Shown: positions 1-45,681 of the stretch, in pieces
Layout: every line of letters begins with the position of its first letter
How positions within the stretch are numbered: position 1 is the first letter of the stretch
Virus record (IMG/VR): IMGVR_UViG_3300030012_002411
Location: 1-45,681 of that record
Length of the DNA stretch: 45,681 nt
From: a virus
Strand: one strand, 5' to 3'
The notes under the pieces: model-generated
What the model saw: only the letters and a program-made list of their open reading frames with translations
What the model was told of the DNA's origin: nothing
The model's database searches: none
Made by a program: the position numbers and the translations under genes

Positions 1-3000
1 ATCTGTCCGCTATCCTTTAGTTTAAGAATTGAACCTACGGATACCTCACCTTCACTAACAGCTATACCACCAACAGCACCACCGGTCAAATCTAAAGCTG
101 AAGCTGTTACATCACCACTAGCTTTTACATTGAAGTTAGACGATGATATAAAGAAATTATTTCCTGTAGAGGAACCACTAATTAAAAAGTTATTAGAAGA
201 AAGAGCATCATTCGTAATATTAAAACCACCAATAGAACCTTCATTAGCAGTAACCTTACCACTTACTATTACATTTCCTGCATTTGTCAAATGAAAGTTC
301 GAAGAACTTATCTCTATGTTACCCTCACTACCACTTACAAATTGAGATGGACTTCCTAAGAAAAAAGCAGATGATGACATAAATATATTGTCACCATCAA
401 ATGATAATCGAGGCCCATTTGCAGCGCCAGCTAAAAATTTTGGTTTTGCATCCGATGGATTTCTACCAACTATGAAAACACCCTTATTCGTTCCTGTTAT
501 ACCCGTAGGTCTTGGATTACCAGCTGATATAAATCCACCTTGACTCGAACTTATAAATAGGTTGTTGGAACTTAACTTAAATACATCGACATCAATTGAA
601 AATACAGAAGCGGTAACGTTTATGTCCTCTGACCTGATATTGACGCTAGTACCATCAAAAAGTATGTAAGAATCGCCTTTACCGACACCAAACTTGTATT
701 TTCCATCCGTATCTTTACCAAATAAGACTCCATCAATATCACCGATGTTAAAAACAGAACCGCTTCCAAATCTAAATAGTTGGTCTTGACCACTCATAGT
801 AACAGAACTATTACCAGCTCCAGCAGTTAGTCTATTATCCTCTATGTTGAAACCACCTATGTTACCAGCTTCGGCGGTAATCGTACCGCTCATTGTAACG
901 TTACCTTCCGGCGTTACATGAAAGTTAGAAGAACTTATTTCTATCTTTTCACCTGAACCGCTAATAAACTGAGTGTTGGTTTTTCCAACAAAGAATGAAT
1001 CAGCTTGTACATCGAATACCGATGGACTTGTTCTAAACTTTAGAGAACCACTAGCACCTACTAACTCTAAACCGACACCTTTGTAGTCCTCTCCGCTATT
1101 AGGTAGAACAGAACCACTGTAAATCATAAATCCTTTTTTACCACCCAACGCTGAGTTAGAAGCACTTTCAAATCCTAAATAACCTATTGAACGAATAAAA
1201 CCTGAACCCGTAGCACCTTCTGAATAGTTGTCATCAGGTAATGTAGAACTCGTACCACCCATATGAATACCACTACCTGTGGTATCACCGCCGATAAACA
1301 TATTATGTGATAGCACATTGTCATCACCTGTGATAACCATATTACCACCAGTAAATACCGAACCTGTAGTTACAGCTATCTCATCTGCTAAATTATTGTT
1401 TATATCGTAGAACTCTGTCAGAAACTCTAATTTTTCTGGCCTTTTGTGAGTTAGTTCAGGTGGTAACTCTTGTTTGAAGTTTACAAAAGATGGGGAGAAA
1501 CCAGTATCCGTTGATGGTACTACGGATATATCAGAAAGATTCCACTTACCGGATATGATTCTAAATTGGACTTTTGCATCACCTGTCAAATTAGAATTAA
1601 AGTTATGTCGTATTAAACCAAATTCTTTCTTTACATCGTCACCAGCTTCAACTTCTAATACTCCCATTCTTCTACCATACTGAGATGGTTCAATTATTTC
1701 TAAACCTTCTTTTTCATCGAAGTGTAAATTATCTTTTTGTTTTAGAGCAGAGCCTGAAACATATATCATAAGTAAAGCTCTACCATCAGTTCCCTTTTCA
1801 CCTACAGCATTAAATGATAAGTCGTAGTCAATACCTTTCGTTAAATTAAATTTATAAGCATCCTTTTGTTGAAATCTTATTTGGTCTGTAAAAGACGATA
1901 TACTACCTGAAATCATAACAGAGTCTAACGAACCATCATTGTCAAAAGAGGCAGTTGTAGTAGAAGTAGCAGGACTTAATCCATTTGTACCACCAAACTT
2001 TTCCCAATATTTGTTTAAATCTAAATCATCTTCAAAGTAAGCTGTTCTCTGACCAACACCGACTGAACTGTTGTCTACCATCAGTTCAGGTGATTCTACT
2101 GGAACTTCGGCCAATAGTTTATATTCATCAAAAGAACCTTCCGCTTTTACATAAACCTTAGCTTTAAAAACCTCACCTGAAAAAGTTCTTAGGTGACTTA
2201 GAGTGATATCTGCATATGAAACTATATTTGTGATACTATACGAAGCTGATGGTTCTTTGGTGTAATGAACTTTAGCAGTAGCTTCCATTGGTAGTAATCT
2301 GTAGTCACCATTTTTATCTTGTTTTGTAAATGGTGTGTTTACAAAAGCAGTTTTGTTGTTTTCTAATTTAGCTATAGAGGCTGTATAATGTGTTGGAAAG
2401 TTTTCATCTTTTGTATTTGAAACCACATTAAAAGAAACTGAACCATCTAATCCAGCTTCTTCAAGTTGTTGTGAGTCGTAAATATTTTTAATATTAGAAA
2501 ACTTTATTTCACCGCCGATTTCTTCTGTAGTAAATTCGTGATTACTGTCGTTTATAGTAAATACATATGGGTATTCTTCAGGTGACCTTCTTCTTCTAAT
2601 TCTTTTTGACCTTTTAAATCTAGTATCACCACGAACACTTCTTTTCTTAGAAGACCTTTTTAATCTTTCTATATCAGCTTTATCACCTTTTATGTTACCA
2701 TCAGGTGGTTTAGGCACTTCATCTATTTCCGTAACACCTGCGCCAAGAGCATCAACTTCAGATTCGTTTGGTGTGTATATAGAAAATGGTTCTTGTTGAA
2801 TTGGTTTACCGGTAATAGAAAAAACTGACGAAGTGGTTTCTCCAGTAACAACCTCTCTTTCCATAGAACCAAATCTTTTCTCTACAGCTGTTAGTCTTGG
2901 GGATGAGTAGAACTTTATAGGTTGAGTATTTATTTCTGCTGTATTTATGATTACTTCTTTAGTAAGCCTTACATTGTAAACACCTTTGAACTCATCGGGT

Positions 3001-3371
3001 ATTTCTTCTGTCTCACTAAAGTTACCAGCAGTTACAGGTAATCCCTCTAACTCACCTACTATTATCATTGTAGCAACACCAGGCGCTACTGTATTGTAAA
3101 CCTCAACCGATACGGTTCTTGATGTTCCTTCTAAGTAGTTGGATACAGGTTCTACATAGATACTATTACCCTTTGAATCGATAAAGTCTATCTGAAGTTC
3201 TATACCCTTTCGCATGTAAGGAGATACTTCGATAAGAAAAGAACTCTTACCTTGAGGTAGACTCTCTGGCATATCGGATATTATGATGTGTCTAGAAGTA
3301 TCCTTCTCATCTACCAATACATCTATTTTTTCAAGTCCAAGTAATCTATTGAATCTTTTTACGATGCTCAT
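1..3371 (-). CDS. Large tail fibre/adhesin-like structural protein (3' end outside window)
   Basis: An open minus-strand frame starts at ATG 3371, behind an AGGA ribosome site, and is still open at base 1, so at least 1123 residues are present and the C-terminus is missing. The N-terminal third is beta-rich with a basic patch (KRSSKKRS, then KRSKRIRRRR) near residues 245-270. After about residue 640 it becomes a Ser/Gly/Asn-rich fibre-like region. Near-repeats occur at bases 826-971 and 200-344: each carries IEISSSNFH, then GNV.(M/V)SG.(I/V)TA, then IGGFNI, and a shorter third copy lies near bases 75-190. Such repeats are typical of phage tail fibres and adhesins that contact the host surface. 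It closes the virion gene block and probably has its own late promoter in the 3372-3449 gap. I cannot assign a named family or see the receptor-binding tip. Confidence 0.75.
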   Translation of the reverse strand, partial: MSIVKRFNRLLGLEKIDVLVDEKDTSRHIIISDMPESLPQGKSSFLIEVSPYMRKGIELQIDFIDSKGNSIYVEPVSNYLEGTSRTVSVEVYNTVAPGVATMIIVGELEGLPVTAGNFSETEEIPDEFKGVYNVRLTKEVIINTAEINTQPIKFYSSPRLTAVEKRFGSMEREVVTGETTSSVFSITGKPIQQEPFSIYTPNESEVDALGAGVTEIDEVPKPPDGNIKGDKADIERLKRSSKKRSVRGDTRFKRSKRIRRRRSPEEYPYVFTINDSNHEFTTEEIGGEIKFSNIKNIYDSQQLEEAGLDGSVSFNVVSNTKDENFPTHYTASIAKLENNKTAFVNTPFTKQDKNGDYRLLPMEATAKVHYTKEPSASYSITNIVSYADITLSHLRTFSGEVFKAKVYVKAEGSFDEYKLLAEVPVESPELMVDNSSVGVGQRTAYFEDDLDLNKYWEKFGGTNGLSPATSTTTASFDNDGSLDSVMISGSISSFTDQIRFQQKDAYKFNLTKGIDYDLSFNAVGEKGTDGRALLMIYVSGSALKQKDNLHFDEKEGLEIIEPSQYGRRMGVLEVEAGDDVKKEFGLIRHNFNSNLTGDAKVQFRIISGKWNLSDISVVPSTDTGFSPSFVNFKQELPPELTHKRPEKLEFLTEFYDINNNLADEIAVTTGSVFTGGNMVITGDDNVLSHNMFIGGDTTGSGIHMGGTSSTLPDDNYSEGATGSGFIRSIGYLGFESASNSALGGKKGFMIYSGSVLPNSGEDYKGVGLELVGASGSLKFRTSPSVFDVQADSFFVGKTNTQFISGSGEKIEISSSNFHVTPEGNVTMSGTITAEAGNIGGFNIEDNRLTAGAGNSSVTMSGQDQLFRFGSGSVFNIGDIDGVLFGKDTDGKYKFGVGKGDSYILFDGTSVNIRSEDINVTASVFSIDVDVFKLSSNNLFISSSQGGFISAGNPRPTGITGTNKGVFIVGRNPSDAKPKFLAGAANGPRLSFDGDNIFMSSSAFFLGSPSQFVSGSEGNIEISSSNFHLTNAGNVIVSGKVTANEGSIGGFNITNDALSSNNFLISGSSTGNNFFISSSNFNVKASGDVTASALDLTGGAVGGIAVSEGEVSVGSILKLKDSGQ

Positions 3372-3397
3372 TAATGATTTTCCTATAATTTGATATC

Positions 3398-3412
3398 GAT
3401 AATAAATATCAT
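3398..3412 (-). promoter_or_regulatory. Candidate late-promoter motif before the fibre gene
   Basis: Read on the minus strand, the gap contains GATATTTATTAT about 30 bases before the fibre start codon at 3371. The same core (ATATTTAT followed by AT-rich sequence) recurs in gaps before other structural and lysis genes at 11865-11878, 22884-22896, 25029-25041, 39110-39125 and 41384-41400. This is a pattern seen by eye. A role as the gp55-dependent promoter is inference. Confidence 0.35.
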
Positions 3413-3416
3413 AAGT

Positions 3417-3434
3417 TAAATATTTTAATATTTA
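3417..3434. promoter_or_regulatory. Perfect 8-bp-arm palindrome, possible operator
   Basis: TAAATATT, two T bases, then AATATTTA form a perfect inverted repeat in the 93-bp divergent gap between the minus-strand fibre gene and the plus-strand ribbon-helix-helix gene. RHH regulators bind short palindromes next to their own genes, so this is a natural operator candidate. AT-rich DNA makes chance palindromes common, so the call is tentative. Confidence 0.35.
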
Positions 3435-3464
3435 TTATATATACAAAGTATGGAGATTATCGGT

Positions 3465-3635
3465 ATGAAAAAGAAATATTCTTTTACAATAGAAGAAAGC
3501 CTTATAGATTGGTTTAGGGTATATGTTAAAGAAGAAAGCACCACTATGAGCGCTGTACTTAACCAACATATATTGAGTTTAAAAAGAGGTGGTAGTAAAC
3601 CTAAAAACTTACTATCTAGCCAAACGATACGTTAG
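3465..3635 (+). CDS. Small ribbon-helix-helix (Arc/CopG-like) protein, only plus-strand gene
   Basis: A 56-residue protein. An in-frame ATG exists at 3450, but GGAG at 3452-3455 lies 9 bases before the ATG at 3465, so 3465 is preferred. The layout fits RHH DNA-binding proteins: a short basic strand (KKKYSFTI), helix 1 (EESLIDWFRVYVKEE), a turn with Thr-Thr, then helix 2 (MSAVLNQHILSLKR). RHH proteins act as dimers, the strand pair entering the DNA major groove, and are common phage repressors. It is convergent with the gp47/46 fusion gene (3' ends overlap by 20 bases) and divergent from the fibre gene. Its opposite strand and the palindrome upstream suggest a regulator of itself and perhaps of the fibre transcript. 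The fold call rests on pattern only. Confidence 0.7.
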   Translation: MKKKYSFTIEESLIDWFRVYVKEESTTMSAVLNQHILSLKRGGSKPKNLLSSQTIR

Positions 3636-6600
3636 AGAACTTATCTTCTTTTTTGATTTCTAATAAGGTATCAACAGCATCTCTCATAGAATCTATATGA
3701 GACACAATCATCGTAAACTGAAATTGTGATTTTAGGAACTGAAACAGATTATATACTGAGTTTAGGTTATCTGAATCCATCGTTCCCCAACCCTCATCGA
3801 TAGCTAAGAAGTTAGCAGCTGGTAAATTAGATACATTTATCAATCCTACACGCATAGCAAGTGAAGATATGAATCTTTCCATACCACTACTTAATTCAAG
3901 AGGCCAGACATTATCATCATCATATACGATATAACAATTCACATTCTTACCATCCATTTCTAATATCATAGAGAAGTCTACAATCTGTGCTAGTATATCA
4001 TTTACAGCGCCTTCGATAGTTGGTAGAGCTTTTGATATTAGTTCGTAAGGTATACCATCTCTTTTGATAGCATCCATATAGTATTGATAAGCAGCATACT
4101 TACCTTCTAACTCTTCTACCTTTTTGATGTTAGTCATTATATTTCTACGATTGGTTTCTAATACCTTTATCTCGCCATTAACCGCTTGTAGTTTCTTATC
4201 CACATCCTCTATCTCAATCTCTAATCTGTCGGAATCGTTTTGGTTAGAATCAATAGAATTATGCAAGTCTTTATTATACATAATATCTTTTTCTTGCTCG
4301 TGATAGAGATTAATCTTATCCTCTACTATTGCTAACTGATTGATAAGATTCTTTTTTCTTTCTTTAGTAAGTTTTTGTTCACTATCTACTTTACTGATAT
4401 TAGATGTTAAGAGATTGAAACTTTCTATACATTCATCCATCTGTTGTTTATGAGCTGTAATATGAGATAAGCCACTTATGATGCTTTCCAACTCATCAGA
4501 CTTCTTGACAAACTTATCAGCTAGACTCTTATCTTCGTTAAGTTTCTTCTTTGTCTGCATAGCATCCAATGTAAAAGGATTATCCATACAAAAAGAACAA
4601 TTGGTATCATATTCTAAATTACCGAGCTTCTCAATCTTATCTAACTTATTCTGAACCTCTATCTTTAGTTTGTCTATCTCAATCTGATTGTTTCTTTTTT
4701 CTAGTGTGTATTGTTCAAATTGTGCAAACTTCTTATCCACCTCATTCTCTTTGAATATATTTATCTTTTCGGTTAGTTCAGTTTCCTCTACCTTATATTG
4801 TTCAGAAAGGGTTTTCATCTTACCAAACTTTTCATCTGTAGCAGCTAGACTATTATTAAGAGACGACTTTCTTTCTTCCAAGTCATCCAAACTTTCTAAG
4901 TTCTCATCGACCTTTCTAAGCTTCTTTGTAAGAGATATAATCTTTCTATCTGTTTTTTTCTTTTTCTCAATCATATCTTTTTTACTTGTCGTAAACTCTC
5001 TTGACTCTTTTCTAAACTTAGTTAGACTTTCTTTTATACTCGCTAAATCTGTATCGTAGTTATTGTCTCTGAAAGATTTTAGAAGAGCATGCACATCGTG
5101 TATCTCCTCACTAGCTAAAGTAAATAGTTGGTCAAAAACACCGATACCCATAAATTGAGCCAATAACTCTTTTCTTTCTTTTTGTGTCTTATCTATGAAT
5201 ACTGTAGAGTTTGTTTGTAGTGAAAGAGCAGTCATCACAAAGTCTTCGTATGTACCAATTAACTTACGAATGTTTAACTGAGTAGTTCTTCTTTGGTCAC
5301 CATTAAAAGATATCTTTTCACCAGCATCATCGTAACTATAGAAATCAACATTTACCTTCACATGACCATTCTTATGTCTCTTACCAAATCTTTCTATGAA
5401 GTATTCCACACCTTCAACTTCTAATGTAGCTTTACAATAGAAATCATTCTTCTTATTATTTAGAACATTTACTGCTCTGTAAGCACGAGAGGATGTATCG
5501 AATAGACAGAATGATACAGCATCCAATAGGGATGATTTACCACTAGCATTTGGCGCAAACATTCCGATGATACCACTTAGTTTGGTAAAGTCAACTACAT
5601 TGTTTTCTCCATAGCTGAACATATTATCAAACTCAAACTTCTTTAGTTTCCAAACAACTCCTCTGTTTACATTATCTTCAGGCAATCTACCATTAAGTTC
5701 TTCGTTTATCTTTTTTATCTCTATTAGAGTTTCATCATCTACGAAATGGTTTTGCTTTAAATACTCTTCTATCAACCCATACTGATAATCAGACTCCCTA
5801 ATATTACCTACTGTAATCCTTTGTCCTCTTACCTTTTCGTTAGAGAATATAGAATCCGTCTTTGTTACTGTAACCTCTTTTATTCCATACTTACTATGAA
5901 TCAGACTCATAGCCTTCTTTAGTTCGGATGGTTTGGTGTTGGCTACCCTAACCCTTAGACGAGCTTTCTTCGGCATATCAGGACAATCTGGTACTTTACC
6001 ATTGTCGATATCAATAGTATAATAGCCGTAGTCATTTGGTATTTCAATATACTCAGACTTTCTCTTAGGAACATCCCACAATAAGTAACCGTGGCTCAAC
6101 CCTTCTCCATGATTTTGTTGAACCAAAGAACCACAATAAGATATGGTTTCCTTTTTATTGAGATGCTGACGTTTGTGGATGTCACCTAGCAATCCCAAGT
6201 CATAACCTTTGAACTTAGATATATTTACATCAGATGGCAGTTTGAAACCTAAGTCCGTTTCTGATTTATCAACTGTTCCATGAAAGAGAACTATCTTTGT
6301 GTCACCCTTAAAGTCTTTAGCTTCAATATAATCATCTTCTTTTTCCCACACATCCCATACGACAAACTTCACATCAGCACACTTGTAGACACCGCTACGT
6401 TTGAGGTAATGTAAATTAGGATGTTGTAGGTTGTTCACAATCGGCGTAAGAACATCCATTCTCGATATGTTATTTAAGTTACAATCGTGATTACCTGCGA
6501 TTAGTATCGTAGGACATATATCAGATAGGTTCTTAAATAGACGAGAAAGCTGATCGACTAATTCAGGCGACATTTCGGTTTTTGAATGAGCTATATCTCC

Positions 6601-6771
6601 ACCAATATAGACTACGGCATTATCTTTATGTTTTCTTACCTCTTCATAAGTACGCTCAAATACTTCCTCATATTCTTTATGTCGCTTTAGATTTCTGATT
6701 TGAATATCAGATATATGATGTATGTATTTTAGTTTACGAAAAGGTACTTTAACAACATTTTCTTTAATCAA
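3616..6771 (-). CDS. Fused gp47/gp46 recombination nuclease-ATPase (SbcD-SbcC / Mre11-Rad50 type)
   Basis: One 1051-residue frame joins the two subunits that are separate genes 47 and 46 in T4. The N-terminal metallophosphoesterase half shows SDIQIRN (D22), GGDIAH (D59), AGNHD (N94, H95), an FHG motif and GDIHKRQ. The Rad50 half has Walker A PNASGKSS near residue 408, a long coiled coil, a zinc-hook CSFC near residue 725, an ABC signature LSSGMERF and Walker B FLAIDEGWGTMD near residue 990. The complex processes DNA ends for phage recombination-dependent replication and degrades host DNA. Motif I normally reads D-x-H; here the His is Gln (Q24, codon CAA), which could weaken metal binding. It overlaps the upstream small ORF by 4 bases and ends the replication gene string. 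Confidence 0.93.
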   Translation of the reverse strand: MIKENVVKVPFRKLKYIHHISDIQIRNLKRHKEYEEVFERTYEEVRKHKDNAVVYIGGDIAHSKTEMSPELVDQLSRLFKNLSDICPTILIAGNHDCNLNNISRMDVLTPIVNNLQHPNLHYLKRSGVYKCADVKFVVWDVWEKEDDYIEAKDFKGDTKIVLFHGTVDKSETDLGFKLPSDVNISKFKGYDLGLLGDIHKRQHLNKKETISYCGSLVQQNHGEGLSHGYLLWDVPKRKSEYIEIPNDYGYYTIDIDNGKVPDCPDMPKKARLRVRVANTKPSELKKAMSLIHSKYGIKEVTVTKTDSIFSNEKVRGQRITVGNIRESDYQYGLIEEYLKQNHFVDDETLIEIKKINEELNGRLPEDNVNRGVVWKLKKFEFDNMFSYGENNVVDFTKLSGIIGMFAPNASGKSSLLDAVSFCLFDTSSRAYRAVNVLNNKKNDFYCKATLEVEGVEYFIERFGKRHKNGHVKVNVDFYSYDDAGEKISFNGDQRRTTQLNIRKLIGTYEDFVMTALSLQTNSTVFIDKTQKERKELLAQFMGIGVFDQLFTLASEEIHDVHALLKSFRDNNYDTDLASIKESLTKFRKESREFTTSKKDMIEKKKKTDRKIISLTKKLRKVDENLESLDDLEERKSSLNNSLAATDEKFGKMKTLSEQYKVEETELTEKINIFKENEVDKKFAQFEQYTLEKRNNQIEIDKLKIEVQNKLDKIEKLGNLEYDTNCSFCMDNPFTLDAMQTKKKLNEDKSLADKFVKKSDELESIISGLSHITAHKQQMDECIESFNLLTSNISKVDSEQKLTKERKKNLINQLAIVEDKINLYHEQEKDIMYNKDLHNSIDSNQNDSDRLEIEIEDVDKKLQAVNGEIKVLETNRRNIMTNIKKVEELEGKYAAYQYYMDAIKRDGIPYELISKALPTIEGAVNDILAQIVDFSMILEMDGKNVNCYIVYDDDNVWPLELSSGMERFISSLAMRVGLINVSNLPAANFLAIDEGWGTMDSDNLNSVYNLFQFLKSQFQFTMIVSHIDSMRDAVDTLLEIKKEDKFSNVSFG

Positions 6772-6989
6772 GTATTATCCTTTATGAATTTTTTTACTTC
6801 ATTGATTTTGTTATTTGGTACTATTATATCCCAAGAAGTTTCTTCGGATAAGCTGCCACTCTCATAATAAATAGTAATAGATTTTCCCAAATCAAATTTT
6901 TTCTTTACTTTCTCAAATAGGTCTTTGTCATCTATATGAGCTTTCCACTCTTCGTCATTAAATTTCCATATATTTTTTTGTTTTGCCAT
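6768..6989 (-). CDS. Small hypothetical protein between primase and gp47/46
   Basis: A 73-residue lysine- and acid-rich protein of unknown function with no motif I recognise. It starts inside the end of the primase gene (32-base overlap) and its stop overlaps the start of the gp47/46 fusion by 4 bases (ATGA arrangement), so it is probably translated by coupling. Its position inside the replication string suggests a co-expressed replication or recombination accessory, but that is inference only. Confidence 0.7.
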   Translation of the reverse strand: MAKQKNIWKFNDEEWKAHIDDKDLFEKVKKKFDLGKSITIYYESGSLSEETSWDIIVPNNKINEVKKFIKDNT

Positions 6990-7896
6990 TTAGTTTCATC
7001 CTCATCAAATCAGAGAAAGAGGTTTGCTTTGTTTCCTTTATGAGATTTATAACTTTCCTAAATCCCATATCAGATGGGTCTTCCTCTGAGAGATTAACGT
7101 AATAGACATCGATACCATTTTTCATCAAACTATCCGTCATCTTTATTGAGTCCATAATAGCATCACTGTCTAATAATATATATATCTGTTTAACTTGTTT
7201 TTCGTAAATTTTCTTCATTAGTGACTTTGGTATTGTTTTACCAAATAAAGGTATAGCATTTCTTCTGATGGCTATAGCATCAAACACACCCTCACACAAA
7301 ATGATCGGTTCATTCCAATTGATAAATAAATCTAATCCAATCACATCCTTAGATACAGGAGGATTTTTATACTTCATACCACCCTCGTAGATATCCCTAC
7401 CAACAAAGTAGTTAAGTTCACCATCCGAACTATAAGATGGAACTATTATCCTATTAGCATACAATCCCTCTTCACAGTAACCCATACCATATCTGATTAC
7501 ATCAACCAATGTGATTCCTCTGTTTTTAAGGTAGACTATCGCATGTTTTCTTATAATACTATTACCATCTAACCAAAGTGGTTTGAACTCATTGGGTAAC
7601 CTTACAATCTTTTTGTCTTCTTTATTTGTATTTCTTTTTACATACTTTTTGTCACCAACTAATTCTACAAGCTCATCAAAGTGTTCTTTACTGGCTTTTA
7701 GTTTCTTAAATAACTGAAATAGATTGTGACCACCTTGATTGGATACCCAACAATGCCATTTCTGTGTTTGTACATTTATCTGTAGTTTAGGTTTATGATG
7801 TGATATGAATGGTGACCAAAACATATACTCATTTGATTTTTTGAGTTGTTTACCTGTATTTCCTATAACTCTACTTAGAAGATTTATTATTCTCAT
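6958..7896 (-). CDS. DNA primase with TOPRIM domain and degenerate zinc-binding module
   Basis: A 312-residue primase that would make RNA primers for lagging-strand synthesis. The C-terminal half has the TOPRIM signature: E202 in ILCEGVFDAIA and D243/D245 in ILLDSDA, with further acidic residues downstream (EEDPSD). The N-terminus (residues 24-58) keeps the frame of a primase zinc ribbon: SPF.SHHKPKL, then WHCW, then GG. Where the family has two CxxC pairs, this protein reads S-P-F-I and C-W-V-S, so only one of four Cys remains (C49). It lies downstream of a PD-(D/E)XK nuclease (26-base overlap) and upstream of gp47/46, which supports a replication role. TOPRIM assignment is firm; how template recognition works without a normal zinc site is unknown. 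Confidence 0.85.
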   Translation of the reverse strand: MRIINLLSRVIGNTGKQLKKSNEYMFWSPFISHHKPKLQINVQTQKWHCWVSNQGGHNLFQLFKKLKASKEHFDELVELVGDKKYVKRNTNKEDKKIVRLPNEFKPLWLDGNSIIRKHAIVYLKNRGITLVDVIRYGMGYCEEGLYANRIIVPSYSSDGELNYFVGRDIYEGGMKYKNPPVSKDVIGLDLFINWNEPIILCEGVFDAIAIRRNAIPLFGKTIPKSLMKKIYEKQVKQIYILLDSDAIMDSIKMTDSLMKNGIDVYYVNLSEEDPSDMGFRKVINLIKETKQTSFSDLMRMKLNGKTKKYMEI

Positions 7897-8224
7897 TTAT
7901 TAGTTCTATGAATTTTTCTATGTTAATAACAGCATAAGTTTTACTTCTGTTTCTTTTAAATATCAAGACAGGATCGTAATCACCACTATTTTCTTCAGCT
8001 TGTTGTAGGGATGACCATATGTTTAGTGATTCTTGATTTTTACATTCGAATGAGTAGGGAATAAGTCTACGAGCAGCTGGAGATAGTTTAATATCCTCAC
8101 CTTGTTCACCCATAATAGCTGAACGAACATCGTCTGGTTCTAATTGATTGAATGTTTCGAGTAAAAGGTCTCTGACTTTATTCTGAAGTCTTTTGCCTTT
8201 GTTCTTGGCACTTCTTGATTTCAT
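7871..8224 (-). CDS. PD-(D/E)XK-type endonuclease (Holliday-junction-resolvase-like)
   Basis: A 117-residue protein with the order expected of a small PD-(D/E)XK nuclease: a basic N-terminal helix, an acidic residue in GEDIKLS, the catalytic E-x-K in FECKNQ, and a following helix with Q and E residues (LQQAEEN). Related phage proteins are often labelled Holliday junction resolvase or VRR-like nuclease. It heads the replication string (nuclease, primase, small ORF, gp47/46), so junction or flap processing is plausible. The start at 8224 has no clear purine-rich ribosome site; the leader instead holds four tandem TAACAAG units. Substrate is not deducible from sequence. Confidence 0.75.
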   Translation of the reverse strand: MKSRSAKNKGKRLQNKVRDLLLETFNQLEPDDVRSAIMGEQGEDIKLSPAARRLIPYSFECKNQESLNIWSSLQQAEENSGDYDPVLIFKRNRSKTYAVINIEKFIELINENNKSSK

Positions 8225-8225
8225 A

Positions 8226-8345
8226 CTTAATACTTGTTACTTGTTAACTTGTTACTTGTTAATACTTAATTACGAAGTTGTAAGTCAAGGCAAAGATATT
8301 TTATTAAAAAAACCTTAGATTTTTTTACAACCGAATTAAATGTCA
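8226..8345 (-). promoter_or_regulatory. Leader/promoter region of the replication operon
   Basis: This gap between the zincin gene and the nuclease gene must carry the promoter for replication genes. On the minus strand it contains TATCTTTG (bases 8291-8298), a perfect match to the Bacteroidota -7 pattern TAnnTTTG, though without a well-placed TTG. It also contains TTGACTTACA (8281-8290) followed by TTCGTA, a shortened relative of the promoter family seen at five other sites. The exact start point cannot be fixed by eye. Confidence 0.4.
8233..8261. repeat. Four tandem 7-bp units in the nuclease leader
   Basis: On the plus strand CTTGTTA occurs at 8233-8239, 8240-8246, 8248-8254 and 8255-8261, with one extra A between units 2 and 3. 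The block is flanked by near-mirror pieces TACTTAATA and AATACTTAAT. It lies immediately before the nuclease start codon, where a ribosome site would be expected. It could be a binding site for a regulator or a slippage-prone tract; no function is known. Confidence 0.7.
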
Positions 8346-8390
8346 ACATTAATAATATATATACAGAAAAAAAGTATTATACGATTTTTT

Positions 8391-9110
8391 TTACAACCAT
8401 TTATATAATTCTTTTTTAGCAAACCTTTCTGCCTTCTCTTCCCACTTATTATCGTCATGTGGGTCTAATCCTTTGTATGTAGCCATCGTGCCAGCCTGAA
8501 CATACTTCTTTATATACTTTCTTACACCTAACCTTTTAGCATCCAATGCGTGTTTGATTTCGTGCAGTATAGTCATTAGAAATTCTTTTATGGATGGGTA
8601 TGACCTTCTAAGAGTTATGGTATCCGTCTCAGGAACATATTCTGCCATCTGACTACCTTTGGTAAACTTTATCTTTGATTTCAGTCCGTATTGTTTTACC
8701 AGTTGTTGTGCTGTATCCAAGTAATCTATTCTTTCTAATAATAAATTGTTCATAACCTTTCTATATTTGGAATCGTTTATCTGTGTGTTTTGTGGTTCAA
8801 AGTCTTCATCAGCTATCCAATTTTCCCAACTATCGAAATGTGCTTCGAAGTCCTTATTTATCTGATTAATATAGGCCGTTTTTATTACAGCGTATTCTTC
8901 ATCCTCACCTTTACCATAGATGTAATCAGCTTTAGGAAAATCAACCTGTTTGTATCCACCTCTTTCAAACCACGGTTCGGGTTTACCAGCTAGTCCACCC
9001 AATACTCTTTTCTTATCACCTCTGATAAAACCTGTATCTGGTTCACCCTCATCAGCACCATATCCACCTATATTGGATGAAACTTCCATTAGTTTTTTAA
9101 ACTTACCCAT
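8391..9110 (-). CDS. Zincin-like metalloprotease/virion-associated protein
   Basis: A 239-residue protein with a zinc-protease signature HEIKH at residues 183-187 inside a helix (ILHEIKHALDAKRLG), and a candidate third ligand among E224-E228 near the C-terminus. The preceding strand (TDTITLRR) matches the edge strand of gluzincin-like folds. The first 70 residues are Gly-rich and look like an extended targeting segment. Its start overlaps the stop of the upstream structural gene by one base (TAATG), so it is part of the virion operon; it may be a structural or injected protease. It could also be a catalytically used processing enzyme for the prohead; the sequence cannot decide. Confidence 0.65.
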   Translation of the reverse strand: MGKFKKLMEVSSNIGGYGADEGEPDTGFIRGDKKRVLGGLAGKPEPWFERGGYKQVDFPKADYIYGKGEDEEYAVIKTAYINQINKDFEAHFDSWENWIADEDFEPQNTQINDSKYRKVMNNLLLERIDYLDTAQQLVKQYGLKSKIKFTKGSQMAEYVPETDTITLRRSYPSIKEFLMTILHEIKHALDAKRLGVRKYIKKYVQAGTMATYKGLDPHDDNKWEEKAERFAKKELYKWL

Positions 9111-10084
9111 TATACATCAAACCTTACGTTTATAGCTAAAGCCAATTCTTCATCATTTTTTATAGGATGTGATAACTGACCTATAGCAATTAGTTCATTG
9201 AAATCGTTATACAAGCCAACTTTAGTAATGTAAGGTTGGAATGCAGAATGTGTTACAAAGTTATTATACTCATTACCTGCTTGATAGTAATGTTTATAAG
9301 AGCCTGATTTAGCAGTAGCATGACCTGGTGGAAATAATCTCCAGCTCTGAGAACCTGAAACACTAATGCTACCGCTTCTTTCCTTTGTTACTGATATATT
9401 GTTTGTAGAATTTAATTCACCTTCACGAATTACGCAAGTATATGAATGTTCTCTTATTGTAACTTGAGATTTATATTTTAGACTATATCCATCAGTACCT
9501 GTTTTAGTTCCTATATCTACAAATCTAGAGCCTGTATTTGTGAACACAAGTAAACCATGCTCATAAAACACATTACCAACAAAACTTCCTGTAGATTTAG
9601 CAAAATCAGAATCAGAGAATCCGCCTGAAGCAAATTGAGCAAAGCTTGATGAAAAAGAATTATCATATAAGTTTCCGTTTCCATCATCTTTAATTGTTAA
9701 TGTAGAAGCACCACTATCATCTGTTAAGGTTACAGACTTTGGTTTAATTCTTTCTCCATACAAATCTTTAGATACTGAAATTATAGAAGCTGATGGTTGT
9801 AATAATCTGTATTGTTTACCATTGTTTTGACCAAAGTTATTAAAGTTGTTCTGAGTATCTCTGTAATACATTTGATTAATCATAAACCAACTTGGCATCT
9901 GATAAAAACTAGCAGAATCAAAAGTTGTTTTAGGAGCTGTATCAGGATTGAAATTGTGTGCACTTGAGCTTATAGCTCTAAAACCATAAACTCCACTACC
10001 ACTATCCGTATTGGTTACAGTAAACTCTTTATAAGCCTTAAAAGGTGTTATATTGATGTCTCTTGGGTCGAGTCTCTTAAACAT
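9110..10084 (-). CDS. Virion structural protein, paralogue of the next gene upstream
   Basis: A 324-residue Ser/Gly/Asn-rich protein. Its last 40 residues (YITKVGLYNDFNELIAIGQL, then a Lys/Glu-rich strand ending in INVRFDV) closely match the end of the neighbouring 350-residue protein (FITQVGLYNDNNELLAVAKL and KVKLDF), so the two arose by duplication. A beta-rich composition and the position between tail-type proteins indicate a virion surface or tail component. No catalytic motif is visible. It follows its paralogue after an 18-base gap with a ribosome site. Confidence 0.7.
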   Translation of the reverse strand: MFKRLDPRDINITPFKAYKEFTVTNTDSGSGVYGFRAISSSAHNFNPDTAPKTTFDSASFYQMPSWFMINQMYYRDTQNNFNNFGQNNGKQYRLLQPSASIISVSKDLYGERIKPKSVTLTDDSGASTLTIKDDGNGNLYDNSFSSSFAQFASGGFSDSDFAKSTGSFVGNVFYEHGLLVFTNTGSRFVDIGTKTGTDGYSLKYKSQVTIREHSYTCVIREGELNSTNNISVTKERSGSISVSGSQSWRLFPPGHATAKSGSYKHYYQAGNEYNNFVTHSAFQPYITKVGLYNDFNELIAIGQLSHPIKNDEELALAINVRFDV

Positions 10085-10102
10085 GACCTATATCTCCCAA
10101 GC

Positions 10103-11155
10103 TTAGAAGTCTAGTTTAACTTTAATAATAGCCTCTTTTGAATAAGATTTCTCTAATGGTTTACTTAACTTAGCTACAGCCAGTAGTTCATTATTATCAT
10201 TATACAATCCTACCTGAGTTATAAAAGATTTTGGATTCTTAAAAAAAGTAGAAACCGTAAAATCTCCGTTTGAACCAGAAGTAAATGTAGGATTAGAACT
10301 AAAGTTAAACTCCTTATTTGGAACTCTACAGAAGTAATGTTGTGAAGTAATTACTTCTTCTCTACGAGCTTGAAAGTAACTAGCAACTTTAATGTCTTCA
10401 TAAAACTCAACCACATTACCACCGGCAGTATTAGAACTGACATTAGTACTTAGAGATGCTGATGCGTTTAAGGCTGGGCCGTTAAAAACTAAAATACCTA
10501 AATCTGGATAAAATAATCCGTAAGCACCACCACCTTGATTAGCTGCTGATGTATGAGTTGTAGCAACACCATTTGTTATCGAACCACTAACAATGTTAAA
10601 TACCCTACCACCTTGGTTCACAGTAGGATTAGTTGTGGCTCCACTATCATCAATAAACTTATACTTTTTCTGTGGGCCCCCACTTCCACTAATATGTATT
10701 TCCCAATTGCCTGGATCCATCTTTTCACGAAGCTGCTGTCTAGCTATTGATATAGCGTAAACATAATCAGGAGTTGTGTTAGCACCACTACCAGCAAAAG
10801 TAAATTTTTCTTCATTTGGTCCTAATAGTGTATTTGTTAATTGTCTGTATATAGCAGCTGATGCTCTATTACCATCAACACCTACAGCACCCAACGAACC
10901 ACTTCCGTTAAAGTGTCCGTAAGCTACAGAAAATTGTGGTTTAGCTGTTGAGTCTGATTGTGGATTAGCTGAGTAAACATCTAAATAGTAATCAGCTGAT
11001 GAACCAGATTGTGTAGATGATGTAAAAAATGTGGTTATAGAACTAGCACCATCTGCCCACATTCCTGAAGATACAGTATCTTTTACATTTGTTACAACAT
11101 CACTTGAAACTAAACTATTTTCAGGTTGTATATTAAAATCTTTATAAATTGCCAT
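10103..11155 (-). CDS. Virion structural protein, paralogue of the 324-residue neighbour
   Basis: A 350-residue beta-rich protein with many Ser/Gly/Ala/Asn residues, typical of phage tail or decoration proteins. The C-terminal module shares GLYND.NEL.A...LS.P and a terminal V.(F/L)D(V/F) strand with the 9110-10084 protein, and both contain a mid-protein strand with a Cys (HYFCRVPNKEF here, HSYTCVIREGEL there). This suggests a shared assembly or baseplate-docking module with diverged N-terminal parts. It is preceded by an AGGAG ribosome site and follows the 217-residue protein by 13 bases. Confidence 0.7.
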   Translation of the reverse strand: MAIYKDFNIQPENSLVSSDVVTNVKDTVSSGMWADGASSITTFFTSSTQSGSSADYYLDVYSANPQSDSTAKPQFSVAYGHFNGSGSLGAVGVDGNRASAAIYRQLTNTLLGPNEEKFTFAGSGANTTPDYVYAISIARQQLREKMDPGNWEIHISGSGGPQKKYKFIDDSGATTNPTVNQGGRVFNIVSGSITNGVATTHTSAANQGGGAYGLFYPDLGILVFNGPALNASASLSTNVSSNTAGGNVVEFYEDIKVASYFQARREEVITSQHYFCRVPNKEFNFSSNPTFTSGSNGDFTVSTFFKNPKSFITQVGLYNDNNELLAVAKLSKPLEKSYSKEAIIKVKLDF

Positions 11156-11168
11156 TGTTTACTCCTAC

Positions 11169-11822
11169 TTATCCTGTGATGGAAGCTATTGTTACTTTGT
11201 TTGTAATTGTTATGGAAGTTGTAGCACCTGTATCGTTACCAATTATAGTTAATTGTGTAGCCTTTTGAACATTTACAGGAGCACCAACTCCGATGTTTAC
11301 AGAACTAGCAACTAAAGTCTTACTATTTGGAGCATCATCTTCACCTAAGAAGAAAGGTGTAGTAGCACCAACACCACCACCAGCTCCTTCATTTACATCC
11401 ATTGAACAAACTGATTGGTCGTGTAATATAAAAGTGTATGAACTATCAGCTACATTAGCGGTAACAGCTGATACTATCTGAGCTGGTTGTTGTAATCCAG
11501 CACTAGCATTAAATGTGATAGAATCTACTGATGCAGTTATAATTGGCATCTTAATAGTGTTCTTTGGAAGAGTTATAAGTTTATATCTCATTACATGATT
11601 TTCATCGGGTATAGCTTCTAAAAGAGGCATATTCTCAATTACCTTACCATACGAGTCACTCCCATTCGGATGCGTGACATCAAATAGATTGTAATCTACT
11701 TCGTCATCTGCTAATGCAAATTTTGTAATGTTAAATGCTTCTGTACCCTGCGCTAATAACTCACGACCTTTTTTCGTTAAAATAGCGTCTACAGTTACGG
11801 TAGTATTATTAAGAAATCCCAT
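11169..11822 (-). CDS. Virion structural protein of the VDAILTKKGRELLA type
   Basis: A 217-residue protein. Its N-terminus (TVDAILTKKGRELLAQG, then FNITKFALADDEVDYNLFD) resembles a conserved start I associate with structural proteins of marine T4-like phages. The rest is beta-strand-rich with Ala/Thr/Ser and a Gly stretch. It opens a set of three structural genes reading toward the zincin. The 76-base gap before it holds a long inverted repeat and a candidate late-promoter motif, so it may start a transcription unit. Exact virion location is unknown. Confidence 0.65.
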   Translation of the reverse strand: MGFLNNTTVTVDAILTKKGRELLAQGTEAFNITKFALADDEVDYNLFDVTHPNGSDSYGKVIENMPLLEAIPDENHVMRYKLITLPKNTIKMPIITASVDSITFNASAGLQQPAQIVSAVTANVADSSYTFILHDQSVCSMDVNEGAGGGVGATTPFFLGEDDAPNSKTLVASSVNIGVGAPVNVQKATQLTIIGNDTGATTSITITNKVTIASITG

Positions 11823-11846
11823 AATTTACTCCTATTATGTTTGTAC

Positions 11847-11889
11847 TTTGATATAAATGTGATTCATATATAAATATCACAATATCAAA
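11847..11889. repeat. Long imperfect inverted repeat with embedded late-type motif
   Basis: Arms TTTGATAT (11847-11854) and TGTGAT (11858-11863) pair with ATCACA (11876-11881) and ATATCAAA (11882-11889), leaving a 3-base AAA bulge and a 12-base centre. There is no T-run on either side, so a simple terminator is unlikely. On the minus strand the centre contains ATATTTATATATGAA, the motif proposed as a late promoter. An operator, an RNA processing hairpin or a cruciform are possible. Confidence 0.6.
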
Positions 11890-11898
11890 TTTTTGTTA

Positions 11899-14800
11899 TT
11901 ATTTTTCCAATTCTTCAACCATTTCGACTTCACCTTTAAATTCAACGCTGTCTATCGGTTTTCCAAACGAATCGTTTTCCATTATTAGCTTTCCGCTCTT
12001 TATTTCTTTTTCAATCTTTTGCTTTTTTATGAATTTTTTTCTATCTTGGTCTGTTTCCACTTTCTTTCTCATCTTTTTCAAACCTTTTTTCTTTTTCTTT
12101 TTCTTATCTCTAATTCTTTTTTCTTCAAAAGTTATCGTAGATTCCTTTTCTTCTTGATTTCCCTCTTCTTTAAAATCAGGAACTATTCCATCTCCAGTTT
12201 TTAAAGTAGATTCACCTTCCTCTGTTGTAACCAATTTAGTTGGTGCTGATATTATTACTTCTATTGGTGATTTACCATCCGGAGTTGTTTTGATGCTGTT
12301 AGTTACTCCTAAGTAGAAAGAGTTTCTCAATCCTTGAGTTAATCCACTAAAGTTATCTAAATCTATATCTCTAAGTGAAGAAGAATTTTCGTTAAAGTTA
12401 ATAGAATCAGCTGACGATGTGTAAAACATTAAAGTTTCTTTGTTTACACCATACACTCTTGAACCGCTGATAATATCTTGTTGTCCACCTTTTACACCAT
12501 TTAGTGTATCACCAAAGGACATCGTTACATTAGAGTAATCACCCTCACCTAATCTCTGCCAAATACTTCTATCCATAAAAGAATCTCTTACCTCTGAACC
12601 ACTAGCTTCTTTTAGCAGATTAACACCGCTTGATGATATCACATGAGAACCTGTATCGTAACCATATATGCTTATTTCACCATCGTACGCTTCGTAGTTT
12701 GTTACTGATGAGCCATGATTATAAGAACCGGTTATAACTAATACTTCCTTAGAAACATCTATGGAAGAGCTATAGAATGTATTTTCCAAAGTTGGTTCTT
12801 TTCCAGCTATCACTTTTGGTCTTTCAAATATGTTTGGTTCAATTAACAAACCAATATCTGGTTTGGCTCTAGCGGGTATCATCTTTCTTAATTGTGGATA
12901 TAATGATTGGTCATAATACTTAATCAACCTAATATAATCCCAAAAATTATTAGGTGCGGTATACTTTTTCCAATAATTATCAGCTACATGATTCAATCCT
13001 CTGTAGGAGAGTTCGTCTTTATCTCTCGGGTCTCCTAAAAAGTTTTCAAAGTTCAGATTACCAACAGAATTTATTATATCATTATTGATAACATCAGTTG
13101 GAGCAAACCATATACCAACTTTGTTAGAGTCGTTCGGCGCAGAATCATAAGAACTATTTGTAACTCTTCTGTCTGGATTTAATGTTTGACCGCTTTTTAT
13201 TGGATTGTTTTCTATTCTAACTTTATTAGTACTTCTTCTTAATCCACCTATACTTGGTATGTGAGTTTTTTGTTCATCAACCACACTTCTAAAGAAATTT
13301 CCTGTAAATCCAGCATGAGAGCCAGAGTATGTTGTTGTCTGATTAGAACTTACATCTCTAATACCTTCTGAATCAGAAGCTAAATTTTTATTATCATCAA
13401 ATGAATATCTTAACACTAAATTTTCATATGAGGAAGAAACACTATTACCATCGTAAGCTTTTGGATTAGCTATATGATTCTTAAACGATGATGTATTTAA
13501 TGTTTCTGTCCAATGTCTGTATTCCATAATAGAACCACTAAGTTGAACACCAACATCAGCCACACTACCACTACCACCGATGTAGATGTCACCACTACCT
13601 GTCCAAGCATTACTAAACGAAGACGAAGCAGCTTGTGTAACATCCATGGTAGATGTACTATATAGATGTATTTTGCTCCTACTGCTATCGTACTTACCAA
13701 CATTCAATTGGTACGATTGAGATACAGAAGTGTTATCGCTACCTATATTTCTAGCAACCATAACAGAATAGAAGTCCCCATCATACACAGGTAAAGCAGA
13801 TGAGGTCATCTCTTTGTATTCACCTTCGTCAATACCTACTTTCGAACCAGACATCATCAAGGAAACAAAACCATAGTTATCTGTAGAACCATTGTCCTTC
13901 AACCTAACAAAAAAGTTTTGATTGTTTGGGTCTTGTTTCTCTATCAGTATCTGATTCGAGCCAGTAGCAGCTCTAAATCTAAACTCTATCGTATCTGGCT
14001 TCCTACCTGTAGAACTATCATTAGCCCAAGTTGTTTTTACAGATTGTCCACCTCTAAAATCTAAAGCCTTTGTAAATTTTCTTCTTATCTCAAATTGTGG
14101 AGTTTCATTATCGGGAACATTTGGGCCACCATATTCTTTTACTCTTAGAATAGTAGATGGAATACCATATACATTTATCAATCCTTTTAATGCTCTAACA
14201 GTTCCTTTATTCTTTAGGAAGAAAGGCATATTGTTTATAATTCTACCCCATATCTCTCTTGATATATCTCTTTCTGGTGTATTTGAGTAATCTGAAAAAG
14301 CTGAACCAGTTACTTCTTTACCTAAAGCAAACTTTGGTAATTCTAATAAATCTTTACCATCATTCAATGTCCAGCCCAATGATTGTCCTACACTATATAG
14401 TAAATCTTTTGATAAACCTTCATCTAACTTATCTCTTCTATCGTATGTATCCGATAGTGCATTTACATATTCCCAAATATGGTCAAAGTGTTGGCCAATC
14501 ATATCTGTAAAATTTAGATATTCTTGATTCGAATCATCAAACTTTATATGTTCAGGAAGTAAGTTACTTAGTTTGTTATTGCTTTCGTTATCATATAGTG
14601 AAGCTGATGCTATAGCATTACTAAACCAAATAGTAGCATCAGAAGATGTTGTGTGTGCTAATACATATGGATTCAATGGTGTCCCATCACCACTTACTTT
14701 TGGCCACGCATTGTCATAAAATTGTCCCAATGAACCACTTACATAAGAAGAACTTTCGAAATACATATACCTTTCAAAGTCATCCAAATTATTCTTCGTA

Positions 14801-17800
14801 TCTTGTATCTGATGGTGGTACACATTTAAGTCATCGGAAGAACCACTTACTCCTACATATGAAGCACTACTTATTTTGTAACTCTCAATGTTTTCTAGTT
14901 TTAGTTTAAAGTTTCTAATTCTTTTTTCTATAGAACTAAAATTTACAAAGTTTTCATAACGAGAATAATCTGTATTTATCTCTACACTATCTAAACTTTG
15001 ACTTAAAAATTCATTTCTTAATTCAGCTGAAACTGAGGAATCAGATGTTAAAATTTCAGATTCTGTTTTATATCTTGTATCTCTTTTTTGTATAGGACTT
15101 TCAACATTTTTTAAATCAGGAGATTTCAGAACTAATCTTGGTTCTTCTTCAGGTATAAAGTCAACTATACTTATTGTTTCTTCTAACGGGTCAGCCATCT
15201 CTTTTACAACAATACATTCATCAAAGTTTTGGTATTGTGTTGGTAGTGGTTCATAAAGTTTAAATGTTACAGCATTTGGATACTCCACTACATTTATTAA
15301 ATCTTGTTTAAAGTTAGTGGTTAGAAATAAATCATTATCAAACTTTAAGTAAGTTCTCAAATCTTTTGAGTTAAAGTTTAAATAGGATATAGAAAAGTTT
15401 TCAAAAGTACCAGGATTATCTATATCATAGATATCAACAGTAGATGGGTCTTGGTCATCAACACCAATCTCTAATGCTTTTTGTTTAAAAGATTTATTAA
15501 CTTCTATTGTTAATCCATCTGAACTAACAGAATTAATTTGAGCTACATATGGTCTCTTAACTTCTGAAGTTTCTGATTGGTCTGTAAATGTAAAATCCAT
15601 AAACACATTATCTACCCAAACTACACCTTGAGTTAAGTTACCAGTTGATTGTCCATCACCATTTAAATATAAGAACCACTTTTGGTCAAGTTTCCAATCA
15701 AAAGGAATTTCTATACTAGCTTCTAAAGTTTCCCATACATTACTATTTGCTGGTGATACAACAGTTGTAGTAAACTCTGGTGTAACATAACTATATCGTG
15801 GTGGTGTAAGTGAATTGTCTAGCCATTCACTTCCATTCCACTTCCAAGCTTGTTGTGGACTTAAAGCGCCTATCTGAGTTGGATTATCTGGAAATGGTAA
15901 ATCAGCTAATCCATTATCATATATCGGTGTGACTCCTGGTGTTTCTAATTCACCGTCGTCATCAAAGATACCATAATTAGCTGCAGATGGGTTTCTTACA
16001 CCAATGGTTAATTCATCTCCAGTACTACCTATTTCACCACATCTAAAAAAGTTATCGTTTATAGCTTGGTCTTGGTCTGTTCCGTCTTTTGAGTTACCTT
16101 TGGCTCTAATAACCCTATCACCTATTATGTATCTTACTCTTCCATAACCTTGGTTGTCACCTACTATAGCATTAGCTCCTTCTGAGCCAGGAAAAGTTTC
16201 ACTAATAGCTTTTGGTGCACTTACAGCATCTGAGAATAATTCAAATTCAAAATCACCACCATCGTCACTATCTACTAATTCATACTGAACATCTCCTGTA
16301 TGAAAATGATATCTTAATTTATCGCTACTATTTATTTTGTAATGAGTTTCTAATTCACCTTCGTTATCTAAAATAGCTTGGTTCATTGGGCCACTTATGT
16401 TTTTAGTAAATTTTAGTAAGTCACCTTGCCTTTTACCACTTTCTAATTGTTCTTTATCATTTTTTTGATAAAAGAAATATCTATTTGATTCTTCTGTTAG
16501 GTTACCATTACCATCTCTATCACCATTATTATAAAATATTACATACCAACCACCCTTTATTCCGTTACCCGAACCTTCACTTACTCTATCTACACTTTGT
16601 AAAAATCCAAATCTAAAAATATCATCATACACCGTTCTTTGATTAGCTGTACCCTCATCTAAAATAACATTTCTTGTGCCAGGAAAATAACTGTCAAATG
16701 TAAAAAACTCTAGCTTCTCAGTATCACCTCTACCATGTTTTTGTTTCCAAATTAAATCTTCTTTAAATAGTAATGTAGTCGCATCAGTTCCAACATTTAC
16801 AGCTGTTTGCCATCCATTGTTTTGTCCACGATTTCTAATTCTTGGATAGAAAGCATCTCCATCATTTGGTAAAGTTGCTGGATGAAAGTTTATTGCTTCT
16901 AACTTTCCTGATGTTCCGTTTGGTGGAGTTAGACTATTTGCTATAGTTGGATTAACAACCCAAGAACCAGCAGAGTAAGGTGGATTGTTAGGGTCTGCTG
17001 TCCATATCCAATCACCACCTTCACTCAAAGTTCCGTTCTGAGATTGGTTAGCTAAATTTGGTTCCCAAAAATATCTATTCCCATTTCTAATTTCTGAAAC
17101 TCTCCAAGCACCTTCACCACCCCATATAGTTGTAGATGTTCCTACTACAGCATCAAAAGGTGATGGAACATTAAGTCCGTATTGTGCTCTTATCTGTGCT
17201 TCAGTCGTTGGTGGTTTAGGTTCTATAGTAGAAGCATTACCTTCTGTGTTAGATACATAACCAGCAGGTGGACTTGTTGGTTGTGGTTCGGTTGGACCAG
17301 GATTATTTACATCAAAATATCCATCAGGTGGATTCTGTGGTTTATCTTCATCTACTAATTCATTAGGATAACTTAAAGCAATCTGAACACCTTTGTTAGC
17401 AACAGAACTCTTTACATCCATTCTTACATTTACAAAGTCACCTACCTTTACACCTTGACCTTGTAAGTTAGGTATCTCTTGTCTTAAAGATAGTTTACGA
17501 TAAACACTATCTGGCCATTCTACTAAATCTCTGAATATCTCATTGGTATCTGAAAACTTTATACAATTACCACCAGCTATACCTTCTCTTTGTACCCACT
17601 TAGCGTGATAACCTATAGCTGATGTTCCTACAAAATCTCCACTACTAAATTGTAAAAATCCATCACTCCAATTCTTAACTCTTATAGCATCATCATGTAA
17701 TGTAGCATCCCACTCATGCTCTCCACTAATTTCTAAAACATTTCCTAAGTTATCTGTTTCTATTTCTTCACCTGATGGGTTGAGTATTACGTTTGTGCCT

Positions 17801-18558
17801 GAGCGAACAGCTACATCAATTTGGTCAACTATGTATACATCTGGTATAGTTATAGTTCCACCAACCATTTGATTTGAAAATAAGAAACCATTATTATTAG
17901 GTGTTATATTAAGAATTAAAGATTCGTTTGAGTTTCCTAAAAAGTCTATTTTAGTATCTGTTTCTTTTATAGTGTAGGGTGTTTGTATATTTACAAAATC
18001 ATCAATGTAAGAACTATTTATTTGTTTAGCTCTTAATCTAACCTCAGTTCTACTTGGTGATATTTCGTGTATTTGATATTTTAAATCTTCTATCTTTAAT
18101 TGTTCTGTAGTGGATTGGTTATCTTTATAATCTCTTTCGTTAGCAGCATATATTACACCATCTTCTGTAATGTAAATGTTGTCTGTATTGGTATATACAT
18201 CACCAATCTTAGTGTCATTCTTATCTAATGTATGAACTAAAACAGCTGATTCATCACCAGCTAATTTTCTAAGAAAGTTATATCTGATTGTGAATGTACC
18301 ACTTTCAAAACCTAAGTTACGAATATGTGCACCAGGATAAAATTCCACATTATCATTTGATGAGTTTATTATAAAATTAGATAAAGGTAAATTATCATAT
18401 TGTATTAGATTATTACTAGCATCAAATATTTGAAAGTGAACGAAGTCTTTATCACCCTTTGTTCCCCATTTACCATCTTCGTAGGGTTTATTACCTACAA
18501 CTTGAAAGTTGTTAGCATCAAGTAAATTTTTATCTCTCTGTGTTAATCTACTGGCCAT
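11899..18558 (-). CDS. Giant tail protein (2219 aa) with jelly-roll and LamG-like regions
   Basis: The largest gene in the window. Residues about 280-400 and 900-1010 look like carbohydrate-binding-type jelly rolls (for example VKVGDFVNVRMDVKSS and GVVWVDNVFMDF). Residues about 1340-1480 hold a helical segment (DHIWEYVNALSDTYDRRDKL, NNMPFFLKNKGTVRALKGLI) like tail proteins that dock on the baseplate. Residues about 1510-1730 read as a concanavalin/LamG-like domain (IEFRFRAATGSNQILIEKQD, later LVLRYSFDD). The last 130 residues are highly charged, with a run of seven Lys near residue 2150 and a coiled-coil-like end. It follows a 103-residue protein with a 1-base overlap and lies downstream of gp6. 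A baseplate-linked receptor or scaffold protein is the likely role; the domain limits are by eye. Confidence 0.75.
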   Translation of the reverse strand: MASRLTQRDKNLLDANNFQVVGNKPYEDGKWGTKGDKDFVHFQIFDASNNLIQYDNLPLSNFIINSSNDNVEFYPGAHIRNLGFESGTFTIRYNFLRKLAGDESAVLVHTLDKNDTKIGDVYTNTDNIYITEDGVIYAANERDYKDNQSTTEQLKIEDLKYQIHEISPSRTEVRLRAKQINSSYIDDFVNIQTPYTIKETDTKIDFLGNSNESLILNITPNNNGFLFSNQMVGGTITIPDVYIVDQIDVAVRSGTNVILNPSGEEIETDNLGNVLEISGEHEWDATLHDDAIRVKNWSDGFLQFSSGDFVGTSAIGYHAKWVQREGIAGGNCIKFSDTNEIFRDLVEWPDSVYRKLSLRQEIPNLQGQGVKVGDFVNVRMDVKSSVANKGVQIALSYPNELVDEDKPQNPPDGYFDVNNPGPTEPQPTSPPAGYVSNTEGNASTIEPKPPTTEAQIRAQYGLNVPSPFDAVVGTSTTIWGGEGAWRVSEIRNGNRYFWEPNLANQSQNGTLSEGGDWIWTADPNNPPYSAGSWVVNPTIANSLTPPNGTSGKLEAINFHPATLPNDGDAFYPRIRNRGQNNGWQTAVNVGTDATTLLFKEDLIWKQKHGRGDTEKLEFFTFDSYFPGTRNVILDEGTANQRTVYDDIFRFGFLQSVDRVSEGSGNGIKGGWYVIFYNNGDRDGNGNLTEESNRYFFYQKNDKEQLESGKRQGDLLKFTKNISGPMNQAILDNEGELETHYKINSSDKLRYHFHTGDVQYELVDSDDGGDFEFELFSDAVSAPKAISETFPGSEGANAIVGDNQGYGRVRYIIGDRVIRAKGNSKDGTDQDQAINDNFFRCGEIGSTGDELTIGVRNPSAANYGIFDDDGELETPGVTPIYDNGLADLPFPDNPTQIGALSPQQAWKWNGSEWLDNSLTPPRYSYVTPEFTTTVVSPANSNVWETLEASIEIPFDWKLDQKWFLYLNGDGQSTGNLTQGVVWVDNVFMDFTFTDQSETSEVKRPYVAQINSVSSDGLTIEVNKSFKQKALEIGVDDQDPSTVDIYDIDNPGTFENFSISYLNFNSKDLRTYLKFDNDLFLTTNFKQDLINVVEYPNAVTFKLYEPLPTQYQNFDECIVVKEMADPLEETISIVDFIPEEEPRLVLKSPDLKNVESPIQKRDTRYKTESEILTSDSSVSAELRNEFLSQSLDSVEINTDYSRYENFVNFSSIEKRIRNFKLKLENIESYKISSASYVGVSGSSDDLNVYHHQIQDTKNNLDDFERYMYFESSSYVSGSLGQFYDNAWPKVSGDGTPLNPYVLAHTTSSDATIWFSNAIASASLYDNESNNKLSNLLPEHIKFDDSNQEYLNFTDMIGQHFDHIWEYVNALSDTYDRRDKLDEGLSKDLLYSVGQSLGWTLNDGKDLLELPKFALGKEVTGSAFSDYSNTPERDISREIWGRIINNMPFFLKNKGTVRALKGLINVYGIPSTILRVKEYGGPNVPDNETPQFEIRRKFTKALDFRGGQSVKTTWANDSSTGRKPDTIEFRFRAATGSNQILIEKQDPNNQNFFVRLKDNGSTDNYGFVSLMMSGSKVGIDEGEYKEMTSSALPVYDGDFYSVMVARNIGSDNTSVSQSYQLNVGKYDSSRSKIHLYSTSTMDVTQAASSSFSNAWTGSGDIYIGGSGSVADVGVQLSGSIMEYRHWTETLNTSSFKNHIANPKAYDGNSVSSSYENLVLRYSFDDNKNLASDSEGIRDVSSNQTTTYSGSHAGFTGNFFRSVVDEQKTHIPSIGGLRRSTNKVRIENNPIKSGQTLNPDRRVTNSSYDSAPNDSNKVGIWFAPTDVINNDIINSVGNLNFENFLGDPRDKDELSYRGLNHVADNYWKKYTAPNNFWDYIRLIKYYDQSLYPQLRKMIPARAKPDIGLLIEPNIFERPKVIAGKEPTLENTFYSSSIDVSKEVLVITGSYNHGSSVTNYEAYDGEISIYGYDTGSHVISSSGVNLLKEASGSEVRDSFMDRSIWQRLGEGDYSNVTMSFGDTLNGVKGGQQDIISGSRVYGVNKETLMFYTSSADSINFNENSSSLRDIDLDNFSGLTQGLRNSFYLGVTNSIKTTPDGKSPIEVIISAPTKLVTTEEGESTLKTGDGIVPDFKEEGNQEEKESTITFEEKRIRDKKKKKKKGLKKMRKKVETDQDRKKFIKKQKIEKEIKSGKLIMENDSFGKPIDSVEFKGEVEMVEELEK

Positions 18559-18869
18559 TATAATTCCCTAAATCCTCTATCTAAAACTTCATCTATGATT
18601 GTATCACTCTCTTTTGTTTTTAAAGTATTTACTTTTAAGTTATACACTATTTTAGAAGACTCATCTTCCAATAGTTCGTTTTTGTACGGGTCTTCAAAAA
18701 GTAATATAGTATTTGTACTATCTCTTATAACACCACCTTGATTAGCTGAACCTGAGTATCCAGCTCTTAACTCTAAAGTAGCTTTATTTTGTAAGTATTG
18801 TTGTTCATCCTCTTCGGTTAGTCTTTTATAAAAATCTAACTTTTTGAGTTCCTCTTGTGTGTAAGGCAT
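18558..18869 (-). CDS. Small tail-operon protein of unknown function
   Basis: A 103-residue acidic protein with a helical N-terminus (EELKKLDFYKRLTEEDEQQY) and a short strand-rich C-terminal half. It lies between the DNRLRE-like protein and the giant tail protein, overlapping the latter by one base, so it is co-translated with virion proteins. It may be a small connector or chaperone for the 2219-residue neighbour. I recognise no family. Confidence 0.65.
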   Translation of the reverse strand: MPYTQEELKKLDFYKRLTEEDEQQYLQNKATLELRAGYSGSANQGGVIRDSTNTILLFEDPYKNELLEDESSKIVYNLKVNTLKTKESDTIIDEVLDRGFREL

Positions 18870-18872
18870 TTT

Positions 18873-20012
18873 TTATCTCACTACTTTAAATGTAAAATCA
18901 TCGTCAAAATGTTGTATGGTTTCCTCTGTGGTGTTACTACCACTTACAACCCTAAAACAAAATCTGTAATATCTTTCTGCTTGTAATCCATCCATCCATA
19001 GATTAAAATAGTTTCCTGTTGAATCACAACTTATCAAAGAGCCAGTTCCGAATGGTATAATGACATCTTCTGTCTGTGTATCTAATACAGAGTAGTATGC
19101 ACCATCACCACCAATATTTTCTACACTACCACTTGGTAGATACTTAACAGTTAAATATTCCGAAGCTGTGTTGGAATAAGACTTGGTTGGATATTTAGGT
19201 CTTCCTACTAATCTAAATTTTACTTTAGAACTTTCTTTGTATTCTGGTCTTAAATTTTTCATGTATACAGACATATCTTCTAATTCAGTTGAAGATAAAG
19301 CACTCAAAGTTCCCGTATTCCATTTTGTATCATACCACTCAACCTCTAGTTTTGGTGGATATATTGTGTTAGTGTTTCTTGAAAAGAATTTGAAGTTACC
19401 TAATCTATCTTGACTCCCTTCATCAGTATTGGTATCAGTATTACCAAAGCTACCACTTCTCTTTATAATGAATCCATTGTTAGGATATGTTCCATCTAAC
19501 CATTTACTCATAATAGGTGTAACATCCATCCTCATATCTTCGTCTTCGAATTTAAAAGATTGGGAAGCGTACACATCATCATGCCATGCACCACCTGAAG
19601 CTGATACACTATTTTGACCAGCACCTAACCAGTAAGTTTTTTGAGTTAAACCATCTCTATACTGCCAACTAGCACCTTCAGTTGTTTTAGGGTTGTCATT
19701 AAAAGTTCCTTGCCCCTCTACCCAACTTTGACTTATTGGATAAGCGAATAATGATTGACTGACATCTAAATTTTCTGAACCAGCATCATACAGATTTAAA
19801 TAGTATTTAGCATCTGTAGATATAGTCCCGTTTACTATTGAAGATGATATTTCACCAATATCAAACTTTATTAAGATACGAGATACTTTGATATTACCGC
19901 CTGAATTACTCATCCTTTTTTGAACTTCTAATATCTCATCCCTACCTGTGTTACCACTACCACTAGCTTCGTATAAAGTTGTATCTATTTCTGGAAAAAC
20001 AAAATAATGCAT
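18873..20012 (-). CDS. DNRLRE/CBM-like virion structural protein
   Basis: A 379-residue protein whose first 190 residues resemble the DNRLRE-type beta-sandwich found in surface proteins: an opening strand with TTLYEAS, then SRILIKFDIGEISSSI, KYYLNLYDAGSE, and the SQSWVEGQGTFNDNP segment followed by a W-rich loop. The second half is strand-rich and ends in YRFCFRVVSGS. Such modules bind carbohydrate or pack as fibre domains. It overlaps gp6 by one base (stop/start) and precedes the 103-residue protein. Its place directly after gp6 suggests a baseplate-attached fibre or tip protein. Confidence 0.6.
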   Translation of the reverse strand: MHYFVFPEIDTTLYEASGSGNTGRDEILEVQKRMSNSGGNIKVSRILIKFDIGEISSSIVNGTISTDAKYYLNLYDAGSENLDVSQSLFAYPISQSWVEGQGTFNDNPKTTEGASWQYRDGLTQKTYWLGAGQNSVSASGGAWHDDVYASQSFKFEDEDMRMDVTPIMSKWLDGTYPNNGFIIKRSGSFGNTDTNTDEGSQDRLGNFKFFSRNTNTIYPPKLEVEWYDTKWNTGTLSALSSTELEDMSVYMKNLRPEYKESSKVKFRLVGRPKYPTKSYSNTASEYLTVKYLPSGSVENIGGDGAYYSVLDTQTEDVIIPFGTGSLISCDSTGNYFNLWMDGLQAERYYRFCFRVVSGSNTTEETIQHFDDDFTFKVVR

Positions 20013-21961
20013 TAGTTACCTCCTGATGAATTACCAACTACTCTACCCTCAATATCCACATTAGGATATTTAAGTTCAAAGCAGCTCGGGTCTAGTGACG
20101 GATAAACAACTCCGTCTTTTGTAGCACCAACCATATCATAAGCATTTCCTGAGTATCCACCACTAACTTTGAATTTGTTAGTAATCAGTACAGGATGACC
20201 ATTTGGATTATCTTCTTCAGGTGGTACAACTGAAGAAACACCTTCACACAATGACATCTGATAAGCTAAATCTGCTAACACTATCGGTTGTCCTATCTGC
20301 CATTTGTCTATATTGAAAAAATCTTTAATTTTCTGTATTACTCTTAATACAACTTCTTCTTTGTTGTAACCAACTTTTGTTAGTAAATTAAATTTAACTC
20401 CAATGTTGATAACAAAAGCATTCTTTATATTTACAGCATCTGTTACCATTCTGAACTGAGTTAAATAAGTTTGTATGTTTTCTTTTACAGCTTGATTTAC
20501 TGTAACTAATTTTTTATTTGCGTCAAATCCTAATAGATACATATTAAGAGCTAATGGATTTGATATTCGTGCATCTGAGTTAGCACCAGACTTACTATCT
20601 AACTGACTATCTTGTACGATATGAGCTTTTGCTACATTACCAAACTTAGGTGGTAGTGCATAGACTCTTGTAATATAATCCTCTTTTGTGACCGCTCTTT
20701 GTTGAGCTTGAAAGTAAGCTAAAGCGTTGTTCTTTACTTCTATAATACTTTCAGCACTTCTTCCACCAGCCGCGGGTGTTGGATTGTTTATAGCTATGGA
20801 GTTTTTAGTTGTAGCAGATAGTCCTACGTTTAGACTTGTATCATCTAATTCTATGTTAGCTGATTGTATACTTCTAATACTATTAGCTCTTACATTATTA
20901 CCAACACCACCACCATATCTGTAAGTGATTGTTAATTGTGTGTTGGATGGAGCTTGACCATAAGCTTTGGTTGCTAAAAAGTTAGAAGGATCGAAAGCCG
21001 TATTCAGATAAGTCGGTGAGCCTGGTAAAGTAGAACCAACCTCATCTGGATTTGGAATTATCTCTTCATCAGGACTATCGGATGTACCAGCACCGAATCT
21101 CAACTCTGTCCTACCATCTTCTCTGATAAATGTTGTGAATCTTCTTGATGTCTTTAGAAGTTTTAGCAGATACGGAGCTTGGTCTGAGTATGTATGTAGT
21201 TGGTCGTCATTCTCTACTTTATTTTCCATATCTGTGAACACTGTATCTTGAGCTAAGAAAGGAACTTCATACCAATCATTACCATCGCTATCCGTACAAG
21301 AAATTACTTCTAAAACATTTTGATTAGCTAATGCTATTCTTTTATATTTTTCAGCTGCATTAAAAGTAAAAAACTCTGTAGCAACTGTTCCACTCGAAGC
21401 CCTAACACCTTTTTTTAGTAGGTAAGTAACCGGTACATTAGCAGAACTTTCGTAAACAGTTATTGTCATTGGGTCGTAAGAACTTGAAAATTTAAAATTA
21501 CAATCTTCGGTTGTAACAAAAGATATTCCTGTATCTGACTGAACTTGCATTCCTGCTTTTAGATTCATAGCATAGTTTAAATCAGGTTTGGTTGTATAAC
21601 TATCACCGGTTCCACTTGAGATAGCTGGAACAGTTTGAAACACATCTAAATCTACTGAAGCAGCTGAGGATAGTTTTGGTTTGTAACCCAATGACTGAGC
21701 CATATTGTAAACAGTTCTCTTTTCTTCAGCAAATGATAGTAAACTTTCTTTGAACTGATTATCAACATAGTAGGAAAGAACATCTCCTACATAAGACGCC
21801 ATTTCAATAAACATCATACCTGGTGATGACTCATTGAAATCATTATACTGATTTGGAAAATATATCTTAGTAAACTCAATCAGATTTTCTTTAAAAGATG
21901 TAAAATCTTTATTTAGATATCTAACTTCTTTAACTGATTTTTTATTTACTGAATATGGCAT
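20012..21961 (-). CDS. Baseplate wedge protein, gp6 / baseplate J family
   Basis: A 649-residue protein with the classic start of this family: YLNKDFTSFKENLIEF, then YFPNQYNDFNESSPGMMFIE, ASYVGDVLSYYVDNQFKESL and KRTVYNMAQSLGYKP. In T4, gp6 dimers form the inner baseplate ring that opens on contraction. The C-terminal region (AVTKEDYITRVYALPPKFG, then TYLTQFRMVTDAVNIKNAF) matches the baseplate-J core that also occurs in P2-like phages. It is followed by the DNRLRE-like protein and preceded by gp25, the same order of functions as in other contractile-tail phages. Length is close to T4 gp6 (660). Confidence 0.93.
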   Translation of the reverse strand: MPYSVNKKSVKEVRYLNKDFTSFKENLIEFTKIYFPNQYNDFNESSPGMMFIEMASYVGDVLSYYVDNQFKESLLSFAEEKRTVYNMAQSLGYKPKLSSAASVDLDVFQTVPAISSGTGDSYTTKPDLNYAMNLKAGMQVQSDTGISFVTTEDCNFKFSSSYDPMTITVYESSANVPVTYLLKKGVRASSGTVATEFFTFNAAEKYKRIALANQNVLEVISCTDSDGNDWYEVPFLAQDTVFTDMENKVENDDQLHTYSDQAPYLLKLLKTSRRFTTFIREDGRTELRFGAGTSDSPDEEIIPNPDEVGSTLPGSPTYLNTAFDPSNFLATKAYGQAPSNTQLTITYRYGGGVGNNVRANSIRSIQSANIELDDTSLNVGLSATTKNSIAINNPTPAAGGRSAESIIEVKNNALAYFQAQQRAVTKEDYITRVYALPPKFGNVAKAHIVQDSQLDSKSGANSDARISNPLALNMYLLGFDANKKLVTVNQAVKENIQTYLTQFRMVTDAVNIKNAFVINIGVKFNLLTKVGYNKEEVVLRVIQKIKDFFNIDKWQIGQPIVLADLAYQMSLCEGVSSVVPPEEDNPNGHPVLITNKFKVSGGYSGNAYDMVGATKDGVVYPSLDPSCFELKYPNVDIEGRVVGNSSGGN

Positions 21962-21974
21962 TTACTTTCTCCTA

Positions 21975-22394
21975 CTAACCAACATTGTAATTTGAAAAAT
22001 CTAAACTTAAATCTTCCTCTGAAGTTACATCAACATTTAGAGTGAATCTCAAATTAACATTAGCTACATTTTTATTAGTATCTGAAAAGTTAGTTTCGAT
22101 ACTGACAATATTTATGAATGGCAAAAACTCTCCCATAGAAGCTCTAATCTCTTCTTCGACTCTACTTTCTAAATCTGTGTTCTCTTGTGAGAATACCAAA
22201 GAAAGTAGGTTTGTTCCAAATGTAGGATTACCTAACCTCTCACCTTTATTGGTAAGGAGAAGATTTCTGATGTTGGATTTAGCTTGTTCTAATGCAGTCT
22301 TAGTTCTATTGAAAAACCCATTTTGTGTATGAGTCAATGGTAGCTCTAAACCAACAAAAGTATCTTCATTTAAATCATTTTCAATTACGGCCAT
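21975..22394 (-). CDS. Baseplate wedge protein gp25 family
   Basis: A 139-residue protein with the gp25/lysozyme-like baseplate fold features: a helix with RTKTALEQAKSNIRNLLLT, the signature KGERLGNPTFGTNLLSLVF, and a helix before EEEIRASMGEFLPFINI. The EPR-like core of gp25 is represented by the GERLGNP turn. The protein joins the wedge to the sheath-starting ring. It overlaps the upstream 158-residue protein by one base and precedes gp6 by 13 bases, the usual neighbour. Confidence 0.92.
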   Translation of the reverse strand: MAVIENDLNEDTFVGLELPLTHTQNGFFNRTKTALEQAKSNIRNLLLTNKGERLGNPTFGTNLLSLVFSQENTDLESRVEEEIRASMGEFLPFINIVSIETNFSDTNKNVANVNLRFTLNVDVTSEEDLSLDFSNYNVG

Positions 22395-22870
22395 TATAAT
22401 TTACCATCTTTCTTTTTTAATGCGTTCATTACACCTCTGTAATCTTTCGTTAAGTCTTGCATCACATTCTGTACTGCTTCGTTTGATGTATCTACACCAG
22501 CAGCTTGAGCTGTCTGTAAAGCTCCCATCTTTCTCTTATCCTCAGCGCTACCTAACATTCCACCATAACCCATAGCCTCAGCCATTCTTGAACTATCAAA
22601 TGTTCCATTACCCATTGTTGGATACTCTTCAAACTCTTCTCCACGAGCGGTTTCATTTAGTATCTTATTTAACGTAGGGTTTTTAGTATAACTTACTTCT
22701 TTAGGTTTAGTTTTTTGAGGAACAGGTGTAGGTATTACTTCAGGCACATCATTTACATTATTAGATATAGCCTTAGCTCCTTCACTAATAAGTATCTTTC
22801 TTACCTCTTTTTGTACCTCTTGTTTAACTATTTCTCTAATTAAACCTACTATTTTTTTAGTGTTTGACAT
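22394..22870 (-). CDS. Small virion protein with N-terminal helix, unknown
   Basis: A 158-residue protein. The first 30 residues form an amphipathic helix (LIREIVKQEVQKEVRKILIS), followed by a Pro-rich linker (VIPTPVPQKTKP) and a helix-rich C-terminus (VQNVMQDLTKDYRGVMNALK). A linker between two helical ends suggests a bridging or chaperone-like structural protein. It sits between a coiled-coil protein and gp25, with AGGAG 6 bases before its ATG. The 25-base upstream gap contains the candidate late-promoter motif. No family is recognised. Confidence 0.65.
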   Translation of the reverse strand: MSNTKKIVGLIREIVKQEVQKEVRKILISEGAKAISNNVNDVPEVIPTPVPQKTKPKEVSYTKNPTLNKILNETARGEEFEEYPTMGNGTFDSSRMAEAMGYGGMLGSAEDKRKMGALQTAQAAGVDTSNEAVQNVMQDLTKDYRGVMNALKKKDGKL

Positions 22871-22883
22871 GATAACTCCTATT

Positions 22884-22896
22884 TATATATAAATAT
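22884..22896 (-). promoter_or_regulatory. Candidate late-promoter motif before the gp25 group
   Basis: On the minus strand TTAATATTTATATATAAATA lies just before the AGGAG ribosome site of the 158-residue gene and overlaps the stop codon of the upstream gene. It is identical over 17 bases to the motif in the gap upstream of the hub operon at 25029-25041. Being so close to the ribosome site, it would give a very short leader, which is a weakness of the promoter reading. Confidence 0.3.
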
Positions 22897-23402
22897 TAAG
22901 AATTTAATTTTCTGTTTCTTTGTTCACGTAAAGCCTTTTTTCTTTCTCTTTCTCGCTTTACTTTTTCTAACTTTTGTTTTGACTCTTCTATAAAAGTAGT
23001 AAAGTTTTCAATTAAGCTTGGTGTAACATTTATAGCGTCCAACGCCTCATCTTCTTCTTTCTTTACTCTATCTATAATTAACTTCTGAGCTAAGGCAACA
23101 CTAGCAGCTGCTGGGTTTAAGGAAGCTGATATCGTACTGGCTTTCTCCGTAGCTTGAGCTGCTTGTCTAGCTGCTTTCAAACTTTTTAGAACAGCGTTCA
23201 CGGTTTTTACTACATCTCTTATCTGACTTACCCTTTGTTCCGCAACTTCAATTTGGTTTAGTACTTTTTTAGCTTCTTCTCCTTGTTCAACACCTTGTCT
23301 AGTATTAGCAACAATAATATCTATTTTTTTCTCAATATTTTCTTTTGGTAAATCAAATACGCTTTGTATAGTACTTTTTAATTTATCTGATATAGCACTC
23401 AT
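22896..23402 (-). CDS. Coiled-coil structural protein
   Basis: A 168-residue, almost entirely helical protein: heptad-like segments cover residues 20-120 (for example AEQRVSQIRDVVKTVNAVLK), with an Ala-rich middle, and a strongly basic tail (KQKLEKVKRERERKKALREQ). It lies 2 bases after the hub/spike gene in the virion operon. A helical protein at this place could be a baseplate hub accessory, tape-measure-associated chaperone or injected protein. Its function is not known; no signal peptide or membrane span is seen. Confidence 0.65.
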   Translation of the reverse strand: MSAISDKLKSTIQSVFDLPKENIEKKIDIIVANTRQGVEQGEEAKKVLNQIEVAEQRVSQIRDVVKTVNAVLKSLKAARQAAQATEKASTISASLNPAAASVALAQKLIIDRVKKEEDEALDAINVTPSLIENFTTFIEESKQKLEKVKRERERKKALREQRNRKLNS

Positions 23403-23404
23403 GA

Positions 23405-24601
23405 TTATCCTCTTACTCCAGCAACTTGAACTGGTGTTTCTACATCACCTTCTACTTCATTAATTGAACTGATTTCTTCGAGCTGATTTTCAGTTATGTA
23501 AACTGTATCGCTTAATATGTTTGGTAAAATATTGGATTTCATATTCTGCACTTCGTCTAACATCACTTTAGCCGCATCACCTACTTCAGCTACTCCGGTA
23601 GCATTAGAAACTGAGTTGGTAAAACTCTGTAAAGAAGTGAATAATTTTTCAAATAAATCTTGTAACTGATTTCCTAATACCATAGGATTAGTAGATTCAG
23701 CATCACCTAAAGTTATTCTACCACCAACTGATTCTAATCCTAGTTCTAAATTTATCTCATCCTTAGCTGCTAGATTTAGGTTTCTACTAGAGAACATATG
23801 TATATCAGTTTCTTTAGTATTAAAAACTAATCTATCTGAATTGATTGTAATCATATCACCATCTAATATATCAGGAGTTGTCAATGTCTGAACAGCTGGT
23901 ATTAATACATCAGTTTCCCTAGCAGGTCCTGATGTAATAAAAATAGAAGAACCATCTGCGTTTATGTTTTGTAAATGCGGATAATGTTCATCTTGTATTT
24001 TTTGTGGTGGAACAGATTGTCTATTCGTAATTTTTATATCTGGATATTGATAGAAAGGATCACTACCAAACTTTATACCGTTACCAAATCTGCCATTTAT
24101 AACAACATCACCATATTCACTTAATAAATTTCTATTGAACTCTGTCGTTTGTGCAGTAACTTTTGGGTCTGTAGAAACATTATTAGCTACATTCATATTA
24201 ACATGATTTCTCATATTCAGAGGTTGGTAGTAATACATCTGATTACCATGCTTAGCTATATTTACAACCTCACCGATTAAAGGATAGGCTACCATATGTG
24301 GTGATAGAGGTTTTATATAATCATCAATTACATCGCCAACATCTTGACTTTCTACAAACCTAGCCCTTATAGTTCCTAAGAAAGAATAGTCTGGCATTTT
24401 ACCATTACCTGTAGGTGTGTCTTTCTTTGGAAAGTCATTTGGGTCTAATAGAACTTCAGTAACAATAGCAGGTTCTAACTCATAGAACTCTATGGCTTCA
24501 TCAATATTTTCTTTTATTAATTGATAAGCATCGGAGTAAGTCAAAAATCCTGTGCCATCTGTCCTACGATTTGGACTTTTTCTACTTTTGAAAAATGGCA
24601 T
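23405..24601 (-). CDS. Baseplate hub/spike protein with OB-fold (gp5-like)
   Basis: A 398-residue protein. Residues about 40-150 read as the OB fold of tail spike and hub proteins: PAIVTEVLLDPNDFP, SFLGTIRARFV, then PHMVAYPLIGEVVNIA and a YYYQPLNMRN strand. The middle (DRLVFNTKETDIHMFSSRNL) has the alternating short strands of a spike beta-prism, and a helical end follows GNQLQDLFEKLFTSLQSF. Unlike T4 gp5 there is no lysozyme domain. It overlaps the upstream 129-residue gene by one base. The role is to form the central spike that punctures the outer membrane. I rate the hub/spike assignment as probable rather than certain. Confidence 0.75.
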   Translation of the reverse strand: MPFFKSRKSPNRRTDGTGFLTYSDAYQLIKENIDEAIEFYELEPAIVTEVLLDPNDFPKKDTPTGNGKMPDYSFLGTIRARFVESQDVGDVIDDYIKPLSPHMVAYPLIGEVVNIAKHGNQMYYYQPLNMRNHVNMNVANNVSTDPKVTAQTTEFNRNLLSEYGDVVINGRFGNGIKFGSDPFYQYPDIKITNRQSVPPQKIQDEHYPHLQNINADGSSIFITSGPARETDVLIPAVQTLTTPDILDGDMITINSDRLVFNTKETDIHMFSSRNLNLAAKDEINLELGLESVGGRITLGDAESTNPMVLGNQLQDLFEKLFTSLQSFTNSVSNATGVAEVGDAAKVMLDEVQNMKSNILPNILSDTVYITENQLEEISSINEVEGDVETPVQVAGVRG

Positions 24602-24990
24602 TAATTTTCTATCCTTTTCATATCTTCTGTGATTTCGTCTGAATGAGTTTGTAAATCAGTAGCCGCATCTTCAATCGCACCCATAAGTTGTTCTTTTTCA
24701 GCTTCTGATAAACCGAACTCTTCCTCTGAACCACCTTTGTTTTCAGCAGCTATGATTCTCTGTACGATAGCAGCTACCTTTACTAATTGGTCGTCATTCT
24801 TTACATTGATTTCTAAATACTCCTTCAACATAGGGATTATCTGAACCGCTGTATCACCATCCTTAATGAAACCCACTACCTCTTTCATAAGAACCTCTAA
24901 TTGTGTTTTATTAGTCTTTGTGTTTTCATATATATCTTTAAATAAACCAGATAAAGATTTACCTTCAAATATCTCATAGTCACTAGCCAT
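24601..24990 (-). CDS. Small acidic virion-operon protein, unknown
   Basis: A 129-residue helical, acidic protein. A longer frame begins at 25002, but GGAG at 24997-25000 stands 6 bases before the ATG at 24990 (MASDYEIFEG), so the internal start is chosen. Helices such as LFKDIYENTKTNKTQLEVLM and KEQLMGAIEDAATDLQTH suggest a small adaptor or chaperone. It is the first gene of the virion block, directly after the gp55 terminator and a candidate late promoter. No family is recognised. Confidence 0.7.
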   Translation of the reverse strand: MASDYEIFEGKSLSGLFKDIYENTKTNKTQLEVLMKEVVGFIKDGDTAVQIIPMLKEYLEINVKNDDQLVKVAAIVQRIIAAENKGGSEEEFGLSEAEKEQLMGAIEDAATDLQTHSDEITEDMKRIEN

Positions 24991-25007
24991 AATATACTCC
25001 ATTTGAT

Positions 25008-25045
25008 TAATTTATATAGATTTGTGGTTATATATAAATATTAAG
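25008..25045 (-). promoter_or_regulatory. Candidate late promoter of the hub/baseplate block
   Basis: A promoter is needed here because a terminator ends the gp55 transcript a few bases upstream. On the minus strand the gap reads TTAATATTTATATATAACC (centred at 25029-25041) and then TATATAAATTAATC nearer the gene; TATAAATT (25016-25009) differs by one base from the T4 late core TATAAATA. Either could be the gp55 site. The first is favoured because the same motif recurs before other late genes and leaves a more normal leader. Confidence 0.5.
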
Positions 25046-25051
25046 AGGCAC

Positions 25052-25077
25052 AAAAAAAGGGAGTAAAAACTCCCTTT
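25052..25077 (-). terminator. Rho-independent terminator after gp55
   Basis: On the minus strand AAAGGGAGT pairs perfectly with ACTCCCTTT across a TTTT loop, and the T-run continues to seven T bases. It begins 4 bases past the gp55 stop codon. This is the clearest intrinsic terminator in the window. It separates the sigma-factor transcript from the virion block that the sigma factor should switch on. Confidence 0.9.
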
Positions 25078-25081
25078 CTTA

Positions 25082-25864
25082 TTAGTCGTTGACTATGGAG
25101 CCGGTATGACTCACATCAACCATACCATACCTATCAAACTCATGTTGTAATCTTTTGTTATATTTCTTCATAACATTGATTATACGAGTTATATGTTGAG
25201 TATTTGAACCAGTCATTTCTCTAATAAGTATATATAGAGCCTTCTTATTGAAGTTCTCTATATTTTCTTTGATACGAAAGATATGTAGTACAGAATCAGC
25301 AACCCTAATATCTTTGTCCCTACGAAAGATGTTGGTTAGGTTAACATCCCAAAATCTCTGTAGCTCGTCTACAAATAAGGTAGCTTTCTGAGCAGATTCG
25401 GAGTCTTGTGATTCACCCATAATGTTTCTTTTGTAATCCAACACATCCATCTGTGAGTGTATCTTACCCATCTTATAGTTCTTATTGTTATGTAGTATAA
25501 GATAGTTTTTAGCTACGATACTAAAGTAGGAGAATGCTTTACCTTTACCTTCCTTAAACTTATGCATATTCATAACCATAAAAGAAACCACCTCATGCTT
25601 TACCTCTTCAGAGGAAACATCAAAGTAGTAGAACTTAAATGTATGTATAATGTTCTCAGCTAACTTATCAAAGGCTTTGGCTATGTGTTCATTATAGATA
25701 ATATTCTTTAACCCAGCGTCATCCGTTTTGTTGTAACGGATAATAGCTTTCTCAGTTCCTTGATTGAAGTAATAGTTTTTACCTTTCTTCTTTCTTTTAC
25801 GTTTTCTTTTAACTACTGGTTTTGGTTTTTTGGTTGCGATACTTGATGTAACTGCTGTTGCCAT
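25082..25864 (-). CDS. Late-transcription sigma factor, gp55 family
   Basis: A 260-residue protein. After a very basic N-terminus (KRKRKRKKKGKN, residues 19-30) it carries the conserved core of T4-like late sigma factors: KAIIRYNKTDD, HIAKAFDKLAENIIHTFKF, and KGKAFSYFSIVAKNYLI at residues 107-123, matching sigma region 2. It would replace the host sigma on RNA polymerase and direct transcription of virion and lysis genes. T4 gp55 is 185 residues; marine relatives are often longer. It follows a membrane-protein gene with a one-base overlap and is followed by a strong terminator. Confidence 0.88.
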   Translation of the reverse strand: MATAVTSSIATKKPKPVVKRKRKRKKKGKNYYFNQGTEKAIIRYNKTDDAGLKNIIYNEHIAKAFDKLAENIIHTFKFYYFDVSSEEVKHEVVSFMVMNMHKFKEGKGKAFSYFSIVAKNYLILHNNKNYKMGKIHSQMDVLDYKRNIMGESQDSESAQKATLFVDELQRFWDVNLTNIFRRDKDIRVADSVLHIFRIKENIENFNKKALYILIREMTGSNTQHITRIINVMKKYNKRLQHEFDRYGMVDVSHTGSIVND

Positions 25865-26124
25865 TATTGTTCTTCTCCTTTGAATCTGTTTAATTGACTT
25901 ACTATTGCTTTTATTTCTTGAAAGATTACACCTGTTTCATCATCAGCTTCAAATGAACCTCTGTAATCTATTTGTTTTAATTCTTTTTGTACTTTCTCTA
26001 TCGTAACTATAAAATCAGAAATCCAATCCTCAAGAAATTCTAACTTTGTGTTTACGTTCCATATAACATAACAGGAAGCTACGAATAAAATAGATAATAA
26101 TACAAGACTTATTTCTAAAAACAT
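25864..26124 (-). CDS. Single-span membrane protein with coiled-coil tail
   Basis: An 86-residue protein. Residues 3-22 (LEISLVLLSILFVASCYVIW) form one transmembrane helix, and the rest is an acidic helical tail (EFLEDWISDFIVTIEKVQKE). It begins right after the HD-hydrolase stop codon and overlaps gp55 by one base. No function is known. An inner-membrane anchor for a cytoplasmic helical domain is the simplest description. A short host-takeover or lysis-timing protein would fit but cannot be shown. Confidence 0.7.
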   Translation of the reverse strand: MFLEISLVLLSILFVASCYVIWNVNTKLEFLEDWISDFIVTIEKVQKELKQIDYRGSFEADDETGVIFQEIKAIVSQLNRFKGEEQ

Positions 26125-26886
26125 TTACTTTTCTCCAAATAATTCATCGAAAAGGTCTTGTGATTTCTCACTTAACTTTACAGATGGTTGTGGTTTTTCT
26201 TCTGTAACAACAGCCTTCTTAAAGTTGTTACTGACTTCTTCGTCTTGTCGTTGCCATTGGTCATACTCAATGTGAGTAGCCATCATATCTGCCTGATGTA
26301 GGATGTATGCGATATTAGACTTCAAACCCCAATCAGGATTGTAGGACATATAGTAAGACTTATTTGCTTCTTCATACATACCATCTGTAAGTCTCAAACC
26401 AATATATTCCCATTGTGACATCTTAACACCAAAGTGGTTAAGGATAAAGATAGCTCTATCCGTAACAGTCATATACTGAAGAGTTGGATTGTGCTTAAAT
26501 ATTTCACCTCTGTTCTTACGATGCCATTCTGAATCTTGTGGTATGTAGTAGTCATTATCCAAATCACCAACCTTACCTAAGTCGTGGTGCATAGCAGCAA
26601 AGATAAGTTCTTCATCTGTGAAGTTTATCATCGCTCCATCCTCTTCCCACAACTTCTTTATCTTTAAGGCGCAGTCTGTAACGTGCAGTACATGCTCTAC
26701 ATAACCACCTACCATAGCATTATGATAAGCCGCTTTACCACTAGCAGGTGCTACTGACATTCTGTTCTCAAAATACTTATACATTTCTAAGAGCTTTTCT
26801 TTTCGTTCTCCATCGAATGTATTCTCAATAAGTTGTATTAACTTATTCCAATTATCTACTATTTGTTGTTCTGTAAGTTGTTTCAT
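26125..26886 (-). CDS. HD-domain phosphohydrolase
   Basis: A 253-residue protein with HD-superfamily metal ligands in order: H65/H68 in GYVEHVLHVTD, the HD pair in AAMHHDLGKVGD (H101, D102) and a late Asp in LHQADMMATH near residue 204. A preceding AYHNAMVGG segment is typical of HD proteins that act on nucleotides or RNA ends (YhaM-like arrangement). Possible substrates are nucleoside monophosphates, cyclic or oligo-nucleotides, or RNA. It lies between a 75-residue unknown and the membrane protein upstream of gp55, each joined by a 0-1 base junction. The substrate is not deducible. Confidence 0.8.
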   Translation of the reverse strand: MKQLTEQQIVDNWNKLIQLIENTFDGERKEKLLEMYKYFENRMSVAPASGKAAYHNAMVGGYVEHVLHVTDCALKIKKLWEEDGAMINFTDEELIFAAMHHDLGKVGDLDNDYYIPQDSEWHRKNRGEIFKHNPTLQYMTVTDRAIFILNHFGVKMSQWEYIGLRLTDGMYEEANKSYYMSYNPDWGLKSNIAYILHQADMMATHIEYDQWQRQDEEVSNNFKKAVVTEEKPQPSVKLSEKSQDLFDELFGEK

Positions 26887-27113
26887 TATAACCTCTCTTC
26901 AATTAAATCTATTATTGAATTATTATCAGTTACAGAATTACTATGATATATTATATCTCTACCAACCTGTATCTGATATCTACTAAAGCTCTCTGTTTTA
27001 CCATAGACTCCCATTAAGTTTACTTCAGCATCTGAATACTTTTCCTTTACAGCATTACTAAGTGACTTTGCATTGTCTGTGAATTGTTCACTATAAACTA
27101 TTACTATTAACAT
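26886..27113 (-). CDS. Small protein with a possible Rdx/SelW-like fold, redox motif absent
   Basis: A 75-residue protein. The pattern strand-helix-strand (MLIVIVYSEQF, NAKSLSNAVKEKYSDAEVNL) then a strand with GRDIIYHSN and a final helix (SIIDLIEERL) resembles the small thioredoxin-like Rdx/SelW fold. The CxxC redox motif that should follow the first strand is absent (YSEQ instead), so if related it is not a redox enzyme. It overlaps both neighbours by one base. The similarity is weak and could be coincidental. Confidence 0.55.
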   Translation of the reverse strand: MLIVIVYSEQFTDNAKSLSNAVKEKYSDAEVNLMGVYGKTESFSRYQIQVGRDIIYHSNSVTDNNSIIDLIEERL

Positions 27114-28456
27114 TATATAACCTCATATCTATTTTTTGTAAATCTTATTGTATCTTCTGTTCGTAATTTATTACGATAAGAGCTGAAAGATATTCTCACA
27201 CCCCAACCAAGAAAATCTAAGATTTCTTTTTTAGTTACCGATTTCTTTTTGTGAATAAAATCTACTATTTTAGTGTATGATTCACTTTTATCTCCAATCA
27301 TATCAAAAGCATCAGGTTGTAAAAAGTTCCAACCATTAAACCATTGAGGAACTCTACTAGCCCAAGGAAACTCTTGTATCTTTGTTTTAAGATAAGTCTT
27401 AGCTTTATCCACACTACCATCATCATCAAGCGCACCATTTAATTTGTGTAAGAACCCATCTCTACCCTCATATAGTAAAGGATAATCTTTACCAACCATT
27501 TCTGGATAACATAATTTATTTGGTAGAATATAAGGAACACCCATACTGAGTGAATCAGTTGTTGATATTGACCAAGCAGAATACTTCTGAAATGTTCCAA
27601 CACCAACATGCATTGAACGAATAAAATCTAAGTATTCATCCCTATCACTTATCTTTACTCTTTTAGCATAAGGCCTATCTAAATCTGCGAGTGTGGTGTA
27701 GACTGTAAAGTCTTGGCGTTGTTTGTATAATTCATCCATGCTATCTATAAACCAACTCCAACCTGTATAGTAATTATCTCTATGATTAAAGATAATCGTT
27801 TTCTTTTTTGTTGGAACTTCTGTATTGTTTATTTTATCTATACCAAGATAATGTGGTTGAATGATTTTATCTAACTTAGAAACAATTTCTTTATGAAAAA
27901 TATTTCTAGCCTTCTCCAAAACCAATTCCTTCAACCATAAACTATTTACACCACACTCTTCCATTCTTAACATACCATTGAAATTGTGTAAAAGCATCCT
28001 TTCACTATAGTTAGTGTTTTCGTCTACTTCATACCAATGACAATAACCTACAATCTTTGGGTCTATATTAGTGTCGTTAACTAATAAGTTTTTAAGTTGT
28101 AGTGTATGTTCAGGTAAATGAGAATACACCACATCATAATCAGTATGTTTCCATCTTAGATTTGCTTTGATTTCATTATAGTTAAAATGACATCTCATAG
28201 CATTTGGGTAAGATGGTAGATTGATTGGTATCTGTGTTGTATTCTCAAATGTTAAACTCTTAATATCACCAGGTGACATTATAGTCCAATGAATATCATC
28301 ACGAACTTTGTTAAGTTCTTTGATTACATTACGCAAGACTACGACATAGGAATCTTTTTCCAAATCACGCATATAGGTGATGTTTGGGTATACAAGTATT
28401 TTGTATGGATATTCCTTATCGGAATCTTTATCTGTAGTGAAATCAAAGATGTTCAT
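27113..28456 (-). CDS. GT-B glycosyltransferase with C-terminal winged-helix-like domain
   Basis: A 447-residue protein. The first part (KILVYPNITYMRDLEKDSYV, DYDVVYSHLPEHT) and the second (KKTIIFNHRDNYYTGW, later SMHVGVGTFQKYSAWSIST and SMGVPYILPNKLCYPEM) form the two Rossmann halves of a GT-B glycosyltransferase; the ST.DSLS.GVPY region matches the donor-binding end. Residues about 394-447 look like a winged helix: KIVDFIHKKKSVTKKEILDF, GWG, then SYRNKLRTEDTIRFTKNRYE. Joining a glycosyltransferase to a DNA-binding-like module suggests sugar transfer to phage DNA, as T4 does to hide from restriction; that is inference. It overlaps the 617-residue unknown and the 75-residue gene by one base each. 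Confidence 0.75.
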   Translation of the reverse strand: MNIFDFTTDKDSDKEYPYKILVYPNITYMRDLEKDSYVVVLRNVIKELNKVRDDIHWTIMSPGDIKSLTFENTTQIPINLPSYPNAMRCHFNYNEIKANLRWKHTDYDVVYSHLPEHTLQLKNLLVNDTNIDPKIVGYCHWYEVDENTNYSERMLLHNFNGMLRMEECGVNSLWLKELVLEKARNIFHKEIVSKLDKIIQPHYLGIDKINNTEVPTKKKTIIFNHRDNYYTGWSWFIDSMDELYKQRQDFTVYTTLADLDRPYAKRVKISDRDEYLDFIRSMHVGVGTFQKYSAWSISTTDSLSMGVPYILPNKLCYPEMVGKDYPLLYEGRDGFLHKLNGALDDDGSVDKAKTYLKTKIQEFPWASRVPQWFNGWNFLQPDAFDMIGDKSESYTKIVDFIHKKKSVTKKEILDFLGWGVRISFSSYRNKLRTEDTIRFTKNRYEVI

Positions 28457-30309
28457 TAAACTTTTTCTTCAGAATTAAATGTTTCATAAAAAGTTTGAGC
28501 GTCAGCAAGCACTTTAAACATTTTGTTGTCTTGTAGGTATTTTTCGTATTTATCAACAGATTGTCTATTTCTATCTGAAAAGAATTTAAAGTAAGGTATC
28601 GTTTCTACGATATGGTTTCCATCGTGATGTCTATTGTGATTCATAATCTGCACAAACACATTACTTTCTACATAACCTTTTTTATTGTCTTTTTGACCTA
28701 AATCTAAATTTCCCTTTTCTCTGTCTTTAGAAAAATCTATGGATACCACTTTAAATGGAAATTCTCTATATTTTTCATCGTATCTTAAAGGGATTAATAT
28801 ATCAAAATTACTAGTTCCATTTAAAAACTCTTTTACTTTACTTAGTTGATTTTCCCACAAAGTTTCTTTCGAAACAGCTTCATCTGATTCTATCATTGAT
28901 TTAACTTCTTCAAACACAGGATGTATCATTTTATCAACTCTTGCGCCAGTATGTTTTTCTATTTCAAAAATAGTTTCATCATCAAACATTTCTTGTAATT
29001 TTAGTTTTAGCTTATCTACAAAAGTAATAATGGTTGAACCAATCAAATCATTTGTACTTCTATTTTTCATTCCAGGATAAAGTTGTAACAACTCCATCAC
29101 AGAGTCTACACATACCAATCCAAAATCTTCTGATTTCATTGACCATTCTAAACACTTAGTGTTGTAAGTATCGGGAATTGTAGGATCCTTCTTTAACTTA
29201 TCCCTCAATTCTTCGTACTCACTCCACTTTTCATTCTTTATTATTTTGTCAGCTAACTCTAAAGTTTGTACAGCTGAATCAAATTTGAAATTATTATTTG
29301 ATATGGACATTATTTGTTTTGTTAGTTTTTCTTCATGAGTTTCATAGTAATGTGTAGCTCTGTCTTTGTAATCACTTTTGAAATTTCTAAGAGCTAGTAG
29401 TCTAATAGGAATAACTTCGTTATAATCAGTTAACTTTTTTGAATAACTTGCAATTGATTTTGAAAATAATGTCCATTTATCATTAATATTAAATCCCTCT
29501 AACCCATCAATAACAGTTTGTAAAGCTGGAAAATTTAGTATATTTCTGATATAGTTTTCGTCACTATCTTTTTGCATAAGATGTTTTATCCAATCTAAAA
29601 AAGACAACTGATAGACAATCCATTTGTTCTCTGAGTTGTTCAAACCTAAAATTTCTTTACAATGAACCCATACACTCTCTTTTCTAACTTCAACTCCAAT
29701 TGGAGTCTTATTTAAGAAATTGTAAAATTCAGTTACATTGTTTGCTATATCTTCTATAGTGATATACATGTCTTCTTTTTTTACTTTTTTACTTTTGTAG
29801 TCTTTTATAACATCATTCATATAGTCTCTAATATCACATAAAATAGGAACTGCGGTTTTTAAAGTAGAGTCTTCTTTCCAATTGAAAATGTTTTTGTACT
29901 CTTTAATTAGTTTTTGAACAACTGTTAAAAAAGTATGTATACCATATGGTGTAGTATAATGGTAACAAATTAAAGAAGTAATATGTCCTCTATCTTTCAT
30001 TAGAAAGTTTTTCAAAATTCTTTTAATAGGACTTTCAATCCAACTAAGAGGTAATTGATTATAGGAACTGACTCCTGTTCCAATATCAAACATATATTCC
30101 AATTTAGATATCAAAACAGATTTTACACGAAAATTAGGTACTCTGTTCCAAATAGAGTTTAGTATAAAGTATTTTAAGTTTTTTACTTTAGATTTTACTT
30201 TTTCTTGTGGTTTGTAAATTTCTCTAATTTCTGCGATTGTGGTAGAAAATATGTCTGTAACTTTACTACTTTCAACAAATGCTTTTAGATTGTTTTGTAA
30301 TTTATTCAT
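28456..30309 (-). CDS. Large protein of unknown function beside the glycosyltransferase
   Basis: A 617-residue, Lys/Glu/aromatic-rich, mostly helical protein with no motif I recognise. Notable segments: a His/Tyr-rich stretch near residues 105-125 (GHITSLICYHYTTPYGIHT), a long helical middle, and a C-terminal part with DILIPLRYDEKYREFPF and a histidine cluster NHNRHHDGNHIVET near residue 565. No membrane span or signal peptide. AAGGA precedes the start. It is translationally joined to the glycosyltransferase (TAATG overlap), so the two probably act together, for instance in modifying or recognising DNA. That is inference. Confidence 0.65.
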   Translation of the reverse strand: MNKLQNNLKAFVESSKVTDIFSTTIAEIREIYKPQEKVKSKVKNLKYFILNSIWNRVPNFRVKSVLISKLEYMFDIGTGVSSYNQLPLSWIESPIKRILKNFLMKDRGHITSLICYHYTTPYGIHTFLTVVQKLIKEYKNIFNWKEDSTLKTAVPILCDIRDYMNDVIKDYKSKKVKKEDMYITIEDIANNVTEFYNFLNKTPIGVEVRKESVWVHCKEILGLNNSENKWIVYQLSFLDWIKHLMQKDSDENYIRNILNFPALQTVIDGLEGFNINDKWTLFSKSIASYSKKLTDYNEVIPIRLLALRNFKSDYKDRATHYYETHEEKLTKQIMSISNNNFKFDSAVQTLELADKIIKNEKWSEYEELRDKLKKDPTIPDTYNTKCLEWSMKSEDFGLVCVDSVMELLQLYPGMKNRSTNDLIGSTIITFVDKLKLKLQEMFDDETIFEIEKHTGARVDKMIHPVFEEVKSMIESDEAVSKETLWENQLSKVKEFLNGTSNFDILIPLRYDEKYREFPFKVVSIDFSKDREKGNLDLGQKDNKKGYVESNVFVQIMNHNRHHDGNHIVETIPYFKFFSDRNRQSVDKYEKYLQDNKMFKVLADAQTFYETFNSEEKV

Positions 30310-30335
30310 TTCATTCCTTATTGTTTATTTATCAA

Positions 30336-31529
30336 TTATCTACCCACTTCTGATAGGTACATTTCTTTTGTTTCTTCCCAAGTCTTCCCAACAATATCGC
30401 CGTAGAATAACTTCTCTGGTTTAAGTTTACCTTCATCAAATAACTTAGTATATCTTTTGATAGCTTTTGGTTTCCACCACTTCATAATGTAATCACTATC
30501 TTCAGAATACTTTTGTTTCATCTTCAAATCTTTTTCTTCTATCTCACCTCTTAGGAACTCCTTACCATTCTCATACATATCAGCATAAAAGATTCCTCTC
30601 TTAAACCCATGCATATATGTTGACGGTTTGACTCCAACTGCTCTGAATATCATATTGATAACTTTCTGTTTTACGCCTGTTGGAGGACCCGCTACACCTT
30701 CTTTTTGTGTAGTTTGTCTTAGATACTCTTCTGACTGGTTTTCTTTTAACCATTGATGCCAGACATCATATGTAGAGTCATCTGGTTTAAGAGCAATCTT
30801 ACCTGATGATGAACCTAATGTTTTCCAAAGTGGTATAGAGTTATACATAGAGTGAATACCATACAGAGATGTAGTAGATAAACCAACTAAGGTTTGTCCA
30901 TACAACTTCTTCCAAGCATCCCTAACTACTGATGATGTAACCATAGCGGCTACTAACTTACCACCCAAAAAGTTAAACCCTAATGGTTGAGCACAACATA
31001 TAGTTGTACCGATAGATGTGTGTTTAAGTTTACCATCTTTAAATTTATTATCTTTAGTCCAGCCGATAAATGTATCCCTAGCTCCTAATGATGTTACATC
31101 AGAACCCAAACAAATAATACCTAATATCTTACCACTAACTTTATCCTTTACATAGAACTTTACATTTCTGCCAGGATTAGCTGTAAACTCCATAGTGTGA
31201 ATCAACCTACGAACCAATGTCCACTCTTCATTTTGTTTAGCATTACCTTGCTCTGTCATTTCAACATAAGGTTCTAAAGCTTCTATCTCTTTGATAGTTT
31301 GTTCTTTATTATTAATATCTGTAGGTGTCCAAATAGACTTTTCTATTTTAGAGAAGTGTGTAGCTTTCTGTGTCATAGAATAGACATCAGCATTAAACTC
31401 TTGCCACTTCTTATATAATGTTTGTTCTTGTACAGACATAGACTTGAGAAAGTCTAAGTTATCGATAAACTTCTTACGTTCAGCTTCGAAGTCAAATTTT
31501 TCTTCATCGAAGAAATCATTAAAACCCAT
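30336..31529 (-). CDS. DruA/DUF4338-like protein
   Basis: A 397-residue protein. Residues 103-240 carry the pattern I associate with DUF4338, the domain of DruA in Druantia defence: VRRLI, then GRNVKFYVKDKVSGKILGII, SLGARDTFIGW (the RD.(W/F)IGW signature), then KLKHTSIGTTICCAQPLGFN, LGGKLVAAM and WKKLYGQTLVGLSTTSLYG. The first 100 and last 150 residues are helical and phage-specific. DruA belongs to a bacterial anti-phage system whose chemistry is unsettled; a phage copy might counter or imitate it, compete with other phages, or act on DNA. It lies between the tRNA and the 617-residue unknown. Family call moderate, role unknown. Confidence 0.6.
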   Translation of the reverse strand: MGFNDFFDEEKFDFEAERKKFIDNLDFLKSMSVQEQTLYKKWQEFNADVYSMTQKATHFSKIEKSIWTPTDINNKEQTIKEIEALEPYVEMTEQGNAKQNEEWTLVRRLIHTMEFTANPGRNVKFYVKDKVSGKILGIICLGSDVTSLGARDTFIGWTKDNKFKDGKLKHTSIGTTICCAQPLGFNFLGGKLVAAMVTSSVVRDAWKKLYGQTLVGLSTTSLYGIHSMYNSIPLWKTLGSSSGKIALKPDDSTYDVWHQWLKENQSEEYLRQTTQKEGVAGPPTGVKQKVINMIFRAVGVKPSTYMHGFKRGIFYADMYENGKEFLRGEIEEKDLKMKQKYSEDSDYIMKWWKPKAIKRYTKLFDEGKLKPEKLFYGDIVGKTWEETKEMYLSEVGR

Positions 31530-31582
31530 ATTGTATCCTATTAATTTTCAATTAGTAAATAGCCTAGCTGGCCAAAATTTTG

Positions 31583-31654
31583 AGCGGAGGGTAGGAGTCG
31601 AACCTACATCTCTTCTTTGGAAAAGAAGTGTGTTTCCTATAACACTTCCTCCGC
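31583..31654 (-). tRNA. tRNA-Gly (anticodon UCC)
   Basis: A complete 72-nt cloverleaf on the minus strand: acceptor GCGGAGG pairs with CCUCCGC, D stem GUGU/ACAC, anticodon stem CUUCU/AGAAG with loop UUUCCAA (anticodon UCC, reads GGA and GGG), T stem GUAGG/CCUAC with loop UUCGACU. The discriminator base is U73, as in bacterial tRNA-Gly. CCA is not encoded. It lies in the 176-base gap before the DruA-like gene and is the only tRNA I could find in the window. Confidence 0.95.
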
Positions 31655-31705
31655 AATAATAAGTATATTCGTATATATTCAAATACAAATATATTTTTAA
31701 TTATT

Positions 31706-31930
31706 TTAACTTAGTATATCAAAGCCGTAATCTTCGACATCAAAAGAACTACTATCCTCAAAACCAGGAACAAAGTTGTTGTCTTCTGAGTCAAGAGATA
31801 TATACTCTTCAAAGTCTGAAACTCCCTCAAGAGCCAAGACATCATCTTTGATACTTGGAATCTTAATCTCTTTATCAAGACCCAATTCTTTTAGTTCATT
31901 TTCTTCTATTATATATTCACTCAAATTCAT
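31706..31930 (-). CDS. Small very acidic protein
   Basis: A 74-residue protein rich in Asp, Glu and Ser (for example EEYISLDSEDN and SSFDVEDYGFDILS). Unstructured acidic phage proteins of this kind often mimic nucleic acid or bind host enzymes, but no motif proves this here. It has its own promoter of the TTGAC-N20-TAGCTTTA family, and AAGGA precedes the ATG. The strong promoter argues for an early or highly expressed role. The tRNA lies just downstream. Confidence 0.65.
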   Translation of the reverse strand: MNLSEYIIEENELKELGLDKEIKIPSIKDDVLALEGVSDFEEYISLDSEDNNFVPGFEDSSSFDVEDYGFDILS

Positions 31931-31954
31931 TATTTATTTCCTTTATCTTACACC

Positions 31955-31985
31955 TAAAGCTACGAATAATTTTGCTAAAAGTCAA
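31955..31985 (-). promoter_or_regulatory. Bacteroidota-type promoter (copy 1)
   Basis: On the minus strand TTGAC (bases 31985-31981) is followed 20 bases after TTG by TAGCTTTA (31962-31955), with a T-poor A-rich tract upstream. This fits TTG, spacer, TAnnTTTG of Bacteroidota. It overlaps the 3' end of the upstream gene and lies 24 bases before the 74-residue protein start. Confidence 0.8.
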
Positions 31986-32496
31986 GCATTTTTTTATACT
32001 TTTTTTTGTCCATACCAGCTACGCCCATCATTTCTTTATACTTTCTTTTAGTTTTACTATCGATTACTACAATTTTATCAAAGTGACTTTGACTTTCAAT
32101 CATTGTATCACTTATCATTGAGTAGTCTTGATTATTGTGTTTCAGTATTTCGTTCTCTTTTTTAGTTGTATAGTTCCAAGTCATCTTAGACATTATTTGA
32201 AGAGCTATTTCTTCAATTCTTTCAATACTATTACTCCATTTTGTAGAACCTGAATATTCTTTTATTAGGTCATCAGCCAACTTTGAACCAGAGTACCAAT
32301 GTTCTTTTACTCTTTCTCCACTATTTAGAGCATCTACACTTATTAGTCCAGTCCAGAATTTTTTTGTATTTGCACCATCCCAAGCAGTTACTTGTATCAA
32401 CCTTCTATATATTTTAGGGTTTGTGTGGTGCATACAGAGCAAGTCATTTACTACTTTAGCTCTTTCTACTATTTTTATTGGAATTGAATTATTCAT
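31975..32496 (-). CDS. Hypothetical protein with own promoter
   Basis: A 173-residue protein of unknown function. It has a mixed composition with aromatic patches (TAWDGANTKKFWTGLIS, VKEHWYSGSKLADDLI) and a basic C-terminal helix (KRKYKEMMGVAGMDKKKYKK). No enzyme motif, membrane span or signal peptide. It is driven by a copy of the TTGAC/TAGCTTTA promoter family 21 bases upstream, so it is probably made early as a single-gene unit. The next promoter (copy 1) is embedded in its 3' end. Confidence 0.65.
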   Translation of the reverse strand: MNNSIPIKIVERAKVVNDLLCMHHTNPKIYRRLIQVTAWDGANTKKFWTGLISVDALNSGERVKEHWYSGSKLADDLIKEYSGSTKWSNSIERIEEIALQIMSKMTWNYTTKKENEILKHNNQDYSMISDTMIESQSHFDKIVVIDSKTKRKYKEMMGVAGMDKKKYKKMLDF

Positions 32497-32517
32497 TTTT
32501 TTTCTTTTCTTTACGCC

Positions 32518-32549
32518 TAAAGCTACGAAAAAAAACCAGTATGAGTCAA
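32518..32549 (-). promoter_or_regulatory. Bacteroidota-type promoter (copy 2)
   Basis: TTGAC at 32549-32545, 21-base spacer containing TACTGGTTTTTTTTCG, then TAGCTTTA at 32525-32518, with an eight-base A-tract just upstream of the -33 side on the minus strand. It lies 21 bases before the 173-residue gene. Copies 2 and 3 share most spacer bases, so they derive from one another. Confidence 0.82.
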
Positions 32550-32558
32550 GACTTTTTT

Positions 32559-32984
32559 TTAAAAAATAAAAACTTTTTTTATTTTCTCACACTCCACTTT
32601 AACAAAAGTAAAGTTCTCTAATATACCAAAAATACTATCAGCTATAGTAGCTAGAGAAGTTAAATTACCGCCTATAGCCTCACCAACAGAGTCTTGTAGA
32701 TTAGCAAAGTCTACTCTCAAATTCTCTAACCTACTTTGTATATCTTCATATTGACTTCTCTGAATCTTAGCCTGTGGTGGTGTTACTGCTGGTAACATTT
32801 GTAGCGATAAAATACAATTAGCTATAAGCGGTACACAATCAAGTGACCTGTTATCAAAGAAAAGTGGTTCATCAGATAAAGTATCTAATGGGTTTTGCTC
32901 TAATTCTTTAAAGCGTTCACTAATATTATCTACACCATTCAGTAAGTTATCAGTTTCTCTTTTTAGTATTTCTGATTTTTCCAT
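32559..32984 (-). CDS. Hypothetical helical protein directly after the tmRNA
   Basis: A 141-residue mostly helical protein (SRLENLRVDFANLQDSVGEA and an N-terminal SERFKELEQ helix) without recognisable domain. Its start lies only 10 bases beyond the tmRNA 3' end, and I see no separate promoter or clear ribosome site in that gap, so it is probably transcribed through the tmRNA. If so, tmRNA 3' processing would free its message. It shows no similarity I can see to SmpB. Confidence 0.65.
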   Translation of the reverse strand: MEKSEILKRETDNLLNGVDNISERFKELEQNPLDTLSDEPLFFDNRSLDCVPLIANCILSLQMLPAVTPPQAKIQRSQYEDIQSRLENLRVDFANLQDSVGEAIGGNLTSLATIADSIFGILENFTFVKVECEKIKKVFIF

Positions 32985-32994
32985 AATTTTTTTG

Positions 32995-33410
32995 TGGAGC
33001 TGGTGGGAGTCGAACCCACGTCCAGTCTGTATTCTTCAATGAGTCATTTACAGCTTAGTTCAGTTTCAATAAGAAGTAACTGACAAACTACTTCACAACT
33101 TTGCTCAGAGTTGTCAACTGGTAGTTTCTTTAATCTCTAACTTCTATCCTAACTAAAGAGAGTTCGTCTAACTTATTTTATGACCGAGTGTTAGACAACT
33201 CAGTAGCTTATGCAGCGTATGCGTAAGCTGGTTGGTCATTACCGATTGGTAACTCAACTGAGTAATCATACTCAGCTAAATGCCAATCAATGTCCAACCC
33301 TTCAAGCGATAATTCGCCAAATAGAATTGTGAGTCTTTTATGTCAAGTCGTACTCAAACTCAGCTGCACTCAATTGTCAAATAACACCTGTCGATTTCCA
33401 ATACAGCCCC
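32995..33410 (-). ncRNA. ssrA: Transfer-messenger RNA (tmRNA, SsrA)
   Basis: A 416-nt one-piece tmRNA. The 5' end GGGGCUG (from 33410) pairs with CAGCUCC near the 3' end, giving a 7-bp acceptor stem with A as discriminator; CCA is not encoded. The T arm is GUGGG-UUCGACU-CCCAC, and the D-like arm reads UUGGAAAUCGACAGG. A first pseudoknot (UGAGU with ACUCA) ends 11 nt before the apparent resume codon, the same distance as in E. coli. After the tag, a GAGU/ACUC stem whose loop GUCUAAC (33190-33196) pairs with GUUAGAC (33166-33172) forms a second pseudoknot. tmRNA with SmpB rescues stalled ribosomes and tags their products for proteolysis. No smpB is in the window, so host SmpB would be used. Confidence 0.95.
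33208..33318 (-). other. Tag-peptide reading frame of the tmRNA (36 codons)
   Basis: Starting at GGC (33318) the frame reads G-E-L-S-L-E-G-L and runs 36 codons to a TAA, ending DQPAYAYAA. The terminal Ala-Ala is the proteolysis signal used by ClpXP-type proteases, and a Gly-Glu start is typical of Bacteroidota tags as I recall them. Most tags are far shorter (about 8-15 residues). A later in-frame GCT (Ala, then EYDYSVELP) would give 22 residues, but it sits too far from pseudoknot 1. The other two frames stop early. Confidence 0.75.
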
Positions 33411-33415
33411 ATATC

Positions 33416-33574
33416 TTAGTTATCTTCTGCGCCCTTAAACCAATCTTCTTCTTGTCTGTAATCCTCAAATACATCATCCGCCTTTAGATAAGCTATTACT
33501 TCCCTAACCAATTCCCATTCTTCTTCTTCAATAGCTTCCTTTAAAGTATCAATCATCCATTCAAAATCTAACAT
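33416..33574 (-). CDS. Small acidic protein immediately upstream of the tmRNA
   Basis: A 52-residue very acidic helical protein: LDFEWMIDTLKEAIEEEEWE, then a helix with REVIAYLKADDVF and an acidic, aromatic end. AGGAG stands 6 bases before the ATG at 33574. The stop codon is only 5 bases before the tmRNA 5' end, so both are probably on one transcript that must be processed. Many phage proteins of this shape are unknown; it could be an inhibitor-like protein. Its neighbour position makes a link with ribosome rescue possible but unproved. Confidence 0.75.
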   Translation of the reverse strand: MLDFEWMIDTLKEAIEEEEWELVREVIAYLKADDVFEDYRQEEDWFKGAEDN

Positions 33575-33606
33575 TAGTATCTCCTGTAGTTACGGATATA
33601 AATAGT

Positions 33607-33933
33607 CTACGCTCTAAATTGTGACGATAAATCCTGTAACAAATCTTCTAAATTTTTATTTAGTTCATCATACTCTTTACTACTCTGGTTTACATCTTGT
33701 TTTTTACCAAAACCAATTTTTCTCGGTGATAGTAAGCTTATTAAAACTGATAAACCAAATGTTTGTAGTAAGTTTAACTTTGGTAATCCAAATATAAATG
33801 GCATTAACCAATTCCATAATAGACATAACGGAATACTCAATATCATACCCACCACGAAAAACATAATGATGGCTATAAAGAATATCCCTAATGTCGGAGA
33901 TACTATATCCCAATACAATCTAAACTTATTCAT
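33607..33933 (-). CDS. Two-to-three-span membrane protein
   Basis: A 108-residue protein with hydrophobic helices at about residues 8-33 (VSPTLGIFFIAIIMFFVVGM and on), 35-50 and 55-68, then a charged, Gln/Asp/Lys-rich cytoplasmic-type tail. It overlaps the start of its upstream neighbour's stop codon, ATGAATAA. Function is unknown; a membrane-remodelling, superinfection-exclusion or holin-like role is possible from size alone. No ligand or catalytic motif is seen. Confidence 0.65.
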   Translation of the reverse strand: MNKFRLYWDIVSPTLGIFFIAIIMFFVVGMILSIPLCLLWNWLMPFIFGLPKLNLLQTFGLSVLISLLSPRKIGFGKKQDVNQSSKEYDELNKNLEDLLQDLSSQFRA

Positions 33934-34093
33934 AAAACCTCTTCATAAAAATATCTTTAATATACATACAAACCATAGCTACAGATGTAGCAAACATACC
34001 CATAAACATAACTATACCGATTACAGGTGAAACTAAAATAAAAATTATTAGTTCAACAAAATCTTTTATATTTTTTACTTTTTTATGTAGCAT
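33926..34093 (-). CDS. Short single-span membrane protein
   Basis: A 55-residue protein: a basic N-terminus (MLHKKVKNIKD), then hydrophobic residues 14-45 (LIIFILVSPVIGIVMFMGMF and on), ending in a basic tail (KDIFMKRFYE). GGAGAG stands 3 bases before the ATG at 34093. It overlaps the DNA glycosylase gene by 11 bases and the next membrane-protein gene by 8 bases, so the two membrane proteins are co-translated and may work as a pair. No function is known. Confidence 0.7.
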   Translation of the reverse strand: MLHKKVKNIKDFVELIIFILVSPVIGIVMFMGMFATSVAMVCMYIKDIFMKRFYE

Positions 34094-34493
34094 TTTCTCT
34101 CTCCATATATAAGTATGCTGATAAGACTTTATCTGTTGGATTTATATCCGTATTGTTCATCTGAAATATCTCCCAAGAATCTCTCGCATATTGTCCTACA
34201 CCGTATAACTCCATAACATCTGTAAATCCGTTTACCCACATCCAACTAAACTTTATAAGAGTCTTAGCTCTTCTTCTGTATAAACCCAATGGTTTTAGTA
34301 TCTCCGCTAGTTCATCCTCATCAGCTTCCATCATCTCATACTCAGTTGGATACCTACTGAATAGTTCGTGTCTAATACCATCTACTTGCTGTCGTTTAGT
34401 TAGGTTTAATAATATGCAACATACCAACATCTTCCAAGGGTCGTCTTGGTATATCTCTTGTAATAATGGTCTTATTATTTTTCTATGAGACAT
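34083..34493 (-). CDS. HhH-GPD DNA glycosylase, MBD4-like
   Basis: A 136-residue protein with the compact HhH-GPD fold of base-excision glycosylases: DPWKMLVCCILLNLTKRQQV (family start), a helix after EILKPLGLYRRRAKTLI, the helix-hairpin-helix VMELYGVGQYARDSWEIF (residues 93-110) and then PTDKVLSAYL, in which D121 lines up with the catalytic Asp of MBD4 (PEDHKL). There is no iron-sulfur cluster, as in MBD4. Such enzymes remove T or U from mismatches with G. In a phage it may repair deaminated modified cytosine or act on its own unusual bases. The gene overlaps a 53-residue ORF by 11 bases. Confidence 0.75.
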   Translation of the reverse strand: MSHRKIIRPLLQEIYQDDPWKMLVCCILLNLTKRQQVDGIRHELFSRYPTEYEMMEADEDELAEILKPLGLYRRRAKTLIKFSWMWVNGFTDVMELYGVGQYARDSWEIFQMNNTDINPTDKVLSAYLYMERENAT

Positions 34494-34644
34494 CTTTAAT
34501 ATAATGTTCCGTACACCTAATAGTGCTACCAGACGACAATATCTCTACAGAATACATATTAGTGTCTTCATCATAGTCTACTATTTTTCCTGTGCTCAAT
34601 GAGCCAGCTTTAAATTCGACTTCTGTATTTATTTTATATTTCAT
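34483..34644 (-). CDS. Small beta-rich hypothetical protein
   Basis: A 53-residue protein with alternating strands (YKINTEVEFKAG, STGKIVDYDEDTNMYSVEIL, then STIRCTEHYIKDV) that reads like a small beta-barrel such as an SH3-type or KOW-like fold. GGAG stands before the ATG at 34644. It overlaps the glycosylase start by 11 bases, so a DNA- or protein-binding partner is possible but unproved. Confidence 0.65.
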   Translation of the reverse strand: MKYKINTEVEFKAGSLSTGKIVDYDEDTNMYSVEILSSGSTIRCTEHYIKDVS

Positions 34645-34652
34645 TATTACTC

Positions 34653-35288
34653 CTACTTGTTAATACAACATTTTTTATATTTTCTACCACTACCACAATA
34701 GCATGGTTCGTTACGACCAGGCTTCTTTTCAGCTCTATAGGTTGTATCTATTTTTCTATCCATACAAACCACACCATTGAGGTGGTCAATCTCATGCTGA
34801 ACGCATACAGATTCCAATAAATCTAAATCAGTATCACCAGCGCCAAAGGTTAGGTTACTTTCATAGTTATCGGTTTCTATTTCTACGATTTTATATCTTT
34901 CAGTATTTACACCTTTCTTTGGGAAACTTAAACAACCCTCGTGATATTTTACTTCCTCTTCCTTACTAACGATTTTAGGATTGATAAGAACGATTGGCTC
35001 TTTGACGTTAACCACGGCCACTTGCGCATCAATTCCCACTTGATTAGCTGCCAACCCAATTCCGTCTCTTCTTTTGTTAAGTACCTGAAATAGTTTTCCT
35101 GCGATAGTTTCTCCTTCTTCAACGGACACCCTCCTTAACTTTTTATGTATTAATGGATTATCTTCTTTAAAGCAATCTATAACTTTTAACAATGTATTAT
35201 CCTTAATATGTTTGGGTTCGTATGGACACATCAAACAACCGTGTCCACAACAATACCCTCTGCTTACTAAAAAATCTCTTGATAGCAT
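34653..35288 (-). CDS. def: Peptide deformylase with N-terminal Cys module and C-terminal SEC-C motif
   Basis: A 211-residue protein in three modules. Residues 1-25 carry a cysteine motif GYCCGHGCLMCPY like that of DUF5522. Residues 30-180 are a peptide deformylase with GIGLAANQ (76-83), EGCLS (117-121) and HEIDHL (165-170), all metal and active-site residues present. Residues 189-208 form a SEC-C zinc motif, GRNEPCYCGSGRKYKKCC. Deformylase removes the formyl group from new proteins' N-terminal Met, and phage copies are known in marine myoviruses, but the added zinc modules are unusual. SEC-C is found on SecA and on many ribosome- or nucleic-acid-linked proteins, so it may dock the enzyme on ribosomes. 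It overlaps the 142-residue gene by one base. Confidence 0.92.
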   Translation of the reverse strand: MLSRDFLVSRGYCCGHGCLMCPYEPKHIKDNTLLKVIDCFKEDNPLIHKKLRRVSVEEGETIAGKLFQVLNKRRDGIGLAANQVGIDAQVAVVNVKEPIVLINPKIVSKEEEVKYHEGCLSFPKKGVNTERYKIVEIETDNYESNLTFGAGDTDLDLLESVCVQHEIDHLNGVVCMDRKIDTTYRAEKKPGRNEPCYCGSGRKYKKCCINK

Positions 35289-35716
35289 TAATCTCCAAAC
35301 TTATGGTTTAGAAAATCCTTCTGCTTCTGTACTGCTTTTTTAAGAGCCGCTTTCTTCTCCGCCTGTCTATCCAACAGAATCTGTTCCTTAGTCCTACGTT
35401 TAGTCTTCTTCTTAGGTTCTACCTTCGTAGGTGGTAGCGTGCCTTTTAACTTAGGTTGTTCTACACCCTTATGAAATACGTTACCATCCTTATCGACAAA
35501 CTCATTCATAAAGTGCCAACCAGCAGGCCTACCTGTCGAAACCCTCTTCGGCTTTTCATTAGGCATACCAACCATACCCATCACAGCCCTACTACCTATT
35601 ACCGATACTGATTCTTCACTTACGTTAGCAACAGGCTCACCTGTTATCTTACAATCCATATATGCTACTCCATCAATGAAGTAACCACCATTTTTTTCAA
35701 ATGTACTTTTACCCAT
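35288..35716 (-). CDS. Hypothetical basic-tail protein next to deformylase
   Basis: A 142-residue protein. The first half is a compact region with YMDCKITGEPVANVS and GRPAGWHFMNEFVDKDGNVF; the second half is a strongly basic helix (KVEPKKKTKRRTKEQILLDR, then AEKKAALKKAVQKQKDF). The basic helix suggests RNA, DNA or ribosome contact. It shares one-base and short overlaps with deformylase and the 3D-domain gene. No known family is recognised. Confidence 0.65.
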   Translation of the reverse strand: MGKSTFEKNGGYFIDGVAYMDCKITGEPVANVSEESVSVIGSRAVMGMVGMPNEKPKRVSTGRPAGWHFMNEFVDKDGNVFHKGVEQPKLKGTLPPTKVEPKKKTKRRTKEQILLDRQAEKKAALKKAVQKQKDFLNHKFGD

Positions 35717-36239
35717 TTGTTATTTCCTTTTCTTTTGTTAACCAATTTAATTTGTAAATGTGAACGCCTGTAAACTTATATGGTTCTACATGCGTTGATT
35801 CTAAAATGTCTACTACATTAACCCACTTAGGATTCATAGTATCCCTTACGTGGTACACACCATCTTTGTGTCCGGCGCCTTTGATTAGAATCAAATCCCC
35901 ATAGTCAAAAGGCCCACCCCATCGCTTGAGTAGGTTACGAGACAGCGCCACAAACTTATATTGTGATGCTTTACTGATACGAATCCTCGTTCCATCAGCA
36001 GTTATGTTTGGTGTGTCATCCGTTTGAGGATACACAGGTTGATACATAGTAACATCCACTTCTATACCATATTTGTTGTAATGAGATAACTCATCCCTTA
36101 GTTCTGAGTTCTCAGATTCCAACCTCTCTATCTTATCCGAATACATATCTTTGTATCCGTTAAACATAGTAGTTGAGAAAAAACCATTTGCTAATGTTAC
36201 CGCTATTATACCAGCTATTGCTTTTTCTAATGATATCAT
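35709..36239 (-). CDS. Membrane-anchored 3D-domain (double-psi barrel) cell-wall protein
   Basis: A 176-residue protein. Residues 6-25 (KAIAGIIAVTLANGFFSTTM) form a signal anchor, followed by a short coiled coil (KIERLESENSELRDELSHY). Residues about 60-165 are a 3D/RlpA-like barrel: VTMYQPVYPQTDDTPNITAD, then ISKASQYKFVALSRNLL, the FDYGDLILIKG strand and VYHVRDTMNPKWVNVVDI, with the conserved Asp residues of that fold. Such domains occur in lytic transglycosylases that cut peptidoglycan. A membrane anchor would place it in the periplasm. It could work in lysis or host wall remodelling. The 73-residue SWIM gene lies directly before it. Confidence 0.7.
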   Translation of the reverse strand: MISLEKAIAGIIAVTLANGFFSTTMFNGYKDMYSDKIERLESENSELRDELSHYNKYGIEVDVTMYQPVYPQTDDTPNITADGTRIRISKASQYKFVALSRNLLKRWGGPFDYGDLILIKGAGHKDGVYHVRDTMNPKWVNVVDILESTHVEPYKFTGVHIYKLNWLTKEKEITNG

Positions 36240-36460
36240 TATTTTACTCCGTATTGTTGTTTAAAAGAATCACTAATTTGTGTGATATGTCTACACCTTC
36301 TTCTATAAGTATAACCCAAACAGGTACAACTATAGCTTCTATGGTATTTGTCCCACTTTACAGTATACTTTTTACCATTGGAACCATCGACTCTCCATTG
36401 GTTAGGTACGACTATTTCACCATCAAATTTTTCTATAACTAAATCAACCAATGAAGTCAT
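36239..36460 (-). CDS. Mini SWIM-type zinc-finger protein
   Basis: A 73-residue protein with strands YTVKWDKYHRSYSCTCLG and the finger C-x-C...C-x-H (SCTCLGYTYRRRCRHITQI), the SWIM pattern CxCx(n)CxH with n of about 8. SWIM fingers bind DNA or proteins in SNF2 helicases, MuDR transposases and plant regulators. A free-standing 73-residue version is unusual. Its stop shares a base with the start of the 3D-domain gene. It may bind nucleic acid or modulate a partner. Confidence 0.7.
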   Translation of the reverse strand: MTSLVDLVIEKFDGEIVVPNQWRVDGSNGKKYTVKWDKYHRSYSCTCLGYTYRRRCRHITQISDSFKQQYGVK

Positions 36461-36620
36461 TTAAATTCTCCACTTCGTTTATTACTTTTTGTAACTCATC
36501 TCTAGCAAAATCTATAGATGTTAGTGAGTCTGATGCAACACCTTCAGGTAGCTGAAGAACAGCATCATTTAGTTCAGACTCAATAATATTTAATGATAGT
36601 AATATATCTTTAATTTCCAT
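36444..36620 (-). CDS. Small acidic helical protein
   Basis: A 58-residue helical protein (MEIKDILLSLNIIESELNDA and SIDFARDELQKVINEVENLN). A longer frame starts at 36656 inside the upstream gene, but GGAG stands 6 bases before the ATG at 36620, so this start is chosen. It overlaps the upstream gene by 11 bases and the SWIM gene by 17. It looks like a short coiled coil; no function is known. Confidence 0.65.
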   Translation of the reverse strand: MEIKDILLSLNIIESELNDAVLQLPEGVASDSLTSIDFARDELQKVINEVENLNDFIG

Positions 36621-36837
36621 AAGCAACTCCATCTTGTTGAGCAAACATAATACCATCGTAATGCTTCATCAATTGTGACATCAAATGATTTCTACCGTTC
36701 TCAGACATCCAATTAGTCCTATGGAACTTACCATCAGCCGTCATCTCCACAACCTTAATTTTATTGTGTAATGATGAGTAACAATACTCCACGACTAACT
36801 TCTTAGTACCCATTACTGTTTCATAAATATAAGTCAT
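36610..36837 (-). CDS. Small hypothetical protein
   Basis: A 75-residue protein with a strand-rich start (YIYETVMGTKKLVVEYCYSS), a Lys/Trp turn (GKFHRTNWMSENGR) and a helical end. Composition and length suggest a compact alpha/beta domain. No recognised family; it overlaps the 58-residue gene by 11 bases and follows the 116-residue gene by 14 bases with a purine-rich ribosome site (AAAGGAG). Confidence 0.65.
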   Translation of the reverse strand: MTYIYETVMGTKKLVVEYCYSSLHNKIKVVEMTADGKFHRTNWMSENGRNHLMSQLMKHYDGIMFAQQDGVAYGN

Positions 36838-36851
36838 TTATACTCCTTTTA

Positions 36852-37202
36852 TTAATTAAAAATTCTAGCAAAGAAATCTTTTTTACTAATCTTACCATAC
36901 TTGAAATTTTCTTTCAAAATATTGTTATGTAAAACATAATGATAAAAATCATGTGGTACATCAGCTGAATCACAAATGAACTCATAGTTCTTTAAGAAGT
37001 TATCAATACTACCATAACCATTGTCAGCCATACTCTTCTTTTCATAGAAGAAGTAATCCCTAGTATAACTAAGGTTAGTAGTTTGAGTCCATAACTTCTT
37101 ACCACCACCAACGGCTTTAGATTCAGAAACCCAATGGATAGTACCACTCTTTTTGTTAACCCAATAACCGTCTAAAATCAAATCTTTACTTAAATTACTC
37201 AT
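36852..37202 (-). CDS. Hypothetical protein, first gene of an early-type unit
   Basis: A 116-residue protein rich in aromatic residues and Lys (for example SKDLILDGYWVNKKSGTIHW and YTRDYFFYEKKSM). No catalytic motif or membrane span. It is directly behind promoter copy 3 (TTGAC-N21-TAGCTTTA) with GGAG 5 bases from the start, so it probably heads an early or middle transcript covering the small genes down to the 3D-domain gene. Function is unknown. Confidence 0.65.
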   Translation of the reverse strand: MSNLSKDLILDGYWVNKKSGTIHWVSESKAVGGGKKLWTQTTNLSYTRDYFFYEKKSMADNGYGSIDNFLKNYEFICDSADVPHDFYHYVLHNNILKENFKYGKISKKDFFARIFN

Positions 37203-37223
37203 ATATCTCCTTTATCTTACACC

Positions 37224-37255
37224 TAAAGCTACGAATAAAAACCAGTATGTGTCAA
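37224..37255 (-). promoter_or_regulatory. Bacteroidota-type promoter (copy 3)
   Basis: TTGAC at 37255-37251, 21-base spacer, TAGCTTTA at 37231-37224, with an A-tract upstream. The TGA stop codon of the 147-residue gene (37254-37252) lies inside the TTGAC hexamer, an economical overlap. The leader before the 116-residue start is about 14 bases. Confidence 0.85.
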
Positions 37256-37695
37256 GCTTTTTTTTCATTTTTTTGAATATTTTTTTTAACTCTAGCGTAG
37301 ATATCACTAGCTGCATACATCTGTTTTTTAGATAATGTCTTTCTAGACTTAGCGTACTTTATAAGACTATTAACGAATCTATCGGTATCAGCTCTATACT
37401 TATCTGACCAATCTGTTTCAGATATTAGATTGGAAACCATACTAAGTTTGGTGATTACCTTTTCAACCCATTCATCCCTTTTGAATATTTCTTCAGGACT
37501 ATTGGCTTTGATAAGTCTATCGATAGCAGCTAACATCTTTTCGGTAATCTTTCTACCACTAATTAAAGCTACATACATATCAGAGGTAAACTCATCTGAA
37601 CTACCTGAGTCAATAACTTGACGTTCAATAATCTTTTTGAGTTCGACTATCTGAACGCCATATTCTTTTTTATTATGTTCTATCCACTTATTCAT
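37252..37695 (-). CDS. Hypothetical helical protein
   Basis: A 147-residue helical, Lys-rich protein (MNKWIEHNKKEYGVQIVELK, later VEKVITKLSMVSNLISETDW) ending in KKNIQKNEKKA. It has no recognised motif. It overlaps the 125-residue upstream gene by one base and its stop codon forms part of promoter copy 3. Both are in a string fed by promoter copy 4. Confidence 0.65.
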   Translation of the reverse strand: MNKWIEHNKKEYGVQIVELKKIIERQVIDSGSSDEFTSDMYVALISGRKITEKMLAAIDRLIKANSPEEIFKRDEWVEKVITKLSMVSNLISETDWSDKYRADTDRFVNSLIKYAKSRKTLSKKQMYAASDIYARVKKNIQKNEKKA

Positions 37696-38072
37696 TATAT
37701 AAGATAGTTAGGACCAGTCCAACTATACCAATTTGATTTTGAAGAAAATATAGAACCTCTGACATGCTTTGCCGGAGCACTCCAACCAGCTGGTTTGAAT
37801 ACGTCACCAACAAAGTAAGGAATACCTTTTAGGACACCATTTGTCTTAGCAACAAAACCCCAAACCGAACCATTAGACACAACCTTATCAAACTTCCTAC
37901 CACTTCTGATATCGAGATTTTTATTGAACCTATCAATCATATCTAACCTAATTGATTTCTGTGGTTCATCCAAATCGTTGATATCACTACCCCAGCCAGC
38001 GTAATCTTTTTTAATACCACTCATAAGATTACCAAGGGCTTCTACATATTTTATTTTATTTTCTTTATTCAT
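37695..38072 (-). CDS. Hypothetical protein, early-type unit
   Basis: A 125-residue protein. After a helix (YVEALGNLMSGIKKDYAGWG) it has a compact beta region: GRKFDKVVSNGSVWGFVAKT, then KGIPYFVGDVFKPAGWSAPA, ending SWTGPNYLI. The Trp/Gly/Pro pattern suggests a small enzyme-like or binding domain of unknown kind. AAGGA precedes the start, and promoter copy 4 lies 24 bases upstream. It overlaps the 147-residue gene by one base. Not recognised beyond phage-conserved character. Confidence 0.65.
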   Translation of the reverse strand: MNKENKIKYVEALGNLMSGIKKDYAGWGSDINDLDEPQKSIRLDMIDRFNKNLDIRSGRKFDKVVSNGSVWGFVAKTNGVLKGIPYFVGDVFKPAGWSAPAKHVRGSIFSSKSNWYSWTGPNYLI

Positions 38073-38096
38073 TATTTATTTCCTTTATTTTACCAC

Positions 38097-38128
38097 TAAA
38101 GCTAATAAAGAAAACCAGTACAAGTCAA
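38097..38128 (-). promoter_or_regulatory. Bacteroidota-type promoter (copy 4)
   Basis: TTGAC at 38128-38124, 21-base spacer with TACTGGTTTTC, TAGCTTTA at 38104-38097, and an A-tract upstream. The leader before the 125-residue gene is near-identical to that of copy 1 (TAAAGGAAATAAATAATG). It feeds the 125- and 147-residue genes. Confidence 0.82.
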
Positions 38129-38135
38129 GACTTTT

Positions 38136-39092
38136 TTATATTTTTTTTTCTAAATTATCCATTTCGGATTCTTCTCTACCACCAAGCGTAAGTTTACTTT
38201 TTGCTTGACCTATAATTTTTCTAAGTAAACCCTTATCAACAGATACTTCATCATCATTTTCTAACTCTTCATAGTGGAACCCATCATTTCCATTTTGTCC
38301 TATGATATCCATTCGTTGCTCGTGCTCTTCGGTATATAAAGGTGCATCATCTTTTTTCTTCTCACCATACACAGGCCATTTCTTATCTTCTCTGTTTTCT
38401 AATGCTACATTATAGCTTATCACAAACATAACCGCCATAGGATCGAACACAAAGATAAGAATAAAGATAAAGAACTTAACTACAGTATCTATGTCTGTTT
38501 GAAATGTTCTAGCTAGGTAAATCACAGGACCCACATCCACACCTGTTTCTACCAACGCAGTTTTGAGTTCACCAATCTCACCTTTTAAATCAATCATCTG
38601 TTTGTTGATTTCTGATATCTGTGGTTGGTAATCCTCTCTGAGTTTTCTACGAGCAGTTCTGTAGTTGTCTGGTAAATCTGCTATAGCTTGGTCTAACTCC
38701 TCTTTGAGATAGTCCTTATCTTCCTGTAGTTGTTTTAGTCTGTCCTCTTTGAATATTAGATTGGTGGATTCTTTCTCAAACTCTACTGTAGCACGTTGGT
38801 AAGCATTTGATAGGAACCCAAATATACCAGCGGATGTTATAATCACAAGAACCACTGTAGCAAATGTCATATAGAATTTTTGTAGTAGATTAATCTTATC
38901 CCAATATCGATATAGGAATGAAGCAGCTACCAACTTACCGAACTCCAACGAGCTAGCCATTATAATTACTGATAGTTCTGCTCCTGCGAATAGTTTTGAT
39001 AATCCGAATACGGAAAAGAAAGCTGCGCTAAATGCGATGAGTAGGGCTGAAATACCTACTAAGTTAGAAAAGTTTTTACTTTGTTCAAACAT
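38136..39092 (-). CDS. Four-span membrane protein with long coiled coil (DUF4407-like layout)
   Basis: A 318-residue protein. Hydrophobic helices lie near residues 10-30 (LVGISALLIAFSAAFFSVFG), 37-60, 74-97 and 215-240 (FFIFILIFVFDPMAVMFVIS), with a coiled coil from about 110 to 180 between spans three and four (KEDRLKQLQEDKDYLKEELD). The acidic C-terminus is cytoplasmic. This arrangement resembles DUF4407-type proteins found in phages and bacteria. It may sense or hold the inner membrane; its function is unknown. A candidate late-type motif (39110-39125) precedes it. Confidence 0.7.
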   Translation of the reverse strand: MFEQSKNFSNLVGISALLIAFSAAFFSVFGLSKLFAGAELSVIIMASSLEFGKLVAASFLYRYWDKINLLQKFYMTFATVVLVIITSAGIFGFLSNAYQRATVEFEKESTNLIFKEDRLKQLQEDKDYLKEELDQAIADLPDNYRTARRKLREDYQPQISEINKQMIDLKGEIGELKTALVETGVDVGPVIYLARTFQTDIDTVVKFFIFILIFVFDPMAVMFVISYNVALENREDKKWPVYGEKKKDDAPLYTEEHEQRMDIIGQNGNDGFHYEELENDDEVSVDKGLLRKIIGQAKSKLTLGGREESEMDNLEKKI

Positions 39093-39109
39093 AAAATGTT
39101 CCTATTTGT

Positions 39110-39125
39110 TAGTAATAAATATCTA
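39110..39125 (-). promoter_or_regulatory. AT-rich late-type motif before the membrane protein
   Basis: On the minus strand GATATTTATTACTAA lies between the 64-residue gene and the 318-residue gene, sharing the core GATATTTATTA with the motif before the fibre gene. The gap is only 38 bases, so the leader would be short. Tentative. Confidence 0.25.
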
Positions 39126-39130
39126 AAAAC

Positions 39131-39325
39131 CTATTTTATGTCTGTAAACTCTGCTTCTGTGACTTTCTCACAGAAGTAATAATCATCTCCGTTCCTGAGA
39201 ACGGTATCGACACCTCTGTATCTTGTTTTTAATTCTTCTGTACCACCAGAAGCATCTGCAACCTCAGCCGATACCGTTCCACGAACGAAGTACATTACAT
39301 CATTAAGTTTGATGAGTTTTTTCAA
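39131..39325 (-). CDS. Small hypothetical protein after Hsp20
   Basis: A 64-residue mixed alpha/beta protein (KLNDVMYFVRGTVSAEVADA and VDTVLRNGDDYYFCEKVTEA). It starts one base after the Hsp20 stop codon and may be co-translated with it. It could be a small chaperone partner, but nothing in the sequence shows that. No recognised family. Confidence 0.6.
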   Translation of the reverse strand: MKKLIKLNDVMYFVRGTVSAEVADASGGTEELKTRYRGVDTVLRNGDDYYFCEKVTEAEFTDIK

Positions 39326-39799
39326 TTACTTAATTTTGACGAATGTCTTTTTCGGCTTTACAGGTTCCATTTTAGGAATACTGATTGAGAGAATGCCATC
39401 TTTAAAATTTGCTTTAACACTCTCACCATCTAAAAGTTCACCAAGCTGAAAGGAACGTCTGAAAGACGAAGACTTCAACTCTCTACGAAGTATCTTAGCT
39501 CCATCATCTTCTGTTATTCCATGCTTATCACCACTTACAGTCAGTACACCATCCTCAACTTCTATGTTCAGTTGGTCTTTCTTTAAGCCTGGAATCTCAG
39601 CTACGATACCGATTTTGTCATCGTATTCATACACATTTACCTTTGGGTATGCTGTACCTTGAAATGGCTTAACACCAACTGTTTTAGTTACATCAGGAAA
39701 AGATGCCTCAACAATTTGGTCAAACATTTTATCAAATGGGGTTAAAAAAGAATCCCTATCTATCATAGGGAGCGCGTGATTAAGAACTACTTTGTTCAT
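39326..39799 (-). CDS. Small heat shock protein, Hsp20/alpha-crystallin family
   Basis: A 157-residue chaperone. The alpha-crystallin domain (about residues 50-145) shows VNVYEYDDKIGIVAEIPGLK, EDGVLTVSGDKH, the SSFRRSFQLGE strand and the signature KANFKDGILSISIPK with the conserved G-I-L. The C-terminus ends without the usual I-x-I motif beyond the last strand. Hsp20 proteins hold unfolded proteins and are common in marine T4-like phages, perhaps aiding virion assembly or host stress control. AGGAG precedes the start at 39799; the 115-base upstream gap is AT-rich and probably contains its promoter, which I cannot place. Confidence 0.93.
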   Translation of the reverse strand: MNKVVLNHALPMIDRDSFLTPFDKMFDQIVEASFPDVTKTVGVKPFQGTAYPKVNVYEYDDKIGIVAEIPGLKKDQLNIEVEDGVLTVSGDKHGITEDDGAKILRRELKSSSFRRSFQLGELLDGESVKANFKDGILSISIPKMEPVKPKKTFVKIK

Positions 39800-39914
39800 T
39801 ATTATTCTCCTATTTTGTTTACTGAAACATTGACATCCTCATTTGAGCGATATCAATAACTTCTATAATATATATCGTGTAAATCTATAAAAATGTAATT
39901 TTTTTTAAAATTTT

Positions 39915-40391
39915 TTATACCTCTAAAGCTCTACGGAACCAACCATAGTAGAACTTCTCTAAGTCAGGTTTACGGGTAACTAGGTCAGCATAGTACTTAA
40001 CTCTGTATGCTCTAACCCTATCTAACTCCACACCTTCCATAGCGGCTAGAGTCTTAGGGCCCATACCACCATCCACTTTAAGTCCTGCTCCTTTAGCATT
40101 AGCAGCTCTCTGTAATATCTTAACTGCTCTACCTCTACCTTGGTTTACACACATATCGAAGTATATGTGTTTTAAATCATCCGGCATATGTGGAACTTTA
40201 TTGTCACACCAATAATGTTCATAGTAGATTTCTTTAGCACCTTCTTTGGTTAGGTTTTTTATGTCCACATCAGGATGACTTCTCTTAGCTATACCAAAAT
40301 TAGTCTCACCGCCAGGATCTTTTGGGTCGTTTACATATCCACCTTCGTGGTGTAATACTACTTCTATTATATCATCAAAACTTGTTAACAT
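39915..40391 (-). CDS. Endolysin, GH108 N-acetylmuramidase family
   Basis: A 158-residue peptidoglycan hydrolase. It has the GH108 start: VLHHEGGYVNDPKDPGGETN (catalytic Glu E16 in HHEGG) followed by FGIAKRSHPD, then KEIYYEHYWCD and FDMCVNQGRGRAVKILQRA. A C-terminal putative wall-binding region includes DGGMGPKTLAAME. It cuts glycan strands after the holin opens the inner membrane. There is no signal peptide. A ribosome site (AGGAG) and 9-base gap place it right after the Popeye-like gene in the lysis-type string. Confidence 0.93.
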   Translation of the reverse strand: MLTSFDDIIEVVLHHEGGYVNDPKDPGGETNFGIAKRSHPDVDIKNLTKEGAKEIYYEHYWCDNKVPHMPDDLKHIYFDMCVNQGRGRAVKILQRAANAKGAGLKVDGGMGPKTLAAMEGVELDRVRAYRVKYYADLVTRKPDLEKFYYGWFRRALEV

Positions 40392-40400
40392 TGTTATCTC

Positions 40401-41054
40401 CTATTTCTTACTACTACTTACCAACTTATCTGATACTTGCGCTGATAGTACAGATTGTATTGTGAAGTATAGTGATGGATTTCTTTTCAATAATTCCTTA
40501 AATTCTTTTTGTTTCCACACCAAACACTGTGCATCGTATTTTACCTTACAGGTTGCTGTAGCAACTTTCTCTGTAAGAAATGACATCTCACCGACAAACT
40601 CTCCATCTTTCAACTGAGCTATTCCTTCACCATCAACTATGACATCTACTGTACCATTATATATAAGGTACAAATCAGGAACCGGCATACCTTGCGTTAT
40701 GATTCTCTGTCCAGCTTTTACCATCTCCCATTTAGCCGCTCTACTAATCTTTAGATATTCCACAGGAGTCATCTCCTTAAATAATGTATCGTATAGCTCC
40801 TGATTCTTATCATCCATTTTTACTTCACGCTTTTCGTAAAGTATAACTCCGATATGATAAAGATTGACAGCGATAAATATAAAGTTCCAATTGATAGCCA
40901 ACCACATCGGTTCCGCTGGTATCACATAATTATAGAATACTGAAAATAAACTAGCAGCTATGGAAAGTATTCTTAACCAAAATATATCTTTGACTAAGAA
41001 TGAAAAAGCTATTAGTCCAAATGCGAGATGTCCAGCTATTGTTGCGATATTCAT
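40401..41054 (-). CDS. Popeye-like membrane protein with cyclic-nucleotide-binding domain
   Basis: A 217-residue protein: three hydrophobic helices (about residues 6-22, 26-44 and 50-72) followed by a cNMP-binding beta-roll (residues 85-200) with VKAGQRIITQGMPVPDLYLI, NGTVDVIVDG and GEFVGEMSFLTEKVATATCK. This order (three spans then cNMP domain) and the WLAINWNFIFIAVNLYHIGV span match Popeye (POPDC) proteins. The Glu of the phosphate-binding cassette is present (E156), but the Arg that holds the cyclic phosphate in CAP is not seen (VATATC). Ligand binding may differ or be lost. It sits between endolysin and a holin candidate, suggesting a membrane sensor or lysis-timing role; that is inference. 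Confidence 0.8.
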   Translation of the reverse strand: MNIATIAGHLAFGLIAFSFLVKDIFWLRILSIAASLFSVFYNYVIPAEPMWLAINWNFIFIAVNLYHIGVILYEKREVKMDDKNQELYDTLFKEMTPVEYLKISRAAKWEMVKAGQRIITQGMPVPDLYLIYNGTVDVIVDGEGIAQLKDGEFVGEMSFLTEKVATATCKVKYDAQCLVWKQKEFKELLKRNPSLYFTIQSVLSAQVSDKLVSSSKK

Positions 41055-41368
41055 TAGTCGTCTGCGTGTTCTAAGAGCTTGTTATCATTCTCTTGATTGT
41101 TAAACCAAAAATCAATAACCTTTGCAAAAGAACCTACGAATCCACCTAACATTAGCAGAAGTATTTCCTTCCAACCATCTGTTACATCCTTACCTTCGCT
41201 CATATAATAAATCATCATAGCCAGTATAAAGGAAAATATTGCAACTACGGATATACTAACATACCACTTTCGTGATTGTCTATACTCCATAATTTCTATT
41301 AACTTGGTGTTAATAAAGTGTTTTTGGTCTGATTTGTGGTAATCTTTATTTAAATCTGCTTTACCCAA
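41054..41368 (-). CDS. Holin candidate, two-span membrane protein
   Basis: A 104-residue protein with two predicted spans (about residues 37-56, WYVSISVVAIFSFILAMMIY, and 68-90, ILLLMLGGFVGSFAKVIDFW) around a short charged loop, a charged N-terminus and a short acidic tail. Two-span proteins of this size next to an endolysin usually are holins that release it from the cytoplasm. It overlaps the Popeye-like gene by one base. A candidate late-type motif lies about 25 bases upstream. Holin status is inferred from context and topology. Confidence 0.6.
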   Translation of the reverse strand: MGKADLNKDYHKSDQKHFINTKLIEIMEYRQSRKWYVSISVVAIFSFILAMMIYYMSEGKDVTDGWKEILLLMLGGFVGSFAKVIDFWFNNQENDNKLLEHADD

Positions 41369-41383
41369 TTTTTTTCTCCATTA

Positions 41384-41400
41384 TTCATAAATAAATATAA
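41384..41400 (-). promoter_or_regulatory. AT-rich late-type motif before the lysis string
   Basis: On the minus strand TTATATTTATTTATGAATAA precedes the holin candidate by about 16-30 bases. It differs by one base over 15 from ATATTTATATATGAA in front of the structural gene at 11822. It supports a common late signal for structural and lysis genes but the sample is small. Confidence 0.4.
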
Positions 41401-41423
41401 TGGATTAGAAAGAATATTTAGAA

Positions 41424-41567
41424 TCAGAAAAATCTTTTAAACGGGGATTCTAAGAATTTAATAAATCCATCTCTAACTTTTTTCATAAAAATATCTTCAG
41501 CGCCTCTGAAGTTTCCATCAATATTCTTTCTACGATATGTGCGTTTACTTTTATTTCTTTGTGGCAT
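41424..41567 (-). CDS. Tiny basic protein
   Basis: A 47-residue basic protein starting MPQRNKSKRTYRRKNIDGN and ending in a short amphipathic helix. A longer frame opens at 41612, but AAGGA before the ATG at 41567 and overlap with the preceding gene favour this start. Basic tiny proteins often bind nucleic acid or ribosomes. It ends a cascade of five overlapping small genes. No recognised family. Confidence 0.55.
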   Translation of the reverse strand: MPQRNKSKRTYRRKNIDGNFRGAEDIFMKKVRDGFIKFLESPFKRFF

Positions 41568-41718
41568 TTTTCTTTTTCCTTCTTGTGTATTTACGCTTGG
41601 GTTTAACTCCATCAGCTACAAAACCGATAGTCTTCTTTTTCTTTTCAAGCAAAGACTCTTCTTCTTTTCCAAGAATAAAGTCCGTTACATCATTCATAAC
41701 TTTTAGCATGTTTTTCAT
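41551..41718 (-). CDS. Tiny basic-tail protein
   Basis: A 55-residue protein: an amphipathic helical start (MKNMLKVMNDVTDFILGKEE) and a strongly basic tail (KPKRKYTRRKKKNATKK). GGAG lies 8 bases before the ATG at 41718. It overlaps the upstream gene by 4 bases (ATGA) and the downstream gene by 17 bases. Function is unknown; RNA or DNA contact is plausible from the tail. Confidence 0.6.
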   Translation of the reverse strand: MKNMLKVMNDVTDFILGKEEESLLEKKKKTIGFVADGVKPKRKYTRRKKKNATKK

Positions 41719-41876
41719 TTTAACATCTCCTTATTTAAAAACCAAATACGGCCCATAGAATCTTTGACTCTAAGGTCTCCGTTCTTTTCTGTTCCTTCTA
41801 CAAAAACAATATCATTCTCATATAGAGTTCCGTCAACGGTTGTCATAGTATTCTTAACTTTCATCTTAGTCTTCAT
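41715..41876 (-). CDS. Tiny beta-rich hypothetical protein
   Basis: A 53-residue protein (MKVKNTMTTVDGTLYENDIV and ERTEKNG-type turns, ending RIWFLNKEMLK) that looks like a small beta barrel with an SH3-like strand rhythm. GAG precedes the ATG at 41876. It overlaps its downstream neighbour by 4 bases. Not recognised. Confidence 0.6.
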   Translation of the reverse strand: MKTKMKVKNTMTTVDGTLYENDIVFVEGTEKNGDLRVKDSMGRIWFLNKEMLK

Positions 41877-41881
41877 ACCAT

Positions 41882-42058
41882 CTACATCTCTTCATCTAAA
41901 CTCGTATTGGTACTATGCCAAGGATACATATCTCCCATTTTCTGTGTATCAACACCAGTGAGAATTTTTTTTATTTCGTCAACAGATTTAGTGAGTTCAT
42001 CTAAAGTCTCACGAATCTTTTTCAGTTCTGGTTTTGGATTAGGTATAATTGGTTTCAT
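41882..42058 (-). CDS. Tiny coiled-coil protein
   Basis: A 58-residue protein with a Pro-rich start (MKPIIPNPKPELKK) and one helix suited to a coiled coil (IRETLDELTKSVDEIKKILT). AGGTGA precedes the ATG. It overlaps the 42-residue gene by 4 bases. It might act as an oligomerising adaptor; no family is recognised. Confidence 0.6.
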   Translation of the reverse strand: MKPIIPNPKPELKKIRETLDELTKSVDEIKKILTGVDTQKMGDMYPWHSTNTSLDEEM

Positions 42059-42183
42059 GATTTGTCACCTACCTTCTCACGATACAATTTAGCGTCACTA
42101 TCATCACGCGCGTAGAATTTAGTTCCATCACTTAGAGTATATATCTTATACCCTTCCCAATATGTTTTTGTTTTTTTACTCAT
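42055..42183 (-). CDS. Tiny hypothetical protein
   Basis: A 42-residue protein (MSKKTKTYWEGYKIYTLSDG, then TKFYARDDSDAKLYREK) with a compact beta-hairpin look. A very good ribosome site, AGGAGG, stands 4 bases before the ATG at 42183. It opens the run of overlapping tiny genes down to 41424. Its role is unknown. Confidence 0.65.
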   Translation of the reverse strand: MSKKTKTYWEGYKIYTLSDGTKFYARDDSDAKLYREKVGDKS

Positions 42184-42201
42184 ATAACCTCCTGAGTTTT
42201 A

Positions 42202-42645
42202 TTATTCTTCTGCTGGCTTATCAACCAAGTCTTTTTTCTTAGCCGCCTTCTCTTCTTTGATTTCTGCTATGAACTTCTTCTTCTTACCACCATCGTATTC
42301 ATACGCATGACCTTCATCGATAAGTATCTGGTTTACACTCTGTAGTCCATTATCGGTTTCTACGAAAACTTCACCTAACACCCTACCGAACTTACCTGTT
42401 CCATGTGAAACAATCTTAAAAGTACCAGACTCCAATAACTCTTTATTACGAGCTTTTGCAGCTAATCCTTTTTTCTTTTCCTCTAAATCACGAGTCCTAC
42501 TTTCCCAAGTATCTATACCCATATATCTGATTCGTTTTTTTATTTTCAAATCGAAACCTAAATCGATGTAAGCATCGATTGTATCTCCATCTAAAACTTT
42601 TACTAATGTGCCATTATATTCAAATGAGGCTGGTTTTTTTGCCAT
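42202..42645 (-). CDS. Staphylococcal-nuclease-like thermonuclease
   Basis: A 147-residue protein with the SNase fold: VKVLDGDTIDAYIDLG (D19, D21), KIKKRIRYMGIDTWESR (R40, D45, E48) and the GKFGRVLGEVFV strand with R88, giving the Asp/Glu/two-Arg catalytic set. The C-terminus is a Lys/Glu-rich helix. Such nucleases cut DNA and RNA with calcium. There is no signal peptide, so it may degrade host DNA in the cytoplasm or be used on nucleotides for salvage. The gene lies 12 bases after a 96-residue unknown and near the MoxR/VWA string. Confidence 0.9.
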   Translation of the reverse strand: MAKKPASFEYNGTLVKVLDGDTIDAYIDLGFDLKIKKRIRYMGIDTWESRTRDLEEKKKGLAAKARNKELLESGTFKIVSHGTGKFGRVLGEVFVETDNGLQSVNQILIDEGHAYEYDGGKKKKFIAEIKEEKAAKKKDLVDKPAEE

Positions 42646-42657
42646 AACAATTCTCCG

Positions 42658-42948
42658 TTAAACTCTGATTCCAAGTTGTAATGCTACCTTCTTGTAGTTT
42701 GTAAAATTACACCTATTATTAAATAGAGATGTTAACATATTTTGCGCTTCTGCACTTGTAATCTTCTTTTGGTATATTTTATTTTCATATGTAACGACAT
42801 CACTTGAATCAGAAGAATTTGAAATCTGATTTATGAATTTTTTCACTTCTTTGAATTTAAGAAAGTATTCGTAACCATTTCTAAATCCCATACTATTATC
42901 ACATAGTATTGTGTAGTTGTCAAAATCTGAGTATTTACTTTTTTCCAT
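42658..42948 (-). CDS. Hypothetical protein
   Basis: A 96-residue alpha/beta protein (YTILCDNSMGFRNGYEYFLK, later SAEAQNMLTSLFNNRCNFTN). It has no recognised domain, span or catalytic signature. It lies between a 54-residue gene (3-base gap) and the SNase gene, with GGAG in the upstream gene's end. Function unknown. Confidence 0.6.
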   Translation of the reverse strand: MEKSKYSDFDNYTILCDNSMGFRNGYEYFLKFKEVKKFINQISNSSDSSDVVTYENKIYQKKITSAEAQNMLTSLFNNRCNFTNYKKVALQLGIRV

Positions 42949-42950
42949 TT

Positions 42951-43115
42951 TTAGCCTTCTCCTTTGTATAGCTCTTTTGTTAGTAATCTTATTTGTTCGT
43001 CCTGAATCAATACTGCTTCTATTTCCGTAGCTAACATTTCTCTAGCTGATTTAGAACTCATATTGAATTGACTATCTTTGTGTCTATCCAAAACTTTTAA
43101 TATTATATGTTTCAT
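42951..43115 (-). CDS. Small helical protein
   Basis: A 54-residue protein of two helices (MKHIILKVLDRHKD and SAREMLATEIEAVLIQDEQI, ending RLLTKELYKGEG). GGAG lies 6 bases before the ATG. It follows the double-hairpin region, so it may be translated from the MoxR transcript or from a processed end. Function unknown. Confidence 0.6.
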   Translation of the reverse strand: MKHIILKVLDRHKDSQFNMSSKSAREMLATEIEAVLIQDEQIRLLTKELYKGEG

Positions 43116-43150
43116 TTACTTTCTCCATTACCTTTTAGTTAAATTTTTTT

Positions 43151-43211
43151 GGCGGCCGGAGAAAGGAATAAAAACCGACCGCCAGAAGTGGTGACCTCTA
43201 CAGCCACCACT
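43151..43211 (-). ncRNA. Two strong adjacent RNA hairpins after the MoxR gene
   Basis: On the minus strand two 9-bp stems follow the MoxR stop codon: AGTGGTGGC with GTCACCACT around a 7-base loop (43187-43211), then, after three bases, GGCGGTCGG with CCGGCCGCC (one G-T pair) around a 15-base loop (43151-43183). The sequence is GC-rich inside an AT-rich phage. The second stem is followed by A bases, not T bases, so it is not a normal terminator. It could protect the message end, mark a processing site or be a small RNA. Confidence 0.6.
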
Positions 43212-43226
43212 CACACAGAGAGAAAC

Positions 43227-44423
43227 CTATGACATTGAATCCTCAATCTCATCCTCATTGAATAAGTCCTCAGAAGAACCATCAGAGACATACTTTTGAA
43301 CCAACTGCTTCACATAAGTTCTTTCAGACTCAAGCCCACCATCATCAGAAAACTGAGGATAGACAGTCACTTCAGCAGCCTCATCTAATCCGAAACCATC
43401 AAAGAGAAGTCCAGCAATCTCAACAGAAGTTCTGGTTGAAATACCAGAGGACAATCTACCAGCCTCAGACTTTGACTCATTACGAGTTGAGGAAGCAATC
43501 TCAGCAACAGACTTCAGTAAGTCAGAATCAACATGCGGAAACATATAGTTCAACAACCCATGCTCTTCATCGGAAGTCAGAACATCCATCTCAACAATAA
43601 TGAATCTATCCATCAGAGCCTTATCCATAACTCTGGTAGAAGTGTACTCATTACCAACGTTAGCCGTAGCAACGAAAGTCACACCCTCAGCCACATTGAT
43701 AGTTTCTTGACCTTCACCCTCATCTAATCTAAGGTATCTTTGACCACTATCTAAAACAGTCATTAAGATATTCCAAGCATCAGGATGAGCCCTACTTAAC
43801 TCATCTAACAGAATAACAGCGTTAGGAGTTTGAATGGCCTTAACAAACAGAGCCTCAGAAAAGTAAGTACCCTTCTTCTTATCGAAGTGAGTATTACCAA
43901 TCAAAGTAGCGCGGGGGTCTTGTGTCGCACCTAAGTTGAAGTAGAAGTCCGGCCTATCTAACGAATTGACCAACGACTTAGCAGCCATTGTCTTACCACA
44001 TCCGGCAGGACCTGTCATCAAAATATTCTTACCACGAACAGCACTTCTAATAAGATACTTCCACTTCAACTCTTTCATTACCAAACCTTTAGGTTTTAAG
44101 TCATATGAAGAGTGAATGAAGTTCATAACCTCAGCATGGTCAGTAGGAACATCAACAGAGGAAACATCAATGACTGGAGCCGAAAGTGATTCGAACTCAG
44201 ACATTGGAACCGCCCACCAATACTTGCGGCCTGATTTGTTTACCCTACGTTCAAGAGCGTTACCATTCATAAAGGCTTTCTTACGAGCGCCTGTTGTGAT
44301 ATCGGAGGTAAATTTATTACCATCCTTATCAAAAGCATTATATCGGTTACCCGACTTTTCTATTTTTACGATTACTTTATCCATATCGTTTTTTCCTTTT
44401 TTTATTGTTTCTAAATCTCTCAT
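43227..44423 (-). CDS. MoxR-type AAA+ ATPase
   Basis: A 398-residue ATPase. After an N-terminal beta-rich module (about residues 15-75) it has Walker A GPAGCGKT (138-145), Walker B VILLDELSR (203-211), sensor-1-type FVATANVGNEYTS and the DRF motif ALMDRFIIVEMD, all in MoxR order. MoxR proteins remodel or insert metal into partners, usually with a VWA protein. A partner-like VWA gene lies upstream at 45117-45681. Start choice is uncertain: ATG 44423 has GGAG at 7 bases, but promoter copy 5 would start transcription within about 6 bases of it, so ATG 44384 (with AAGGA) may be the real start. A double hairpin follows the stop. Confidence 0.9.
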   Translation of the reverse strand: MRDLETIKKGKNDMDKVIVKIEKSGNRYNAFDKDGNKFTSDITTGARKKAFMNGNALERRVNKSGRKYWWAVPMSEFESLSAPVIDVSSVDVPTDHAEVMNFIHSSYDLKPKGLVMKELKWKYLIRSAVRGKNILMTGPAGCGKTMAAKSLVNSLDRPDFYFNLGATQDPRATLIGNTHFDKKKGTYFSEALFVKAIQTPNAVILLDELSRAHPDAWNILMTVLDSGQRYLRLDEGEGQETINVAEGVTFVATANVGNEYTSTRVMDKALMDRFIIVEMDVLTSDEEHGLLNYMFPHVDSDLLKSVAEIASSTRNESKSEAGRLSSGISTRTSVEIAGLLFDGFGLDEAAEVTVYPQFSDDGGLESERTYVKQLVQKYVSDGSSEDLFNEDEIEDSMS

Positions 44424-44433
44424 TATTTACTCC

Positions 44434-44465
44434 TAAAGCTACGAAAGAAATGCAATACGAGTCAA
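44434..44465 (-). promoter_or_regulatory. Bacteroidota-type promoter (copy 5)
   Basis: TTGAC at 44465-44461, 21-base spacer, TAGCTTTA at 44441-44434, with an A-tract upstream. It drives the MoxR ATPase. Unlike the other four, its -7 element ends only 10 bases before the first candidate start codon, so the leader is nearly absent for that start. Confidence 0.82.
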
Positions 44466-44474
44466 GACTTTTTT

Positions 44475-44762
44475 TCATTTATTTTCACATTTTTTACATT
44501 CACAACCTTCGATAACATCATGCGTTACCTTAAAAGTATTCTGATGTTTAGGTCTGTAGTGAACGTATATCTCTTCTGCATGATTATGAATGTAACAATA
44601 CTGATAGTCCTCAGTTCTGTTTGGTAGCAATGGATACCTATGTATGTTACCTTCGGTATCCACAATCTTCACACCATAAACTTTTGGTGGTTCTTTTTTA
44701 AAGTATAGGTTAGCACAATGTGCTAAAAATAATATTCCTATAACACCTACTAATTTTTTCAT
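44475..44762 (-). CDS. Small exported protein with Cys-rich tail
   Basis: A 95-residue protein. A signal-like N-terminus (MKKLVGVIGILFLAHCANLY) ends at LAHC, close to but not a perfect lipobox, so it may be a lipoprotein or remain as an anchor. The remainder is a small beta-rich domain (VYGVKIVDTEGNIHRYPLLP) with a Cys-rich end (GCECKKCENK) that could bind metal or form disulfides. Longer frames start upstream, but overlap with the 35-residue gene and GGAG favour 44762. It may act in the envelope; function unknown. Confidence 0.6.
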   Translation of the reverse strand: MKKLVGVIGILFLAHCANLYFKKEPPKVYGVKIVDTEGNIHRYPLLPNRTEDYQYCYIHNHAEEIYVHYRPKHQNTFKVTHDVIEGCECKKCENK

Positions 44763-44866
44763 CTTATAAAAGTTCTCCAAATGTAATCGTATATTATATA
44801 GTATACTGATGCTACATAACCAACCCAAAGTATAGCTACAAATAGTTCAAATAAAAAATTTACCAT
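44759..44866 (-). CDS. Very short single-span membrane protein
   Basis: A 35-residue protein, one hydrophobic helix (NFLFELFVAILWVGYVASVY) then YDYIWRTFIR. GAGG lies 9 bases before the ATG. Its TGA overlaps the start of the 95-residue gene (ATGA), and it begins one base pair from the previous stop. Tiny phage membrane proteins of this type often act in lysis or exclusion; nothing specific is shown here. Confidence 0.5.
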   Translation of the reverse strand: MVNFLFELFVAILWVGYVASVYYIIYDYIWRTFIR

Positions 44867-45019
44867 CTAAGTCAACCTCTTGAATATCTTTACAATATCT
44901 TTAACTACCTGCTTATGTTCACCGTCCCAAGGTATATTTCTTCTACAATTATCAACATGCTTTTTGATAAGTTTCTCAATATCATCGTGAGCTGGTTTGA
45001 AGTAAGCAATCATACTCAT
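44867..45019 (-). CDS. Small basic hypothetical protein
   Basis: A 50-residue protein starting MSMIAYFKPAHDDIEKLIKK and continuing NCRRNIPWDGEHK to a basic helix. A longer frame starts at 45079, but the stop of the upstream 30-residue gene overlaps the ATG at 45019 (ATGA), which supports a coupled start there. Function unknown. Confidence 0.55.
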   Translation of the reverse strand: MSMIAYFKPAHDDIEKLIKKHVDNCRRNIPWDGEHKQVVKDIVKIFKRLT

Positions 45020-45108
45020 TTTATCAACCACATTAGAGTCATAAATAACATCGGTATTGAAACTATAATACCAACACAAATTTCTATTAGTGTAAATGGT
45101 TTTTTCAT
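45016..45108 (-). CDS. Very short membrane protein after the VWA gene
   Basis: A 30-residue protein, MKKPFTLIEICVGIIVSIPM then LFMTLMWLIK: one hydrophobic helix with a basic start. GGAG lies 8 bases before the ATG at 45108. It is the first of three tiny genes (two of them membrane type) between VWA and MoxR. Function unknown. Confidence 0.5.
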   Translation of the reverse strand: MKKPFTLIEICVGIIVSIPMLFMTLMWLIK

Positions 45109-45116
45109 AATATCTC

Positions 45117-45681
45117 CTATTTCTTTAAAAACGCTTTGTTCATTGTTTTAGCCACAGGAAGAACCGAAGTCACATCGATGAACTCAGCATCATTCCCGTA
45201 CATTCTTTTGAAAGTTCTGGTACTTCTTTCCATATCATATTCATCGCCGATAAAGTAACTAAGAACCTTAACACCTCTATCACGAATCATCTTAACCATT
45301 TTGTTAGTGTGGTCAATAGCGGTGTCGTGATGATAATCAATGTCATCATTACCGAACATCGGCATCCCATCTGAGAAGTTAAGGAAGTAAGAGTCCTTAT
45401 CTTTACTAGCAGGCTCAATCTCTTTCATAACAGCCTCAAAACACAAGCCTTCTGGTGTGGTACCTGCCGGGCGTAGTAGTTGAAAGATACTTTTGATTTT
45501 GTTAATCTTATCAACTCTCGAATCATAAGCAACCAACATCAATGGATAACTCTTACCACTTCTTCCATAATTACCACCTGAACTCTGAGTACTTCTGTAA
45601 GAGATTACTAAATCAACATTGTTAATCATTGAACAAGCCTTAGCGATGGCCGCCACACAAGTCTGAGTGTTCAACCATTTT
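45117..45681 (-). CDS. VWA-domain protein, C-terminal part (5' end outside window)
   Basis: The frame is open to the right edge, so only the last 187 residues are seen. It contains the later part of a von Willebrand A fold: SMINNVDLVISYRSTQ, GRSGKSYPLMLVAYDS, a Thr in PAGTTPEGLCFEAV and an Asp in YFLNFSDGMPMFGND, which are MIDAS positions; the D-x-S-x-S part is beyond the edge. VWA proteins commonly work with MoxR ATPases in metal insertion or protein remodelling, and the MoxR gene lies 700 bases downstream. A TTG at 45674 is not taken as start because in-frame codons continue to the edge. Confidence 0.8.
   Translation of the reverse strand, partial: KWLNTQTCVAAIAKACSMINNVDLVISYRSTQSSGGNYGRSGKSYPLMLVAYDSRVDKINKIKSIFQLLRPAGTTPEGLCFEAVMKEIEPASKDKDSYFLNFSDGMPMFGNDDIDYHHDTAIDHTNKMVKMIRDRGVKVLSYFIGDEYDMERSTRTFKRMYGNDAEFIDVTSVLPVAKTMNKAFLKK

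Follow-up and report, generated by a model that had tools for sequence, protein, structure and literature searches.

The window, that is, the whole stretch of DNA analysed here (45,681 bases), comes from the genome of a T4-like myovirus, of which it is a fragment catalogued as a virus record. Its genes include those for a baseplate wedge protein resembling gp6, a protein with a DruA domain and a peptide deformylase. On the minus strand, at positions 32995–33410, lies a one-piece tmRNA gene (ssrA), recognized by a match to RF00023 together with an acceptor stem, a T arm and a discriminator A. A small acidic open reading frame precedes it on the same strand. The DruA-domain protein (Pfam PF14236, Druantia DruA; 30336–31529, minus strand) is encoded further downstream, past the tmRNA and a tRNA-Gly; it is conserved in these phages, and more distantly related proteins occur in Pelagibacter phages and cyanophages.

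Anatomy of the phage tmRNA

An initial annotation of this DNA had claimed a complete tmRNA in a phage genome, leaving the strand unstated, and the claim stands: the RF00023 match reaches 69.3 bits against a cut-off of 47 (E 4.9e-25) and covers model positions 1–374, which is the full model. The acceptor stem GGGGCUG/CAGCUCC is invariant, with its G3-U pair, the determinant of alanine charging, present in 19 of 19 aligned sequences, and the T arm covaries across 19 sequences. CCA is not encoded in the window tmRNA; the bases at this point are CTCC-A-CAA, and the same bases are found after the cellular tmRNA of locus L270.

Pseudoknot 1 (UGAGUU/GACUUG and UGAGU/ACUCA; 33330–33362, minus strand) is present in all 40 sequences compared and shows compensatory changes (GAGU/ACUC, GAGAU/RUCUC and UGGGUC/GACCCA). 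Its distance to the resume codon ranges from 10 to 13 nt with a mode of 11; in the window its 3' end lies 11 nt ahead of a GGC codon, exactly the spacing that the initial annotation had reported and likened to that of E. coli. Helix H5 (AGCUUA/UAAGCU; 33205–33229, minus strand), which is supported by covariation, holds the stop codon in its 3' arm. Within this helix, the base that decides between Ala, Ser and Thr in QP[AST]YAYA has its partner at the second position beyond the stop codon: the pair is T-A in 12 cases, A-T in 19 and G-C in one (this window), with two exceptions. The H5 stem-loop of E. coli has been placed at the mRNA channel entrance (PMC8363625). Pseudoknot 2 (CUGAG/CUCGG and GUCUAAC/GUUAGAC; 33166–33203, minus strand) also covaries, with both-side changes in 9 of 12 pairs, and over the region of pseudoknots 3 and 4 the RF00023 alignment has low posterior values. 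On all defining features tested, the window RNA is a tmRNA. It has in common with bacterial tmRNA (RF00023, ssrA) the G3-U acceptor stem, the T arm, pseudoknot 1 with the resume codon 11 nt further on, the stop codon in H5 and pseudoknot 2, and an SmpB-dependent mechanism is assumed to be common to both. It differs in having a 36-codon tag, a conserved block inside the tag and a hairpin over the resume codon.

The tag frame and its resume codon

The tag reading frame GELSLEGLDIDWHLAEYDYSVELPIGNDQPAYAYAA occupies positions 33208–33318 on the minus strand. Its 36 codons start at the GGC resume codon (33318–33316, nt 93 of the tmRNA) and end in AYAYAA before a UAA stop at 33210–33208, as the initial annotation had read them. 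Two sister phages with nearly identical 5' arms (L257 and L028) have the short tags GNTANFAYA and GTQANLTYAYA, which begin at the corresponding GGC; ARAGORN places the resume codons of both at nt 91–92, matching nt 93 in the window, and the placement at GGC is therefore upheld. The long-tag frames all open at nt 90–95 of the RNA, on a codon for G, S or D. On the window itself, ARAGORN did not return the 36-residue tag, giving instead a 5' end at 33515 and a 21-residue tag, EYDYSVELPIGNDQPAYAYAA. This 5' end is wrong, because the acceptor stem fixes the true one at 33410. The 21-residue tag was rejected since it relies on a 5' end that falls beyond the acceptor stem and on a resume codon that is not close to pseudoknot 1; it is also contradicted by the sister tmRNAs resuming at GGC.

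The long frame is conserved in relatives from dozens of marine phage contigs: loci found by the 5' arm alone have it in 32 of 35 cases and a short tag in the other 3, which represent two distinct loci (L257, and L028, identical to L047). Across the clade the long tags measure 34–43 residues. Using scans that made no use of the tag, the long open frame is intact in all 31 distinct long-tag sequences, and sequences from such scans also served for the synonymous-change and pN/pS tests. Of the gap runs counted pairwise, those inside the frame have a length divisible by three in 250 of 268 cases and those outside it in 143 of 1068. In frame, pN/pS is 0.43, against values of 1.05 and 0.93 for the two alternative frames. 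Within the first 16 codons, synonymous changes occur at L5 (CTA/CTC/CTT), L8 (TTG/TTA), I10 (ATT/ATC/ATA), D11 (GAT/GAC), H13 (CAT/CAC), L14 (TTA/CTA) and A15 (GCT/GCC). A stricter test that counts distinct alleles gives p = 0.04, a weak value because a hairpin fixes many of the bases here. The long frame is beyond chance and is coding.

This hairpin, GGCGA-auua-UCGCU (33305–33318, minus strand), lies over the resume codon and is supported by covariation. At least 5 pairs form in 85 of 85 distinct loci, against about 32% of synonymous shuffles drawn with phage codon usage, and the mean folding energy is -5.3 versus -1.1 kcal/mol for the shuffles; as the loci are related, no p-value is claimed. 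Among the compensatory changes are GGUGA/UCACU and GACGAA/UUCGUU; other variants re-form the helix as GCGAG/CUCGC and GCGAGG/CCUUGC. The near-invariance of the rare codons GGC and TCG is due to this helix, in a region that the Rfam consensus leaves unpaired. The hairpin is not a novelty of the phages, since most cellular tmRNAs from the lineage of the marine MAG TMED198 have one as well: among those examined (L270 and L274–L302), 28 of 30 have their resume codon covered by a hairpin of 4 bp (GCCG-AUUA-CGGC or a variant of it), and L300 shows the compensation GCCA/UGGC. The presence of a covarying hairpin at this place, in phages and a cellular lineage alike, matters for the question of how the ribosome gains access to the resume codon.

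The alignment divides the tag into two conserved parts. The N-terminal block G[DE]xSLxGLx[IV]DWHLA (33274–33318, minus strand) is invariant at S4, L5, G7, L8, D11, W12, H13 and A15 in the 34-sequence alignment, with rare variants DWHMA, DWQFA and DWHLF in the wider set. The degron-like C-terminal end, PAYAYAA in the window (33211–33231, minus strand) and QP[STA]YAYA(A) in the clade, falls within H5. Between them the middle varies in length and sequence, so that the pattern is bipartite, an N-terminal conserved site standing apart from a conserved C-terminal end. How strongly selection acts on the block as a peptide is blurred, because the hairpin, through codons TCG and GGC, accounts for part of the conservation. 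The tag had been described as acidic and tyrosine-rich, which is true of this member and not of the clade, whose conserved part is the block given above; the acidity and tyrosines are in part accidental features of the window tag. AlphaFold predicts the tag to be disordered (pLDDT 60), and this prediction is neutral on a docking motif, neither for nor against.

Reviews give SsrA tags a range of 8–35 residues (PMC8012679, PMC3968760), and in the paper on the 2025 tmRNA database (97,179 sequences) the commonest tag has 10 residues and the shortest 2 (PMC11915505). The window tag falls outside the review range, which is descriptive and not a defining limit. Calling it among the longest was fair in this respect, but tags of up to 43 residues occur in the clade, and one of 36 is also seen in a jumbo phage that is unrelated; both 36 and 43 are just beyond the range, and cellular tags of greater length may already have been recorded. 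The literature, searched mostly through non-subscription papers, yielded no phage tmRNA with a long tag, bipartite or otherwise. The jumbo phage (LR756508.1, L307), uncultured and 484 kb in size, has a tmRNA at 92434–92880 with a 36-codon frame, GVNNADYESAGFTAEDFAQMDGESLYHGSERKPAAV, whose GGC start is exactly 11 nt after pseudoknot 1; ARAGORN reads it as GRRKPLSW. Long tags may therefore be recurrent in phages. A second tmRNA-like match in LR756508.1 (414804–414915, 112 nt) scores 58 bits. Two further phage tmRNAs (L018 and L032) have mutually conserved 27-residue tags (AKNNILAIAERIADEAFARLERVEAVA and its homologue) that start 10 nt after pseudoknot 1.

Among known tags, that of E. coli (AANDENYALAA, ten residues of it encoded) combines an N-terminal adaptor site for SspB with a C-terminal ClpX degron. 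The phage tag has this two-part logic in common with it, but is longer than ten encoded residues and its N-terminal part is without sequence similarity. The SsrA tags of Mesoplasma and Mycoplasma (27 residues in Mesoplasma florum) resemble the phage tag in being long and in their aromatic-Ala C-terminus. They differ in that they are cellular, unrelated in sequence, without a DWHLA block and provided with a known reader protease; the M. florum tag, described as longer and ending in NYAFA, is read by Lon (PMC9382460), which sets a precedent for a long tag having its particular reader protease. Phages reported to carry tmRNA include mycobacteriophages, Bacillus phage G, Pelagibacter phage Mosig and methylophage Melnitz (PMC4131195, PMC9004378). 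The tmRNAs of Mosig and Melnitz are two-piece, unlike the one-piece window tmRNA, and the predicted Mosig tag has 9 residues (GEDNFALAA).

Distribution, host and neighbouring genes

Relatives were collected from IMG/VR by scans with a T-arm pattern, the neighbouring DruA protein, a 5'-arm pattern and the tag motif, the last of which matched at least 119 stretches. All members of the clade, dozens of marine phages, are uncultivated contigs. Among 50,697 phage records there was no relative by DNA or peptide, the tag motif included, and so no isolate is known. At the pattern used, a scan of 84,980 bacterial and archaeal genomes picked out three stretches. Two of these, in Pedobacter, are without tmRNA and were rejected as tags, so that the tag motif is present in a single genome; this third stretch lies on L269, a contig of phage origin that was binned with the marine MAG TMED198. 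Host tags were likewise rejected as a source of the motif, the sole tmRNA-linked genome match being this phage contig. The cellular tmRNAs of the TMED198 lineage encode tags of 9–10 residues in 30 of 30 examined, some ending in -AYA, and no counterpart of the DWHLA-type block was found in cellular tags, either in the 84,980 genomes or in these tmRNAs.

Because cellular tmRNAs of this lineage have the resume-codon hairpin and in some cases -AYA ends, the comparison weakly suggests hosts in or near the TMED198 lineage. A Bacteroidota host, brought up in the initial annotation, is unsupported: 31 of 42 window genes have Shine-Dalgarno sites, a prevalence that speaks against a typical Bacteroidota host, and the TMED198 bin, the only bacterial bin with such a contig, belongs to an unclassified lineage. 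That the phages carry their own SmpB was considered and rejected, as a search through the records of 19 related phages turned up no gene for it.

The small acidic ORF upstream of the tmRNA (33416–33574, minus strand) encodes 52 aa (MLDFEWMIDTLKEAIEEEEWELVREVIAYL...), has the Shine-Dalgarno sequence AGGAG and stops 5 nt ahead of the tmRNA. Homologues occupy this upstream position at 72 of the 94 distinct long-tag loci, and in some relatives the ORF overlaps the first tmRNA bases, with its UGA stop within GGGGCUGA. Since a homologue also precedes the short-tag tmRNA of L028, specificity for long tags was rejected: the ORF goes with the tmRNA itself rather than with the long tag. AlphaFold models the protein as a helical hairpin (pLDDT 82), for which no PDB fold match and no confident Pfam or PHROG family was found. 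As an adaptor for the N-terminal site it is a putative candidate, offered as a lead only. In L090 (from 5759) and L109 (from 6423), what comes after the companion ORF looks like a leftover of the 3' tmRNA pseudoknots with the 5' arm missing, apparently a case of tmRNA loss by deletion. The short-tag loci L257 and L028/L047 have the 5' arm in common with the long-tag tmRNAs and a different post-tag region (GACACCGAUA...ACAUCGGU); the tag and pseudoknot 2 seem to have been exchanged as one module.

A probable two-part tag and its alternatives

The comparisons make it probable that this is a working phage tmRNA with a two-part tag, in which a C-terminal degron is joined to an N-terminal docking block. 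Charged with alanine and loaded with host SmpB, the phage tmRNA would enter stalled host ribosomes. Judging from its anatomy and relatives, translation would then pass to the GGC at 33318, and Ala plus 36 residues would be added to the stalled protein. The resume-codon hairpin, a structure supported by covariation, may keep the frame start folded until the ribosome pulls the frame in. At the other end, -QPAYAYAA would serve as a degron for a host AAA+ protease, most likely ClpXP; its codons form helix H5, as they do in ordinary tmRNAs. The G[DE]xSLxGLx[IV]DWHLA block appears to be kept by selection on the protein, with the RNA constrained as well, and could act as a short docking site through which tagged proteins are bound to a specific partner, for instance the adaptor of a protease or some other factor from phage or host. 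The tag may redirect proteolysis or have some other added function, as the initial annotation had imagined.

Several other readings bear on this proposal. The additional residues could be a neutral or spacer-like insertion, with the C-terminal degron alone of importance. Tag length and the middle of the tag do vary freely, and sister phages function with short tags; that these manage with 9–11 residues is also a point against docking. The N-terminal block, however, is nearly invariant while the middle drifts, and its invariant tryptophan and aspartate would be needless in a spacer, which makes this reading improbable; a two-part degron fits better because a conserved first part and a conserved end flank a drifting middle. 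It is likewise unlikely that the tag is mainly non-degradative and diverts rescued proteins to sequestration, to phage use or to interference with host rescue. Such diversion would suit a conserved extra block whose counterpart was not found in cellular tags, and it has a decoy precedent in phage DS6A, described as having a truncated tmRNA that inhibits tmRNA (PMC4131195, PMC11915505), but the C-terminal YAYA(A) remains degron-like, and the window RNA is complete whereas that of DS6A is truncated.

We give very little weight to the reading in which translation resumes downstream, yielding the 21-residue ARAGORN tag or the last ~11 residues, with the upstream part serving as RNA structure and tagged proteins lacking GELSLEGLDIDWHLA. 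The ARAGORN output and the real hairpin over the first codons speak for it; against it are the sister short-tag tmRNAs that resume at the same GGC, the cellular tmRNAs that also resume inside such a hairpin, and the upstream signs of coding, namely in-frame gaps and the synonymous changes at L5, L8, I10, D11, H13, L14 and A15. Hardly credible is a decaying or passenger tmRNA without activity. The unencoded CCA could be taken as a sign of decay, as could L090 and L109, where apparently only a 3' remnant is left beside the companion gene, but CCA is unencoded in other tmRNAs too, the cellular L270 among them, and across dozens of contigs the reading frame and the structures around it (H5, the pseudoknots and the acceptor stem) have been maintained with covariation.

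The probable reading thus remains a working tmRNA with a two-part tag. A bolder form of it is tentative: in this widespread marine phage group, the tmRNA might attach to each rescued polypeptide a tail of 34–43 residues with its own conserved protein-binding motif, the DWHLA block, steering rescued proteins to a chosen partner and not only to the default host protease, possibly with the upstream acidic protein as adaptor. A tag of this length gives the tmRNA ring about 75 further bases to accommodate, and because ARAGORN misreads long tags they are probably under-reported. SsrA tags are mostly short and are viewed as simple degrons; a long, conserved two-part tag in a phage clade would imply that a second step of recognition on rescued proteins has been selected for, and what a phage may gain from replacing the host tag becomes testable.
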